A DNA stretch of 64,000 bases from Bacteroidales bacterium. GTDB lineage: Bacteria > Bacteroidota > Bacteroidia > Bacteroidales > UBA10428. Shown here in pieces: positions 1 to 64,000 of this stretch. The translations under genes and the position numbers were made by a program. The stretch is from the NCBI GenBank assembly GCA_016928305.1, contig JAFGKY010000012.1, positions 36,291-100,290 of the forward strand. Reading direction: 5' to 3'. Every line of letters begins with the position of its first letter. Position 1 is the stretch's first letter. A model generated the notes under the pieces. That model had not been told where the DNA came from. It searched no databases and was given only the letters and a program-made list of their open reading frames with translations.

Positions 1-2
1 CG

Positions 3-905
3 GGTCCGGGTTGCCCGGTGTGTGTCACCAGCCGTTCATTCATCGATACAGCTGTTGCCATGTGCCGGCTGCCTGATGTCATACTGACCACATACGGTGA
101 TCTGATACGTGTCCCGGGTTCATCATCAACCCTCGAACGCGAAAAGGCTGCAGGTTACGACGTACAGGTGGTGTATTCAACCCTTGATGCACTCGAGATT
201 GCCCAAAACAACCCGGACAAAAAGATCGTATTTCCGGGTATTGGTTTTGAAACCACAACCCCATCAAGTGCCGTGGCCATCCTCGAAGCACTGCGACAAA
301 AGATTCCCAATTTTCACCTGCTGAGTTCACACAAAACCATGCCCCGGGCCATGATGGCACTTATTGATGCAGGTATTAAAATCGATGGATACATTGGTCC
401 CGGTCACGTCAGTACTGTTGCCGGTGCTGATATGTATGCTACGCTGTTGAAAAAACACCCGATATCGATCGTAATATCGGGGTTTGAACCGGTTGACCTG
501 CTTCAATCCATTTACCTGATCGTTCAACAGGTCGAAAGAGGCGAACGGAAGCTTGAAATTCAGTACACAAGGGTGGTTACCCCCGAAGGCAACCAAAAGG
601 CAAAAAGCCTCGTGGATACCGTTTTTGAGTCATGCGACGACTGGTGGCGGGGTCTTGGTGTCATACCCGGGAGCGGCATGGCTATCCGTAAGGAATTTTC
701 GGCCTTTGATGCATATAAACAACTGCCCGTTACGGTTGAACCCGTTAAAGAACCACCCGAATGCCTGTGCGGTGAGGTACTGAAAGGGCTGAAAAAACCG
801 GTTGAATGCAAGTTATTCGGAAAGGCATGTACACCGGTGAATCCGATCGGAGCCTGCATGGTTTCGAATGAGGGAGCATGCCAGGCGTATTATAAATATA
901 GTTAA
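3..905 (+). CDS. hypD: Hydrogenase formation protein HypD (5' end outside window)
   Basis: The frame stays open upstream of the listed GTG and reads GPGCPVCVTS; GFETTTPSSA and PGHVSTVAG are HypD-like; the C-terminus is Cys-rich. Confidence 0.95.
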   Translation, partial: GPGCPVCVTSRSFIDTAVAMCRLPDVILTTYGDLIRVPGSSSTLEREKAAGYDVQVVYSTLDALEIAQNNPDKKIVFPGIGFETTTPSSAVAILEALRQKIPNFHLLSSHKTMPRAMMALIDAGIKIDGYIGPGHVSTVAGADMYATLLKKHPISIVISGFEPVDLLQSIYLIVQQVERGERKLEIQYTRVVTPEGNQKAKSLVDTVFESCDDWWRGLGVIPGSGMAIRKEFSAFDAYKQLPVTVEPVKEPPECLCGEVLKGLKKPVECKLFGKACTPVNPIGACMVSNEGACQAYYKYS

Positions 906-930
906 CAGTTAACAGTGAACTATTAACTAC
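900..930. repeat. Heptamer tandem array AGTTAAC/AGTGAAC/TATTAAC
   Basis: AGTTAAC AGTTAAC AGTGAAC TATTAAC read directly; contains the hypD TAA stop (903-905). Confidence 0.8.
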
Positions 931-932
931 TT

Positions 933-964
933 TTTGTTTCAATCCGCAAGTAAGTCTATATTTG
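933..964 (+). promoter_or_regulatory. Bacteroidota-type promoter TTTG-N20-TATATTTG
   Basis: TTTG at 933-936 and TATATTTG at 957-964 with a 20-nt spacer, about 30 bp before the next CDS start. Confidence 0.6.
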
Positions 965-994
965 CAGTCCAAAACCAAATCACCCATTAATCAA

Positions 995-1720
995 ATGAAA
1001 ATAATAAGCCTTTTTACATTACTAATGGCATTCGTTTCACTTTCTGCCCAAAACCTCCAGCTTCATTACGATTTCGGAAAGGACAGGAAATTTCTGACAG
1101 CTACCCTGGAAATGTTTAAACCCGATAGCCTGGGATCGACATTCTGGTTCGTGGATTTTGACCACAATTCCCATTTTGATGCCGAGGGTAAACTTCGCAG
1201 CATGTCAGCTGCATACTGGGAAATCTACCGGGAATTTTATATACCGGGAATTAAAAAAATAAAAGGATTGGAGGAGCTTGCCTTTCATATTGAATACAAC
1301 GACGGTTTCGGGGCCGGGCGGGATACTGCCAGCCAAATAATGACAGCCTTCAGTTTCAACAGCGTATTGCTAACCGGTCTCGGCTATCCGATCCATATCG
1401 GTAAAACCGTTTTTTCAACCATGTTGTTGTGCAGGTTGCCAAGAGGTATGGACGACCCTGATTTTCAGTTCACTACTGCCTGGTTTCAATACTTGTGGAA
1501 GAATCGCCTTTTGCTTACCGGCTTTATCGATATATGGTCACAGGATAAAACAGACAACCGCGATGAAAAAGAGATCGTATTCCAGAGCGAGCCACAGATC
1601 TGGTTTATGATCACCCCTAAAATTGCTGTGGGAGGCGAAGTAGAAATTGACAAAAACTTTCCGGTAGGGCCAACCGACTGGCAATTTATGCCGACACTGG
1701 GTTTCCGGTGGGAATTTTAG
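995..1720 (+). CDS. DUF5020-like outer membrane protein
   Basis: Signal peptide MKIISLFTLLMAFVSLSAQ; LQLHYDFGKDRKFLTATLEMFKPDSLGSTFWFVDFD resembles DUF5020. Start moved to the internal ATG. Confidence 0.7.
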   Translation: MKIISLFTLLMAFVSLSAQNLQLHYDFGKDRKFLTATLEMFKPDSLGSTFWFVDFDHNSHFDAEGKLRSMSAAYWEIYREFYIPGIKKIKGLEELAFHIEYNDGFGAGRDTASQIMTAFSFNSVLLTGLGYPIHIGKTVFSTMLLCRLPRGMDDPDFQFTTAWFQYLWKNRLLLTGFIDIWSQDKTDNRDEKEIVFQSEPQIWFMITPKIAVGGEVEIDKNFPVGPTDWQFMPTLGFRWEF

Positions 1721-1889
1721 ATTTCATTATCTTTGATACCTTACCCCGACGGGGTGCCAATAAATATATTGACAGATTTTCAGGTTGACAGATTTACAGA
1801 TTTCCGTGGACTGCGGACCCGCTCAAAGGCCAAACAAACCATGCAGCGTAACCGTCCCAACGTATAACCGTGAAATATGTTAAACCACC

Positions 1890-3182
1890 ATGCTTGAAAA
1901 GATTTTTCATCTGAAAGAGAAAAACACCAGCATCCGCAATGAGATACTGGGGGGATTAACCACTTTCATGACCATGGCATATATCCTGGCAGTCAATCCC
2001 CAGATACTGGGAGATGCCGGGATGGACAGGAACGCTGTTTTCACGGCGACTATTTTATCTTCCGTGGTTGCCATGATCTTTATGGCTGTCGCCGCCAATC
2101 TGCCTGTTGCCCTGGCTCCCGGTATGGGTCTCAATGCTTTCTTTGCCTATACGGTGGTGACAGGTATGGGATACAGCTGGCAAACAGCGTTGACTGCCGT
2201 TTTTATCGAAGGCATCCTGTTTATCATCATGTCGTTTTTCAATATCCGTGAAGCCATCATCAACAGCATACCTGCCAACCTTAAACTTGCTATATCGGTT
2301 GGTATCGGTTTATTCATTGCCTTTATCGGGCTGAAAAATGCAGAAATAATCATCGGGGATCCCAGCACACTGCTGAAGATCGGAGACACATCCGATCCGG
2401 GTGTTCTGCTGTCACTGGCGGGTATTATTATCACGGGGGCGTTGCTGGTATTCAGGATAAAGGGGGCCCTGATCCTGGGTATGCTGATTGTTACCCTTAT
2501 CGGCATACCCATTGGAATCACACAGATGCCGGGAGGATCGCTGATAACCGCTCCGCCCTCGTTAGGTCCCACCTTTTTGGCCATTGATCTTTCTTTGCTT
2601 ACCCATCCCGACCTGATTGCTGTTGTCTTTACTTTTCTGTTTGTTGATGTGTTTGATACGGTAGGAACTCTTGTCGGGGTTTGTTCAAAAGCAGAACTGC
2701 TCGACAACAAAGGCCGTGTTCCCAGGGTTAAACAGGCTCTGCTGGCTGATGCAATCGGAACGATCACGGGAGCCTTGCTGGGTACAAGTACAGTAACTTC
2801 ATACATCGAAAGCGCATCGGGCATTTCTGCCGGTGGTCGTACCGGCCTTACCACCCTGATGGTAGCCCTGCTGTTTCTTCTGGCGCTTTTTCTTTATCCT
2901 GTATTCAGCATGGTCCCTGCCGTGGCTATTGCCCCTGTGCTGGTCATCGTCGGTCTTTTCATGATCAGTCCCATCCGGCATATCGATCTTGAAGACTATT
3001 CCGAAGCGATTCCCGTGTTTCTCACGATCATTATCATGCCGCTTACCCTGAGCATTTCCGAAGGGATTATCGTTGGCATGATGAGTTATGTTTTCCTGAA
3101 AGTCCTCACCGGCAGATGGAAACAGGTTTCGCTGGTAATGTACATCCTGTGTGCTGTTTTCCTGCTGAAATTTATCCTGTAG
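1890..3182 (+). CDS. NCS2 family purine permease (AzgA/PbuG-like)
   Basis: ILGGLTTFMTMAYILAVNP, APGMGLNAFFAYTVV and FLFVDVFDTVGTLVGV motifs. Confidence 0.93.
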   Translation: MLEKIFHLKEKNTSIRNEILGGLTTFMTMAYILAVNPQILGDAGMDRNAVFTATILSSVVAMIFMAVAANLPVALAPGMGLNAFFAYTVVTGMGYSWQTALTAVFIEGILFIIMSFFNIREAIINSIPANLKLAISVGIGLFIAFIGLKNAEIIIGDPSTLLKIGDTSDPGVLLSLAGIIITGALLVFRIKGALILGMLIVTLIGIPIGITQMPGGSLITAPPSLGPTFLAIDLSLLTHPDLIAVVFTFLFVDVFDTVGTLVGVCSKAELLDNKGRVPRVKQALLADAIGTITGALLGTSTVTSYIESASGISAGGRTGLTTLMVALLFLLALFLYPVFSMVPAVAIAPVLVIVGLFMISPIRHIDLEDYSEAIPVFLTIIIMPLTLSISEGIIVGMMSYVFLKVLTGRWKQVSLVMYILCAVFLLKFIL

Positions 3183-3264
3183 GTTCAATTGCCCGGGTAA
3201 TTTCTGATAATCATAATATAATTTTATATTTGTTCTGCCGTTTAACTATTATCGTATCGAAAGT

Positions 3265-4131
3265 ATGAATTCTGAAAAATCCAGCAACATCATCAGAAAA
3301 ATATACCGGTTCATTGTGCATCACATCCTTATCCGGAACATCATACTTGCCTGCCTGATCGTTCCGGCAGGTACTTTGTTAATAATACTGTCACTGAAGT
3401 TATACACCCGGCATAGTGAAGAACTTACTGTTCCTGATCTGAGCCGGATGACACTCGAAGGAGCCCGGGCTAAGGCAACGAGTGAACAATTGCAGATTGT
3501 GGTATTTGATTCAGTATTTCTTACTGACTTTGATCCTGGAACAGTTGTTGATCACTATCCCAAACCCGGATTAAAAGTCAAAAGGCACCGCAAAATCTTT
3601 CTTACCATGAATGCCATGAATCCGGAACGGGTGCCCATGCCCGATCTTGTTTCGCTGACCTTCAGGCAGGCCAAGGCCAGACTTGAATCATTCAGCTTAA
3701 AATTGGGGGAGGTAACCTATGAACCCGATATAGGTATCAATCTGGTATTACGGCAAAAACTTCACGGGAAAGAAATTCAACCGGGTGATTCCGTGAGTAA
3801 GGGTTCTTACATTAATCTGGTATTAGGTAAAGGCCTCAGCGATGAGTTATCCCTTATTCCCGTTCTCACAGGCCTGAGACTCGAAGAGGCAAAAACGAAA
3901 GCGGCCGACAGGTATTTACGAATCGGTGGCATACTGGATGATAATACCATTGAAAATGAAGAAGACAGAACAAATGCATGGATCTACCAGCAACGTCCTG
4001 AAGCAGCTCCTGAATCGATGCTTCCGATGGGTTCTTCCATTGATGTATGGATCACCATGGATTCCACTAAGATTCCGGCAAAAGATACCCTGACAATAAA
4101 AACAGATGAAGAGAAAGCATTATTGGATTAA
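3265..4131 (+). CDS. PASTA domain-containing membrane protein
   Basis: One N-terminal TM helix followed by repeated PASTA units (VPDLSRMTLEGARAKA, MPDLVSLTFRQAKARL, IPVLTGLRLEEAKTKA). Confidence 0.85.
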   Translation: MNSEKSSNIIRKIYRFIVHHILIRNIILACLIVPAGTLLIILSLKLYTRHSEELTVPDLSRMTLEGARAKATSEQLQIVVFDSVFLTDFDPGTVVDHYPKPGLKVKRHRKIFLTMNAMNPERVPMPDLVSLTFRQAKARLESFSLKLGEVTYEPDIGINLVLRQKLHGKEIQPGDSVSKGSYINLVLGKGLSDELSLIPVLTGLRLEEAKTKAADRYLRIGGILDDNTIENEEDRTNAWIYQQRPEAAPESMLPMGSSIDVWITMDSTKIPAKDTLTIKTDEEKALLD

Positions 4132-6004
4132 TAGTTGTGTTGCAGGTTTGCTGTTACTTTTGCTGATCTTTCCGGGTATTGAGCTCAGGGGACAGCAACT
4201 GATAGGCCTTACAGAAAATCAGGAAATAAAGAAAGCTTTAAGGGAACAAAGCAAACGTAAAAAATCAACCGTTGCTGCAAAAAGCATTTCGCTTCCATTT
4301 TTCGATGATTTTTCAACCGTTCGTGTTTTTCCGGACCCGGATAAATGGACCGATATCAGCGCCTTTATTAATTCTTCATTTCCCGAACTGCCTCCATCCA
4401 TCGGAGTGGCCACCCTGGATGCCATTGATGAATTGGGTAATGTTTATGCCATCAACGACCGGGTTACTCCTTCCGATACCTTAACATCGGTGGCCTTTAA
4501 CCTGCTCCCATATAAAAACAGTTCCGAACAGGTCTTGCTGAGCTTTTATTATCAGGCAGGCGGGAAGGGTGAACTGCCGGATCCCATGGACTCACTTGTC
4601 CTGGAGTATTTCTCCCCTCTGAATAATAAATGGATTTGGGCATGGAAAGCTTCAGCCGAGGCGGCAGAACCTTTCCAGCAGGAAATACTGCCAATTCCTC
4701 CCAGCCTCTATGAAGATGGTTTCCGGTTCAGGTTCCGGAATTATACCAGCATGTCGGCCGACGAGGTCAGGGGCAAGTTTGGAGCGCTGAGCAATGTCGA
4801 TCAATGGCATATCGATTATGTAATGCTGAATACGGAGCCACAAGCCAACCATGAGTCAATTAATGATATTGCCTTCGTTGATCCGTTGACAGACCTGCTT
4901 TTCAATTACACGACCGTTCCCTGGCTCCATCTGACTTACCCGAACAGTGTTGGCAAGAATAAAGTCAGGTACGTGCTCAGAAATCTTGAGAATTTCGATC
5001 CGGTCCTGGTTCATCGTTCATACCAGGTTAAAGATGTCATGACAAATGAGATAAGTTATTATGAAGTATATGAAGATACATTAGGACCCGGCTCCCTGTG
5101 GATAAGAAATGATCCGTTTTATCACAGTTTCGCCTATACATCCTCCGATTACGGCCTATTTGAAATAACATCGTACATATACACAGATGCCAGTCAATAC
5201 CGGGGTAATGACACGGTCAAATACAACCTGTTATTCCGGGATTATTATGCTTATGATGACGGAACTGCGGAGTATGGATTCGGAATCTCAGGTGAATCGA
5301 CTGCCGGAGCCATGCTGGCATACAGGTTTCCTCTTCTCAAGCAGGATACGATCAGGGGTGTCGATATATTTTTCAATAAAACCAGGAACAACTATACGGC
5401 AGACCTGGGTTTTAATCTGTGTATCTGGAATTGCAGGAATGGCTTCCCCGGTGATACACTATACGTATCGCAGGAAGAATTCTATCCGGATCCCAACCTC
5501 GGATTACTTGAATTTAAGCGATACCACATTCCATTATCACGTGAAATAGGGGTAGAAGATACTATATTCATAGGTATCAAACAGTTATCGGAAGATTTCC
5601 TGAATATCGGGTACGATGTCAGTCATGATAACCGGAAAGACATACTGGTGAATATCACCGGGTCGTGGTTTGCTGTTGACAACCTGGATCCTGCAGGATC
5701 GCTAATGATGCGGCCGGTTTTCAGTACACAGGAAACACCTTCTGGTATTTCCGATGAAGTATCGGGCAACGAAATCCTGACCTTGTTTCCCAATCCGGCA
5801 AATGACCTGCTTCAGATAGCTCTTCCCGAAACGGCTGTTAAGGAGGGTGGCATCATACAGGTATACGATATCACAGGACGCCAGGTGTATACACATGAAT
5901 TGACCCGTGCCCTTCCAGTCAGCCACCTGAAATCCGGTTCTTATATTCTCAAAGTAGTTTTACATTCCGGTCAGATCACTTCCAGATTCATCATCTGCCG
6001 GTAA
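4106..6004 (+). CDS. T9SS type A sorting domain-containing protein
   Basis: Signal peptide; C-terminal ILTLFPNPANDLLQI...VYDITGRQVYTHEL...SGSYILKVVLHSGQITSRFIICR. Overlaps the preceding gene by 26 bp. Confidence 0.85.
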   Translation: MKRKHYWINSCVAGLLLLLLIFPGIELRGQQLIGLTENQEIKKALREQSKRKKSTVAAKSISLPFFDDFSTVRVFPDPDKWTDISAFINSSFPELPPSIGVATLDAIDELGNVYAINDRVTPSDTLTSVAFNLLPYKNSSEQVLLSFYYQAGGKGELPDPMDSLVLEYFSPLNNKWIWAWKASAEAAEPFQQEILPIPPSLYEDGFRFRFRNYTSMSADEVRGKFGALSNVDQWHIDYVMLNTEPQANHESINDIAFVDPLTDLLFNYTTVPWLHLTYPNSVGKNKVRYVLRNLENFDPVLVHRSYQVKDVMTNEISYYEVYEDTLGPGSLWIRNDPFYHSFAYTSSDYGLFEITSYIYTDASQYRGNDTVKYNLLFRDYYAYDDGTAEYGFGISGESTAGAMLAYRFPLLKQDTIRGVDIFFNKTRNNYTADLGFNLCIWNCRNGFPGDTLYVSQEEFYPDPNLGLLEFKRYHIPLSREIGVEDTIFIGIKQLSEDFLNIGYDVSHDNRKDILVNITGSWFAVDNLDPAGSLMMRPVFSTQETPSGISDEVSGNEILTLFPNPANDLLQIALPETAVKEGGIIQVYDITGRQVYTHELTRALPVSHLKSGSYILKVVLHSGQITSRFIICR

Positions 6005-6015
6005 TTCAGAATACC

Positions 6016-7038
6016 ATGCAGGAAGAACCCTATGAACAGTCGGAATTATTTGAACATCACCGCATATTGGTTGACCGGGGACAGGCCATGCTGCGCATCG
6101 ATAAATTCCTGGGAAACCGGCTTGAGGATGTATCGCGCAATAAATTACAACAAGCGGCAAAAGCCGGGAACATACTGGTTAACGGAACCACTGTAAAGCC
6201 CAATTACAAGGTTAAGCCTGCTGACGTGATTTCCATCGTCCTGCCCTATCCGCATCATGAATTCGAACTCATTCCGGAAGAAATACCACTGAAGATCCTT
6301 TATGAAGATGAATCGATCGTTGTTGTCAATAAAGAGGCCGGTATGGTGGTTCATCCCGGTCACGGAAACTATACGGGAACGCTGGTCAATGCCCTCGCCT
6401 GGCACCTGAAAGAAATCCCCCTGTTTAAATCGGGGGAGATGAGACCCGGTCTTGTTCACCGGATTGATAAAGACACCTCGGGAATTCTCGTCATTGCTAA
6501 AAATGAAATCGCACTGAACCGGCTGGCCAGGCAATTTTTCGACCGGACCACACAACGAACCTATATAGCTCTGGTATGGGGACATTTTGACAACGAAGCG
6601 GGTACGATAGAAGGAAATATCGGACGTTGCATCAAAGACCGCATGAAGATGCAGGTATTCCCCGAAGGCAATCAGGGTAAGTCGGCTATCACTCACTATC
6701 GTGTAATTGAAAATCTGGGATATGTGACCCTGCTGGAATGCAGGCTTGAAACAGGAAGAACACACCAGATAAGGGTACATATGGAATATACCGGGCACCC
6801 TGTTTTCAATGACGAACGGTACGGAGGTGACAAAATAGTAAGAGGCACCACATTTTCCAAATACAGGCAATTTGTAAAAAATTGCTTTACCATTATGCCC
6901 CGTCATGCCCTTCATGCAAAATCACTGGTATTTGTGCATCCTGAAACAGGCAACAGCATGTCTTTCGATTCCGAACTCCCCGATGATTTTCAGCAGGTAC
7001 TGGAAAAATGGAGGGGGTATAGGAAAAGTGAACAATGA
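6016..7038 (+). CDS. rluD: RluA family pseudouridine synthase (RluD-like)
   Basis: S4-like N-terminus; RPGLVHRIDKDTSGILVIAKN catalytic motif; LECRLETGRTHQIRVHM. Confidence 0.95.
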   Translation: MQEEPYEQSELFEHHRILVDRGQAMLRIDKFLGNRLEDVSRNKLQQAAKAGNILVNGTTVKPNYKVKPADVISIVLPYPHHEFELIPEEIPLKILYEDESIVVVNKEAGMVVHPGHGNYTGTLVNALAWHLKEIPLFKSGEMRPGLVHRIDKDTSGILVIAKNEIALNRLARQFFDRTTQRTYIALVWGHFDNEAGTIEGNIGRCIKDRMKMQVFPEGNQGKSAITHYRVIENLGYVTLLECRLETGRTHQIRVHMEYTGHPVFNDERYGGDKIVRGTTFSKYRQFVKNCFTIMPRHALHAKSLVFVHPETGNSMSFDSELPDDFQQVLEKWRGYRKSEQ

Positions 7039-7107
7039 AAAGTGAAAAACGAAAAGTGAACAGTGAAAAGTGAACCGTTAACCGTTAACTGTTTACTGTT
7101 TACTGCT
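7024..7107. repeat. Twelve-unit heptamer array between convergent rluD and gcvP
   Basis: AAAAGTG AACAATG AAAAGTG AAAAACG AAAAGTG AACAGTG AAAAGTG AACCGTT AACCGTT AACTGTT TACTGTT TACTGCT in unbroken 7-bp phase. Confidence 0.85.
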
Positions 7108-9985
7108 TTTCTCCCTCCCCAAACCTGTATGCATCAATAGGTGCACAGGTACAAACCAGGTTACGATCACCATAGGCATCGTCAACACGGCCTGAGCCCG
7201 GCCAGAATTTGTTATCGGCCACCCATGGTAGCGGAAACGCAGCCTTGCATCGCGAATAGGAATGATTCCATTCTTCAGCAGCTATTACTTCCTGGGTATG
7301 CGGAGCATTTTTTAATACATTATCCGTAAGATTTCCGGAATTTTTTACTTCTGTGATCTCGTGATGAATAGCGATCAGTGTCTCGGTAAACCGGTCGAGT
7401 TCCTGCATGGATTCACTTTCTGTAGGTTCAACCATCAGGGTACCATGAACGGGAAAAGACAGGGTAGGAGCATGGAAACCATAATCCATCAGCCGTTTGG
7501 CAATATCTGTTTCGGTAATCTCAGTTGTTTGTTTGAATTCCCTGCAATCGAGGATCATCTCATGAGCGACATAACCATTTTCTCCTTTGTAGAGCACCGA
7601 ATAATAGTCCTTAACCCTGGCAGCTATATAATTGGCATTCAATATGGCTATTTTGGATGCCATGGTAAGGCCTTCGCCTCCCAGCAAACAGCAATAGGCA
7701 TGACTGATTGTCAAAATACTGGCACTGCCAAAAGGAGCTGAGGCAACAGCTGACGTTCCATTTATCCCGCCGGTTGGAATAACCGGGTGTGTGGGCAAAA
7801 ACTCCACCAGGTGGTCAGCTACGGCAATGGGCCCCATACCGGGCCCTCCTCCTCCATGAGGTATCGCAAAGGTCTTATGCAAGTTAAGATGGCAAACATC
7901 GGCACCAATAAGGGCCGGATTGGTAAGCCCTACCTGCGCATTCATATTAGCTCCGTCCATGTATACCTGGCCTCCGGCATCATGAATTATTTCTGCCATT
8001 TGCCTCACAGCGCTTTCAAAAACGCCATGCGTGGAAGGATAGGTTATCATGAAAGCGGCCAGTTGAGCCTTATGGTCAAGGACTTTCTCCTTTAAATCAC
8101 CAATATCGATATTTCCGTGGTCATCGCACCTGACAACAACCACTTCCATACCTGCCATGGCCGCACTTGCAGGGTTTGTACCGTGAGCTGAAGCAGGTAT
8201 GAGCACTACATTCCGGCCACCTTCACCCCGGCTCTGATGGTATTTCCGTATTACCATCAATCCGGCATATTCACCGGCGGCTCCCGAGTTTGGCTGAAAC
8301 GAAATTGCCTCAAAACCTGTAATTACCTTAAGAAAATTGCCTAATTCAAAAAAAAGCTGATGATAACCTTCAGCCTGATCCAGGGGAACAAAAGGATGAA
8401 TGTTCCCGAATTCGGGCCAGCTCAGCGCGAACATTTCAACGGCTGCATTCAGTTTCATGGTACACGAACCAAGAGAGATCATGGAATGGGTCAGCGAAAA
8501 ATCCTTGCGCTCAAGTCGTTTGATATATCGCATCATCTCTGTTTCTGATTGAAATCGCCTGAATACCTCATGCTGCAGGAATTGACTCCGGCGGTTATAA
8601 ACCTCATTAAAAAAGGTTTTTTCTTCAAGTTTGCCTACCGGAGGGATGTGTTTCCCAACAGCACGGGAGAATACATCCACGATGCGGTTCAGATCTTCAA
8701 TCGTAACTGTTTCATCAAGGCTAATCCTGACAGATTTATTTCCGGAATACAGGAAGTTTATCTCATGGTCAATGGCAATAGATCTCAGGTTCTCCACCGA
8801 TATCTTTTCGGACAACTCAATATCGAGTGTATCAAAATAATCACGGTTTCGTTGCTTACATCCCAGCATGCTGAGCTGCTGTTCAAGCATTCCTGCAGAA
8901 CGGTGGATCGTAAGGGCAATGTTTCTCAGCCCTTCAGCACCATGATATACGGCATACAGTCCTGTCATAGTTGCCAGCAATGCCTGTGCCGTGCATATAT
9001 TCGATGTGGCACGTTCACGTTTGATATGTTGTTCGCGTGTCTGCAATGCCATCCTGAGTGCATATCTTCCGTGCCTGTCGACGGTTACACCTATAATGCG
9101 GCCGGGCAAAAAACGCCTGAATGAATCGCGGACGGCAAAGTAAGCTGCATGCGGTCCTCCATATCCCATAGGAATACCCAGCCTTTGTGTAGATCCAAAT
9201 ACCACATCGGCCCCCCATTCACCGGGAGGTGTAAGGATTGCCAGACTCAGAATATCAGCGGAAACAGCCAGCGTGATTCCCGAAGCATGAGCCGATTCAA
9301 CCAGTTTGCGATAATCACGTAACTGACCGTTTTTATCAGGATACTGAACCATTATCCCGTAGACATCCTTTTCCAAGGCGAAATCATCATACCGGCCTGT
9401 GATCAGCCGGATACCCAATGCTTCCGACCGGGTTTTCAAAACATCGAGTGTCTGCGGCAATATATTCTCATCGGCAAAAAAGGTATTTTTACCATCTTTT
9501 ACTGCTTCCTTCGACCGGGCATTGAACATCATTATCATGGCTTCTGCCGCGGCTGTTCCTTCATCAAGCAACGAGGCGTTGGCAATTTCCATACCGGTAA
9601 GTTCCGTAATGACGGTTTGAAAATTCAGCAAAGCTTCGAGCCTGCCCTGTGAAATCTCTGCCTGATAAGGAGTATAAGATGTATACCACGCAGGGTTTTC
9701 GAGCACATTGCGCTGGATCACAGGAGGAAGAATAGTCCCGTAATATCCCATCCCGATATAGGATCTGAATATTTTATTTTTCCGGGCAATATCGCGTAAA
9801 CGATTGAGATATTCATATTCTGAAATACCATCAGCCAGCTCAAGCGGTTTTTGGAGACGGATGTCAGGAGGAACCGTTTTATCGATCAATTCATCCAGGG
9901 AATTCAATCCAACACGTTTTGTCATCTTATTGATCTCATCAGGCCTGGGGCCAATGTGGCGATATACAAATTGGTTTACGGACAT
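7100..9985 (-). CDS. gcvP: Glycine dehydrogenase (aminomethyl-transferring), P-protein
   Basis: 961 aa; RHIGPRPDEI, SLGSCTMKLN, NSGAAGEYAGL, DVCHLNLHKTFAIPHGGGGPGMGPI. Confidence 0.98.
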   Translation of the reverse strand: MSVNQFVYRHIGPRPDEINKMTKRVGLNSLDELIDKTVPPDIRLQKPLELADGISEYEYLNRLRDIARKNKIFRSYIGMGYYGTILPPVIQRNVLENPAWYTSYTPYQAEISQGRLEALLNFQTVITELTGMEIANASLLDEGTAAAEAMIMMFNARSKEAVKDGKNTFFADENILPQTLDVLKTRSEALGIRLITGRYDDFALEKDVYGIMVQYPDKNGQLRDYRKLVESAHASGITLAVSADILSLAILTPPGEWGADVVFGSTQRLGIPMGYGGPHAAYFAVRDSFRRFLPGRIIGVTVDRHGRYALRMALQTREQHIKRERATSNICTAQALLATMTGLYAVYHGAEGLRNIALTIHRSAGMLEQQLSMLGCKQRNRDYFDTLDIELSEKISVENLRSIAIDHEINFLYSGNKSVRISLDETVTIEDLNRIVDVFSRAVGKHIPPVGKLEEKTFFNEVYNRRSQFLQHEVFRRFQSETEMMRYIKRLERKDFSLTHSMISLGSCTMKLNAAVEMFALSWPEFGNIHPFVPLDQAEGYHQLFFELGNFLKVITGFEAISFQPNSGAAGEYAGLMVIRKYHQSRGEGGRNVVLIPASAHGTNPASAAMAGMEVVVVRCDDHGNIDIGDLKEKVLDHKAQLAAFMITYPSTHGVFESAVRQMAEIIHDAGGQVYMDGANMNAQVGLTNPALIGADVCHLNLHKTFAIPHGGGGPGMGPIAVADHLVEFLPTHPVIPTGGINGTSAVASAPFGSASILTISHAYCCLLGGEGLTMASKIAILNANYIAARVKDYYSVLYKGENGYVAHEMILDCREFKQTTEITETDIAKRLMDYGFHAPTLSFPVHGTLMVEPTESESMQELDRFTETLIAIHHEITEVKNSGNLTDNVLKNAPHTQEVIAAEEWNHSYSRCKAAFPLPWVADNKFWPGSGRVDDAYGDRNLVCTCAPIDAYRFGEGEKQ

Positions 9986-10109
9986 AGAATATATAATGAT
10001 TTGTTGTTTAATTCATTGTTGTTTACTTTTCATATTCTGCCCTGTCTTTCGGTGGTCAAACGTCAGACGGGTACACTTTTTACCAGCAATATACAAATTT
10101 TCAATCCCG

Positions 10110-10145
10110 CCTGCCATGCCTTCGGCAGGTAAACCGTCGGGCAGG
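10110..10145. repeat. GC-rich palindromic repeat (CCTGCC...GGCAGG...GGCAGG)
   Basis: CCTGCCATGCCTTCGGCAGGTAAACCGTCGGGCAGG in the MBL-gcvP intergenic region. Confidence 0.55.
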
Positions 10146-10168
10146 TTTTCAAACCATCAAGTTCCAAA

Positions 10169-10813
10169 TTATTGTCCCTGTAAAAAAGGATTTGTATCAT
10201 ATTCATGGCCGATTGAGGTAACTGACCCGTGACCCGGATAAACAAGGGTTTCCCTGGGAAGCGTCATGAGTTTTTCCATTATCCCTTTAATCAGGATATT
10301 ATGATTGCCTCCGGGAAAATCGGAACGGCCAATGCTCCCGTCGAAGAGTACGTCACCGGCAATGACCAGATTGTTTTCCCTGGAATACAGTGTAATACTA
10401 CCGGGAGAATGGCCCGGAATATGAAAAACTATCAAAACCGTATTTCCGAAATGTATTTCATCTCCGTCTTTCAGAAATTGGTCGGGTTCAGGCAGCTGAT
10501 CGATAGGAAAGGCAAACATGTCTGCAAATTGTCGTGCTCCTTTCAGCAGCAACCGGTCTTCTTCATGCATCGCCAAGGGTATATTATAGGTCGATTGAAC
10601 AAACAGGTTGCCCGCAATATGATCAATATGGGCATGCGTGTTCACCAGCATCACGGGATGCAATGCATGAGAGGTTATATATTGTGTGAGCTCTTTTTGC
10701 TGCGATGTATGGTTACATCCCGGATCAATGATAATACATTCGTTGGATTCATCGGACAAAACAAAAGTATTAACCTGAAATTCGTTGAAAACAAAAGTTT
10801 TTACTGTTATCAT
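10169..10813 (-). CDS. MBL-fold metallo-hydrolase (glyoxalase II-like)
   Basis: NTHAHIDHIAGN, HIPGHSPGSI, VIAGDVLFDGSIGRSDFPGG, VYPGHGSVTSIGHE. Confidence 0.93.
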   Translation of the reverse strand: MITVKTFVFNEFQVNTFVLSDESNECIIIDPGCNHTSQQKELTQYITSHALHPVMLVNTHAHIDHIAGNLFVQSTYNIPLAMHEEDRLLLKGARQFADMFAFPIDQLPEPDQFLKDGDEIHFGNTVLIVFHIPGHSPGSITLYSRENNLVIAGDVLFDGSIGRSDFPGGNHNILIKGIMEKLMTLPRETLVYPGHGSVTSIGHEYDTNPFLQGQ

Positions 10814-10853
10814 CCTACCCTTTCTATCCGTAAAAGATTATTAAATACATTAT

Positions 10854-11495
10854 TCATTCCCTGCCTTTTAGCATAGGAACAAAGACAAACCATCCGTGTT
10901 CGTGCGTTACATACTTATCGGGACCCGTTTTTTCCACCTGTGTCATAACCTGTGATCCCGAACCACCAACAGGCACTACCATTTTGCCACCGGTTTTAAG
11001 CTGCTCAATTAATGTTGTAGGTATCGCAGGAGCAGCTGCAGTTATCAGTATACGGTCAAAAGGGCCATAAGTAGGCAGACCCTGGTAACCATCGCCGTAA
11101 AAGAAAGAAGGTTTGTATCCCAGTTTCGGAAGCAATGTCTGAGCCTTCAGGTACAATTCCTTCTGTCGTTCAATGGTATATATGCGGGCTCCCATTTCAA
11201 GCAATACAGCTGCCTGGTATCCCGAACCCGTTCCTATCTCAAGCACTTTATCATGGGGTCTCACATCCAGTAATTCTGTCTGAAAGGCCACCGTATAGGG
11301 CTGTGAAATAGTTTGTCCCGATCCGATGGGGAAAGCCTGGTCTTTATAGGCGAATTTAATAAAGCTGCTTTCCATAAACAAATGCCGGGGAACCTTCCGT
11401 ATGGCTTCCAGCACTCTTTCATCCCGAATCCCCTTCCGCTGAATCTCATCAACCAGTTTTTCACGCAATCCCTTATGAAGATAACTGTCTTCCAT
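10854..11495 (-). CDS. pcm: Protein-L-isoaspartate O-methyltransferase
   Basis: PIGSGQTISQPYTVA and VLEIGTGSGYQAAVL motifs. Confidence 0.95.
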   Translation of the reverse strand: MEDSYLHKGLREKLVDEIQRKGIRDERVLEAIRKVPRHLFMESSFIKFAYKDQAFPIGSGQTISQPYTVAFQTELLDVRPHDKVLEIGTGSGYQAAVLLEMGARIYTIERQKELYLKAQTLLPKLGYKPSFFYGDGYQGLPTYGPFDRILITAAAPAIPTTLIEQLKTGGKMVVPVGGSGSQVMTQVEKTGPDKYVTHEHGWFVFVPMLKGRE

Positions 11496-11566
11496 TAAAT
11501 TATAGTAGATATAAGCAAATTCGCATTTTTAACAAAAATAGTTGATAAGTTGAACCTAAAAAAAAC

Positions 11567-11595
11567 TTTGATGATTTCTAAATATTTTATGTTTG
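11567..11595 (+). promoter_or_regulatory. Putative Bacteroidota promoter TTTG-N17-TATGTTTG
   Basis: TTTG 11567-11570 and TATGTTTG 11588-11595, 16 bp before the ATG at 11612; spacer is short. Confidence 0.4.
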
Positions 11596-11611
11596 TGCAA
11601 ATACCTTTTGC

Positions 11612-12544
11612 ATGATCAGGCTCGGAATCATAGGGCAACCGTTACCGATAATTTCTTATTTGCCGTCACTGGATTATCTGAATGAAATCAAATGGACAGG
11701 TTTTTTTTCAGAGAATATGAACGGAATTGATGGTACCTGTCCTATGATGAGCACCATAGCAAATGCTGAGTTCCTGGTTTCCGTTTCAGACGCCCTTATT
11801 ATTTCCGAAAGCAAAAGTGAGTATTTTAACCTGGCCATTATGGCATTAAAACATGCCAGGCATCTGTTTTTGCCTGTTACATTGCTAAAAACTGTGGCTG
11901 AGGCGAACAAGCTGATCAAACTGGCCAGTGAAGCCAATGTAATGCTAAAGCCTTACAAATCAGGGATATTCCCGGCTAATTTTTATTCCAGGTTTGCATT
12001 CAATGGCAATATCTGGTTGATTGAAATGCATCATTTCAGTAAAGTCACGGAAGGCAGCGTGGATAAAAACCTGTTTACTAATCTACTTCACAATCTCGAT
12101 TTTATCCTTGGTCTTACCCATTCGAATGTAGTTGGTCTGAAGGCTACCGGCCTCAATATGATTTCTGATGGTGTGGATATTATCAATGCCCGGATTGAAT
12201 TTGACAATGGCTGTGCAGCTACATTGACCTGCAACTGTGCAGCCATAAAAGATGAACACACCGGTACCATTGTGCTAAAAGATAAAATAATGCAAATCGA
12301 TTTTATCCGTGAAGATGCCGTTGTATGGAACGTTAGCCGTTCCGACCGGATCCATGAAACTTTTACCGCCGATACAATCAATTTTCACCGCAATAACGAA
12401 TTCACGGAAGATTTTGTGTCCTTTATTACCCTCCTCAACGAAAGAAATCGCCTGTTCATAAATGCGGAAGATGGTTTCAGGGCCTTTTTTCTGACCACAA
12501 AAATAATGGACAAGGTTAATAGGACCACAGTCCGTTCTGCTTAA
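11612..12544 (+). CDS. Gfo/Idh/MocA-like protein (divergent)
   Basis: MIRLGIIGQPLPI N-terminus, ALIISESKSEYFNLAIMALKHARHLFLPVTL, and FDNGCAATLTCN as in Gfo/Idh/MocA C-terminal domains; EKP motif absent. Confidence 0.6.
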   Translation: MIRLGIIGQPLPIISYLPSLDYLNEIKWTGFFSENMNGIDGTCPMMSTIANAEFLVSVSDALIISESKSEYFNLAIMALKHARHLFLPVTLLKTVAEANKLIKLASEANVMLKPYKSGIFPANFYSRFAFNGNIWLIEMHHFSKVTEGSVDKNLFTNLLHNLDFILGLTHSNVVGLKATGLNMISDGVDIINARIEFDNGCAATLTCNCAAIKDEHTGTIVLKDKIMQIDFIREDAVVWNVSRSDRIHETFTADTINFHRNNEFTEDFVSFITLLNERNRLFINAEDGFRAFFLTTKIMDKVNRTTVRSA

Positions 12545-12615
12545 GAGAAAGGGAGGGGCTCCTGTCATCGTCAGGGAATACCAGGTATTTGGTATATTAC
12601 CTGTAAGATTGAAGT

Positions 12616-12771
12616 TTGAGTCTACTCCGAAAAGTCAAAGATTCACGAATAGCTGAAAATCAGGTTTACCCCTGTCCCTAAAGGGAGCCTGATTTTCAGC
12701 AGCTTCACCCTTTAGGGTTGGGGTAAAAAGTTGCTGAAAATCTACCATGATACTTTTCGGAGTAGACTCAA
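12616..12771. repeat. Nested inverted-repeat (MITE-like) element
   Basis: 20-bp perfect terminal IR TTGAGTCTACTCCGAAAAGT (12616-12635)/ACTTTTCGGAGTAGACTCAA (12752-12771); 13-bp inner IR GCTGAAAATCAGG (12652-12664)/CCTGATTTTCAGC (12688-12700); TTTACCCC...CCCTAAAGGG versus CCCTTTAGGGTTGGGGTAAA. Confidence 0.85.
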
Positions 12772-12972
12772 GTTTCTGTATCTGAATTACCATGGCATTC
12801 ATTATCTTCTTTATAGCCTGGCCGGTAAGCAGACAATCAGAAAGGCTACAGTTTTTATGATTTCTCATTTTTCCTCTCAATATTCTGAAATACTTTGACA
12901 AAACCTATTTCAGATATTAAAACTTAATTATACTTTTGTGTATTTCAACGGGTAGCATATTCTGGACAGAAT

Positions 12973-14457
12973 ATGCCGTTTGTTTTCTATACAAAACCGG
13001 AAATGGATAAAAGGGAAGATGTAAAAGTCAAGTCATTTAAGGTCCATCGCAAGTTTCAGCTGGCAAAATATGTTTTCTCAGACTGGCTTGCAGCTGCCAT
13101 GAGCTGGAGTCTTTTCTATTTTTTCAGAAAGGTCTATATTGAACCCCTGAAATTTGGTCATCCGATAGAAATGGAACTGGATATACAGTACTTCCTTGGC
13201 TTATCGTTTGTACCCTTCTTCTGGCTTTTCCTTTATTATGTATCCGGATATTATCGGGATGTTTTCAGAAAATCGCGGTTAAGTGAGTTCTGGCAAACCA
13301 TAGGCAATACATTTCTGGGTGTGATCTTTTTATTTTTCACCCTCGTGCTGGACGACGTAATTCGATCCTATTCAAATTATTATATTTCATTTCTGGCCCT
13401 TTTTTCCATCCATTTTGTTCTCACCTATATCCCACGGTTGATCATAACCACGCATACGACCCATAAAGTTCACAAGGGGGAGATTGGTTTTAACACATTG
13501 CTGATCGGAAGCAATGAAAAGGCAGTAGATGCATATCTTGATATTAAAAACCAGGCCCGCAGCAATGGCAATTTTATCATCGGATTTGTCAACGTTAATG
13601 ATAAACCGCGTTATATGCTTGAGGATCACCTGCCTCATCTCGGCAGTATCGATAACATGAAGCCAATCATCGAAAAATATGCAATCGAAGAAGTCATCAT
13701 TGCCATAGAGTCGACCGAACATGACCGTATTAACCGGATCATCAACAAACTCATTAATACCAATGTGATAATCAAGGCAATACCAAGCATGTACGATATC
13801 CTTACAGGCAGGGTCAGGATGTCATCAATTCTTGGTGCACCTCTTATCCAGATCTCTCATCAGCTGATGCCGGTATGGCAGGAAAATATCAAAACAGCTA
13901 TAGATTACACGGTATCTGCCTTAGCTCTTATTATCACTTCACCGCTTATCCTGATGTGCATCATCGGTGTGAAGTTATCTTCCAGGGGACCGGTATTTTA
14001 CAGCCATGAAAGGATTGGCAGATATGGAAAGCCATTTACCATCTATAAATTCCGGTCGATGTATCTGAACGCGGAGAAGAACGGGCCTGAGTTATCATCA
14101 AAAAACGACGACCGGATCACACCCTTTGGCCGTTTTATGAGAAAAGCAAGGTTTGACGAGATCCCAAACTTTTTCAATGTTCTGAGGGGTGAAATGTCAT
14201 TGGTTGGACCCCGGCCGGAACGAAAATATTTCATTGACCAGATCATTAAAAAGAACCCGCATTATACACACCTGCTTAAGGTAAAACCCGGAATAACATC
14301 ATGGGGACAGGTAAAATATGGTTATGCTGAAAATGTTGATCAGATGATTGACCGGTTGAAATACGATCTTATCTATCTGGACAATATGTCCATTTTTGTT
14401 GATATGAAAATCCTCATATATACCCTGCTTACCATTATCAAGCGTACCGGCATCTGA
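12973..14457 (+). CDS. Exopolysaccharide polyprenyl glycosylphosphotransferase (WcaJ-like sugar transferase)
   Basis: N-terminal TM helices, nucleotide-binding-like middle domain, C-terminal VFYSHERIGRYGKPFTIYKFRSM...FGRFMRKARFDEIPNFFNVLRGEMSLVGPRPE. Confidence 0.95.
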   Translation: MPFVFYTKPEMDKREDVKVKSFKVHRKFQLAKYVFSDWLAAAMSWSLFYFFRKVYIEPLKFGHPIEMELDIQYFLGLSFVPFFWLFLYYVSGYYRDVFRKSRLSEFWQTIGNTFLGVIFLFFTLVLDDVIRSYSNYYISFLALFSIHFVLTYIPRLIITTHTTHKVHKGEIGFNTLLIGSNEKAVDAYLDIKNQARSNGNFIIGFVNVNDKPRYMLEDHLPHLGSIDNMKPIIEKYAIEEVIIAIESTEHDRINRIINKLINTNVIIKAIPSMYDILTGRVRMSSILGAPLIQISHQLMPVWQENIKTAIDYTVSALALIITSPLILMCIIGVKLSSRGPVFYSHERIGRYGKPFTIYKFRSMYLNAEKNGPELSSKNDDRITPFGRFMRKARFDEIPNFFNVLRGEMSLVGPRPERKYFIDQIIKKNPHYTHLLKVKPGITSWGQVKYGYAENVDQMIDRLKYDLIYLDNMSIFVDMKILIYTLLTIIKRTGI

Positions 14458-14458
14458 T

Positions 14459-15016
14459 TTATTGAAGCGGGAAACGCATTAAGGGAATATAATCCGGACC
14501 CTCCGGTTTCAGTATGCTCTCATAAAACAGAATTTCTGTTACCGACACTGTTCCAAAAGATATATTTTTATACTTTTCGATCAGGGTGTTAAGTTTTTCT
14601 TTATACCTTATTTCTTTCACTCTTCCAAGCGTCAAATGCGGCCGGAATTCTTTGTCTTCAGCCGGAAATCCGAAAGGCAGCAGGTTATCGTTGAGATATT
14701 GCCATGCCTGATGAAGGGAAGCACAAGGTTTCATACCAATCCAGATGACGCGCGGATTGTGAAGGTTTTTAAACAAGCCGACACCGGACAGATGCAATGT
14801 CATTGCAGGTATGGCACATAGCTGTCCTGATACAGTAGTTATGATGTCTTGAATGATGTCTTCGGGTGTTTCTCCCAGGAATTTAAGGGTAAGGTGCAGC
14901 TGGTCAACCGGTATCCATCTGATTTTTTCACCGGTAAGATGACCGCGAATATCCGGTAGAGAACCTGCCATCATTTCCCCGGGGTGGATTTTAACGGCAA
15001 AAAAAGTTCGTTTCAT
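14459..15016 (-). CDS. thpR: RNA 2',3'-cyclic phosphodiesterase
   Basis: Two HxTx motifs: LHLTLKFLGE and HLTLGRVK; 2H phosphoesterase size. Confidence 0.9.
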   Translation of the reverse strand: MKRTFFAVKIHPGEMMAGSLPDIRGHLTGEKIRWIPVDQLHLTLKFLGETPEDIIQDIITTVSGQLCAIPAMTLHLSGVGLFKNLHNPRVIWIGMKPCASLHQAWQYLNDNLLPFGFPAEDKEFRPHLTLGRVKEIRYKEKLNTLIEKYKNISFGTVSVTEILFYESILKPEGPDYIPLMRFPLQ

Positions 15017-15074
15017 CTCATTGTTTTTATACTGTTTTCGTCCTCATAACCGGTCGGATTGTCGAGTCAATGGT

Positions 15075-15674
15075 TTACAGCATCCCCTTTTCAATCATAA
15101 TTACAATCTCATTGACCAGTATATCTTCTCCTTCGGCATCAAAGGTCCACTTCAGGTTGGACCCAAAAAGCCGGGCCAGGGTCTGCCAGAGGAAAGCCCT
15201 GAAATTCCCCTGCAGTTGTTGCACCAGTTCATAGGAAGTATGTCCTGTCTCCCTGTCTATCAATTTAATAAGAATCCGGCCCTGTGTTATCGTCAGCTTT
15301 TTGAGTTCTTCTTCATACCTGTCCTTTATTTCAGCTTCAACCCCGTTAATATATTCCCGCTGTTGACGTTCCGTTTTAAGTGTTGCCATAGTTGAATCAA
15401 TCACCCTGAATTTCTCACCAGCCAATTTCGCATAAGGATACACCCGTTTCACGTTATAAATAAGCTTCCGGTAACGCCTCATATCGCGCTTATTCTTAAA
15501 TTCACGGTCAGGAAACACATTGACCTCTTCAATAGTGGATAAAAAAGCCGTATCACCATTATGAATAATCGCATACACAGGAACAAGACCCACTGAAAAC
15601 ATTATCGTATCCTGTCCGTTGAGTTCCCATACCATCATGGTAAATAAAAGTGTTATGCAAACTATTCGGCCCAT
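15075..15674 (-). CDS. DUF4294 domain-containing protein
   Basis: FKNKRDMRRYRKLIYNVKRVYPYAKLAGEKFR...LIDRETGHTSYELVQQLQGNFRAFLWQTLARLFGSNLK; signal peptide. Confidence 0.8.
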   Translation of the reverse strand: MGRIVCITLLFTMMVWELNGQDTIMFSVGLVPVYAIIHNGDTAFLSTIEEVNVFPDREFKNKRDMRRYRKLIYNVKRVYPYAKLAGEKFRVIDSTMATLKTERQQREYINGVEAEIKDRYEEELKKLTITQGRILIKLIDRETGHTSYELVQQLQGNFRAFLWQTLARLFGSNLKWTFDAEGEDILVNEIVIMIEKGML

Positions 15675-15907
15675 ATATTGTTAGTATCTGTACAAAGAAT
15701 ATACCACATGCAATTTAAACGAAAAAAAATATAAGATGTTTACCGTCAAACCTTTATTTTTAATACCGATTTGGTTCTTTGATCGCTTTCATCAATAAGT
15801 CTGTAACATCGCGAAGTTACAACAGTTACAGGCTTTGCCAAACGATCGTGCAAAGCATTTTCAGATGCAGAATTATCGGGTATGTATCCAATTATTATCT
15901 TTACAAA

Positions 15908-16369
15908 ATGAGATTCATGGATAAAAATGACAGGGATTATACCAACGGAGAAATAACCGTTTTCTGGAGACCGTCAAAATGCATCCATGCCACCACGTGT
16001 TACCGGGAGTTAATCGAAGTATTTAATCCCCGTAAACGTCCCTGGGTGAACATGAACGGTGCTTCTTCAGAAGAAATAATCAGGGTGGTGAAGATGTGTC
16101 CCACACGTGCACTTGATTATGCATATAACAAGGACCTTGAGAAGAAAAAGAAAACCGGCATGAATAAAACGGATACTCCTGAAGAAACACCTGAAATCAG
16201 GGTCATGGAAAATGGTCCCCTGGTGCTTCGTGGAAATTTTCATGTTGTGAATACAGACGGAACGGTATTGCGGCCCATGAAATTACAGTCACTTTGCCGG
16301 TGCGGAGCATCGAATAACATGCCTTATTGTGACGGGACGCATAGGAAAACAGGATTTACAGGAAAATGA
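15908..16369 (+). CDS. YjdI/Fer4_19-type ferredoxin-like domain fused to a CDGSH iron-sulfur domain
   Basis: VFWRPSKCIHATTCYRELIEVFNP...VVKMCPTRAL plus LCRCGASNNMPYCDGTHRKTGF. Start moved to the internal ATG. Confidence 0.88.
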   Translation: MRFMDKNDRDYTNGEITVFWRPSKCIHATTCYRELIEVFNPRKRPWVNMNGASSEEIIRVVKMCPTRALDYAYNKDLEKKKKTGMNKTDTPEETPEIRVMENGPLVLRGNFHVVNTDGTVLRPMKLQSLCRCGASNNMPYCDGTHRKTGFTGK

Positions 16370-16372
16370 ATT

Positions 16373-16564
16373 ATGGAAAAAGAACCGGTTGAGGTAACCA
16401 TTATCAAGGGAGGGCCTATCCATGTAAAAGGACACTTTGCCTTTAAAGACTCTGCAGGTAAGGTGGAAACCAGGGATCAGGAACTATACCTGTGCCGCTG
16501 TGGCGGATCATCCAACAAGCCATTCTGTGACGGAACGCATCGCAAGACTGGCATCAAGGAATGA
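16373..16564 (+). CDS. CDGSH iron-sulfur domain-containing protein
   Basis: LCRCGGSSNKPFCDGTHRKTG; starts 4 bp after the preceding stop. Confidence 0.9.
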   Translation: MEKEPVEVTIIKGGPIHVKGHFAFKDSAGKVETRDQELYLCRCGGSSNKPFCDGTHRKTGIKE

Positions 16565-16795
16565 ACAAAACAAAAAAGAACTTTTCATAACCTTTACGGA
16601 ATTTTTAGCACCCCGCGGGGGCATTTTTCCCGGCAAAAATGAAACTTTTCTGCAAAATTTTTCGTATACAACAACAAAAGCATTACGCTAACGTTTATTA
16701 TTTAAACCTAAAACTCAAAAAAACATGAAGTGAACTCTACCTGGTTAATAACATAGAGAAGAGAATCTAAGTTGAACCATTTAAAGAGTCGCGTC

Positions 16796-17608
16796 ATGAA
16801 AACAACAGACACGGCATTCGATCATGCGGTACATGCCGAAACCTTCGACGACATCATATTTGATGGCCGCAATCTGAAATATGGTGCCTACTCCCTCAGA
16901 AAGTATTACTACAAAGATGTTCTGCTGTCCTTGCTCGCTATGCTTATCATAGCATTTGTGATTTGCTTTGTGTTATACCACCATGCTTCTCACAGACCAA
17001 CAGTGAAAATTATTGAAACACAGCCAATTACCATTACCCTTTTGCCTTCCGACGTTATCCCATTCGATTATCCGCAGCAAAGCAGGATTGAAATCCCTGT
17101 GGATGCAGCCAGGGTTAACAACACCGGCCCAATGGTTGTTGTTGATGATCCTGTCACCAATGATCCCGTTCCTGCTCAAACTGAGCTCATCAATCAGCTT
17201 ATGAATAATTCAATAGAAGCCGGATCAGGTATATTGATAATTGCTCCGCCGGCACCTGATGATGGTATTGTGGATGGGGATAACACCTACAATTTTACTG
17301 AAGTAACCGAGCAGGCTTCCTTTAAACGGGGAACCCTGAACGATTTCCGGAAATGGCTTTCAAAGAATATCCGTTATTCGGAAGATGCTGTAAAAAACGA
17401 TATAAAAGGCACAGTGCATGCCAAATTTACCGTGGGGAAGGACGGAAGAATATGCGATGTTGTGATTGAAAAAGGGATACACCCGGTTATTGACAAGGCT
17501 GTTTTGGATGCATTGCTTGCATCCCCAAAATGGGAGCCGGCAAAAATGAACGGCAGGGCTGTTAATGTGTTTTATTATGTGCCTGTGAGGTTTGATATTC
17601 AGCAATAA
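16796..17608 (+). CDS. Energy transducer TonB
   Basis: One TM helix; C-terminal KGTVHAKFTVGKDGRICDVVIEKGIHPVIDKAVLDALLASPKWEPAKMNGRAVNVFYYVPVRF. Confidence 0.92.
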   Translation: MKTTDTAFDHAVHAETFDDIIFDGRNLKYGAYSLRKYYYKDVLLSLLAMLIIAFVICFVLYHHASHRPTVKIIETQPITITLLPSDVIPFDYPQQSRIEIPVDAARVNNTGPMVVVDDPVTNDPVPAQTELINQLMNNSIEAGSGILIIAPPAPDDGIVDGDNTYNFTEVTEQASFKRGTLNDFRKWLSKNIRYSEDAVKNDIKGTVHAKFTVGKDGRICDVVIEKGIHPVIDKAVLDALLASPKWEPAKMNGRAVNVFYYVPVRFDIQQ

Positions 17609-17669
17609 GTATGATATTCAACTTTACGGGAGATCTGACAAGAATATCAATGAACCCATTTCGCATTAC

Positions 17670-18170
17670 TTAGGAATAAAGCAGTTCATCAATTTCACCC
17701 AGATGCAACTTGAAGTGTCTTAAATAATCAATAACTCCGTCTTTCAGTGAAACAAGCTTTTCGTCACTGTAATACCATTGATTGTCGAGCATGGAAGGAT
17801 CGATATTTTTGATTACATGGGCAATATGCAGGTTTGCATATACCCATAAACTTACCATCTCATTCCAGTCTTCTTCCTGATAATGTTGTATTGCTATCCA
17901 CCTGTCGTTATTCCCATTGGTGGCATAGTTCGGAAACCGTAACGGGCTCGGCTGATATTGCAGATGAACGATCCTATGCGTATTATTCGAAGCCGAATCG
18001 ATCATATGACCGACGATCTGTTTTATTGTCCGGTTCTGGCTGTTTCTTCTTCCTGTGATAATATCCGTTGGAAGGCTCAACAGTTTTGGCTCCCATTCAT
18101 GCACGAGGGAAAGTATTCCCTGAACAACAGGTTCAAATTCCTTTATCATAATCAGGCTGTTATTACTCAA
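17670..18170 (-). CDS. DinB-superfamily-like protein
   Basis: IVGHMIDSASNNTHRIVHLQ...YVHLGEIDELL-like four-helix arrangement with spaced His residues. Confidence 0.65.
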   Translation of the reverse strand: MSNNSLIMIKEFEPVVQGILSLVHEWEPKLLSLPTDIITGRRNSQNRTIKQIVGHMIDSASNNTHRIVHLQYQPSPLRFPNYATNGNNDRWIAIQHYQEEDWNEMVSLWVYANLHIAHVIKNIDPSMLDNQWYYSDEKLVSLKDGVIDYLRHFKLHLGEIDELLYS

Positions 18171-18428
18171 ATTGCTTTCTGGTTTTTCTTAATTCACAGT
18201 TAAAATTACTGTGTTTTACGCTACATTTTCAACCATTTTGAACGAACAGGGATAAACCATGGTACTCTTTTCTTGGATCCCGGGTATTCGACTCCGAATT
18301 TCTGTCATTCTCATCACACATTAATCCCGGAAATTTTATATATTTACTTTGCTGTATGTTGCAGGTATTGTTTTAATTGTATTTTCAAGATTAATCTAAA
18401 ATATATTGTATAACCAAAATCACCAGTC

Positions 18429-19493
18429 ATGAGAAAGCTATTTTTGAAAATATCCTTGATTTCGTTATTTTTTCTACCCGTAATAGATGGAAATATTTTC
18501 GGACAGAAAAAAATCCTGTTCCTTGGAAGGGAAGCCCTGGGAACCCATGCAGCCGACCAGGATCTGTATGACAAATGCGTGGCATGGGGATATACCGTAG
18601 ACTATATTACTGCACTTCCTGCTACCGCAGAAGATTACTCGGGTTATATCGGTATTTTTATGAATGAAACAATAGGCTCAAGCACAGTAAACAGCTTCTC
18701 AACCAATAATTACCCTGTGCCTTGTGTCTGCCTTGAAGGTTGGGCGGTCCTTGCCAACCGGTGGGGCGGATGGGTAAAAGATGAATCGACTACCGATCCC
18801 AAAACCGACTGGGACCAGCACTCCGGGGCCGGTGCAGACGGACAGGAAATTGTTATCAGAGACAATACCCATTATATAACAAGAGGCTATAACATCACGG
18901 AAAACGTTGCATGGTCAAACTCCACCGTGCAGGAAACAATCACAAACACCAACCCGGTTTCATTCAAGGAAGTCGACAGGAAATACTCAGCCAAACTGGC
19001 GCAGGCAAAATCATTTAAGGAAGATGGTTACTGGACGATGGTCACGGTGGATTCCGCCGAAGCCGGATTCCCCAACCGGGTGTTTGTATGGGGACTGGTA
19101 TCTGCCGGTGTGGAAGGTATTTCTCCATTTACGGAACATGCCGCCACCGATGACTATTTTAAAATAATCGAACGCGCCTGCGAATGGGCCTTCGAAGGCA
19201 AATTGCCACCTTCGGGTATAGAAACCACTTCCGGGGATGATCTTTTTCATGTGTATCCGAATCCTTGCACCGATGCGGTTAACATAAGGTATTTTGCTAC
19301 TGGAAAAGAAAATACGATTAAGGTCACTCTGAACAGTTTAACGGGACAGGAATTGCAGGCAAAGACCGTAAACATCAATTCCAATGGTTACTATTTCGTT
19401 ACCATAGATTTGAAAGATACACCTGCGGGTGTGTACATTGTTAACCTTGAGGTCAATGATAAAGTTGCATCAAAAAAAGTAACGGTTCAATAA
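18429..19493 (+). CDS. T9SS-secreted protein of unknown function
   Basis: Signal peptide; C-terminal LFHVYPNPCTDAVNIRYF...SLTGQELQAKTV...PAGVYIVNLEVNDKVASKKVTVQ. Confidence 0.75.
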   Translation: MRKLFLKISLISLFFLPVIDGNIFGQKKILFLGREALGTHAADQDLYDKCVAWGYTVDYITALPATAEDYSGYIGIFMNETIGSSTVNSFSTNNYPVPCVCLEGWAVLANRWGGWVKDESTTDPKTDWDQHSGAGADGQEIVIRDNTHYITRGYNITENVAWSNSTVQETITNTNPVSFKEVDRKYSAKLAQAKSFKEDGYWTMVTVDSAEAGFPNRVFVWGLVSAGVEGISPFTEHAATDDYFKIIERACEWAFEGKLPPSGIETTSGDDLFHVYPNPCTDAVNIRYFATGKENTIKVTLNSLTGQELQAKTVNINSNGYYFVTIDLKDTPAGVYIVNLEVNDKVASKKVTVQ

Positions 19494-19501
19494 CAATCAC
19501 C

Positions 19502-19535
19502 GATCCCGGATTGTACTTCAATACAATCTGGGATC
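19502..19535. terminator. Hairpin between convergent genes
   Basis: GATCCCgGATTGTA-CTTCAA-TACAATCtGGGATC, 14-bp stem with one mismatch; no strong U-tract. Confidence 0.6.
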
Positions 19536-19555
19536 TACTTACAGGATAAGTATTT

Positions 19556-20875
19556 TCAAAAAACAATCATTTTCGTAACATATTCTTCGGTATTAAACAG
19601 GCCCCTGATAATATAACAACCCGCGGGGAGGTTATGGTTATATATTAAGTTATACTTTCCGGAGGGAAAGGTTTTGTTTGTATAAATCCTATCCCTATTT
19701 CTACCAGCCATATCGGTTATAAACAAGGTAAAAGGTGAATCCTTCGTTGTTTCGAAACGAATGTTAATGTTTCTGTCAGCCGGATTAGGGAAGACTATTA
19801 ATCCCTGTATTGCGTCACCTCTTGTTTCTTCCCAAACGGAAGAATTCAGGATAGCCGGAACAACATGACTGTTGATGAGGAACCTTGCATCTTCCCTGTG
19901 TTCACTTGTATTACACGTGATGGCAACAACCAGGTCCAAATCAGGGACAACATAGATGAATTGTCCTCCATATCCACCGGCAAAATAGGCATGATAGCCG
20001 TTATTTTCCGTTATCCACCAGTTGTAGCCGTATTTTTCCTTATGAGGACTCCCTCCGTCCGAATGTACTGTTGTGCATGCTGAAACATAATCCGGATCAA
20101 CAATGGTATCGCCGTTCCATATACCCTGGTTGAGATAAAGAAAACCTATTTTAAGCATATCTTCAGGACGGAAAAAAGAATTATGTCCGCCGTATGTATA
20201 GCCCTGATCATCATCAGGCCAGTAAAAATCCGAAATCCCGAGCTTTGAAAAGAGTACTTCCGACGCAAATACCCTGGCATTTTTTCCGGTGGTTTTACTG
20301 ACTATAGCTGACTGTATATGTGATGCAGGAGTTGAATACCGGAAAAGGGTCCCGGGGTCGGCAACAAATTCCTGACCCAGATAAAACTCTATCATATCCG
20401 ATTTAACGGATGATGCCATATCATCATCATTTCGGAGTCCGGTGGTAAAAGACAACAGATGCTTTAACGTAATAAGGTTAAGTCTTGGATCATCGTTGAC
20501 ATGGCTGTATTCCGGGAAGAAACCCATTACAGTCTGTCCAAGGCTGTCAATATAATGTTGTTTCAACAAAATCCCCGTAAGTATACTGGTTATGCTTTTG
20601 GTGGCTGAACAGATGATATGATAATCATTCTTCCCGTACCCGTCATTAAAGTATTTCTCATAAACCAGGTAACCGTTTTTTACTACTAAAAAGGCATCCA
20701 CATAGGGCATGGATGAATATATGCTCTGTTCCATTTCCTCCATGATGGCAGCATTTATATCAGCTTCATCGAGTGATTTTCTTTGCCAGCCCTCGGTTGG
20801 CCAATATTCACGGATCTGAGCGAAAATATTTGTATCTGTCCAGATAACAATAAATAATATGAAGATAAATCGCAT
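19556..20875 (-). CDS. Serine hydrolase (class C beta-lactamase fold) with T9SS sorting domain
   Basis: SATKSITSILTG (SxxK), beta-lactamase-like layout, C-terminal GLIVFPNPADRNINI...PAGCYIIRGLFNTEEYVTKMIVF. Confidence 0.9.
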   Translation of the reverse strand: MRFIFILFIVIWTDTNIFAQIREYWPTEGWQRKSLDEADINAAIMEEMEQSIYSSMPYVDAFLVVKNGYLVYEKYFNDGYGKNDYHIICSATKSITSILTGILLKQHYIDSLGQTVMGFFPEYSHVNDDPRLNLITLKHLLSFTTGLRNDDDMASSVKSDMIEFYLGQEFVADPGTLFRYSTPASHIQSAIVSKTTGKNARVFASEVLFSKLGISDFYWPDDDQGYTYGGHNSFFRPEDMLKIGFLYLNQGIWNGDTIVDPDYVSACTTVHSDGGSPHKEKYGYNWWITENNGYHAYFAGGYGGQFIYVVPDLDLVVAITCNTSEHREDARFLINSHVVPAILNSSVWEETRGDAIQGLIVFPNPADRNINIRFETTKDSPFTLFITDMAGRNRDRIYTNKTFPSGKYNLIYNHNLPAGCYIIRGLFNTEEYVTKMIVF

Positions 20876-20917
20876 CGCGCTTTTCTAATTTAAATGATTC
20901 ATGGGTTGGATTAAAAC

Positions 20918-21916
20918 TCATTCACCAGGCGGGGTAAGCTTTATGGACACCTTTTTATCACGATCGCACACAATCCGCCCGTCCTTTATTTCCAGTTCAG
21001 CAACCTGAAGGGTACTGCGCCGCTGATCATACAGTGAGGCATCCGGCCTGCGGCCCGGATGAGTAAAATAAAAGACAAATGCACGGTTGTGGCTGACAAC
21101 AACCATGGCATGATGACCAAAACCTGCATCATCAGGGCCATTTCCTGATTCCCCAAGGATGATGCCAGGCTCACGTTGCCAGTTGACAAGGTCATCAGAG
21201 GAATACACGCCAAGTCCGTTCCAGTTGTCAACGATCATACGGTATTGACCCTTCCACTGAAACACATAAGGACCTTCCCCTCCCCTGTCGCCAATGACTT
21301 TGTGGCAACTGTCGGTCCAGTTAAATAAATCAGGACTGTCAGCATAATAAATGGATTTATGATCGGCCTCATTATTATAATACATCCGCCACTTTTTGTC
21401 GGGCATCCGGAAAATACAGGCATCAATTACTTTCTCCGATGCAAGTTTCAGTGTTGACACATATTTCCAGTTGATCAGGTTTTTACTGGTGAGATGCACG
21501 ATATAACGCGGGTGCTTCCAGTCTGCAAAAACACCAGGCACATATGTAAGAAACATGTGATACAAGCCCTTATCATAAATCACTTCAGGAGCCCAGTGCG
21601 TATAGCCGCTGTCAGGTCTGTACTGAATATCGCAGGTATCACGGTATTTCCAGGTTGCTCCGCCATCTGATGACTCGGCGATGCCAATCCGTGTACCATG
21701 CACCCATGTTACACCGTCAAGGGTTGTGTCATTCGCACGGCGGTTGGTATACAGCATAAACCATTTCTTTTCGTGATGATTCCATATCACCACAGGGTCA
21801 GCGGCTCCGTCGAAGACCGGATCGCGGAACAGCGGCTTATCGGCAGGCATCTCAATATCCCGGGTCATCAGACAGGTAAGAGGCAGGAACATCAACAAGA
21901 GAAAAGAAAGCTTCAT
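20918..21916 (-). CDS. GH43/GH117-like five-bladed beta-propeller glycosidase (lipoprotein)
   Basis: FRDPVFDGAADPVVIWNHHEKKWFMLYT, YTHWAPEVIYDKGLYHMFLTY, VIDACIFRMPDKKWRMYY; start moved to MKLSFLLLMFLPLTC because the longer ORF overlaps the upstream gene. Confidence 0.75.
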   Translation of the reverse strand: MKLSFLLLMFLPLTCLMTRDIEMPADKPLFRDPVFDGAADPVVIWNHHEKKWFMLYTNRRANDTTLDGVTWVHGTRIGIAESSDGGATWKYRDTCDIQYRPDSGYTHWAPEVIYDKGLYHMFLTYVPGVFADWKHPRYIVHLTSKNLINWKYVSTLKLASEKVIDACIFRMPDKKWRMYYNNEADHKSIYYADSPDLFNWTDSCHKVIGDRGGEGPYVFQWKGQYRMIVDNWNGLGVYSSDDLVNWQREPGIILGESGNGPDDAGFGHHAMVVVSHNRAFVFYFTHPGRRPDASLYDQRRSTLQVAELEIKDGRIVCDRDKKVSIKLTPPGE

Positions 21917-21978
21917 GATCCCTGTTTTAATCCAAAGATATGACAACATCATTAATATTCGACAGGGAAATTCCATGG

Positions 21979-22611
21979 TCATTCTTTCAGGAGCCTTATA
22001 CCTATTATAGTGAATGCCAGACTGTATATACACAGCCCCACCATTGTCAGGAACATCAGTGAAAAATGGCCTGCCCCATAGAGAAGGATGCCTAACATCA
22101 ACATCCAGGGAACCGGTTTACCGAATCTTCTGCTTCTTACCAATGCAACAGCTGTCAATATTGAACCCGTAAATAATGATACCAACATGATAGCAATATA
22201 AGCTTTGAACTGGGGACTGACAATAAAAATCCAGCTTCTTACAAAAGATATATATTGATCATTTGCACAAACCACAGGCCATATAAATGTATCCCACGTC
22301 AATGTTGCAAACTCACAAAAAATTCCCAGTACCAATAATACTATCCCTATCAGCAGGAGCGGACCCCCGGATTCATAAATTGTATGGTAAATACCGAAAA
22401 CGGCAAAAATCCCAAAAACACTCGACAGCAGACCCATTAATGAAACAAGGAACCATTCCGGATCCATGATCATCAGGCTGTAGTCATTCCGGCCTTCAGC
22501 AATCGGCAGTAAAAGCCAGGAAAGAAGTATCCAGAGCAGACAAAAGAATGCAAAGCCAAAGGAGGCTATGGCCGTATGTCTTTTTAATGTTTTCTGATTC
22601 ATATCATTCAA
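21979..22611 (-). CDS. Multi-pass membrane protein of unknown function
   Basis: About six predicted hydrophobic helices; no recognised family. Confidence 0.6.
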   Translation of the reverse strand: MNDMNQKTLKRHTAIASFGFAFFCLLWILLSWLLLPIAEGRNDYSLMIMDPEWFLVSLMGLLSSVFGIFAVFGIYHTIYESGGPLLLIGIVLLVLGIFCEFATLTWDTFIWPVVCANDQYISFVRSWIFIVSPQFKAYIAIMLVSLFTGSILTAVALVRSRRFGKPVPWMLMLGILLYGAGHFSLMFLTMVGLCIYSLAFTIIGIRLLKE

Positions 22612-22716
22612 GATTTTTATGGTTTGTTTTAAACAGCAAAACCGGTTCCGGGAAAGGTTCCGGATACATCATCACGAACGGAATATGTGCATGGTGTTCC
22701 CGGGAAGTTGCCCTTT

Positions 22717-23208
22717 TCAATCTGCTGCAAACGAAAAGTGCATCTGAACCATTACCCAGTTATTGTCTCTTTTTTCCAGTATTCCTGTCCACCGCGTGTT
22801 TTCCCAGTTTGCCGGCTGACCTTTCCATTCGTTGATGTCATCAAGAATACAGTAAAACCATGCAACATCGCATGATCTGGAGAAAGTAATCTTCAGATCG
22901 TCAATGTCATATCGTATGGCTTTAAAATCAGGACTCATCCAAAATGCCTCGGCTTTTTTAAATTCCTGAAATCCTTTCACAATGTTGCCATCGGGGTGAA
23001 CTTCAACATAATTGGAATCGTTGGCGATAACGCCATACAACAATGCGATATCTTTGTTCTTCGCCCAGCCAATGCTGTTATGGATTGCGGTTTCAACCCG
23101 CTGTTTTTCGCTGTTACTATCGCAATTCTTTTTATCTGCCGTACAGGTCATTATTAAAAGACAGAGGCCAACAACGGGCAACGCAATATGGATATTCAAG
23201 CTGTTCAT
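22717..23208 (-). CDS. Nuclear transport factor 2 (SnoaL-like) family lipoprotein
   Basis: Lipobox-like LLIMTC; VETAIHNSIGWAKNKDIALLYGVIANDSNYVEVHPDG; WKGQPANWENTRWTGILEKRDNNWVMVQMHFS. Confidence 0.8.
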   Translation of the reverse strand: MNSLNIHIALPVVGLCLLIMTCTADKKNCDSNSEKQRVETAIHNSIGWAKNKDIALLYGVIANDSNYVEVHPDGNIVKGFQEFKKAEAFWMSPDFKAIRYDIDDLKITFSRSCDVAWFYCILDDINEWKGQPANWENTRWTGILEKRDNNWVMVQMHFSFAAD

Positions 23209-23246
23209 AGGGTATTATTTTAATGCATACAAGATAAAATAAATTG

Positions 23247-23906
23247 TCAGATCGGCAAAAATAGTTTCCGGTCAACTTCATCAAAACTTCGTATTTTTTG
23301 AAAGTTCCATCGCTTATAATCCCGATGACCTGAATCAACAATAATAATTTTTCCGACGCCTGCCTTTTCCGCTGCAATTATACCGGTATAAGAATCTTCA
23401 AATACAAGGGTTTCATTTGCCATAATACCTAAAACGCCAATTGCTTTCCGGAAAATCTGCGGATGGGGTTTGCTCCTTATGCTGCCATCATTTAAAATCA
23501 CCCTGGAAGGATCAAAAAATGAATTCAATCCGAAGTGCTTAAAATAGAAATCAACATTCTCAGGTCCTGAGGCAGTTGCTATGGTGCAAGGGATTCTGTT
23601 CATGTTTAAGAATTGCAGGAATGCTACAGCACCCGGTGCGAGCTTCATGTCGGTTTGCAGACACAATTGTTGATAGATCCCTTCCTTTTCAAGGATAAAT
23701 TTGTTCATCTCAGCTTCTGTCAATTGCCTGGTAAAAAGCGTACCCAGTATATCGTGATTGTTTCTGCCGTGAATCTTTTCATTCTTTTCATTATCGGGTA
23801 ATCTTATACCATGCTTTTCAAGGAACAAATCCCAGGCTTTGTTGTGGAGCCGGGTATCCCAAAAAAGTGTCCCGTTAAAATCAAAAACCACACCTTTCAG
23901 CTTCAT
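23247..23906 (-). CDS. HAD superfamily hydrolase (beta-phosphoglucomutase-like), DxN variant
   Basis: VVFDFNGTLF motif I, IATASGPENVDFYFKHFGL, KPHPQIFRKA, VFEDSYTGIIAAEKAG. Confidence 0.88.
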   Translation of the reverse strand: MKLKGVVFDFNGTLFWDTRLHNKAWDLFLEKHGIRLPDNEKNEKIHGRNNHDILGTLFTRQLTEAEMNKFILEKEGIYQQLCLQTDMKLAPGAVAFLQFLNMNRIPCTIATASGPENVDFYFKHFGLNSFFDPSRVILNDGSIRSKPHPQIFRKAIGVLGIMANETLVFEDSYTGIIAAEKAGVGKIIIVDSGHRDYKRWNFQKIRSFDEVDRKLFLPI

Positions 23907-24163
23907 CAGATTATCGCTGGTTTAATACGTATAGCAATATAACCGATACTGTATATATTGCAATTTATTTTCATACCAATTTACAGGATTTCTTTGAATT
24001 TGCTGAAATCCGGTCGCCGTATCCTTATTGTTCAGGTATCTTTTCCTGTTATCGGCACAAAACGTTCTGAAGCGGAACCGGATTAATAGAAATGACTGCA
24101 ATTTATTATCATCCTGTTGTTTTATTGAATGCATGCTATATCTTTACTTTCTATGAATCATAA

Positions 24164-25495
24164 ATGTATGCATCCATGAAGATTATATCCTTACTTGCTG
24201 TTTATCCTGTTTTTCTGTATGTCTGTCTTACATCTTCCTTCAGCCAGGCATTTGTAAAGGCGGAAGGAAAGCGTTTTGTCATGGATAATGAATCCTATTA
24301 TTTTGCAGGGGTTAATATGTGGTATGCATGTTACCTTGGTGCAACGCCTGAAGGACGCATACGGCTGGTACATGAACTGGACACGCTCAGATCGCTGGGT
24401 ATTACAAATATCCGGATTGCAGGCGGTACGGAAAAATCAGCACTTACGCATGCTCTTAAGAAGGCCCTACAGCAGTCTCCCGGAGTTTATGACACCACAC
24501 TGCTTAAAGGACTTGACTTTGCTCTTGCCGAAATGGGGAAAAGAGGCATGAAAGCTGTAGTATTTCTCACAAACTTCTGGCCCTGGTCGGGTGGTATGGC
24601 ACAATATGTTAACTGGGTTACCGGTGATAGTATCCCTGATCCCGATATCACCAATGACTGGCGTGACTGGCAGAAGTTCATGGATTTCAGTGCATCGTTT
24701 TACACCAATGACAGTGCAAATGTTTTATTCCGCAATCATATAAACATGCTGGTCAACCGTGTCAATAAATTCACGGATTGCCGGTATAAAGATGACGCGG
24801 TCATCATGGCGTGGGAGCTTGCCAATGAACCACGGCCCTGTCCCGACGTACCGATAAAAGAGGTAAATATACCCGCTTTTATTTCCTGGGCGCATCAGAC
24901 GGCCGCTTATATTCATTCCATCGACTCCAATCACCTGGTTACCACGGGCACGGAAGGCAAGGTTGGCTGCAGACAGGATACGGCTGTATTCCTGCAACTT
25001 CATGAAAGTCCTTTTATAGACTACGCCAACTTTCATCTCTGGCCCAGGAACTGGCAATGGTTTGATTGCACTCATATGGATCAGACTCTCGAAAGTTCGA
25101 AACAGAAGGCTATTGAATATGTTAACCTTCATATATCACTGGCTGAAAAACTGGGTAAACCTGTCACCCTTGAAGAATTCGGGCTTGAACGCGACAGTTG
25201 TCTTGCTGCTCCGGGCACACCCGTTAACGCCCGTGACAGCTACCTCAAAACATTGTTCGACAAGGTATACCAAAACGCAGCCAATGGGGGACCGCTGGTT
25301 GGCACCAACATTTGGGCATGGGGAGGATTTGGTAAACCTTTCCCCCGGGCACAGGTACTCGATTATGCTGATGCTTTACTGGGTGATCCACTGGAAGAGA
25401 TGCAGGGTTTGAACTCAGTATATGCCACCGATACCTCCACACTTTTCATCCTCAGGAATCATGCGGAAAAAATGAATTCACTTTCCGGCAGATAA
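24164..25495 (+). CDS. Glycoside hydrolase family 5 (cellulase/mannanase-like)
   Basis: MAWELANEPRPC (acid/base), VTLEEFGLERD (nucleophile), FAGVNMWYACYLG. Confidence 0.88.
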   Translation: MYASMKIISLLAVYPVFLYVCLTSSFSQAFVKAEGKRFVMDNESYYFAGVNMWYACYLGATPEGRIRLVHELDTLRSLGITNIRIAGGTEKSALTHALKKALQQSPGVYDTTLLKGLDFALAEMGKRGMKAVVFLTNFWPWSGGMAQYVNWVTGDSIPDPDITNDWRDWQKFMDFSASFYTNDSANVLFRNHINMLVNRVNKFTDCRYKDDAVIMAWELANEPRPCPDVPIKEVNIPAFISWAHQTAAYIHSIDSNHLVTTGTEGKVGCRQDTAVFLQLHESPFIDYANFHLWPRNWQWFDCTHMDQTLESSKQKAIEYVNLHISLAEKLGKPVTLEEFGLERDSCLAAPGTPVNARDSYLKTLFDKVYQNAANGGPLVGTNIWAWGGFGKPFPRAQVLDYADALLGDPLEEMQGLNSVYATDTSTLFILRNHAEKMNSLSGR

Positions 25496-25574
25496 AAGGG
25501 AAAGCTAATGGAAGAAGATTTAGGTTGGTAGTGCAAATTAAGGGTTAATGCAAATCAATCGCCGTTAATGCAAA

Positions 25575-25722
25575 TTAATTGCCGTCTGCTTTAGCTGACG
25601 GGGAGAAATGGAGCAGTAAGAACTTGGCTTTAGCCTCATTGTATATTAATATGCAGCTAAAGACTTATCAACTAACACTTTTGTATCTGTATCCGTTGAC
25701 TAAAGTCAACGGCAATAATTAC
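25575..25722. repeat. MITE/REP-like element with palindromic ends
   Basis: CCGTCTGCTTTAGCTGACGG (25582-25601) and CCGTTGACTAAAGTCAACGG (25693-25712) flanked by inverted AATTAATTGCCGT/ACGGCAATAATT. Confidence 0.65.
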
Positions 25723-25811
25723 CCTTATTTCGCATCAGTAGTTATTAGTGAGCAGGCCAAAAGCTGAAGAAGGTAATCGATAATCCTGCAGTGCAGGCAA
25801 GCAATCACAAC

Positions 25812-27677
25812 TCAAATTTTTCTATAAATACCCGTCTTCACTCTACCCGAACAGCCATTTTTCAGAAACAAGGCTGCTTTAACGACAGTATCCCGGTTAA
25901 GATAAAAAGGATTCCTGTATATTGGTGATGTGGCAGTCGGTTCCGAGCCATCGGTGGTGTACTTTATTTCACCGAAAGGATAGGGATTAACCAGTTCAAC
26001 CCGGATGGTATCTTTAAAATGAGTGGTATCCGGAAGGCCTTCGACAGAAGGAACATAATAATGTATATCCTTAGAGGTCAGAAGATCAAGCTGGTTTTCA
26101 AGTCTGGTTAAAAACCCGGCATAATCCTTACCTGTAGCAGGAGTCCATACGACTTCTGCCAGTGCTATCGCACGGGGGAGAGCCATATATTCAACATGGT
26201 TCCCGGACAGCATGTATTCGGTCCACAGGTTTCCCTGTGCACCCAGGATATGTTTTGCCTCCTCGCCGGTCAATACCTCAGGAACAGGTTCGTAGGAATA
26301 GGTTTTTTCAAGACTTATAAAACCGCCTATGGCCAGGGGTTCAATATGCCGATCCAGACTCTGGTAATAATCAAAATAACAATGTGTGACGGGAGTCATC
26401 ACCGCATTATGATGCATCCCGGCTGCAGCGATGCCACCTTCAGTACCGCGCCACGACATAACGGTAGCGTTTTCAGCCAGTCCGCCTTCCAGTATCTCAT
26501 CCCAGCCGATCAATATTCTTCCCTTTTCCGTGAGAAATTTGTCGATACGCCGGATAAAATAACTCTGCAGTTCATTTTCGTCCATCAGCTGTTCGTCTTT
26601 TATTCTCTTCTGGCATTTGGGACATCGTCTCCATTCGGTTTTGTCAGCTTCATCACCGCCGATATGAATATATTTTGACGGGAAAAGCTCCATCACTTCG
26701 GAGAGGATATCTTCGAGGAACAGGAAAGTACTGTCGTTCCCCGCACAATATATATCGGTGATGGGCCATACGCCTCCCGGAGGAACACCAATAGGCACCT
26801 GCCTGCATGAATATTCAGGGTGGGCAGCTATCGCTGATGAAACATGAGCCGGCATTTCAATTTCGGGAACCACGGTGATAAAGCGTTGTGCTGCATAGGC
26901 TACAATATCCTTTATTTCTTCCTGTGTATAAAATCCGCCATAGGTGGCTCTTTCACCCGGCTGCTGCACGGGACGCTCATTCCAGGGCAGCCCTTCATGA
27001 TCCACACGCCAGGCACCGACTTCGGTGAGCCTGGGGTATTTTTTAATCTCAATGCGCCAACCCTGGTCATCTACGAGATGCCAGTGAAATGTATTAAGTT
27101 TATGCAATGCCAGGATATCGATGTACTTCTTTACGAATTCCTTATCAAAAAAATGACGGCTCACATCCAGGTGCAGTCCGCGCCATAGGAAGCGCGGATA
27201 GTCAGTTATTTCAAGGCAGGGTAAGGTCCGCAGATCACCTGCTCTCTTTTGGGCAAAGAGAATCTGTGACAATGATTGCACGCCGTAAAATACACCTTGC
27301 GGGCTTTTTCCTGTAATGACGATATGTTTTTTATCGATTTTCAGGCTATAACCTTCATCCTGTTGTATGGCAGGATCAATAACGAATGCAATGGTGCCTT
27401 TGGCCCGTTCCTTTTTGTAATACTTTGACTGTACTCTTTTGCTTGTCAGAAAAGTATAAAAGTCTTTCAGGTATTCCGCACTGAAGGCAAGATCCTTATG
27501 GGAATAACCAATTACTGTTTTTGCAGGCAAAGTAAATGTCTCTGCCGATTTCACCATGCTAACCGGAGCAGGTATAAGCGGGATATCTTTTGTTATTTGT
27601 GCCTGCATAATTTGTGTTATTCCTTCCACGGCCATAAAGCTCATCAATAAAATGATATATGTATAACCGGATTTCAT
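25812..27677 (-). CDS. Beta-N-acetylhexosaminidase (GH20)
   Basis: RGLHLDVSRHFFDKEFVKKYIDILALHKLNTFHWHLVDDQGWR and YIHIGGDEADKTEW. Confidence 0.96.
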   Translation of the reverse strand: MKSGYTYIILLMSFMAVEGITQIMQAQITKDIPLIPAPVSMVKSAETFTLPAKTVIGYSHKDLAFSAEYLKDFYTFLTSKRVQSKYYKKERAKGTIAFVIDPAIQQDEGYSLKIDKKHIVITGKSPQGVFYGVQSLSQILFAQKRAGDLRTLPCLEITDYPRFLWRGLHLDVSRHFFDKEFVKKYIDILALHKLNTFHWHLVDDQGWRIEIKKYPRLTEVGAWRVDHEGLPWNERPVQQPGERATYGGFYTQEEIKDIVAYAAQRFITVVPEIEMPAHVSSAIAAHPEYSCRQVPIGVPPGGVWPITDIYCAGNDSTFLFLEDILSEVMELFPSKYIHIGGDEADKTEWRRCPKCQKRIKDEQLMDENELQSYFIRRIDKFLTEKGRILIGWDEILEGGLAENATVMSWRGTEGGIAAAGMHHNAVMTPVTHCYFDYYQSLDRHIEPLAIGGFISLEKTYSYEPVPEVLTGEEAKHILGAQGNLWTEYMLSGNHVEYMALPRAIALAEVVWTPATGKDYAGFLTRLENQLDLLTSKDIHYYVPSVEGLPDTTHFKDTIRVELVNPYPFGEIKYTTDGSEPTATSPIYRNPFYLNRDTVVKAALFLKNGCSGRVKTGIYRKI

Positions 27678-27834
27678 AGTAAAAAGGATTTTGTTCTTTT
27701 AATTTTTCTTTAAGGTAGACATATTTCCCGGAATTTCCCATGTGCTTTCTTAAAGATCCCAAATACGCCAGGGTAAAACTGAAACATAGTATTGTGTCAG
27801 TGGTCCGGATGGATCGGAGTGAAGCGTTCATACA

Positions 27835-30291
27835 TCAGAATGTCAGCTGTATACTCGCCCTTATTCCGAATGGACTTACATCGGGATGGTCAAGGTATGA
27901 AAACCGCCATACAGCATCAATTCTGATGAGCCTGAAAATATTCTCAATGCCGACACTGGCTTCAATGTATGGTTTGCTCAGGCCATCCAGTCCCTCAGGA
28001 AATCTCATCAGTTTCTTGTTCTTATCGGAAAGACGTCCCAACAATACGTTGCAGCCTGCTACTTCCCTCCAGTGAAGCTTTCGAAGCAAGGGTATCCGGT
28101 TGAGAAAAAAACCTTCGAGATGCTGTTCAGCAAAAAGGCTGACATATTCATCACTGACGAATTCGTAATAATTCATCATGTTAAATGCCATCGGATCATA
28201 AGCATAGGTTTCATTGCCTTCATGCAGCTTGAGCAAAGGGTACGGTAATGTTCCCCATACCTTTCCTCCTGTCAGTCTGTACCTCAGGAAACCAAAGGGA
28301 TTTGTCTCCAGCCTGTCAGAAATCCTAAGCATGATTTTAAAGTATTCATAGGAACTCCCTAAAAATCCATCGGGGCTGTATGTCAGGTCGAGGTCCAGGG
28401 ACGGGTATTTCGAGCCAAGGCTTTTGCGTTCAAATTTTCCCAGCAGGAACTTTTCACGGTAAGCAAAATGTGTGCTAAGTGTGATTTCAGTCGAGGTGAG
28501 TGAAGAACTGGCAATCGTGTCACCGGGTGTATAATACTCGAACAGAACATATTCGGTCGAATAGGTGGTTTGATGGCAGAATCTTATTGTATTGGAAAAT
28601 CCCTGCACCCATTCGTTTTCATAAAAGAAATTGAACTGATCGACCATGGCCAGCTTCTTATTTGGGTTACGTCGGAGTATGGAGGTTAAAAAATTATCAT
28701 CGAGAAAAGCATTTTCGCTTTTGCCCAATTGTCGCAAATCATGGAAATAGGAAAAACCCACACCTCTTCTGGGGTTTGTATTAAACATATACCCCAGGTC
28801 AACTCCGTATTTGATCCTGTCGTCACGGAATCCATAGGCAAAATGTCCGCCGAATCTTACTTTTGTGCTGAAATTGTTACTGGTTCTTGCTCCCAGTTTC
28901 AACCGCAGTCCTTCGATAGGATTAGCGCTGATAAATGTATAGTAGGGACCAAACTCAACCGGTCCGGTCACTATATAATAGTCTAATAGCGTTTCAAAAA
29001 TACCATAGTACAATTTGTATATAGGGACATTTTTTACGGAATCCACCATTTCATAAACCCCGTTATCTTCCTCGCTCAATACGGTTTTCCGGTTGCTTTC
29101 CCAAAAGGATGTTTCTTTGTCAATTTCATCTTCTTTCACATACGTGTTGGTAGTCATTTTTTTCACCGATTCAGGTATCGGACTGTCAAAAAATATGCTG
29201 TCATATACGGCTTCTTTCCGGCCAAAGAAACCATATGATTTTTCAACAATATTGAAATCAATAACCAGGTCTTCATTGGTAAGAAACCAGATGGTATCGT
29301 TTATCTGGTCGTATTCGAGCGTTACGATCATATCCCTTAAAAAATTGAGGTTGACATCGGTAGATACCCTCAGCTGCCATTTTTTAATGGCATAGGAAGT
29401 ATCTGCGACCCAAAAAAAGCCATGAAAAGTTCTTTCCTGTTTACGCCTTGGCTTGAATGCTATTTTATGACACCAGTGTCCATCAATGGTAGCGCTATCC
29501 TCAAGGATATATTTGTAATATAAACGGCCAAAATCAGCAATCGGACTAACAAAACTGGGTTCGAAAAAGTTAACGAAGTTTTCATAAAGATTCATCTGCT
29601 GGTACATCCTGCCCGTGTATTGTGAGAAAGTCTTGTTCTCGATACCGCTTATCTGAAAAGCTTCAATTACTTCACGGTTTATCGGTGGATTATCGGAATA
29701 ATATACTTTTGAGACAGTCTCGGAAATCAGCATAGGCAGGTAATTCTTGTTAAATACCTCCGATGAGTCCATATAGTCAAAAATAAAACCGAAGTCTTTC
29801 ATAAAACGTCTATCCTTCAAACCCTCGCCGACATTATTCATGTCAAGCCGAAGTTTGGTGTAAGCTCTGTACTGATAAGAATGCAGGCGGGAAGGATCGT
29901 TCTGCTTTTTATGCTCATTGATATTTCTTAAATAGCGGAAGGCTGGATTTTCTCCCGGTCTCACGGTCACCGTCTCGAGTGCTATGCTTCTCGGAACCAG
30001 CCGTACTGTAATAACCTGTTCCTTCCCTTTTTGCACCGGAAGGCGAACCATTTCATACCCGACATTGGAAACAAGCAGGGTATCAGTAGGCTTACTGGTG
30101 GAGAGAAAAAAGGATCCGTCGGTTTCACTGATGACGCCAACCGGACTGTGCTGAAAACCGACCGAAGTATAGGAGACCGGTTCATTTGTTTCAGCATCAA
30201 CAACCTTACCTGTTATGACCGTTTTTTGTGAATACAGGCAATAATTGGCGAATAGGAAAAACAATGTAAGACAAATCCGGAATTTAACCAT
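27835..30291 (-). CDS. DUF5686 and carboxypeptidase regulatory-like domain-containing protein
   Basis: TVITGKVVDAETNEPVSYTSVGFQ N-terminal plug-like domain, then a large beta-barrel with DUF5686 features. Confidence 0.88.
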   Translation of the reverse strand: MVKFRICLTLFFLFANYCLYSQKTVITGKVVDAETNEPVSYTSVGFQHSPVGVISETDGSFFLSTSKPTDTLLVSNVGYEMVRLPVQKGKEQVITVRLVPRSIALETVTVRPGENPAFRYLRNINEHKKQNDPSRLHSYQYRAYTKLRLDMNNVGEGLKDRRFMKDFGFIFDYMDSSEVFNKNYLPMLISETVSKVYYSDNPPINREVIEAFQISGIENKTFSQYTGRMYQQMNLYENFVNFFEPSFVSPIADFGRLYYKYILEDSATIDGHWCHKIAFKPRRKQERTFHGFFWVADTSYAIKKWQLRVSTDVNLNFLRDMIVTLEYDQINDTIWFLTNEDLVIDFNIVEKSYGFFGRKEAVYDSIFFDSPIPESVKKMTTNTYVKEDEIDKETSFWESNRKTVLSEEDNGVYEMVDSVKNVPIYKLYYGIFETLLDYYIVTGPVEFGPYYTFISANPIEGLRLKLGARTSNNFSTKVRFGGHFAYGFRDDRIKYGVDLGYMFNTNPRRGVGFSYFHDLRQLGKSENAFLDDNFLTSILRRNPNKKLAMVDQFNFFYENEWVQGFSNTIRFCHQTTYSTEYVLFEYYTPGDTIASSSLTSTEITLSTHFAYREKFLLGKFERKSLGSKYPSLDLDLTYSPDGFLGSSYEYFKIMLRISDRLETNPFGFLRYRLTGGKVWGTLPYPLLKLHEGNETYAYDPMAFNMMNYYEFVSDEYVSLFAEQHLEGFFLNRIPLLRKLHWREVAGCNVLLGRLSDKNKKLMRFPEGLDGLSKPYIEASVGIENIFRLIRIDAVWRFSYLDHPDVSPFGIRASIQLTF

Positions 30292-30360
30292 TCAATGCTG
30301 GCGAATTTAGAGGGTATGCTTTCAAAGATATTTTTGTATACAATCAGGGTTTATCTCTTT

Positions 30361-30675
30361 TCAATCCATATGGAAAACTTCTTCAAGCGGAATAGAAACA
30401 GGTGAATTATCGGCATTGGTTTCCATAATATCGGCCATATAGGCCCACCATTTTTGCACGACCGGATTCTTTCCAAGGTCCTGTGATGACTGTTCTCCTG
30501 ATTGTTTCTGTACAGCAAAGAGGATATTTGTCTCTTCATCGAGAAATATGGAATAGTCTGACACACCGGTTGATTTTATCAGCTCAGCCAATTCAGGCCA
30601 TATAGCATCGTGTCGTTTTTTGTATTCAACTTTACATCCAGGTTTTAATTTCATCTTAAAGGCAAAGCGTTTCAT
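30361..30675 (-). CDS. rhaM: L-rhamnose mutarotase
   Basis: [61 protein letters not shown]. Confidence 0.93.
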
Positions 30676-30804
30676 GGTTTCAATTGTTATTGATTATTTT
30701 TTGCTAAATATATTAAAGCTCCCGTCTATTTCCAAAAAGGACAAGTCAGATTTTAATAGGTTGCAGGTAAGTTCTTATCCTCATTGTTTATTATGTTTCA
30801 AAGC

Positions 30805-31941
30805 TCAAGGCTCAATTTTGTAGACCTCACTTCCTGCCAGCAGAAAGCATCCCAGACCGTAATCCTCAAAATCGGGCATGCTGTCGTAAGTCACCGGCTG
30901 ACCATCACTCGGTTGTTTTCCGGTGCCCTGTGTATATCCAATAAAGCCATTGTCATGCAAACACTCCCCTGACAATGCATTCCATCCTTTTGCAACCGCC
31001 GTAAGATATTCTTTCCGGTCAAGGATACCGTTATTAATACCCCATGCCATACCGTATACAAAAAGAGAAGTGCCGGTGCTTTCCTTTCCTCCGTAATTGC
31101 CCGGATCATGAAGGCTGGCATTCCAGCATCCGTCCTCACGTTGAACCTTCTTTAGCGCGTCTGCCATTTCTTTGAAGGTCCGCAGGTATTCCTTCCTGTG
31201 TGGTGCATTGAGAGGTATTGCATCAAGCACACGTACCAGGGCGGCAAATACCCATCCGTTGCCGCGTGACCAATAGCAGTCTTCCCCGTTTGGCTCGGTA
31301 TAGGGAGGATCAAAATCCTTATCCCGCCACCAAAGGCCATCTTTCGGATTGTACAGGCCATGGTCACCGTGACAGGTTTTCGTGTATCTGAACATTTCGT
31401 ACATTTTCTCAAAATATCGTTGATCGTTAAACAACACGCCCAATTTAGCGAAAACGGGCATAGCCATCTGTATGGCATCAATCCATGACCAGTCATCATC
31501 CTGAGGAGTGCTAACCAGCATATCCATGCACAATTTTATGTTACGGATACGTTCGGGCCGGGGATCAATGGTGTAAAGGTCGATATAAGTCTGTCCACAG
31601 CACTGATCATCAGCGTTGCGGGTTGTATTGCCATTCCTCATGCCCCAGTTATGAAATTCTCCCCAGGCAACTGCATAATCATAATACTCTTTTTTGGGAA
31701 AGATCTGATGAAGAGCCATAAGTCCTTCGTAATAAACTCCCCGTGTCCAGATATTACTGGGACGCTCCCTGTTGGTAATAATGGTTTTACCAACATCAGG
31801 CCATTTAACCATAAAATAATCATTGGCCAGTATCATTTTTTTCAATGTTTCGCTCCTGGGCGGAAGCTGTTGCGCATTCACCCGGATAACCAGGGCAAAA
31901 AACATAAGTGTGTAAATAATCATTCGTCTCATAAGATTCAA
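30805..31941 (-). CDS. Glycoside hydrolase family 88/105 (unsaturated rhamnogalacturonyl hydrolase-like)
   Basis: WTRGVYYEGLMALHQI, DDQCCGQTYIDLY, YWSRGNGWVFAALVRVLDAIP, GTSLFVYGMAWGINNGIL. Confidence 0.92.
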   Translation of the reverse strand: MNLMRRMIIYTLMFFALVIRVNAQQLPPRSETLKKMILANDYFMVKWPDVGKTIITNRERPSNIWTRGVYYEGLMALHQIFPKKEYYDYAVAWGEFHNWGMRNGNTTRNADDQCCGQTYIDLYTIDPRPERIRNIKLCMDMLVSTPQDDDWSWIDAIQMAMPVFAKLGVLFNDQRYFEKMYEMFRYTKTCHGDHGLYNPKDGLWWRDKDFDPPYTEPNGEDCYWSRGNGWVFAALVRVLDAIPLNAPHRKEYLRTFKEMADALKKVQREDGCWNASLHDPGNYGGKESTGTSLFVYGMAWGINNGILDRKEYLTAVAKGWNALSGECLHDNGFIGYTQGTGKQPSDGQPVTYDSMPDFEDYGLGCFLLAGSEVYKIEP

Positions 31942-32056
31942 TTATGAATATTAACAAATCCCATTAAAAACATGAATACAGAGATACTTATCATCGCAGA
32001 CAAAAGCATGAATCAGTTGCCTGACTGTGTTATCCCGTTATTCCATCCTTCCATTC

Positions 32057-34846
32057 TCAATCCTTCAGCAAAGGAACCAGTTTCACCGTTCCTCCCAGTC
32101 CCGAAGGCAGAATACTCCAGTCTGAGGCATCAAAAGGTTTATAGCCAATATTTACCATGTTAATATCGTGAAACTTCTTCCATTCAATACCCTGTATATC
32201 CATTGCTCTTATCCGGTTAGCCATGAGGTTGGCCACTTCACACCGGATCGTATTGACGCCCGGTTGCAGAAGTCGTGCAACCTTACATTGAAACGGAACG
32301 CTCCATATCACACCGGTTTCTTTTCCGTTGATCCAGATTCTGGCGCTTTCATATAGTTTATCTATAACCAGCATATATTCGCTGGCATAGGTATCGGTCA
32401 CAGTAAATTCTGCTGAGTAAGTGGCCAATCCTGAAAAACATTCTGCTTCTTTCAAGCCCAGGCTTGTCCAGGGTATCGGACTTTCAAGCCGGGTTATACG
32501 AGACAAGGTTGTGTCTCCTGAGATAAACTCAAGTTCCCATGGGCCTTTGATGATTGTTTCCGGCAGTGACCTCTGATAATACGACCATTCGGGTAATCCG
32601 GTAATTTCCTCATGGGCCGCAAAAACAAAACAGGTCTCGCCGGGCAGAAGTTGTATCCTGATGAGGCTTGTACTATCCTTTTCCCGCACAGGTATTTTGC
32701 CCCATTCACCGGTCATGGGATCCAACAGCAGAAATGTTCTGGCTGTCACATTCAACGGTATTAAGGAATTAACTGCAACCGATGTGTGGTTTACGAGGTA
32801 ATAATAAGTTCCTTTCTCCGACTTTCTTCGGATGAATTTAAGTCCTTTATCACCCAGCGATTCAGGCATAATACCAATATATTCCATTGCTTTCACTGCA
32901 TCGGGACAAACCAGCAATGTACCTTTTGTACCTTTTGCCATTAATATGTTAATGGTTATAACACTCAGTTTTAATTTCTTCAGCAGTTGATGAAACTCCC
33001 TGTTACGTAATTTATATTCAAACAGACCCGGTACACCTTCGGGTATTTGTTCCATTACCACATAAGCACCATCATTAACCAGTCCGATGATCTTTGTCAG
33101 TGTCTCCAGCGGCATATAACGACAGGCAGGAATGAACAGCACACGGTAAGGAGATTCTCCTGACGCTGTAATGAGTTTACCTTCGCGGGCTTTTGTTTCC
33201 AGCAGCTGTTTGTCGGAGATGAAATCAAAAGAATAGCCATTTTCTGAAAGGTCACTGACCTGTGGTAAATTGAGCCAGGTGCGTCCTTCATGCACAGAGA
33301 CCATCTTTTCAAGTTTGTCAGCCTGTTGCCATTGATCATAAATGGGCCAGTATACCAGGATTTCGTTATCGGGCAACCCGGATTGCAGGATCGACTGGCA
33401 CCGGGTGATATAGTGGTTCAATCCATCCAGGTGTGGCCAGAAACTGTTGGAAGGGGCAAAATTAACCGAGGCATAAAATAACCAGCCTGGCCATGGGACA
33501 TCTTCCGGTGAATAGGTTGTCCCATGATATATCACATGATTCACACCAGCCAGGAATGCCTGTTCGACTTCGGGTTTGCACTGGGACAAGGCTACCCTGA
33601 AGTGTTCCCCAAGCCAGGTGAAGGTTTCACAAGACACAAGCCTTTTACCGGAAACATGAGCGGCCGAAGATGCCAACCTCAGGAATAAAGGATCGTGGTC
33701 TGCCATCCGCATGTGAGAGCTGTCGTGTCGTAATCCCGGTACGGGAAAATAGGATGATCCAAAAGTCTCAATCTCCGGTATATCAACAGCTGCATATAAA
33801 TCCAGCAGGTTGGCGGGTGATCCGTGCGCCTGGTTCCGTGTAAGCATGCTATGGGAATGTGCCCAGCGGGTCCAGTTCATCGTGAAATGATCCAGCATCA
33901 TTTCCGACATGGTCTGCCGGTAGTCGGATTTCACCCGTTCGACGATGGAACGTTCACCGGCATCGGCTAACTCGCGTATATAGTTTTTCAGATTATAACC
34001 CCTGCGGGTTGAAAACTCCTCAAAAAACGAGGGCGTCCAGCTTGCGTTATAAACTTCATAACTGTCATTGAACAGGCAGCGAATCCGAAGAGGATCCCCG
34101 TCAAAAGCAGAGTCAAAACGCGATAAATACTGCTCCAATGCCCTGGTTGAAAAATGATCAAAGGTATATCCTTCACCACCGGGTGCAGCTCTTTTGACTT
34201 TCTGATGTGTTTTACCACAAAAAGCAGCATACAGCGTCCAATCACCCAGTAGCGGAATCTTTGTAAGCGCGCCGTCAGGGGATATCCTGTCGGTCAGATC
34301 CTGTATTTCCCTTCCCTTATCTCTATAAGCAATAAGTGCCTGAAGTTCTGACCCTGCATTACGTTGTTCCTTATCCGTTACCATGATCTTCTCACTGAAT
34401 TCCTTACCTTCAGTCAGCTTATACTGCTGTATGATTATTTTCGATGCCGCATTATCCGGGGTAATATGCGGCCCGCCAAATGGCCATCCCGTACCGTTGT
34501 TGATATCCACTCCCATATTCAGTGAAGCAGATTTTTTACAGGTATACCGCAACATTTCCATCCAATGCTTCGAAAGAAACGGGATATAATGATTCTCGTA
34601 CCCTTTTACACCATATATCGGCGTTATCTCAACTCCTCCAAAACCTTTTCGGGCATACGTTTCAAGCAGATTATCGAGATTCTTCTCATCCACAGCACTT
34701 CCCATCCACCACCAACGTGTCCATGGTTTCGTTTCAGCTTTAATTTCAGGCCATGGATCAAATTGCTGTCCGCAGGCAGGATGAAGAGCTGAACAAATAA
34801 GCAAGAATCCGATATAAAAAGCGATGACTGTTTTTCTGTGATTCAT
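32057..34846 (-). CDS. GH106-like alpha-L-rhamnosidase
   Basis: TKPWTRWWWMGSAVDEKNLDNLLETYARKGFGGVEITPIYGVKGYE; DINNGTGWPFGGPHI; C-terminal carbohydrate-binding jelly roll. Confidence 0.88.
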   Translation of the reverse strand: MNHRKTVIAFYIGFLLICSALHPACGQQFDPWPEIKAETKPWTRWWWMGSAVDEKNLDNLLETYARKGFGGVEITPIYGVKGYENHYIPFLSKHWMEMLRYTCKKSASLNMGVDINNGTGWPFGGPHITPDNAASKIIIQQYKLTEGKEFSEKIMVTDKEQRNAGSELQALIAYRDKGREIQDLTDRISPDGALTKIPLLGDWTLYAAFCGKTHQKVKRAAPGGEGYTFDHFSTRALEQYLSRFDSAFDGDPLRIRCLFNDSYEVYNASWTPSFFEEFSTRRGYNLKNYIRELADAGERSIVERVKSDYRQTMSEMMLDHFTMNWTRWAHSHSMLTRNQAHGSPANLLDLYAAVDIPEIETFGSSYFPVPGLRHDSSHMRMADHDPLFLRLASSAAHVSGKRLVSCETFTWLGEHFRVALSQCKPEVEQAFLAGVNHVIYHGTTYSPEDVPWPGWLFYASVNFAPSNSFWPHLDGLNHYITRCQSILQSGLPDNEILVYWPIYDQWQQADKLEKMVSVHEGRTWLNLPQVSDLSENGYSFDFISDKQLLETKAREGKLITASGESPYRVLFIPACRYMPLETLTKIIGLVNDGAYVVMEQIPEGVPGLFEYKLRNREFHQLLKKLKLSVITINILMAKGTKGTLLVCPDAVKAMEYIGIMPESLGDKGLKFIRRKSEKGTYYYLVNHTSVAVNSLIPLNVTARTFLLLDPMTGEWGKIPVREKDSTSLIRIQLLPGETCFVFAAHEEITGLPEWSYYQRSLPETIIKGPWELEFISGDTTLSRITRLESPIPWTSLGLKEAECFSGLATYSAEFTVTDTYASEYMLVIDKLYESARIWINGKETGVIWSVPFQCKVARLLQPGVNTIRCEVANLMANRIRAMDIQGIEWKKFHDINMVNIGYKPFDASDWSILPSGLGGTVKLVPLLKD

Positions 34847-34918
34847 GGGGTAAACATTTTATATGGCTAAAATCATTAAATCGTACTAAAAGATTTCTTT
34901 TTGTGACAGGAGATCTTT

Positions 34919-37390
34919 TTACCTTTGTATTTCCACGCTAAAACCCTCCATCCTATCTGGCCTACAGGATATCCAGAGTACGCGGTTTTGAACATCGTAT
35001 GTCCAGCTGTTTTCTGTCAATCCATATGATCCCTGTTCTTTTTTTGCGCTCAGCATGACACCCGCCATCTTATAGTGAGCGGTAACGGACGCTGGTTTGT
35101 TATCTATGTGAATCTTAATCAAATAATTATCATGTATAGCAGCATAAGGTCCATACGCTGCATGGAACCGCATGTATATACGCTCATTTGTCTCCGTACA
35201 TTCGATTTTTGTAAGAGCATAAATCCCTTTTTGATAATTGATACTTATACCATCGTCTTCATAGTATTCAAACGTTGAATGTCCTTTCGGAAAGACCTCA
35301 AAAATTAATGTATCCGGAGGTGCAGCAGCGATATATTGCCTGACAGGCTGCATGGGGATTATAGATCCCCCTTTTACAAAGACAGGGAGTTTTTCAATCG
35401 GTGTTTTTACCAGTATGTAATGCCTTCCTTCATATTGCCTGCCGGATGAATAGTCATACCACGTGCCTTCAGGAAGATATACTGTCCGGCTGACTGCACC
35501 CTTGACCGTTACCGGACAAACGATAAAGTTTTCACCAAAATAATACTGGTCTTCAATGGCATAGGTATTTGGGTCATCGGGATGGTGGAAAACCATGGCA
35601 CGCATAATCGGCGTACCGGTTTTATACATAGTGTACCAGGATGAATACATGTAGGGTATCAGTTTATAACGAAGCCTGTCGTATTCTCTGAAAACGGATA
35701 ATGCCTGATCACCGTATTGCCATGGTTCCTTGTAGTAGGGGTGTTCCATACCAAAGAGCAGGGCAACCGGACTGAACATACCAAACTGGCACCAGCGGAT
35801 ATAAAGCTCGGGGTCGGCAACGTGTTCAAATCCGCCCATGCAATGCGTCCAGGCTCCAATACCTGAAAGGCCGCTATTGATACCTCCTCGTATGACCGGC
35901 TGAAAGTACTGCCATTCCGAAGGCCAGTCTCCCGCAAAAATAAACGGATAACGCTGTATCCCGGCAAAACCTTCACGCGTATGGTTCATACCCCGCATGC
36001 CGTTAAATGCCATAAAATGTTCAAACGGAGCTTTAGCATATGCTATTGGGAAGACATTATGAAGTTCTTCGACTTCTTTCCCTGTCGGGCCGGTCCGGTT
36101 CACTTCATTTCCCAGTCGCCCAAAAGCACTCCCCTCATCCGTCTTTACAAACCTGCATCCAAGCTCTGCAAGCGGAAGAAGACAGTGTTTCCACCACCAA
36201 TCGGTTGCACGGGCATTAAAGAAATCCGGGAAATCACCCGGTTGACCGTTCTCAGGATAAGTAATTCCGGCTTCCTGGGCCATGTCGAGGTAATTGTTTA
36301 TTTCTCCGTTGTCGATCCTTGGTCGTATATGAAGTCCCACCATCTGATAGTTCATTGCATAGAGTGAGTCGAACATAGCTTTCGGGTCCGGGAAGCCAGG
36401 TTGTCTCCATTCAAAAGATGTACCGCCCTTCCCGCTTTTTTTTCCGAAAATCCTCCAGGTTGAATCGAGGTGAAGAATATCCGCAGGAATACCGAGTTCC
36501 CTCAATTTCCTTGCCAGCTGAACCACATAATATTGTGAAGTCAGATCCTCATGCCCCCAGGTGCCGCCGCTATAAGTGCCTACATGAAGCCCCAGTGCAA
36601 ACCTTGGCAGCAAGGGAGTTCTGCCCGTGAGATCCGTATACTGCTCCATCAGGGAAGTAAAAGCAGGCCCATAGATAAAGTAATAATCAAGTTCACCACC
36701 TTTTGCCCGGAAAGAATAGGTTTCAGATCCGGTATAGCCCATGTCCCAATCCGATTGAAAGGAGTTATGGAAAAAAATCCCATATCCCCGGGTGCTCATC
36801 ATAAAAGGCACCGGTGCGTAGTTGGCTTTCAATATGTTATAAGCACCTTCCATATGGTCGGCACCAATTCCCCTTCCCACATTAAGAGAGACCTCTTTCC
36901 CTCGCTGATCGATAAAGTCCATCCGCTCGCCGAAACCAAAGAAATGCTCATCGGGAAACAGCTTTTTTATACAAAATGCTGAATCGTCCTTATAACCCGA
37001 AGCATATTCAACATTATCCACATCGGCATGAATGATCTTGTTGTCTTTGGTAAAAACCTTCAGTTTAAAGGGCTCGATGGTACCGTCTATAAACAAATCG
37101 TCGGTAGTTATGATAAATCCATTTTTCGATTCTGTCAATTTGTATTGAACCTCCGGCCAGCTGTATCGGATAATCATCCAGTGTTCATCTTCGCGGAATC
37201 CCTTATCGGATGCTGCTCTTACCCTGAACATGGTGGAATTGCACAGTTCAATCCGGTAACGAAAGATCCCCGATTGTATTTCCAGGATGTTGCCTGCAGT
37301 GCTTATTTTTCGTGCATTCACATCAGGCATGGCAGAGAAAACCATAGCCAGCGGGGAAAAGATAAGATACAGTAACAGAATTATTTTCAT
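34919..37390 (-). CDS. Glycoside hydrolase family 31 (alpha-glucosidase/xylosidase-like)
   Basis: FFGFGERMD, PRFALGLHVGTYSGG, CRFVKTDEGSAFGRL nucleophile region, FAGDWPSEWQYF. Confidence 0.93.
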   Translation of the reverse strand: MKIILLLYLIFSPLAMVFSAMPDVNARKISTAGNILEIQSGIFRYRIELCNSTMFRVRAASDKGFREDEHWMIIRYSWPEVQYKLTESKNGFIITTDDLFIDGTIEPFKLKVFTKDNKIIHADVDNVEYASGYKDDSAFCIKKLFPDEHFFGFGERMDFIDQRGKEVSLNVGRGIGADHMEGAYNILKANYAPVPFMMSTRGYGIFFHNSFQSDWDMGYTGSETYSFRAKGGELDYYFIYGPAFTSLMEQYTDLTGRTPLLPRFALGLHVGTYSGGTWGHEDLTSQYYVVQLARKLRELGIPADILHLDSTWRIFGKKSGKGGTSFEWRQPGFPDPKAMFDSLYAMNYQMVGLHIRPRIDNGEINNYLDMAQEAGITYPENGQPGDFPDFFNARATDWWWKHCLLPLAELGCRFVKTDEGSAFGRLGNEVNRTGPTGKEVEELHNVFPIAYAKAPFEHFMAFNGMRGMNHTREGFAGIQRYPFIFAGDWPSEWQYFQPVIRGGINSGLSGIGAWTHCMGGFEHVADPELYIRWCQFGMFSPVALLFGMEHPYYKEPWQYGDQALSVFREYDRLRYKLIPYMYSSWYTMYKTGTPIMRAMVFHHPDDPNTYAIEDQYYFGENFIVCPVTVKGAVSRTVYLPEGTWYDYSSGRQYEGRHYILVKTPIEKLPVFVKGGSIIPMQPVRQYIAAAPPDTLIFEVFPKGHSTFEYYEDDGISINYQKGIYALTKIECTETNERIYMRFHAAYGPYAAIHDNYLIKIHIDNKPASVTAHYKMAGVMLSAKKEQGSYGLTENSWTYDVQNRVLWISCRPDRMEGFSVEIQR

Positions 37391-37643
37391 TTTGCTATTA
37401 TTAAGAGATTATGCACGTGCAAATGCCTGGGTTCATCCGTAAATATCAGTTTCAGCATTCGTAATATCAAAGACCGACAATTTACAAAATTTTAAAACAT
37501 AAAAGTAAGTTGAATGAAAACACATTGTATCAGCCATATGGATCAGAATCCTTCGTTGCATACCGTTTGAATTTCCGGTTAAATCCTGGCTGGATAAGCG
37601 ACTGAATCGGATTCCCTGAATCCGAAACCTGAAGAAGCATTCA

Positions 37644-39797
37644 TCAGGGTATCTTTACCAGTCCCTCCCACCGAACCTTCCATTGGTCATCATTAACCGG
37701 AAATCCGGGATTCATCCGATCCGATCCTTCAAATCCGGCACACATCATTGCCACTGTTGTGAGCAATCCTCCGTTGCCCGGTAGATAAATCCGCAAACGA
37801 TCGTCCTGGTAATTATGCCCGTTGAGCAGGTAAGTATTGGTTCTTACATTCATGAATAAGGCATCAATAGCCCTTCCGGGTTGTCCTAACCTTACAGCAC
37901 ACATGGCAGTGAGAGGAAAATCCCATCCCCAGGTTTTATCCCATTGCCAGGTTTTGATAACATGATCGAAGGTATTATTCATAATGCCTGTATCCATTGA
38001 AGGTATTCCCGGCAGCATGCCGAACATTCCCAATACCGCCGGATGATCGGTAGTATATACCGGATTCGTGTATGAATCGGGGGCACTTTCAGCAGCCAGG
38101 TACAATTGGTTTGCCAGGGCCGGGGATGCCAGTTTGTCGATTACTTTCTGCCATTCCGGATCAGGCTGCATTCCCAGCCGCTCACGCCAGCACTGTGCAG
38201 TGGAGAGGCCCCAGTACCAGTATGCCAGTTCCAACGGGGGATTACAGGTTGAAACCGGGTTAAAACACTCCTGCGCAGGTATCAATACAGGGCCCAGCAC
38301 ATACCGGTCGTTCTTCTGATCATAGCTGGCATAGGATGCCATGAAATCAGCTGTTTCAAATACCAGCGGAGCATATTTTCTAAGCGTAGCCTCATCAGGG
38401 TGATGCCGGTAACACAATTCGCTAAAATAAATAAAATGAGGTTGTTGCCATATCAGGAAAGCACCAACTGAGGAAGGACTTTCGTTACCCCACGGGCCGG
38501 TCATCTTTTGCCACCGTAATCCATCAAATCCCTGTCTTTGTGCAATATTTCTTGCTTTATCAGCGACCGCAGCATACCAATCGAGACTTCTTGCAAGCAA
38601 TTCTATCCGATCCCAGAGAGCATAATGGACCATATGCCACCAGTGCATTTCAAGGTGAAATTTTCCGAACCAGCTGTTGTATGTCAGTCCGGTTTCCTGT
38701 GGAGGATAGTTCCCGGCACATTGAACACGCATAAGATATTGTGAGAGCACCACCCTTCTCTCCAATTCAGCAGCCCGCGGATCCGTGCATGCCGAAAAAT
38801 CAACCGCGCCTCCGCTTTCCCAGAATGTGTGCCAGCTTTGCCGGCTGTTTTGCCGGGTGGCTCTGAAACCAGCAATTGACTGTCCTGCATAATGGGGCAT
38901 AAAACAACAGGAGAAAGAAAATCTACCTGATTCTTGCGTGGGTATCAGTTCTGCCGAATGAGATCCGGTACTGACCAGATCTGCCTTGCCAGACCATTTA
39001 ACAACCACATCATAGGAAGTCGAATCAACAATACGATGGATCAAAGCAGTATGTAAAGAAATTCTCTTTATGGTTGTTGAATGTGCATCCTGCCTTTGCC
39101 AGTCACAACCTGAGTCAGTATGTTTACCGGTAGGATAAGCAAAGCGCAATATAATTCGCAACTGTCCCTGTTTCAGTAAGTCGCTTTTAACAGCTGCAGC
39201 AATCAGATCATATTGCTGGTGGCAGTATGTCTTGACCGTTACCGGTTGATTGTCAAATGTAAACCTGCTTTCAATAAGTCCGTTCCAGCCATCAAGTTCC
39301 TGGCTGATTGCCTTAATGTCTTCCGGTGCTGACGGTGATCCATCCGCAAAGTTCAGCTTTAGTCCAATGTTGCCCAGGTGAAGCCGGTGCGGATTCTGCC
39401 TCAGATAATCCGCAGCAGCCTTGTTGCGGGCCGGTTCATTCCATTGTATGGCATAACTTACCTGCCGGTTCTGTTGATCATACCATTTCAGCGTTTCCGA
39501 TAAGCTAAAACCGACCGTATCAGGAAAACTATGCCATCCCCATTCCGATTGAGTCCCCAGGGGAATTCCCCGCACATACCGATCGGGGAAGGTTTGTAAT
39601 CCTGTTGCGTCAACCGTAAAGGCAAATCTGCCGTTCCCCACCGACAGGGATGACAGCGAATCGATTGTTGTTACGATAACGTTATGTCTTTGCACAAGGG
39701 CCTTTCTGTCAATATGTGAAGGGTTGGTCCGGGTACAATTATACAGTATAAGAAATAGAGCGAAAATTACTAACCATCCTGATCTCCGGCTTTTCAC
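37644..39797 (-). CDS. Six-hairpin (alpha/alpha barrel)-type glycoside hydrolase, family unassigned; lipoprotein
   Basis: Internal GTG start at 39797 gives VKSRRSGWLVIFALFLILYNC lipoprotein signal. GNGRFAFTVDATGLQTF, TYNSWFGKFHLEMHWWHMVHYALWDR, WGNESPSSVGAFLIWQQPHFIYFSEL. Confidence 0.7.
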   Translation of the reverse strand: MKSRRSGWLVIFALFLILYNCTRTNPSHIDRKALVQRHNVIVTTIDSLSSLSVGNGRFAFTVDATGLQTFPDRYVRGIPLGTQSEWGWHSFPDTVGFSLSETLKWYDQQNRQVSYAIQWNEPARNKAAADYLRQNPHRLHLGNIGLKLNFADGSPSAPEDIKAISQELDGWNGLIESRFTFDNQPVTVKTYCHQQYDLIAAAVKSDLLKQGQLRIILRFAYPTGKHTDSGCDWQRQDAHSTTIKRISLHTALIHRIVDSTSYDVVVKWSGKADLVSTGSHSAELIPTQESGRFSFSCCFMPHYAGQSIAGFRATRQNSRQSWHTFWESGGAVDFSACTDPRAAELERRVVLSQYLMRVQCAGNYPPQETGLTYNSWFGKFHLEMHWWHMVHYALWDRIELLARSLDWYAAVADKARNIAQRQGFDGLRWQKMTGPWGNESPSSVGAFLIWQQPHFIYFSELCYRHHPDEATLRKYAPLVFETADFMASYASYDQKNDRYVLGPVLIPAQECFNPVSTCNPPLELAYWYWGLSTAQCWRERLGMQPDPEWQKVIDKLASPALANQLYLAAESAPDSYTNPVYTTDHPAVLGMFGMLPGIPSMDTGIMNNTFDHVIKTWQWDKTWGWDFPLTAMCAVRLGQPGRAIDALFMNVRTNTYLLNGHNYQDDRLRIYLPGNGGLLTTVAMMCAGFEGSDRMNPGFPVNDDQWKVRWEGLVKIP

Positions 39798-39822
39798 GCC
39801 TAGTTCCCGGTTCCTGAATTCT

Positions 39823-39857
39823 GTCCACGGTCTACGGTCCACGGTCGACAGTACATT
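39823..39857. repeat. Heptamer array GTCCACG/GTCTACG
   Basis: GTCCACG GTCTACG GTCCACG GTCGACA GTACATT in 7-bp phase. Confidence 0.75.
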
Positions 39858-39907
39858 CGAAATCATTATTAAGTCTTTGTTCTTCTGTCTTTTGTGGTTC
39901 ATGCTTC

Positions 39908-39949
39908 GTAAATCATAAATCGTACATCGTACATCGTATATTGTATTTG
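39908..39949. repeat. Heptamer array GTACATC/ATAAATC
   Basis: GTAAATC ATAAATC GTACATC GTACATC GTATATT GTATTTG in 7-bp phase. Confidence 0.75.
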
Positions 39950-40022
39950 TTCTTTTGTCCTGGTTCATGGCTCTCGGTTCTTTGCTCCTGGATCCGGCAC
40001 TGCTTGTCCCTCCTTCATCACT

Positions 40023-42863
40023 TCATTCATTTTCCCCTGTATATTCCTTCACAGGCAGTCCAAAATAGAAATACAGCGTCCGTTTCACAGGCCCGTCCAT
40101 CTTATTCAGCTCACTTTCGGGCCCCAGAACCGAAGCATTTCTGTCAACACGGGTAGCCATCTTGGTTCCCGTGGGAGGTATACAGTCAAGCATGGAGATA
40201 TCCCCAACGGGCAATTCCGGATGAGATTTTACGCCCAACAATGCATAAAAGTCAAACAATCTTACAAATAAATCATTTTCTTCACTTACTATCAGAAACT
40301 TGCCTTCAGCCGTATTCAGTTCCAGCCAGCCAATGTCGGCAAAATAGCCTTTGAACTCAGGATATATCCAGGGTGACTGTCCGGTCCATGTATTGTTATA
40401 CAGGGATTCCCAGACATCATAAGTTACGCCATAAAGGCGATTTTTCCAGACCCTCACCGGACCCTTCCCAAACCATTTTGCACCCAGGATATCGGATTCA
40501 GGATAATCAAAACTGATCCCTGCAAACGGGAAATCACCGTTCAGCGAATAGGTGTATTCAAGACTGACCCATCCATTATCAAACATCTTCCACTTTGTAT
40601 AATGCATATCTCCATCAAACGATGATTCAACGGTATAACCGTCTTTTTCAGTATATTCCTTAATATCTTTCAAACGGGCAGAACCCCGGACAGGAACCGG
40701 ACCATTGCCAAACAACAGATCTCTGCTTTTTTGATTTTTTAATTTGATGAGCCGTCCCGTGGTTTTGCTTAGTGTGACTGAAATGCCGGATGCATTGAGG
40801 GTAATGCTCGTATCATCTGAAGCAGTTTCCACTTTTTCACCACCGGCAAACAACGAAAACGGATCAAGGATGGAAGTATTGTTTTTTATCTTCCAGCTCC
40901 AGCGGCATATTGCTTCACCGGCAGGCGTATAGGCGGTCAGCAAAATGGCTTCGTATCGCTTCCAGTCAGGCGGTAATTCCAGCTTCAGTGTACCTTTCCT
41001 TCCGGGAAGCACCTGTGGTCCCTTTATGTATCTTTCATACCGGATTATATGTCCCGGGGTATCATCCCAGGGTTTTCTGAAATCAACCAGTTCAACTTTA
41101 AAATCACAATTGTCCATACCGGTGAATTCATATCGGTTTTCGATCTCCAGCGCACCGTCAAAATCTTCCGGAAGTTTTTTCAATCCAATGTAAACCGGGG
41201 AGAAGATTTCCCGAATAGCATAATAACTTCCTTCTTTTTCCCGATGGGGGCCCAATACGCCATCATTAGCGTTAACCCGGTTAGCATCAATCACACCGTT
41301 TAAATCGGTCCTTACAATCCCTTCATCCAGCAACGCCCATAAGAATCCACCTGCCGACCGTGGTGCATCAAGCATCTGATTCCAGAAATCGGATAAACCT
41401 GCGCCACCTCCACCGTCTTCCTGGCAATGAAGAAATTCTGTAGTCATGAAAATGAGTGAGTCTTTCAGTATCCTGCCACTGCTGTAATAGTCTTCATAAT
41501 GGTTGCAGTCAATATGATTAAAGGCGTTACCGGGTCGGTGGTGTGCGTGAATAACCAAACGGTTTGAAGGATCATAGCGGCCAAAATCATCGTCAAGAGA
41601 TTTGTTCGTGCCCCCTTCATTGCCATTGCTCCAGAAAATAACCGAAGGATGGTTAACATCACGGATGACCATTTCTCTGACCAGTTTCTCACCGACTAAT
41701 GTATCGTAGGCATTTTGCCATCCGGCCAGTTCATCCAATACGTATAATCCCAGGGAATCACAAAGATCAAGAAAGCTTGCATCAGGCGGATAATGGGAAC
41801 ACCTGACGGCATTCATGTTCATTTCCTTAATCAGTTTCACATCCATTTCGTCAATATCACGATTCAGTGTACGACCGGTTTCAGGCCAGAAGCAATGCCG
41901 GTTGATTCCCTTCATTTTTATCTTGACATTATTCAGGTATATACCATCACCCGGTCTCACTTCAACGGTACGAAATCCAAAACGTTCTGAAGTGCTGTAT
42001 AACACACGGCCTTTAGCCAGAAGTTTCACATCAGCCGTATACAGCGAAGGTGTTTCAGCTGTCCACAACTGAGGATTGGGGACTATGGCTGAGATCTTTA
42101 TAACTGAATCGCCTGATCCGGTTTTTGCCGAAGTGGTTGCCACCACCTTTTTGTGTGCATCCATAATGTGGACGGACACCATCTGCCCCGGTGAAACATT
42201 TTCCGGGAAAAGGTCCATCCTGATATTGCCATTTGCACCTGCGGCCAGCGCCATTCTGTGTATATGTTCTTTCGGGTACGATACAAGGTACACAGGTCTG
42301 AATATTCCTCCGAATATCCAATAATCAGCATATCGTTCAGCCCGGTTAACCGATTCGTTATCCGACATTTTACTAACCGTCACCTCAAGCTGGTTGACAG
42401 CATCATGTTTTATCAGCGCTGTAATGTTGTACTCAAAACGGTAGAAGGCTCCGCGATGCTTTTCGCCAGCCGGTATGCCGTTGACAGATACCTCTGCATC
42501 GGTCATCACTCCCTCAAAAACAATATATATTTCCCTGTCTTTCCAGTCTCCGGGAATTTGAAAGGAATACCGGTAAATGCCTTTTTCATCGGCATACCGG
42601 AAGTTTTTTCCATAGGTATGATAGTCGCGTCCATAATTATAGGTTCCGAAACCCTGTTGTTCCCAGCAGGAAGGTACCTGAATCTTTGTCCATGTGTTGC
42701 TGTTCCTGCCTCCGGTGCAAAAGAAATCCCATGTTACGGTATGCTCATTGCCGGTACCGGATAAATACAGTACCTGTTTTTGCTGCTGTTGTCCAACGAT
42801 GTGCAGCATATTCATGAAGCATAACAAAACCGCCGGTGCGATACAGATAAATGGATTTTTCAT
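40023..42863 (-). CDS. Glycoside hydrolase family 2 (beta-galactosidase-like)
   Basis: IKMKGINRHCFWPETGRTLNRDIDEMDVKLIKEMNMNAVRCSHYPPD; VIFWSNGNEGGTN; signal peptide. Confidence 0.93.
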   Translation of the reverse strand: MKNPFICIAPAVLLCFMNMLHIVGQQQQKQVLYLSGTGNEHTVTWDFFCTGGRNSNTWTKIQVPSCWEQQGFGTYNYGRDYHTYGKNFRYADEKGIYRYSFQIPGDWKDREIYIVFEGVMTDAEVSVNGIPAGEKHRGAFYRFEYNITALIKHDAVNQLEVTVSKMSDNESVNRAERYADYWIFGGIFRPVYLVSYPKEHIHRMALAAGANGNIRMDLFPENVSPGQMVSVHIMDAHKKVVATTSAKTGSGDSVIKISAIVPNPQLWTAETPSLYTADVKLLAKGRVLYSTSERFGFRTVEVRPGDGIYLNNVKIKMKGINRHCFWPETGRTLNRDIDEMDVKLIKEMNMNAVRCSHYPPDASFLDLCDSLGLYVLDELAGWQNAYDTLVGEKLVREMVIRDVNHPSVIFWSNGNEGGTNKSLDDDFGRYDPSNRLVIHAHHRPGNAFNHIDCNHYEDYYSSGRILKDSLIFMTTEFLHCQEDGGGGAGLSDFWNQMLDAPRSAGGFLWALLDEGIVRTDLNGVIDANRVNANDGVLGPHREKEGSYYAIREIFSPVYIGLKKLPEDFDGALEIENRYEFTGMDNCDFKVELVDFRKPWDDTPGHIIRYERYIKGPQVLPGRKGTLKLELPPDWKRYEAILLTAYTPAGEAICRWSWKIKNNTSILDPFSLFAGGEKVETASDDTSITLNASGISVTLSKTTGRLIKLKNQKSRDLLFGNGPVPVRGSARLKDIKEYTEKDGYTVESSFDGDMHYTKWKMFDNGWVSLEYTYSLNGDFPFAGISFDYPESDILGAKWFGKGPVRVWKNRLYGVTYDVWESLYNNTWTGQSPWIYPEFKGYFADIGWLELNTAEGKFLIVSEENDLFVRLFDFYALLGVKSHPELPVGDISMLDCIPPTGTKMATRVDRNASVLGPESELNKMDGPVKRTLYFYFGLPVKEYTGENE

Positions 42864-42874
42864 AACATAAAGTA

Positions 42875-44065
42875 TTATTTAACCGATTGTTTAACCAGAT
42901 TCGCAGCCTCTTCCAGGGAAACAGCCGGCAGTACTTTTAATCCCGAACTGTCCAGCAGCATCTTAGCCTCAGATGCATTGGTTCCCTGGAGTCTGACAAT
43001 TACCGGGATGCTGATGTTACCGATTGATCTGCAGGCTTCCACCACTCCCTGAGCTACCCGGTCACAACGCACAATACCTCCAAAAATATTGATTAGTATC
43101 GCCTTCACCGATGAATCTTTAAGAATGATCCTGAAACCGGCTTCCACGGTTTGTGCATTTGCTGTACCTCCCACATCAAGGAAGTTGGCCGGTTCACCAC
43201 CCGAAAGTTTAATGATATCCATAGTTGCCATGGCAAGACCAGCCCCATTCACCATACAGCCTACATTTCCATTCAGTTTGATAAAGTTAAGCTTATGAGC
43301 GGAAGCTTCTACTTCGGCGGGATCTTCTTCATTCATATCGCGCAAATCCATATATTCAGGATGTCTGAACAAAGCGTTGTCATCGAGATTTATTTTTGCA
43401 TCAGCGGCAAAAATGCGGTCATCGGAAGTCTTCAACACCGGGTTGATCTCAATAAGAGAAGCGTCGCTGGATTCGTAAGCATGGTAAAGCGCAGTGACAA
43501 AATCGATCATTCCCCTGAAGGCGATTCCCTCAAGTCCCAGGTTAAAGGCTATTTTTCGTGCCTGGAACAGCTGCAATCCCGTTCCGGGATTAATTTCCTC
43601 CCGGTGAATAAGCTGCAGTGTATTTTCGGCAACAGCTTCAATATCCATACCTCCTTCGGTGGAATACATGATTACGCTTCTGCCAGAAGCCCTGTTAAGC
43701 AGCACACTTATATAGAATTCCCTGACCGGGCTAAGACCCGGATAATAGATTCCTTGTTCAATAAGGACGAGGCGTACTTTCTTGCCGTCAGTACCTGTCT
43801 GATGCGTAATCAATTGCATTCCCATCATATCGGTAACATGCCTTTTCACTTCTTCAATGCTTCCGGCAATTTTTACGCCACCTCCTTTCCCTCGGCCACC
43901 AGCGTGGATCTGGGCTTTGACAGCCCAGCTGGATGTACCGGTCTTTTCCTGGACTTCCATGGCAGCATCTTCAGCGTTTTCAACATCGTCAACAACAATA
44001 CCATACGGTACACTTACGTTAAATTTCTTAAGGATTGCCTTGCCCTGATACTCGTGGATGTTCAT
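42875..44065 (-). CDS. sucC: Succinate--CoA ligase (ADP-forming) subunit beta
   Basis: [76 protein letters not shown]. Confidence 0.97.
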
Positions 44066-44159
44066 TTTTCTTTTCCTTATTTTTTCTTCCTACGAAAATA
44101 TTTATTTTTTTTAACTTATCTTGTTAAGCTGGTTAAGAAGAAATCAATAAATCTCAATC

Positions 44160-44708
44160 ATGAGAAAGCTTGCCAATGCCGAATTAAACCGCAAAACCGT
44201 CAAGGAGTATAAAGAAACTCCAAAAATACCGGTTGTGGTGATACTGGACAATGTGAGAAGCCTGAATAATATCGGTTCGGTTTTTCGTACCTGCGATGCT
44301 TTTATGATTGAAGCCCTATATTTATGCGGAATAACAGCCTGCCCGCCTCATCGTGAGATTCATAAAACAGCGCTGGGGGCAACGGAGTCGGTACAATGGT
44401 TATATTTTGGCAAGACGACGGAAGCTCTTGTCCGCTTAAGAACAGATGGTTATATATTATGCGCGGTTGAACAGACGGAAAACAGCATTATGTTACATGA
44501 TTTCAGGCCAGTGCTAAAACAAAAATATGCATTGATTTTCGGGCATGAGATTCACGGAGTAGATCAGGAGGTTGTAGATGCCTGTGATATGAGCATTGAA
44601 ATACCCCAAACGGGAACGAAACACTCCATTAACATAGCGGTGAGTGCCGGAATAGTGTTATGGGAAGTTTTCCGGAAGTATGCCTCCTTTTATATACGTG
44701 CTGAATGA
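44160..44708 (+). CDS. SpoU/TrmH family RNA methyltransferase
   Basis: VVILDNVRSLNNIGSVFRTCDAF, ALIFGHEIHGVDQEVVD, IEIPQTGTKHSINIAVSAGIVLWE. Confidence 0.94.
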   Translation: MRKLANAELNRKTVKEYKETPKIPVVVILDNVRSLNNIGSVFRTCDAFMIEALYLCGITACPPHREIHKTALGATESVQWLYFGKTTEALVRLRTDGYILCAVEQTENSIMLHDFRPVLKQKYALIFGHEIHGVDQEVVDACDMSIEIPQTGTKHSINIAVSAGIVLWEVFRKYASFYIRAE

Positions 44709-44805
44709 ATGAAGCTCCCCGCTGCAAGCAAACGAGGTATCTTCATATGTTTTTCTTCTTTATCGCCTCAAGAGACGGGTTATTTACCCCCGCTCCCGCT
44801 TTCAG

Positions 44806-44822
44806 TCCCGCCTTTGGCGGGA
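44806..44822. repeat. Perfect GC palindrome TCCCGCCTTTGGCGGGA
   Basis: Read directly; 7-bp arms around a 3-nt centre. Confidence 0.6.
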
Positions 44823-44874
44823 TTCGACTTTAAATTTCATTTCGCAAAACTCATTAAATTTAAGTCTCACGAAC

Positions 44875-44910
44875 AAAAAAAAAGCGGTCTTATTCAAGCC
44901 GCTTTTTTTA
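44875..44910. terminator. Bidirectional intrinsic terminator between convergent genes
   Basis: AAAAAAAGCGG-TCTTATTCAAG-CCGCTTTTTTT. Confidence 0.85.
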
Positions 44911-44927
44911 TTAAATATTGGATTGTA

Positions 44928-46652
44928 TTACTGGACAATGGCTTTGAAAGCTTCATTTGAGGCAAATTTCAGGAATTCAGCATCTTTCAATGCATAATCT
45001 TTCCATTTTGCATCTTTGCCAAGGGCTATCCTGAGGTTGCTGAGTACGCCTTCTTCATTACCTCCGCGTGCGCTGGCAACAGCTTTGAGGTAATAAACAC
45101 AGGAACAATCTGCTTCACCCATTTCATTCAGTGTTGCAAGTGCCTTGTCGGTATCACCATTCAGCAATTGAGCCAGAGCTGCGTTAAAAGAAGGTTTGCT
45201 ACCAAAATAATTAACAGCAGCAGCATAATCACCCTGTTTTACTTTAATAATCCCGAGGTTATAGCTGGCGGCATCGCCTGCGCCCATTCCTGCCGAAAGA
45301 AGGTTTTCTGCAGTTTCCAGGTCACCTTCAGCAAGGGCAACAGCGCCAAGGTTGCATTTTGACACCTCATCATCACTGATGGCTTTTGCTTTTTCAAAAG
45401 CAGCTTTAGCTTCAGCGGTTTTACCCAACTTCATCAGGACATAGCCAACGTTGTTATGCGTTCTGACATCATCGGGGAAAAGCCTGGCAGCAGCCTCATA
45501 AGCAGCCAGTTTCCCTTCTTTTTCCTTAATCAGATTGGCACCATACAGGATTTCTTCCAGTTTCAATGAATCGGGATTTGTGTTGACCAGGTTCAGGATT
45601 TCTTCATCAGACAGACCAACAATATCAACATTGACTGCCATAACCGAACGACGCAGCTTAGGCAATACATCTTCTGCAATCTCAGCATAGGCTTTCGAGA
45701 TATTCTTGATTTCCTTTTCACGGACAACCGGATCGGAATACATGGAAAGAACTCGAAGGATCAGTTCCTTATCCTGAATATCCGATTTTTCCATCAGATC
45801 CTTAAAGCCATCCCAGTCTTCGGCAGTCGACATCATGCTGAGAAATTCAGCAGCTTCAGCTTCTGTAATCTTGTTATCTTTAAAGGCTTTTTTGAGATAT
45901 TTTTCAGCTGATCCCTGTCTGTTTCCCGATAGCTTTTCATTCAGGTCAAGTGGACCATCAGGAGAAGCATAAGCCGAAATCTTGGCTCCTTTAATCTGTT
46001 TATTTTCAGCTTCTTTAGCATCCTTCAATGCAGTCTCAAAAGCTTTTACATCCTCGCTTTTAAGTTCACTTCTGCGAACATCGTATTTATTAATAACATA
46101 ATGTATATCAGCCTTATAGCTTTCAGGAGTAATTCTTTCAAACTTATCTCCCATCATAACGGCCTTCGGTTTCTCACTCAAAAGTGTAGCGGTAGCAATA
46201 ACGCCGTCAGCAATCTTTGCCGATGAAAACTCAACCGGGGTCTTTTCTTTGATCCTTGCCGACATCTTAACCGATAGCTCGGATTTCATCATTTCGGGAA
46301 CATAAGGAATAGTACCTGTGTAGGAATAACTGCCTCCTGCATAAGGTATAACTTTATTGTTGGCCTTTACGGATTCTCCCTGAAGTGTTGTGGATTCAAA
46401 TTCTTTTTCACCACCGTCGTATTTTAATACCGGAGTGGCAACAACAACGGCTTTTTTATTAAAATATTTTTCCGGGAACTTGGTATCAATGGTTACATTA
46501 ACTTCACCCTTGTGCGTTTCAAGCGGATTGGGTTTCACCTGGTACGAAACGGTGGGTGCATTGTCCCTCATTTTATTGAGCCCTGCACAACCACTTAAGA
46601 TTAAGGCTGCAACAACAACAGATGGTAAGTAGTTTAGTTTAATTTTTTTCAT
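44928..46652 (-). CDS. Tetratricopeptide-repeat lipoprotein with OmpA-like central region
   Basis: Lipobox ILSGCAGL; SAYASPDGPLDLNEKLSGNRQGSAEKYL OmpA-like; C-terminal TPR helices (VRTHNNVGYVLMKLGKTAEAKAAFEKA). Confidence 0.75.
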   Translation of the reverse strand: MKKIKLNYLPSVVVAALILSGCAGLNKMRDNAPTVSYQVKPNPLETHKGEVNVTIDTKFPEKYFNKKAVVVATPVLKYDGGEKEFESTTLQGESVKANNKVIPYAGGSYSYTGTIPYVPEMMKSELSVKMSARIKEKTPVEFSSAKIADGVIATATLLSEKPKAVMMGDKFERITPESYKADIHYVINKYDVRRSELKSEDVKAFETALKDAKEAENKQIKGAKISAYASPDGPLDLNEKLSGNRQGSAEKYLKKAFKDNKITEAEAAEFLSMMSTAEDWDGFKDLMEKSDIQDKELILRVLSMYSDPVVREKEIKNISKAYAEIAEDVLPKLRRSVMAVNVDIVGLSDEEILNLVNTNPDSLKLEEILYGANLIKEKEGKLAAYEAAARLFPDDVRTHNNVGYVLMKLGKTAEAKAAFEKAKAISDDEVSKCNLGAVALAEGDLETAENLLSAGMGAGDAASYNLGIIKVKQGDYAAAVNYFGSKPSFNAALAQLLNGDTDKALATLNEMGEADCSCVYYLKAVASARGGNEEGVLSNLRIALGKDAKWKDYALKDAEFLKFASNEAFKAIVQ

Positions 46653-46823
46653 AATACAAAATTATTTGTTTTACAATTTCGGAATTTTTATTGGTATAAT
46701 ATGTTGGTTTACAAACTTACTAATGTTTTATGTAAAAACAAAACGGGAAAAGGATTGCTTTATGTAAATTTTAAAGCGAATATATAAAATTTATAAATAT
46801 GTTAGCAATCAACACAATATAAA

Positions 46824-48935
46824 TTAGTTGTTGAAAGGATTGATTTTCAAATTATAAAATGCAAATGCCCAGATATCAGCCTGTTCATCAATCAATAACC
46901 GTGTTGGTTTTCCGGCGCCATGACCGGCTTTAGTCTGTATACGAATCAGGACAGGATTCGGGCCTTTGTATTTTTCCTGCAAGGTGGCAATGTATTTGAA
47001 AGAATGTGCCGGCACTACACGGTCGTCGTGGTCGGCTGTAGTGGCCATGATGGCAGGATATTTCACGTTTTCCCGGATATTGTGTAAGGGAGAATAAGCG
47101 TACAGGTAATTGAACCCAACAGAGTCGTCTACCGATCCGTAATCGCTTTCCCATGCCCAACCAATGGTAAATTTGTGGTACCTCAGCATATCCATAACGC
47201 CGACACCGGGTAAGGCAACGCCAAAAAGCTCCGGCCGCTGGTTGACTACGGCTCCGACAAGCAATCCTCCATTGGAATGACCTTCGATGGCCAGCAGGTG
47301 AGGGCTGGTGTATTTGTTTTGAATAAGATATTCGGCCACGGCAATGAAATCATCAAAAACGTTCTGCTTGTTATGTTTTGTTCCGGCTTTATGCCATTCT
47401 TCCCCATACTCCCCGCCTCCCCTCAGATTGGCATTTACGATGATTCCTCCGTTCTCGAGCCAAACGATATGCGATGCGCTAAATCGCGGCAACAAGGATA
47501 CACCAAATCCGCCATAACCATATAAGCAGGTTGGATTTTTGCTATTCCGTCTGACATCCTTATGGTGAACAATATAAACAGGGATTTTTGTCCCGTCTTT
47601 GCTGATACAAAACTCAAGCCTGGTAGTATAATCAACGGGGTTAAAATCGACCATCGGTTGAAAGATTGCCCTGGATAGATTTTTTTCTGTGTGGTAGCAA
47701 TATATTGTAGAAGGCACGGTATAGGAAGCAAGGGAATAGAACAACTCATTATCGCCTTCGTTTCCATTCATGGTACTCACACTGACGTATTCAGGCAATT
47801 TCATTTCATACAGAAACTTTCCCTGACGGTCCATGACCTTAATAACCGAATGTACATCTACCAGGTATTGGGCAATTATCTTATCGCCTGCCAGCACTGC
47901 CTGCTGAAGCACATGGTAATCTTCTGCAATCAGATCATCCTCCTGTAGTGTGTTGGATCCCGGAATATAGACCAGCTTTATCAGCTTATTTTTGGGTGCA
48001 TTTTCATTCGTAAGGAGGAATAACTCATTACCCGTGTTACCGATAACTGTCGTTTCATAATCAAATGAATCATTATACTGGATGAACCTTTTCCCCGGCG
48101 TTTGAAGGTTTTTAATGTAGATTTTTGTCCCGTATGTTGATTCTGATTCATAAATGATCAGGAATCGTTCATCGAAAGTAACATCTGCGATAAAATTCCT
48201 GTCGGGATGTTCGGTATCTTCAAAAACAAGGATGTCAGTTTCCTGTGGTCGTTTCAGGGTATGATAATAGACCCGGTGGTTGCGGTTGCGCGAAGTCAGT
48301 TGTTGCCTGTCAGCAGGTCCGGGATAACGGCTGTAATAGAAACCTTTTCTATACCATGAAATACCCGAGAATTTCACCTGTTCCAGGTGGTCGGCAAGGT
48401 CCTGGCCTGTGGTCAGATCCCTGACAAAGATTTCATTCCAGTCAGATCCTCCTCTGGAAAGTGCATAAGACAGGTATTTACCATCCGGGCTTATGGCATA
48501 ACCGGAAAGCGCTACCGTACCATCCTGTGAAAAAAGATTCGGATCGAGTACCACACGAGGTTCAGCTCCAATGGTATCCATGACATAGAGAACACTTTGG
48601 TTCTGCAAACCATCATTCTTCCGGAAATAGTATTTCCCTCCTTTCTTTTCAGGAGTTTCGCATCTTTCGTAATTCCATACTTCGGTAAGTCGTGCCTTCA
48701 GCGAATCGCGAAAAGGAATCCGGCTTAAGTAACCAAGGGTCAATTTGTTCTGTGCCTGAATCCATTCCCTGGTCTCAGGCAACAACGGATCTTCGAGCCA
48801 CCGGTATGGATCAGCCACTTCCTTTCCATAATAAACATCTACTGTATCTGCTTTTTTTGAGAAAGGATAATCAAGGTGCCGGGAATTACAAGCTAACAGC
48901 AAGGGTAAAAAACAATAGATCAATGACTTTTTCAT
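46824..48935 (-). CDS. Prolyl oligopeptidase family serine peptidase (S9A), lipoprotein
   Basis: DPYRWLEDPLLPETREW, YGYGGFGVSLLPRF, IEGHSNGGLLVGAVVNQRPELFG, ATTADHDDRVVPAHSFKY. Start moved to MKKSLIYCFLPLLLAC. Confidence 0.95.
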   Translation of the reverse strand: MKKSLIYCFLPLLLACNSRHLDYPFSKKADTVDVYYGKEVADPYRWLEDPLLPETREWIQAQNKLTLGYLSRIPFRDSLKARLTEVWNYERCETPEKKGGKYYFRKNDGLQNQSVLYVMDTIGAEPRVVLDPNLFSQDGTVALSGYAISPDGKYLSYALSRGGSDWNEIFVRDLTTGQDLADHLEQVKFSGISWYRKGFYYSRYPGPADRQQLTSRNRNHRVYYHTLKRPQETDILVFEDTEHPDRNFIADVTFDERFLIIYESESTYGTKIYIKNLQTPGKRFIQYNDSFDYETTVIGNTGNELFLLTNENAPKNKLIKLVYIPGSNTLQEDDLIAEDYHVLQQAVLAGDKIIAQYLVDVHSVIKVMDRQGKFLYEMKLPEYVSVSTMNGNEGDNELFYSLASYTVPSTIYCYHTEKNLSRAIFQPMVDFNPVDYTTRLEFCISKDGTKIPVYIVHHKDVRRNSKNPTCLYGYGGFGVSLLPRFSASHIVWLENGGIIVNANLRGGGEYGEEWHKAGTKHNKQNVFDDFIAVAEYLIQNKYTSPHLLAIEGHSNGGLLVGAVVNQRPELFGVALPGVGVMDMLRYHKFTIGWAWESDYGSVDDSVGFNYLYAYSPLHNIRENVKYPAIMATTADHDDRVVPAHSFKYIATLQEKYKGPNPVLIRIQTKAGHGAGKPTRLLIDEQADIWAFAFYNLKINPFNN

Positions 48936-48973
48936 GGTTATCGGTTGTCTTTTAATCCTATGAACAATAAAGA

Positions 48974-49000
48974 TAAAAAAAAGGCCATTCAAGGCCTTCT
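48974..49000 (-). terminator. Intrinsic terminator after pnp
   Basis: Minus strand reads AAGGCC-TTGAAT-GGCCTTTTTTTT. Confidence 0.85.
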
Positions 49001-49004
49001 GATG

Positions 49005-51221
49005 TTATTGTTTATTCCGGTTACGATCGCGGTTTTGGTTCCGGTCATGATCGCGACGCGGAGGTCTCCGGTCATGGCTTCTGGGTTTGTACTCCGGCTC
49101 ATCGGGCATGCCTTCCGGTTTTGGAAGAAGAGCTTTCCGTGACAGACGAAGGTTCCCTCTCTTTTCATCAATTTCGATCAGTTTAACCTCAACGGTATCA
49201 CCTTCTTTCAACACCTCTTCCACATTCTTGACACGTTCCCAGCTGATTTCAGAAATATGCAGCAGACCCTGCTTTCCGGGTATTATCTCAATAAAAGCAC
49301 CAAATGTCTGGATTCCCTTAACGGTACCTTTATAAACTTTTCCTACTTCAGGTACTTCAATAATAGACCGTATCCGTTCAAGGGCGGCTTCGATGGATGC
49401 TTTATCTGCAGAGGATATATCAACCACACCAACGCTGTCTACTTCTTCAATGACAATTACGGTACCTGTTTTGGCCTGTATGTCCTGAATAACCTTTCCC
49501 CCGGGTCCAATAATAGCACCAATCATATCTTTCGGAACCGTAATCTGGATTATTCTGGGTACATGAGGTTTATAATCATCCCGTGGCTCAGGGACAGCCT
49601 CCACCAATTTGTCCAGTATATGCATCCTGCCTGCCCGTGCCTGTTCCAATGCTTTTCGCATTATTTCATAGGTTAGTCCCTCAACTTTAATATCCATCTG
49701 AGTAGCTGTGATACCTTCACGGGTTCCGGCCACTTTAAAATCCATGTCACCAAGGTGATCTTCATCGCCCAGGATATCGGAAAGAATAGCATAGGATTTT
49801 GCGTTTTCGGTTGTGATCAGTCCCATTGCAATGCCCGATACCGGTCGTTTGATTTTAACCCCGGCATCCATCAATGCCATGGTACCGGCACAAACCGTAG
49901 CCATGGATGAAGAACCGTTGGATTCGAGAATATCGGAAACCACCCGGATGGCATAACAATTGTCGGAAGGGATCATCCGTTTCAATGCGCGGTGGGCCAG
50001 GTTCCCATGTCCGATCTCACGACGGCTGAGACCTCTTAAGGGCCTAGCTTCGCCGGTTGAAAAAGGAGGAAAGTTATAATGCAGCACAAATTTTTCGGAA
50101 CCCTGTACCAGTACCTCATCAATTTCCTTTTCATCCATTTTGGTACCCAGGGTAACGGTGGTCAATGATTGCGTTTCGCCCCGCGTAAATACAGCAGATC
50201 CGTGAGCTGTAGGCAGATAATCGACATCGCACCAGATGGGTCGTATCTCATCGGGTTTTCTTCCGTCAACCCGTATGTTTTCATCCAGGATCAGTTTCCG
50301 TACTGCCTCCTTTTCAACATCATGAAAGTATTGATTAATAAGCAATTCATTCACTTCAGCCTCTTCAGGGAAGGTTGCAATAAAATCGGTCCTCACCTTC
50401 TCAAGTGCATCATGTCTGTCGTGTTTGGCAGGTGTGGTTTTAACAATATTGTATATTTTATCATAGCCTTCTTCCCAAATCCTTTTCCGGAGATCTTCAT
50501 CATGTACTTCATGACAGTATTCCCTTTTCTGTGTCTTTCCGACTTCTTTCGAAAGTTCAAGCTGGGCAAGGCAGTGTGGTTTTATTGCTTCATGGGCAAA
50601 CATGATTGCCTCCAGCAAATCTTCCTCGGATACCTCATCCATTTCCCCCTCCACCATCAGGATATTATCGAGGGTGGCACCAACCATGATGTCGATGTCG
50701 GATTGAGCCAGCTCCGAAAAAGCAGGATTGATAACAAATTTACCATCTACACGGGCAACCCTGACTTCCGAAATCGGCCCGTTAAAGGGAATGTCTGAAA
50801 CAGCTAGAGCTGCTGAAGCTGCAAGACCGGCCAGTGCATCGGGCATGGTTTCCTTGTCAGCAGATATAAGCATCACGTTAACAAATACCTCAGCATGATA
50901 ATTATCCGGGAAAAGAGGCCTCAGGGCCCTGTCGATCAAGCGTGAAATAAGAATCTCACTGTCACCGGGCCGGGATTCACGTTTCAAAAATCCACCCGGG
51001 AACCGCCCGATGGCTGCAAATTTTTCTTTATATTCAACCGAAAGGGGCATATAATCAATATCTTCAGCTGCTTCTTTAGCTGCAACGACGGTTGCCAGAA
51101 GCATTGTATTGCCCATTCTTACAACGACTGATCCGTCTGCCTGCTTTGCAAGTTTACCGGTTTCAATGGTTATTATCCGTCCGTCACCCAGATCAATTCT
51201 TTTTTCAAAAACTTTAAACAT
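49005..51221 (-). CDS. pnp: Polyribonucleotide nucleotidyltransferase
   Basis: PNPase core, KH domain ([21 protein letters not shown]), S1 domain ([33 protein letters not shown]), basic tail. Confidence 0.98.
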
Positions 51222-51297
51222 AAAATTTAATTAATAAAACAAATAAAAATACGAAGCGCTAATTAACCAGCATAAGCATAAACCAGTTCAGAAAAGA

Positions 51298-51325
51298 AAA
51301 AAGGCAATTGCTGAATTGCCCTTTT
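51298..51325 (-). terminator. Intrinsic terminator after rpsO
   Basis: Minus strand AAAAGGGCAATTCAGCAATTGCCTTTTTTC. Confidence 0.8.
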
Positions 51326-51326
51326 C

Positions 51327-51596
51327 TTATTTCCGGAGGTTTAATTCTTTTAAAATTGACCGGTATCTCTCAATGTCTCGACTCTTAAGATAATCAAGTA
51401 TCCTTCTGCGCTTACCGACAAGCTTAAGCAAGGCACGCTGTGTACTGAAATCCTTTTTACCGACTTTCAAATGCTCGGTAAGATGATTTATCCTTTTCGT
51501 AAAAAGGGCAATCTGACTTTCAGCTGATCCGGTATCGGTTTCCCCCTTTCCATAAGAGGTAAAAATTTCTTTTTTCTGTTCTGCTGTTAAATACAT
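51327..51596 (-). CDS. rpsO: 30S ribosomal protein S15
   Basis: [59 protein letters not shown]. Confidence 0.98.
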
Positions 51597-51634
51597 AATT
51601 TATAATTAATTGCACATCATTCAAATAAGAAATG

Positions 51635-51665
51635 CAAAAGTATCTATTTTTTTCCAGATAGCAAA
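51635..51665 (-). promoter_or_regulatory. rpsO promoter, TTTG-N19-TACTTTTG
   Basis: CAAAAGTA (51635-51642) and CAAA (51662-51665) on + are the complement of the Bacteroidota -7 and -33 boxes. Confidence 0.65.
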
Positions 51666-51681
51666 CGGGATTAATAAAAAA

Positions 51682-51737
51682 GTTTGAAGGTTTGAAAGTT
51701 TGAAAGTTTTAAGGTTTGAAAGTTTGAAAGTTTGAAG
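51682..51737. repeat. Seven-unit 8-bp array GTTTGAAA
   Basis: GTTTGAAG GTTTGAAA GTTTGAAA GTTTTAAG GTTTGAAA GTTTGAAA GTTTGAAG. Confidence 0.85.
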
Positions 51738-51770
51738 ACCTGCCCGCCGAAGCCTTTGGCGAAGGTGGGT

Positions 51771-51791
51771 GTCACTTGTCACTTGTCACTA
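51771..51791. repeat. Short heptamer array GTCACTT
   Basis: GTCACTT GTCACTT GTCACTA; contains the DUF2851 stop codon (51772-51774). Confidence 0.75.
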
Positions 51792-53043
51792 TCTTCATAC
51801 CCACCATGCATCGCAGGCATTGTTTCTTCTGGCAGTAGTTTGACCGCAACTGCAGCAAGGCCTGGCTGTCCAATGCAGATTCAGCCCGGATACCGGTTTT
51901 TTCCCACCGGCTAATAACTGCATTCTTTTCCGGGGGCAGCTGACTTAAAAAATCAATTGAACGGGCTTTTAATTTTTCATCCCCCTTTTTTTGTCCGTAT
52001 AAAAAGATAAGCGGAATAACCGTGTTGATCAGTATGGTCCTGGATGCTTCCTGTCCCAATGATTTTGTTTTACGGGCTGATATGTTGCCAAACCTGTAAT
52101 GGGTCTGCCAATAAGCGGAAGGCCGGACGGTAAATAGTTTTATTAAAACATGCAGATCCTCTGTTTCAATGATTTTCCGGAATAATCCGGATGATGTATG
52201 AACCAGGGCAGCAAACTGCGCTATGCGGATAGTCGGGAAGTTCACTGGTCGTAAACGAAGAAACCTCCACAGGTGTGCATCTAAAGGTTTGAGATCATAC
52301 TTATTCCGAAGATGTTTGTATTCCGATTGTAAATCCAGATGGTATTCATCCTCAGCTTCCATATTCAGAAAACCTGCCTGACCAAACAGTAACGCTTCAA
52401 GCTGAAACAGGTTGTTCTTATGCCGGCCAAGGATATTTAAGGGCAACGACCGGGCCATTTGCTCAAAAGGTTCAGCATTCAGATGAAAACCAAAACTTCG
52501 GGCCAGTTGTAAATAAAATACCTCTTCCCAGTTGTTCTGATATTTTTCCAGCAAATCGTCAATAAATTTCGTCTTGCCTTCCAGCCGCTCAACCATCACC
52601 GAAGAGAGCCAGGACTGGAGAAGCAATGTTTCTATGCGCACAATATAGTCATGGCAGGATATCCAGTTTTTATTTCCGGTCAGATAAGTATAATTGGCAT
52701 ACAGCTGTTTATCAAATCTCAGCTCCACCGTCGGAATGGTGGTGGCATTCGTTCTAACCGTGGTCTGATCAGCATTCAATACTACGTGAAGGATAACATT
52801 ATCATAGGCCTTGTCATGCTGATGATGGTGTTTGTTCCAGTCGGAAGCGTTGATGTGAAGCTCCACATTTCCAACCCAAAGGGTATTGCCAATGCGGATT
52901 TTGGCATTAAGGAAATCGGGACCTGCATCGGAATTATGTTCTCCCAACAGGATTACCTCAATATCTTCACCCGTATCCGATCTCAGGGATGTCCTGTCAA
53001 ACAACCCGTATTTCCATATATAGGTAAGGAATTCCTCGGTCAT
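51772..53043 (-). CDS. DUF2851 family protein
   Basis: MTEEFLTYIWKYGLFDRTSLRSDTGEDIEVILLGEHNSDAGPDFLNAKIRIGNTLWVGNVELHINASDWNKHHH. Confidence 0.92.
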   Translation of the reverse strand: MTEEFLTYIWKYGLFDRTSLRSDTGEDIEVILLGEHNSDAGPDFLNAKIRIGNTLWVGNVELHINASDWNKHHHQHDKAYDNVILHVVLNADQTTVRTNATTIPTVELRFDKQLYANYTYLTGNKNWISCHDYIVRIETLLLQSWLSSVMVERLEGKTKFIDDLLEKYQNNWEEVFYLQLARSFGFHLNAEPFEQMARSLPLNILGRHKNNLFQLEALLFGQAGFLNMEAEDEYHLDLQSEYKHLRNKYDLKPLDAHLWRFLRLRPVNFPTIRIAQFAALVHTSSGLFRKIIETEDLHVLIKLFTVRPSAYWQTHYRFGNISARKTKSLGQEASRTILINTVIPLIFLYGQKKGDEKLKARSIDFLSQLPPEKNAVISRWEKTGIRAESALDSQALLQLRSNYCQKKQCLRCMVGMKIVTSDK

Positions 53044-53199
53044 GCCTTAACGAGTTCAAAAAGAGGGATCAAAATACAAAAAAATTGTTAAATGAGAATG
53101 CAGAAGGAAAGAAAATGTCAGTGAAGAGATTCTTCTTTTTTACATATTGATCATATTGTTGGTCTTGAACGATCAACAATATTCCAGTCTATACAGTGG

Positions 53200-56001
53200 T
53201 CATTCTTTCTCAATTTTCATAAATTCATATGCCTTACCATTCTCAATTTTTAAGAAATACACTCCTGGGGCGAAACGGTTTGTTTGGACAACAGTTCTTT
53301 CTGTTAATTTACCGTTGAAAACAACCTGACCTGCCGTATTTAATATTTTAAAATTCAAATTTTTCGCATTTTCCCTTTTTTCAATAATTAATTCATTGTA
53401 CACAGGATTGGGATACAATGTTATTCCTTCTGTTGTCAATGGCGAAGTATTTCCAATTATAATTATTTGAACACAAGCCGATGTATCGGAGCATAAGCCT
53501 TGCGTAATCTTCACCGCATAATTTCCGTTTGTTGTTGCTGTGAAACTTTGATTTACTTTTCCGCTTATTGCTGCAAAACCATTATCGCAATCGAGCCATT
53601 GGTATTCGTCGGCAGATGAGTCTGCGGTAATTGTGTAACCGGTAACTGTAACACCTATGTCGACTGAATCTAAGCACAGATTGAGTGTATATATGCTATC
53701 ACAACCATTTATGGTTTTATAACTTGCAGTGTATTTTCCCGCTGCAGTATAATCATTACCCTGCCAATTGCAAATATCACCAACACAAATAGTATGATTT
53801 TCAGATAATGAATAACAAGGATTCACAGATAAATGTAAAGTGTAGGAACTATCACAACCATAAATACTTTTGTAGCTGACTGTGTATATACCGGAAGCTG
53901 TATAGTCTGTTCCCTGCCAGTGGAAGGTGTCTCCTTCACAGATAGGGTGATATTCGGTAAATGAATAAACCGGATTCACCGTTAAATGCAATGTGTATAC
54001 ACTATCGCAACCATGAATACTTTTGTAGCTGGCGGTGTAAATGCCGGTGGCTGTATAATCTAATCCGTACCAGTGTAAGGTATCACCTTTACAGATATGA
54101 TGAAATTCGGTGAATGAATAATCCGGATTCACGGTTAATTGCAATGTGTATATGCTATCACAACCCTGAATACTATTGTAGCTGGCAATGTATATGCCGG
54201 AGGCTGTATAGTCGGTTCCCTGCCAGTGTAAGGTATCACCTTCACAGATGCTATCAGTTTCTGAGAATGAATAAACCGGATTCACGGTTAAATGCAACGT
54301 GTTTATACTATCGCAACCATGAATACTATTGTAGCTGGCGGTGTATATTCCGGCAGTTGTATAATCGATTCCCTGCCAGTGGAAAGTATCACCTTCACAG
54401 ATGCTGCCATTTTCTGTAAACGAAAAAGAAGGATTAACAGTAACGGCCAACGTTGAACTATCGCCATCGCCATATGAATTATGACCTTTAACAGTAATAT
54501 TTCCGGAAACTGCCGAAGTGCAATAATTCAAAGTTATACTGTTTGTTTCACTTGTCCCGTTGGCCCCTGAGGGCAAGGTCCAGATATAAGATGTTGCGCC
54601 GGCGATGGCAGGTACAGAATACATTACATTATTTTGCCCCTGGCAAACGGTTTCCGTTCCGGAAATAATACCTGCACGATAAGGTAATGGATTAATGTTC
54701 ACAGTAACATTTTTAATAACTGAACATCCGCTAAGATCCGTTACCGTGACATTGTATTGAGTGCTGGTGGCAGGGCAAGCAACAGGATTGGTTGCGGTTG
54801 CTGAACTTAATCCCGTTGCCGGCGTCCATTTATAAGCATATGGAGGTATTCCTCCTGTTACATTACCGTGCAGCGTAACACACGAATCAGGCCAGATCAT
54901 TATGCTCTGATTTCCGTCAATTTTCATTGAGGTGATAAATACCGGAGAGGATATTGCCTGTCCGGCAAAATCGGATGAATCCGCCTGTAGTACTTTTATA
55001 TAATAATAATCACCGGCCGAAGTAGTAATATCATAATTAATAGTAAAGGAGCTTGTATTCGGCGTCCACGTTTTAAAACGATTGTGGTCTTTATCATAAA
55101 GAACTACTTTGGTAAAAATTTCACCACCACCATCAGCGGCTTGGATTTGAACAGCATAAGAACCGGCCGGAATAGCTGAACCCATTTCCTGTCCATTCAT
55201 TTTAAATGATAACCGGATATCGGATTCAAGCGTACTGTAAAATCGGCGTACCTTCATTGCGGCAAATAAATCGTCACGAGTCAGATTTTCCGCAAGTATT
55301 GCCATGCGGGAGTCCTGTGCTGTTCCCCATGTACCATTATGATCATCACCGGCACCCATAGCTCCTATCATCCAACCCTTTGCGAGGGCTTCATCAAAAG
55401 TTCCTTTATTGTCGCCCGGAATAAATCCGGTGTTATAATAATACCTGGAGAATCCATCCAGTTTATTCCAAAGTTCCATCCCCACAATTTTTAAGGAAGG
55501 GACTACTGCAGCATTATAATTATTCTCACCATTATTATCAAATCTACCCGGATGACAAAAAAATGCTACTGTATTTCTGGTGGATAACCAGTTAACCAAG
55601 GCTGCAAAATTACTCGTTGCAACCACGGTTGTATAAGTATTTGAATTAACAACAGACACATGGCCATCATTATTGTTAGTCCATTCAAATCCATAGAAAG
55701 TTGTAAAAACTCCATCTGCATTATATGCATCAGCCCTGGCTTTGGTATCGGCCCATTCAGCATCCGTTAACCAATCTGAATGATCTGATAAACCGAAGAA
55801 ATCCAATCCGGCCGTATTCTTTGCATAATTGTAGGCCTGGGCCGGAGTTCCGGTGCCGTCAGAATACGATGTATGATTGTGCACATGACCATAATAAACA
55901 TTATATCCGCCAATTGATGGGTGTTGTGCATAGACGGTTGAAGACATCAAACTCAACAATGCAATGAATGCTCCATCATAGAATGTAAAACTTCTCTTCA
56001 T
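53200..56001 (-). CDS. T9SS-secreted PHP-domain (CehA/McbA-like) protein with five 51-aa repeats
   Basis: YYGHVHNHTSYSDGTGTPAQAYNYAKNTAGLDFFGLSDHSDWL; five CEGDTxHWQGxDYTxxGIYxxSYxSIxGCDSxYTLxL repeats; C-terminal ITLYPNPVYNELII...PGVYFLKIENGKAYEFMKIEKE. Confidence 0.85.
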   Translation of the reverse strand: MKRSFTFYDGAFIALLSLMSSTVYAQHPSIGGYNVYYGHVHNHTSYSDGTGTPAQAYNYAKNTAGLDFFGLSDHSDWLTDAEWADTKARADAYNADGVFTTFYGFEWTNNNDGHVSVVNSNTYTTVVATSNFAALVNWLSTRNTVAFFCHPGRFDNNGENNYNAAVVPSLKIVGMELWNKLDGFSRYYYNTGFIPGDNKGTFDEALAKGWMIGAMGAGDDHNGTWGTAQDSRMAILAENLTRDDLFAAMKVRRFYSTLESDIRLSFKMNGQEMGSAIPAGSYAVQIQAADGGGEIFTKVVLYDKDHNRFKTWTPNTSSFTINYDITTSAGDYYYIKVLQADSSDFAGQAISSPVFITSMKIDGNQSIMIWPDSCVTLHGNVTGGIPPYAYKWTPATGLSSATATNPVACPATSTQYNVTVTDLSGCSVIKNVTVNINPLPYRAGIISGTETVCQGQNNVMYSVPAIAGATSYIWTLPSGANGTSETNSITLNYCTSAVSGNITVKGHNSYGDGDSSTLAVTVNPSFSFTENGSICEGDTFHWQGIDYTTAGIYTASYNSIHGCDSINTLHLTVNPVYSFSETDSICEGDTLHWQGTDYTASGIYIASYNSIQGCDSIYTLQLTVNPDYSFTEFHHICKGDTLHWYGLDYTATGIYTASYKSIHGCDSVYTLHLTVNPVYSFTEYHPICEGDTFHWQGTDYTASGIYTVSYKSIYGCDSSYTLHLSVNPCYSLSENHTICVGDICNWQGNDYTAAGKYTASYKTINGCDSIYTLNLCLDSVDIGVTVTGYTITADSSADEYQWLDCDNGFAAISGKVNQSFTATTNGNYAVKITQGLCSDTSACVQIIIIGNTSPLTTEGITLYPNPVYNELIIEKRENAKNLNFKILNTAGQVVFNGKLTERTVVQTNRFAPGVYFLKIENGKAYEFMKIEKE
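53674..54438. repeat. Five tandem 153-bp repeats inside the PHP-domain gene
   Basis: 5 x 51 codons, from VNPSFSFTENGSICEGDT to NGCDSIYTLNLC. Confidence 0.88.
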
Positions 56002-56262
56002 GTTGAAAATGCCTGAAAACCATTGGCTGATACTAATAATAAAATACAGCAAGACGTTCCACCTTACATCTCTTAAATTCAATACTTATTAAAATCGTTT
56101 AACAAATGTATTCATTAATCCTTGTCATTGGACAATCATTTTTAAATTTATGCAAAATTATTGCAGATCAGAAAGATTCGCCTGGTGGAGAGAAAACATA
56201 ATCACCTGAAATCATAGGAAGTTACAAGAGTAATAACGCTGGCAAATTTATAAATCAGGCCG

Positions 56263-57096
56263 CTATTCCAGCAAACCCGATTCCCTGAGCAATACTGCCA
56301 TCTGCAGCTGCACTTCTTTTGCCTTATCTGCAGCGACTTCAGCAAATCGATCGGTTGAATCGGCATAAATGATGGCTCTTGAAGAATTAACGATCAGTCC
56401 GCAATTACTGTTCAGTCCATACCGTGCCACTTCAGCCAGGTCGCCTCCCTGTGCTCCTATGCCGGGGATCAGCAAAAAATGATCGGGAGCGATTTCACGG
56501 ATTTTAACCAGCATTGAGGCTTTGGTAGCGCCGACCACATACATGAGGTTTTCCTGATGACCCCATGTAAGCGATTGTTTTATAACGGATTCAAACAACC
56601 TTTCCTGTTTCGTATTGCACAAAAACTGGAAATCTTCTGCTCCGGGATTGGAAGTAAGTGCCAGCAGGATCACCCATTTACCCGGGTACTCCAGAAAAGG
56701 AATAACGGAATCGGAACCCATAAAAGGCGCAACCGTGACCGCATCAAAATCGAAATGGTGAAAATATGTTTCAGCGTATTTTTTTGAAGTGTTTCCGATA
56801 TCGCCCCGTTTTGCATCGGCAATCAGTAACAAGCCCGGGTAACGGTCACGTACATATTGAACCGTCAGTTCCAGTTGTTTCCAGCCTTCAATACCCAGGC
56901 ACTCGTAAAAAGCAATGTTGGGTTTGAAAGCAATGGCATATTCCTGAGTGGCATCAATGATCTGCCGGTTGAATTCATAAATGCTGTCCGCAATCCCTGC
57001 AAAATGTGGAGGCAATTTTTTCTTATCCGGATCCAGTCCGACACACAGAAATGATTTCTTTAGTTTAATCTGTTCGGTAATTGCCTGACTTGTCAT
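56263..57096 (-). CDS. pyrF: Orotidine 5'-phosphate decarboxylase
   Basis: FLCVGLDPDKKKLP, AFKPNIAFYECLG, LLIADAKRGDIGNTS, PGIGAQGGDL. Confidence 0.97.
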   Translation of the reverse strand: MTSQAITEQIKLKKSFLCVGLDPDKKKLPPHFAGIADSIYEFNRQIIDATQEYAIAFKPNIAFYECLGIEGWKQLELTVQYVRDRYPGLLLIADAKRGDIGNTSKKYAETYFHHFDFDAVTVAPFMGSDSVIPFLEYPGKWVILLALTSNPGAEDFQFLCNTKQERLFESVIKQSLTWGHQENLMYVVGATKASMLVKIREIAPDHFLLIPGIGAQGGDLAEVARYGLNSNCGLIVNSSRAIIYADSTDRFAEVAADKAKEVQLQMAVLLRESGLLE

Positions 57097-57118
57097 ATTC
57101 CTGTTTTCATTTTATGGA

Positions 57119-58207
57119 TCAGACGACAGCATTTTCTTTTAGTCTCTCAGCATTTTCGGCCATCTGCAGCCGGTCGATCAATTCCTGAATATTTCCGTCG
57201 AGGATGGCCGGAAGGTTATAAACGGTATAATTAATACGATGATCGGTGAGCCTTCCCTGCGGATAATTATAGGTTCTTATCTTGGCTGAGCGGTCACCCG
57301 TGGAAACCATCGTTTTCCGCCTGGAAGATATAGAATTAAGATATTTCTGGTATTCAAGGTTATATAACCGGGTACGCAGTTCATTCATTGCCTTTTCCAG
57401 GTTTTTCAGCTGGGATTTCTGATCCTGGCAGGAAACCACCACGCCGGAAGGAATATGGGTAAGCCTGACAGCTGAATAGGTGGTATTGACCGACTGACCG
57501 CCGGGGCCCGAGGAACAGAAACGATCAATACGAATATCTTCCTGTTTAAGCTCCACATCCACTTCTTCGGCTTCGGGTAACACTACCACAGAGGCCGCCG
57601 AAGTATGAACGCGTCCCTGTGTTTCGGTTTGAGGCACACGCTGTACGCGGTGAACTCCCGATTCATATTTCAGGATTCCGTAAACACCTTCTCCCTTAAC
57701 CTCAGCAATGATCTCCTTAAAGCCTCCCACAGTACCTTCCGTCATGGTGCTGATTTCAATTCTCCATCCTTTTTGTTCGCAAAACTTGCTGTACATCCTG
57801 AACAAATCGCCGGCAAAAATGCTCGCCTCATCTCCCCCGGTACCTGCCCTGATTTCCAGAATTGCATTCTTATCATCCTGGGGATCAGCGGGTAACAGCA
57901 ATATCTTAATCTCCTCTTCCATGGGGTCTACCCTGGGCATAAGCTCATCAAGTTCGTTTTTCGCCATTTCTCTCATTTCCTCATCCTTTTCTGTTGCAAT
58001 GATGTCTTTGGCACTGGCAATATTGCTTATTAAGTCCTTATATGCCTTAAAGATTTCGATGATGGGTTTTAAATCCTTGTATTCTTTGTTCAACCGGATA
58101 TACCTTTTCATATCGCTCATCACATCAGGCTCGGTCAGTAACCTGCCAACCTCTATAAATCGCGTGTTTACACCCTCAAGCTTGTCCAGAATCAAATTGC
58201 TGCTCAT
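57119..58207 (-). CDS. prfA: Peptide chain release factor 1
   Basis: [48 protein letters not shown] (GGQ motif). Confidence 0.97.
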
Positions 58208-58235
58208 AGTTGTTGAAATTACTCCCGCAGTGAAA

Positions 58236-59402
58236 TCAAAACTTAAATGTTCCTTCTTTTGTTATAATGCTCATCTTCCTGCTGTCACATGCTTCCACAC
58301 GTCCGATTATACGGGACTCAACCTTGAATTCGGCCGACAGGTCCATAATGGATTCCGCAAATTCCTGCGGCACGTATATCTCAAAACGATGCCCCATATT
58401 GAACACCTCATACATCTCATCCCAGGATGTCTGTGATTCCTCCTGTATAATGCGAAACAGAGGCGGTACTTCAAACATGTTGTCTTTTATAATGTGAAGG
58501 TTTTCAATGAATTTTAATACTTTGGTCTGTCCTCCCCCGGAACAATGAATCATCCCGTGAATGGCATTTCTGTATTTCTCCAGCACCTTCCGGATAACCG
58601 GGGCATATGTCCGTGTAGGTGATAACAGCATTTTTCCTGCATCCAGGCCCAGACCTGCTATGGATTGTGTCAGCTGGTAATGACCATTGTAAACCAGTGA
58701 TTTGGGTATAAGATCATCGTATGATTCGGGATATTTATCCGCAAGGTAATTGCTGAAAACATCGTGACGTGCTGATGTCAATCCATTGCTTCCAATGCCT
58801 CCGTTATATTCTTTCTCATAGACCGATTGCCCGAAAGAAGCCAGTCCGATAATGACATCGCCAGGTTGAACGGCAATTTCAATCACTTCTTCGCGTTTCA
58901 TCCGGCATACAACCGTTGAATCAACAACGATGGTACGTACCAGATCTCCAATGTCAGCGGTTTCACCTCCGGTCAGAAAGACATTAATGCCCCATTTCGA
59001 CAGTTCAGTGATGGTTTCATCATATCCTTTCAACAAGTAAACAAGGACATCACCCGGGATCTTCATTTTATTCCTTCCAATGGTAGAAGACAGCAATATA
59101 TCATCGGTAGCCCCTACACAAATGAGATCGTCAATATTCATGATCATTGAATCGTGTGCTATACCTTTCCAGACGCTGTAATCACCAGTTTCCTTCCAAT
59201 ATATATAAGCCAGTGATGATTTGGTGCCTGCCCCGTCTGAATGCATGATGTTGCAGTATGTATCATCTCCGCCCAGCAGATCGGGCATTATTTTGCAGAA
59301 TGCGTTGGGGAAAATGCCTTTATCAAGGTCACGGATGGCTTTGTGCACATCGGTTTTTGAAGAGGACACCCCGCGTTGATTGTACCTTGTTGATTTTTCC
59401 AT
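58236..59402 (-). CDS. purM: AIR synthase (PurM-like phosphoribosylformylglycinamidine cyclo-ligase)
   Basis: [62 protein letters not shown]; upstream of prfA-pyrF. Confidence 0.88.
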
Positions 59403-59660
59403 CAGGATTGTTTATTAGTACAGCCTAAAATGGTGCAAATTTAATCTCAATTTTCCAAATCGGAAATCATATGATGAAATAATAACCGCTGTCCGGTAAT
59501 TATTTTGTTTAAGCCTTCTTTTAATATCACAAAAGTAAAAAGGCCACGAAGGCACAAAAGCCCGAAGGCTCACAACGAAGAGATTCCTTTGTGATACCTT
59601 GGTGTCTTAGTGCCTTAGTGGCTAAAACAGCATTATCAAGAATGAGATCCCCGTCCATAA

Positions 59661-59694
59661 AAAATCCCCGTCACTTAGAAAGTGTCCGGGGATT
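59661..59694 (-). terminator. Intrinsic terminator after the ECF sigma factor gene
   Basis: Minus strand AATCCCCGGACACTTTCTAAGTGACGGGGATTTTTTA. Confidence 0.85.
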
Positions 59695-59716
59695 CAGAAA
59701 TAATAAACAAGCAGGC

Positions 59717-60223
59717 TTAATTATAATCAACACCCAGGGATTCCATCAGCTTCTTACGGGTAAAAAAGATGCGGCTTTTCACCGTCCCTATTTTTAAACC
59801 AAGATTATCCGCAATTTCTTTGTATTTATATCCCCGAAGATGCATCTTAAACGGAACCTTGAAATCATCATCAAGTCGTTCAATATGATTTTGTATTTCT
59901 CTAACCGAAACAGCCGAATCGGGACTTTCTGCAGACGATTCGCGGTTCAGATTGAGGTAATACAGGTCATCGGTATGATCAAAGGTCGTATTGCTTTTTA
60001 TTGCTTTCCGGTAATTGTTAATGAACGTATTTTTCATAATGGTAAAGGTCCATGCCTTCAGATTCGAATCATCGGCAAACTTGTCACGAAACGATATGGC
60101 CTTTAAAAAAGTTTCCTGCAACAAATCCTTTGCATCCTCCCTGTTCGTTGTCAGGCTCAAAGCAAACCTTTCCAGACTATCGCTGAGGTTTGTCAACTGG
60201 TAATTGAATTCTATTGCTGTCAT
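59717..60223 (-). CDS. RNA polymerase sigma factor (ECF, sigma-70 family)
   Basis: NREDAKDLLQETFLKAISFRDKF (region 2), IADNLGLKIGTVKSRIFFTRKKLME (region 4). Confidence 0.95.
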   Translation of the reverse strand: MTAIEFNYQLTNLSDSLERFALSLTTNREDAKDLLQETFLKAISFRDKFADDSNLKAWTFTIMKNTFINNYRKAIKSNTTFDHTDDLYYLNLNRESSAESPDSAVSVREIQNHIERLDDDFKVPFKMHLRGYKYKEIADNLGLKIGTVKSRIFFTRKKLMESLGVDYN

Positions 60224-60264
60224 ATCGATGGATTTTTGTGTTAATATTGTTTTATTTTGTTTAA

Positions 60265-60296
60265 CAAAATTAAATGATTTTTAAACACTATACAAA
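60265..60296 (-). promoter_or_regulatory. ECF sigma gene promoter TTTG-N20-TAATTTTG
   Basis: CAAAATTA (60265-60272) and CAAA (60293-60296) on +; exact spacing; predicted 5' UTR about 40 nt. Confidence 0.65.
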
Positions 60297-60297
60297 T

Positions 60298-60347
60298 TAT
60301 TCTTATTTAGTCTAATTATAAATAAGCATATTTTATAAATAAGAATA
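60298..60347. promoter_or_regulatory. Putative operator: three TAAATAAG half-sites at 17-bp spacing
   Basis: CTTATTTA at 60302-60309 (inverted), TAAATAAG at 60319-60326 and 60336-60343; outer 12-bp inverted repeat TATTCTTATTTA/TAAATAAGAATA. Confidence 0.5.
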
Positions 60348-60623
60348 TTTCTGTATAACCCATCATTAAGGGATATTTAAAGAATATATTTATATATTCT
60401 AAATTTATTATAAATTACAATATCGGATAAAAAAGTATTATTTTAGTGTTTAATTATTAATAAAAATCTATAAACATATTAACCAGAAAGAGCGAACGTT
60501 GAAATAATGCAGCAGCGGAATGTTGGAATGTATAGAAAGGGGATAGATCGAATGGAGGAGAAATACGACGGATAGAGAAATAAGAAACCAGGAGCTTACA
60601 AATAACAGCGTAAAACCGGGAAA

Positions 60624-61514
60624 TTACGACTTGCCTATCTTTTCAAGCTCTTCGATAAAGTGTAACGGAGAGATAATGACGGTTGCATGGGAAGGAAAAT
60701 CGTGCCGGTGATTTTCTGTCTGCAGTCCTGAAACGAACAGGGGTTTATATCCTGTCTTTTCGCCCAGCATTTCGATATAGGATTGTATGTTGCGCTTATT
60801 TATCGAAGAGACAAATGCCGTTATCAGCGCGTCGAATGACTTAATCCGCATGATCTCTACAACATCGGACAAGGGTACGGACTGTCCGAGGTAAATGATC
60901 TGATGGCCACGTTTTTTTGCCAGGTAAGCAAAGAAAAGAATGCCCAGTTCGTGCCATTCCCCTTCGGGAAGGAAGAATAAAAATTGTTTTGAATCAGCTT
61001 TCCTGTCATTTATCATGCTGTCAATGGCCACGTAAATTTTTTGCCGCATCAGACCGGAAACAAAATGCTCCTGCGCGGGATTTATATTACCCGTCTGCCA
61101 CATCAACCCGATTTTTACCAGAAACGGATATATGATCTTGATAATGGTATCTTCAAAACCAAACTGAAGGATCGACCGCGCCAGTATTCTTTCAAATTTA
61201 ACCTCATCGTATTCAATCATGGCAATGGTCAGTGCCTCTATCTGACTCTGATCGTCAGATATATGCTGCATAATGGCGTTGATCTTATCGTTGATCTCCT
61301 TCTGGTTGAATTGAGCGATCTTGCTGATTTTAATCCCATGGCGATTAAGGATGGAGATATTCATCAGTTTCTTCAGCTCACTGTCACAGTATGTACGGAT
61401 ATTGGTGGTAGTCCTATGCGGTTCGATCAGCCCGTAACGTTTTTCCCATATACGTATGGTATGTGCCTTTATCCCCGACAGTCTTTCGAGATCACGAATG
61501 GAATAAGCTCCCAT
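60624..61514 (-). CDS. MerR-family regulator with B12-binding domain (CarH/LitR-like)
   Basis: MerR HTH SIRDLERLSGIKAHTIRIWEKRYGLIEPHRT; WQTGNINPAQEH (W-x9-EH); EWHELG (ExHxxG). Confidence 0.93.
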   Translation of the reverse strand: MGAYSIRDLERLSGIKAHTIRIWEKRYGLIEPHRTTTNIRTYCDSELKKLMNISILNRHGIKISKIAQFNQKEINDKINAIMQHISDDQSQIEALTIAMIEYDEVKFERILARSILQFGFEDTIIKIIYPFLVKIGLMWQTGNINPAQEHFVSGLMRQKIYVAIDSMINDRKADSKQFLFFLPEGEWHELGILFFAYLAKKRGHQIIYLGQSVPLSDVVEIMRIKSFDALITAFVSSINKRNIQSYIEMLGEKTGYKPLFVSGLQTENHRHDFPSHATVIISPLHFIEELEKIGKS

Positions 61515-61593
61515 GAAAATAATGATTTTAATATCAGTTAAGTTAACATATCGGCAGTAAAATTGTTCGAAAATATTTCAACAATACAAGAAG

Positions 61594-61622
61594 GTCGTGC
61601 AAGTCATGCAAGTCATGCAGTC
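61594..61622. repeat. 9-bp array GTCATGCAA
   Basis: GTCGTGCAA GTCATGCAA GTCATGCAG; opposite orientation to the array at 62411. Confidence 0.75.
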
Positions 61623-61660
61623 TAAAAGTCCGAATACCGATTACCGATCACCTTAACTCC

Positions 61661-61740
61661 CTCGTTACTCGTCACTCGTCACTTTCTCTTGTCACTTGTC
61701 ACTTGTCACTCGTCACTTCTTCTCGTCACTCGTCACTTCT
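61661..61740. repeat. Heptamer array CTCGTCA/CTTGTCA
   Basis: CTCGTTA CTCGTCA CTCGTCA ... CTTGTCA CTTGTCA CTCGTCA ...; contains the O-methyltransferase stop (61733-61735). Confidence 0.8.
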
Positions 61741-62368
61741 TTCTTATCAACATCAGTCCGTCCCTCACAGGCAATATCAGTTTCTCAACCCGGTTGTCAT
61801 TTTTAACAAATTCGTTGAATGCCACAATGCCCCGGGTTTCCTTATCCTGCGACCTGCTGATTACCTTACCTCCCCATAAAACATTGTCAGCCACAATATA
61901 TCCACCCGGTTTGACTTTCTCAAAGACCAACTGATAATAATCAAGGTAATGCTGTTTATCGGCATCGATAAAAACAAGGTCAAACCGAATTTTCAATGTT
62001 GGTATGATGTTGCCGGCATCACCAAAATGCAGTACAATGTTATCTTTTAATCCGGCCCTCCGGATATATTTATCGATCACCGGTTGTAGTTCATCATTAA
62101 TTTCAATGGTATGAAGCTTTCCGTCCGGCTTCATTCCTTTTGCCAGGCATATTGCTGAATATCCGGTATAAGTGCCGACCTCAAGTATAGCTGCAGGCTG
62201 TATCATCCGGCTGATAAATTCAAGCAGCCTACCCTGCATATGCCCGGAAACCATCCTCGGATACAGCACCTTGCTGTGGGTTTCGCGGTATAACTCCGAA
62301 AGCAAGGGATCTTCGGGAGAAGAATAAGAGGTAATGTATTCCAGGAGCTGATCATCTATGGTTAACAT
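61733..62368 (-). CDS. Class I SAM-dependent O-methyltransferase
   Basis: ILEVGTYTGYSAICLAKGM, FDLVFIDADKQHYLDYY, IVADNVLWGGKV. Confidence 0.95.
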   Translation of the reverse strand: MLTIDDQLLEYITSYSSPEDPLLSELYRETHSKVLYPRMVSGHMQGRLLEFISRMIQPAAILEVGTYTGYSAICLAKGMKPDGKLHTIEINDELQPVIDKYIRRAGLKDNIVLHFGDAGNIIPTLKIRFDLVFIDADKQHYLDYYQLVFEKVKPGGYIVADNVLWGGKVISRSQDKETRGIVAFNEFVKNDNRVEKLILPVRDGLMLIRKK

Positions 62369-62377
62369 AATAATACA

Positions 62378-62407
62378 AGTAGTTAGTAGTTAGTAGTTAG
62401 TAGTCAG
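62378..62407. repeat. Heptamer array AGTAGTT
   Basis: AGTAGTT x3 then AGTAGTC. Confidence 0.8.
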
Positions 62408-62410
62408 ACT

Positions 62411-62554
62411 GCATGACTGGCATGACTGGCATGACTGGCATGACTTGCATGACTGGCATGACTTGCATGACTTGCATGACTGGCATGACTTGCATGACTG
62501 GCATGACTGGCATGACTGGCATGACTTGCATGACTGGCATGACTGGCATGACCA
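62411..62554. repeat. Sixteen-unit 9-bp array GCATGACT(G/T)
   Basis: 15 GCATGACTG/GCATGACTT units plus terminal GCATGACCA, with no indels. Confidence 0.95.
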
Positions 62555-62557
62555 ACA

Positions 62558-62602
62558 ATCATAACCATCATAACAATTACAACAATTACAACAATTACAA
62601 CC
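62558..62602. repeat. Five-unit 9-bp array ATCATAACC/ATTACAACA
   Basis: ATCATAACC ATCATAACA ATTACAACA ATTACAACA ATTACAACC. Confidence 0.85.
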
Positions 62603-62605
62603 TCT

Positions 62606-63826
62606 TTAATTATAAATGAGATACGACAACTTACCCTCCTCAAATATCTCATTTGCCACTTCCAGAATTTCATCAGCGGTTATGGCATTGATTTTCCGGC
62701 TGATCTCACTGAAGGAATCCATTCTGTTGAATACCAGCATACTCTTGGCCATGGAAAGCATAAGGCTTTCATAATTCTCGGAAGATATTGCAATCTGACC
62801 CAGGAGTTGCCTTTTTGCCTTGCCAAGGACAGCATCTTTCAGTCTTCTTTCCCGGGTCAGCTGTAATTCTTTAAGAATAAGATGAATGCACTTATCAACC
62901 GATGTCTTATCGGTCCCAAAATAGATCGTGATGTTACCGGTATCCGAATACGTGGTGTATAGCGAATCAATGGTATAGGTGTATCCCTTTTTCTCCCGCA
63001 GCACAAGGTTCAGGCGTGAATTCAGCCCCGGCCCCCCCAGGTAGTTATTCAATAAATGGAGTGCAAGCCGCCTGCCGCTTTTAAAATCATAAGCAATATT
63101 TCCCATAATACAGTGGGTCTGGTATGTTCCGCGCTGAGCGATGTGTCTGGAAGAGCGGTAGGGATATGCTGAAGGATAGCACCGGCCGGGATTTTTGAAT
63201 GCATAGCACCCGAAATATTTTTCAAACAGGTAAACAAGCTTTTTAAACGAGATATTGCCTATGGAAGACACCACCATCTGATCCGTTGAATAATTCTGTT
63301 GTATAAAATCAATCAGGCTTTCCCTTGTAAATTCTCTGAGCCTGTTTTCTTCTCCGAGGATATTTCGCGCGAGTGAGTTCCCGTCATAGATCTGTTCTTC
63401 AAATTCATCAAAAATCAACTCCGACGGAGAGTCCTTATACGAGTTGATCTCATCATAAATAATTTCCTTTTCCTTTTGCACTTCACCGGCAGGGAATGAT
63501 GAATTGAAAGCAATATCACTCATTAATTCCATGGCACGTGCATGGTACTGTGTAAAAAACGTACTGTGAATACAGATTTCTTCCTTGGTTGTATATGCAT
63601 TTATCTCACCACCAACGTCTTCCATACGGTTGAGTATATGCAGGGATTTTCTCTTCCGTGTACCTTTGAACAGCATGTGTTCCAGGAGGTGTGCCACACC
63701 ATGTTGTTCAGGGGTTTCATCACGTGATCCCGTATTGATCATGAGTCCGCAATGCGCCACCAGGCTTTTGGCAGGGTAATGAATCAACCTTATGCCGTTG
63801 GGTAAAACATGTGTCTGAAATGTCAT
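62606..63826 (-). CDS. M16 family zinc peptidase
   Basis: HGVAHLLEHMLFKGTRKR (HxxEH), GGEINAYTTKEEICIHSTFF. Start moved to MTFQTHVLPNGIRL. Confidence 0.95.
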   Translation of the reverse strand: MTFQTHVLPNGIRLIHYPAKSLVAHCGLMINTGSRDETPEQHGVAHLLEHMLFKGTRKRKSLHILNRMEDVGGEINAYTTKEEICIHSTFFTQYHARAMELMSDIAFNSSFPAGEVQKEKEIIYDEINSYKDSPSELIFDEFEEQIYDGNSLARNILGEENRLREFTRESLIDFIQQNYSTDQMVVSSIGNISFKKLVYLFEKYFGCYAFKNPGRCYPSAYPYRSSRHIAQRGTYQTHCIMGNIAYDFKSGRRLALHLLNNYLGGPGLNSRLNLVLREKKGYTYTIDSLYTTYSDTGNITIYFGTDKTSVDKCIHLILKELQLTRERRLKDAVLGKAKRQLLGQIAISSENYESLMLSMAKSMLVFNRMDSFSEISRKINAITADEILEVANEIFEEGKLSYLIYN

Positions 63827-63903
63827 AACAATTACAAGAAAGTGCAAATGTATGAAAACTTGAAAGCAGAATACATACATGTTGGAGAATAAGAAAGGAA
63901 TTT

Positions 63904-63935
63904 AGTAGTTAGTAGTTAGTAGTTAGTAGTTAGTA
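63904..63935. repeat. Heptamer array AGTAGTT (second copy)
   Basis: AGTAGTT x4 then AGTAATG; same unit and orientation as 62378-62407. Confidence 0.8.
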
Positions 63936-64000
63936 ATGCGAATTAAGAGTTGAAACCATTGCCCAAAAAGATACAATAAAAGTTAATTCAATAGCCCCAA

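Follow-up and report, generated by a model that had tools for sequence, protein, structure and literature searches.

A candidate cobalamin-dependent, light-released repressor paired with an ECF sigma gene in Bacteroidales

Does the CarH/LitR-type MerR regulator encoded in the window (the whole 64,000-nucleotide stretch of Bacteroidales bacterium DNA analyzed here) answer to cobalamin and light, and if so, which genes would it control? The first-pass annotation had cautiously proposed a repressor that responds to light by way of B12 and whose pocket diverges in its back half, and this proposal is supported by a fold and pocket that match CarH and CtMerR, by B12-related genes in the organism's own genome, by runs of carotenoid (crt) and photolyase genes in relatives, and by a repeat at the promoter of the neighboring ECF sigma gene. 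With a probability of roughly two in three for the reading as a whole, we propose that the protein is a class-I-like CarH/LitR regulator, acting as an adenosylcobalamin (AdoCbl)-dependent, light-released repressor of an ECF cascade via a conserved site. Table 1 lists the coordinates of the features discussed.

Table 1. Features of the regulator gene, its predicted cobalamin pocket and the neighboring ECF sigma promoter (positions in the window).
Feature	Position	Strand	Evidence or remark
CarH/LitR-type MerR regulator	60624..61514	-	ORF of 296 aa, ATG start; sequence, Pfam and fold matches
MerR HTH, residues 4-69	61308..61505	-	Pfam MerR_1, E 2.5e-12
Four-helix B12 cap, residues 92-162	61029..61241	-	Pfam B12-binding_2, E 4.3e-11; helices in AlphaFold model
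W139 codon (W of Wx9EH)	61098..61100	-	Invariant, 106/106
E149-H150 codons (EH of Wx9EH)	61065..61070	-	E149 102/106, H150 106/106
ExHxxG, residues 186-191 (EWHELG); H188 is the predicted lower axial cobalt ligand	60942..60959	-	H188 102/106; aligns with Thermus H177
A233-F-V235, place of SxT/V motif (Ser lost, V kept)	60810..60818	-	Alignment
S262-G263, place of GG motif (second Gly kept)	60726..60731	-	Alignment
ECF sigma factor, 168 aa, predicted direct target	59717..60223	-	Pfam Sigma70_r2 and r4_2
-33 element TTTG, predicted primary-sigma promoter	60293..60296	-	20 bp before -7 element
-7 element TAATTTTG (TAnnTTTG consensus)	60265..60272	-	Same layout in relatives
Proximal operator-like inverted repeat TGTTTAA-N16-TTAAACA	60258..60287		14/14; overlaps -7 box of ECF promoter
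Distal operator-like inverted repeat TGTTTA-N18-TAAACA	60447..60476		13/14 arm bases; 189 bp upstream of proximal copy

The regulator ORF is full length, with homologue alignments that start at residue 1. Its top match by both sequence (E about 5e-20) and fold is CarH of Thermus thermophilus (PDB 5C8D/E/F), with which it shares the MerR HTH, the four-helix cap, the Rossmann domain and the Wx9EH and ExHxxG motifs, with about 23% of residues identical in the structural alignment. The Rossmann B12-binding half scores below the Pfam cut-off (23.1 versus 32.1 bits) but is nonetheless present in the AlphaFold model (mean pLDDT 92.5, from 77 sequences), where it was matched to 5C8D and 8C31. The best PDB matches of this model are all light-sensing B12 proteins: full-length Thermus CarH ranks first (5c8d, E 1.5e-16), many entries for its cobalamin domain give a TMt of 0.82-0.84, CtMerR (8jbs/8jbt) gives 0.77, and photocobilin (8j2w/8j2x) is also among the top matches. 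Full-length structural matches show a TMq of about 0.6 and a large rmsd, probably owing to a different HTH hinge. The same AdoB12-type architecture characterizes class I LitR/CarH proteins (Bacillus, Streptomyces, Myxococcus), as does a link to carotenoid and photolyase genes, seen here in relatives. Counting against a CarH assignment, the regulator reaches 107 bits with the NCBIfam CarH equivalog NF052513, for which the cut-off is 400.

To describe the pocket, residues were aligned to Thermus CarH, as read from plasmid pTT27, and conservation was counted over 106 distinct Bacteroidota homologues picked by their similarity to the regulator protein. Wx9EH and EWHELG had been reported as exact motif matches, and so they are; their near-invariance across the homologues (E186 in 104/106, G191 in 79/106; Table 1) means that they are not there by chance. 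In the alignment, W139, E149-H150 and E186-x-H188 fall on W131, E141-H142 and E175-x-H177 of Thermus CarH. In CarH, the Trp and Glu of Wx9EH contact the adenosyl group (PMC10442372).

The later motifs were also described as divergent, which holds for the Ser and the first Gly, both lost relative to the SxV and GG of Thermus CarH; the proposed TAF was placed one residue early, the aligned residues being A233-F-V235 instead of T232-A-F, with S262-G263 at the place of GG. The full SxT/V...GG tail-binding motif is thus missing from the regulator, which counts against the CarH reading. Across the homologues, the position of A233 holds Ser in 60/106, Tyr in 14 and Ala in 12, that of S262 holds Ser in 45, Thr in 34, Ala in 11 and Gly in 7, and the second Gly is kept in 98/106. 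Since the Ser and first-Gly positions vary clade-wide, we regard the divergence as a property of the family and not as the decay of one gene.

A further difference from Thermus CarH, absent from the first-pass annotation, lies directly after W139, where the regulator has Gln (Q140, Gln in 83/106) in place of His132. In Thermus CarH this His binds cobalt in the light, and an H132A change blocks monomerisation (PMC10442372). The lack of such a bis-His residue, which is common and not universal in CarH, counts against the light-released repressor. CtMerR of Chloracidobacterium thermophilum (PDB 8JBS/8JBT), a MerR-type B12 photoreceptor that likewise lacks the bis-His residue, offers a helpful parallel: it carries Arg at the place of His132, yet its tetramers come apart into monomers under light (PMC11796333). 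It is 15-16% identical to the regulator.

The loss of the Ser and first Gly would also suit a repressor like Myxococcus xanthus CarA, in which the pocket is a relic, B12 plays no part and a partner protein effects release. CarA has the same domain layout and a bipartite inverted-repeat operator near the promoter, and it retains the B12 motif while working without B12 (PMC9304148). CarA, however, requires the antirepressor CarS and lacks the Trp of Wx9EH (PMC9304148), the very residue that is invariant in the 106 homologues here, and no conserved partner gene adjoins the regulator. Three Saprospiraceae loci (L079, L080, L091) have neither the ECF neighbor nor the site described below, and in the two that were aligned, L079 and L091, the pocket has decayed (E149V with H188Q). 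This coincidence of a decayed pocket with a lost ECF neighbor and operator, to which L088 is an exception, looks as if ligand and output were coupled, and we judge a B12-independent mode of action very improbable.

If the protein is indeed a B12-dependent light sensor, its neighborhood suggests what it might control. The ECF sigma gene directly follows the regulator gene on the same strand, and this MerR-ECF pairing recurs in 67/80 loci taken from named genomes. No anti-sigma ORF was found in the 314 bp downstream of the ECF gene, up to a PurM-like gene. In Cytophagales and Flavobacteriales loci, the MerR-ECF run extends to crtI (phytoene desaturase), crtB (phytoene synthase) and idi (a Nudix protein of the isopentenyl-diphosphate isomerase type), often to a photolyase gene, and also to crtZ and crtY (lycopene cyclase), where the crtB, idi and crtZ labels derive from homology and position and crtZ is without a Pfam hit. 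Such linkage is a feature of relatives; within the window, no carotenoid or photolyase genes lie beside the regulator. Gene order in the window's own family runs M16 peptidase, O-methyltransferase, MerR, ECF, sometimes folE, PurM-like, prfA and pyrF, with folE (GTP cyclohydrolase I) found between the ECF and PurM-like genes in six loci (L122, L131, L133, L135, L137, L138). In Pseudomonas putida, FolE and photolyase are light-induced under a class II LitR (PMC9758184). Two further observations concern the surrounding DNA. Short GTGACNAGT-type direct repeats occupy 61620-61745, within the gap that separates the O-methyltransferase gene from the start of the regulator gene, and a short tandem repeat at 62404-62673, between the O-methyltransferase and M16 peptidase genes, would read as a His-Ala-Ser run on the minus strand and is probably not a gene.

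Inspection of the intergenic region between the regulator and ECF genes reveals two copies of an operator-like inverted repeat and a predicted promoter (Table 1). Primary-sigma promoters of Bacteroidota have a -33/-7 consensus, and the TTTG, 20-bp spacer and TAATTTTG found here fit its standard layout. Because the proximal repeat covers the -7 element, a protein bound there should block RNA polymerase, from which we infer repression. In the organism's own genome, all 14 bases of the repeat are matched exactly by the proximal copy and nowhere else. Exact 6-base arms occur there at three sites; the ECF promoter accounts for two of these, and the third falls within an ORF on contig C93. The strict pattern is present in 61/79 MerR-ECF intergenic regions, against a shuffle mean of 0.22, and tolerance of a few arm mismatches raises this to 77/79. 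A scan of 1.08 Mb of loci finds the strict pattern 92 times, 75 of them before an ECF gene, where four control arm pairs give 0-2. Helical phasing of the two operators was also considered; the spacings of 62-65, 140-144, 167 and 179-213 bp are not all whole turns, and no phasing is claimed.

The design of this element differs from that of known CarH operators, which are tandem 11-bp direct repeats, within a family whose operator design is plastic (PMC9304148). Tandem repeats of the form nnnnTnnACAn were not found at the target promoter, where the conserved element is the inverted repeat, a point against the CarH reading; relative to Thermus CarH, the repeat is inverted where the other is direct, and the presumed target beside the regulator gene encodes an ECF sigma factor, the crt genes not being adjoining targets themselves. 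Such an unfamiliar layout (compare PMC9304148) could mean that some other factor binds TGTTTAA-N16-TTAAACA and that the regulator acts elsewhere, and one genome (G015) does retain the ECF gene and site with no regulator found. Both arms of the repeat, however, hold the TnnACA core of CarH half-sites, and the distribution of sites across genomes links them to the regulator.

That distribution was compared over 60 genomes, 34 with the regulator and 25 without, G015 being left out. The genomes with the regulator contain 55 exact sites in all and those without contain 5, against 4 control matches in each group; several of the 5 fall inside ORFs. Counted by genome, at least one exact site is present in 26/34 with the regulator versus 4/25 without (Fisher p about 5e-6, relatedness not corrected). 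The site also follows the presumed targets. At two loci that have lost the ECF gene (L107, L108), it lies about 30 bp before crtI, shifted to that gene beside the regulator, and in three genomes whose ECF gene is unlinked from MerR (G010, G013, G020) the ECF gene yet retains it. Taken with the arm sequence, this tracking makes binding by another factor unlikely.

Exact sites further mark genes away from the regulator. They lie 9-124 bp before crtI (G027, G011) and crtB (G014, G059). In eight genomes an exact site also closely precedes the gene of an orthologous TonB-dependent receptor, the receptors being about 49-80% identical to each other. For the organism's own orthologue, on contig C64 (L252:322-2760), the corresponding site has one mismatch and lies 49 bp from the gene start; compared by sequence with PDB and NCBIfam, this type of receptor gave no informative match and no match to BtuB. 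Exact sites were also seen in relatives upstream of fasciclin-domain proteins (L227, L230, L241, L246), which are possible regulon members, and upstream of a DUF900 hydrolase and an outer-membrane protein.

A receptor gene among the putative targets raises the alternative that the protein senses B12 status, with the AdoCbl-bound form repressing while the coenzyme is plentiful and letting go when it is scarce, and with release by light incidental. The missing bis-His residue would fit such a role, as would the organism's use of AdoCbl enzymes. The check for B12 genes that the first-pass annotation had called for turned up a PduO-type adenosyltransferase gene, two methylmalonyl-CoA mutase genes, a MetH-sized ORF with a B12 cap together with a corrinoid protein gene, and a cobalamin riboswitch directly before a TonB-type receptor gene (3611-5560 of L265) that is followed by a lipoprotein gene (L265:3342-6655, contig C56), a unit likely to be a B12 uptake operon. 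The riboswitch, however, precedes a different receptor gene from the one that bears the site, and the site-bearing receptor does not resemble BtuB. The other targets (crtI, crtB and the ECF gene of crt operons) fit light, and the protein retains Wx9EH, the motif whose Trp and Glu touch the adenosyl group in CarH (PMC10442372). On balance, we hold a B12-status sensor to be rather unlikely and prefer release by light.

How far the light-released repressor would reach in this organism is less direct. Its genome encodes a cluster on contig C144 of phytoene synthase, an idi-type Nudix protein, a carotenoid biosynthesis protein and a desaturase, and a photolyase-family gene on contig C116. No site was found before crtB, crtI or the photolyase gene in this genome, which counts against our reading, and any link of the regulator to crtB and photolyase would therefore be indirect or absent. 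A shared ECF-type promoter motif, sought upstream of crtB or photolyase in relatives, gave nothing convincing. Oxygen is needed for the full photocycle of Thermus CarH, and a haem-copper oxidase gene (COX1) was not found in the organism's own genome (94% complete with 6.8% contamination, such that single absences are weak); oxygen may accordingly be scarce, a further point against light release.

The mechanism that we propose is as follows. In the dark, the regulator would bind adenosylcobalamin with H188 below the cobalt and W139, E149 and H150 over the adenosyl group. The AdoCbl-bound protein would oligomerise and occupy both copies of TGTTTAA-N16-TTAAACA near the ECF gene, and on the proximal site it would cover the -7 box such that RNA polymerase is excluded. 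Light would break the Co-C bond and the repressor would leave the DNA. The ECF sigma factor, which has no adjacent anti-sigma gene, may then switch on photoprotective genes, the candidates for which in this organism are named by analogy with relatives, and the TonB-dependent receptor gene carrying the same site would be a second direct target.

Our literature search found no experimental study of such a B12 light sensor in Bacteroidota, where it yielded only mention of a MerR/B12 gene next to genes for zeaxanthin (PMC6974559) and a description of carotenoid induction by light for which no regulator is known (PMC7064467). We tentatively suggest, as a broader proposal that we consider somewhat less probable than its opposite, a Bacteroidota-wide B12 photoreceptor regulon that operates without the bis-His ligand, also in organisms that lack a haem-copper oxidase. 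Its signal would pass via an inverted-repeat operator to an ECF sigma relay, and the TonB-dependent receptor would be a second conserved direct target. The Bacteroidota thereby gain a concrete set of candidates for the sensor, its operator and its targets. The clade-conserved Gln at the bis-His place lets B12 photoreceptor signaling without that ligand, at low oxygen, be tested, and with the operator as a one-line pattern, any genome in the clade can be searched for members of the regulon.
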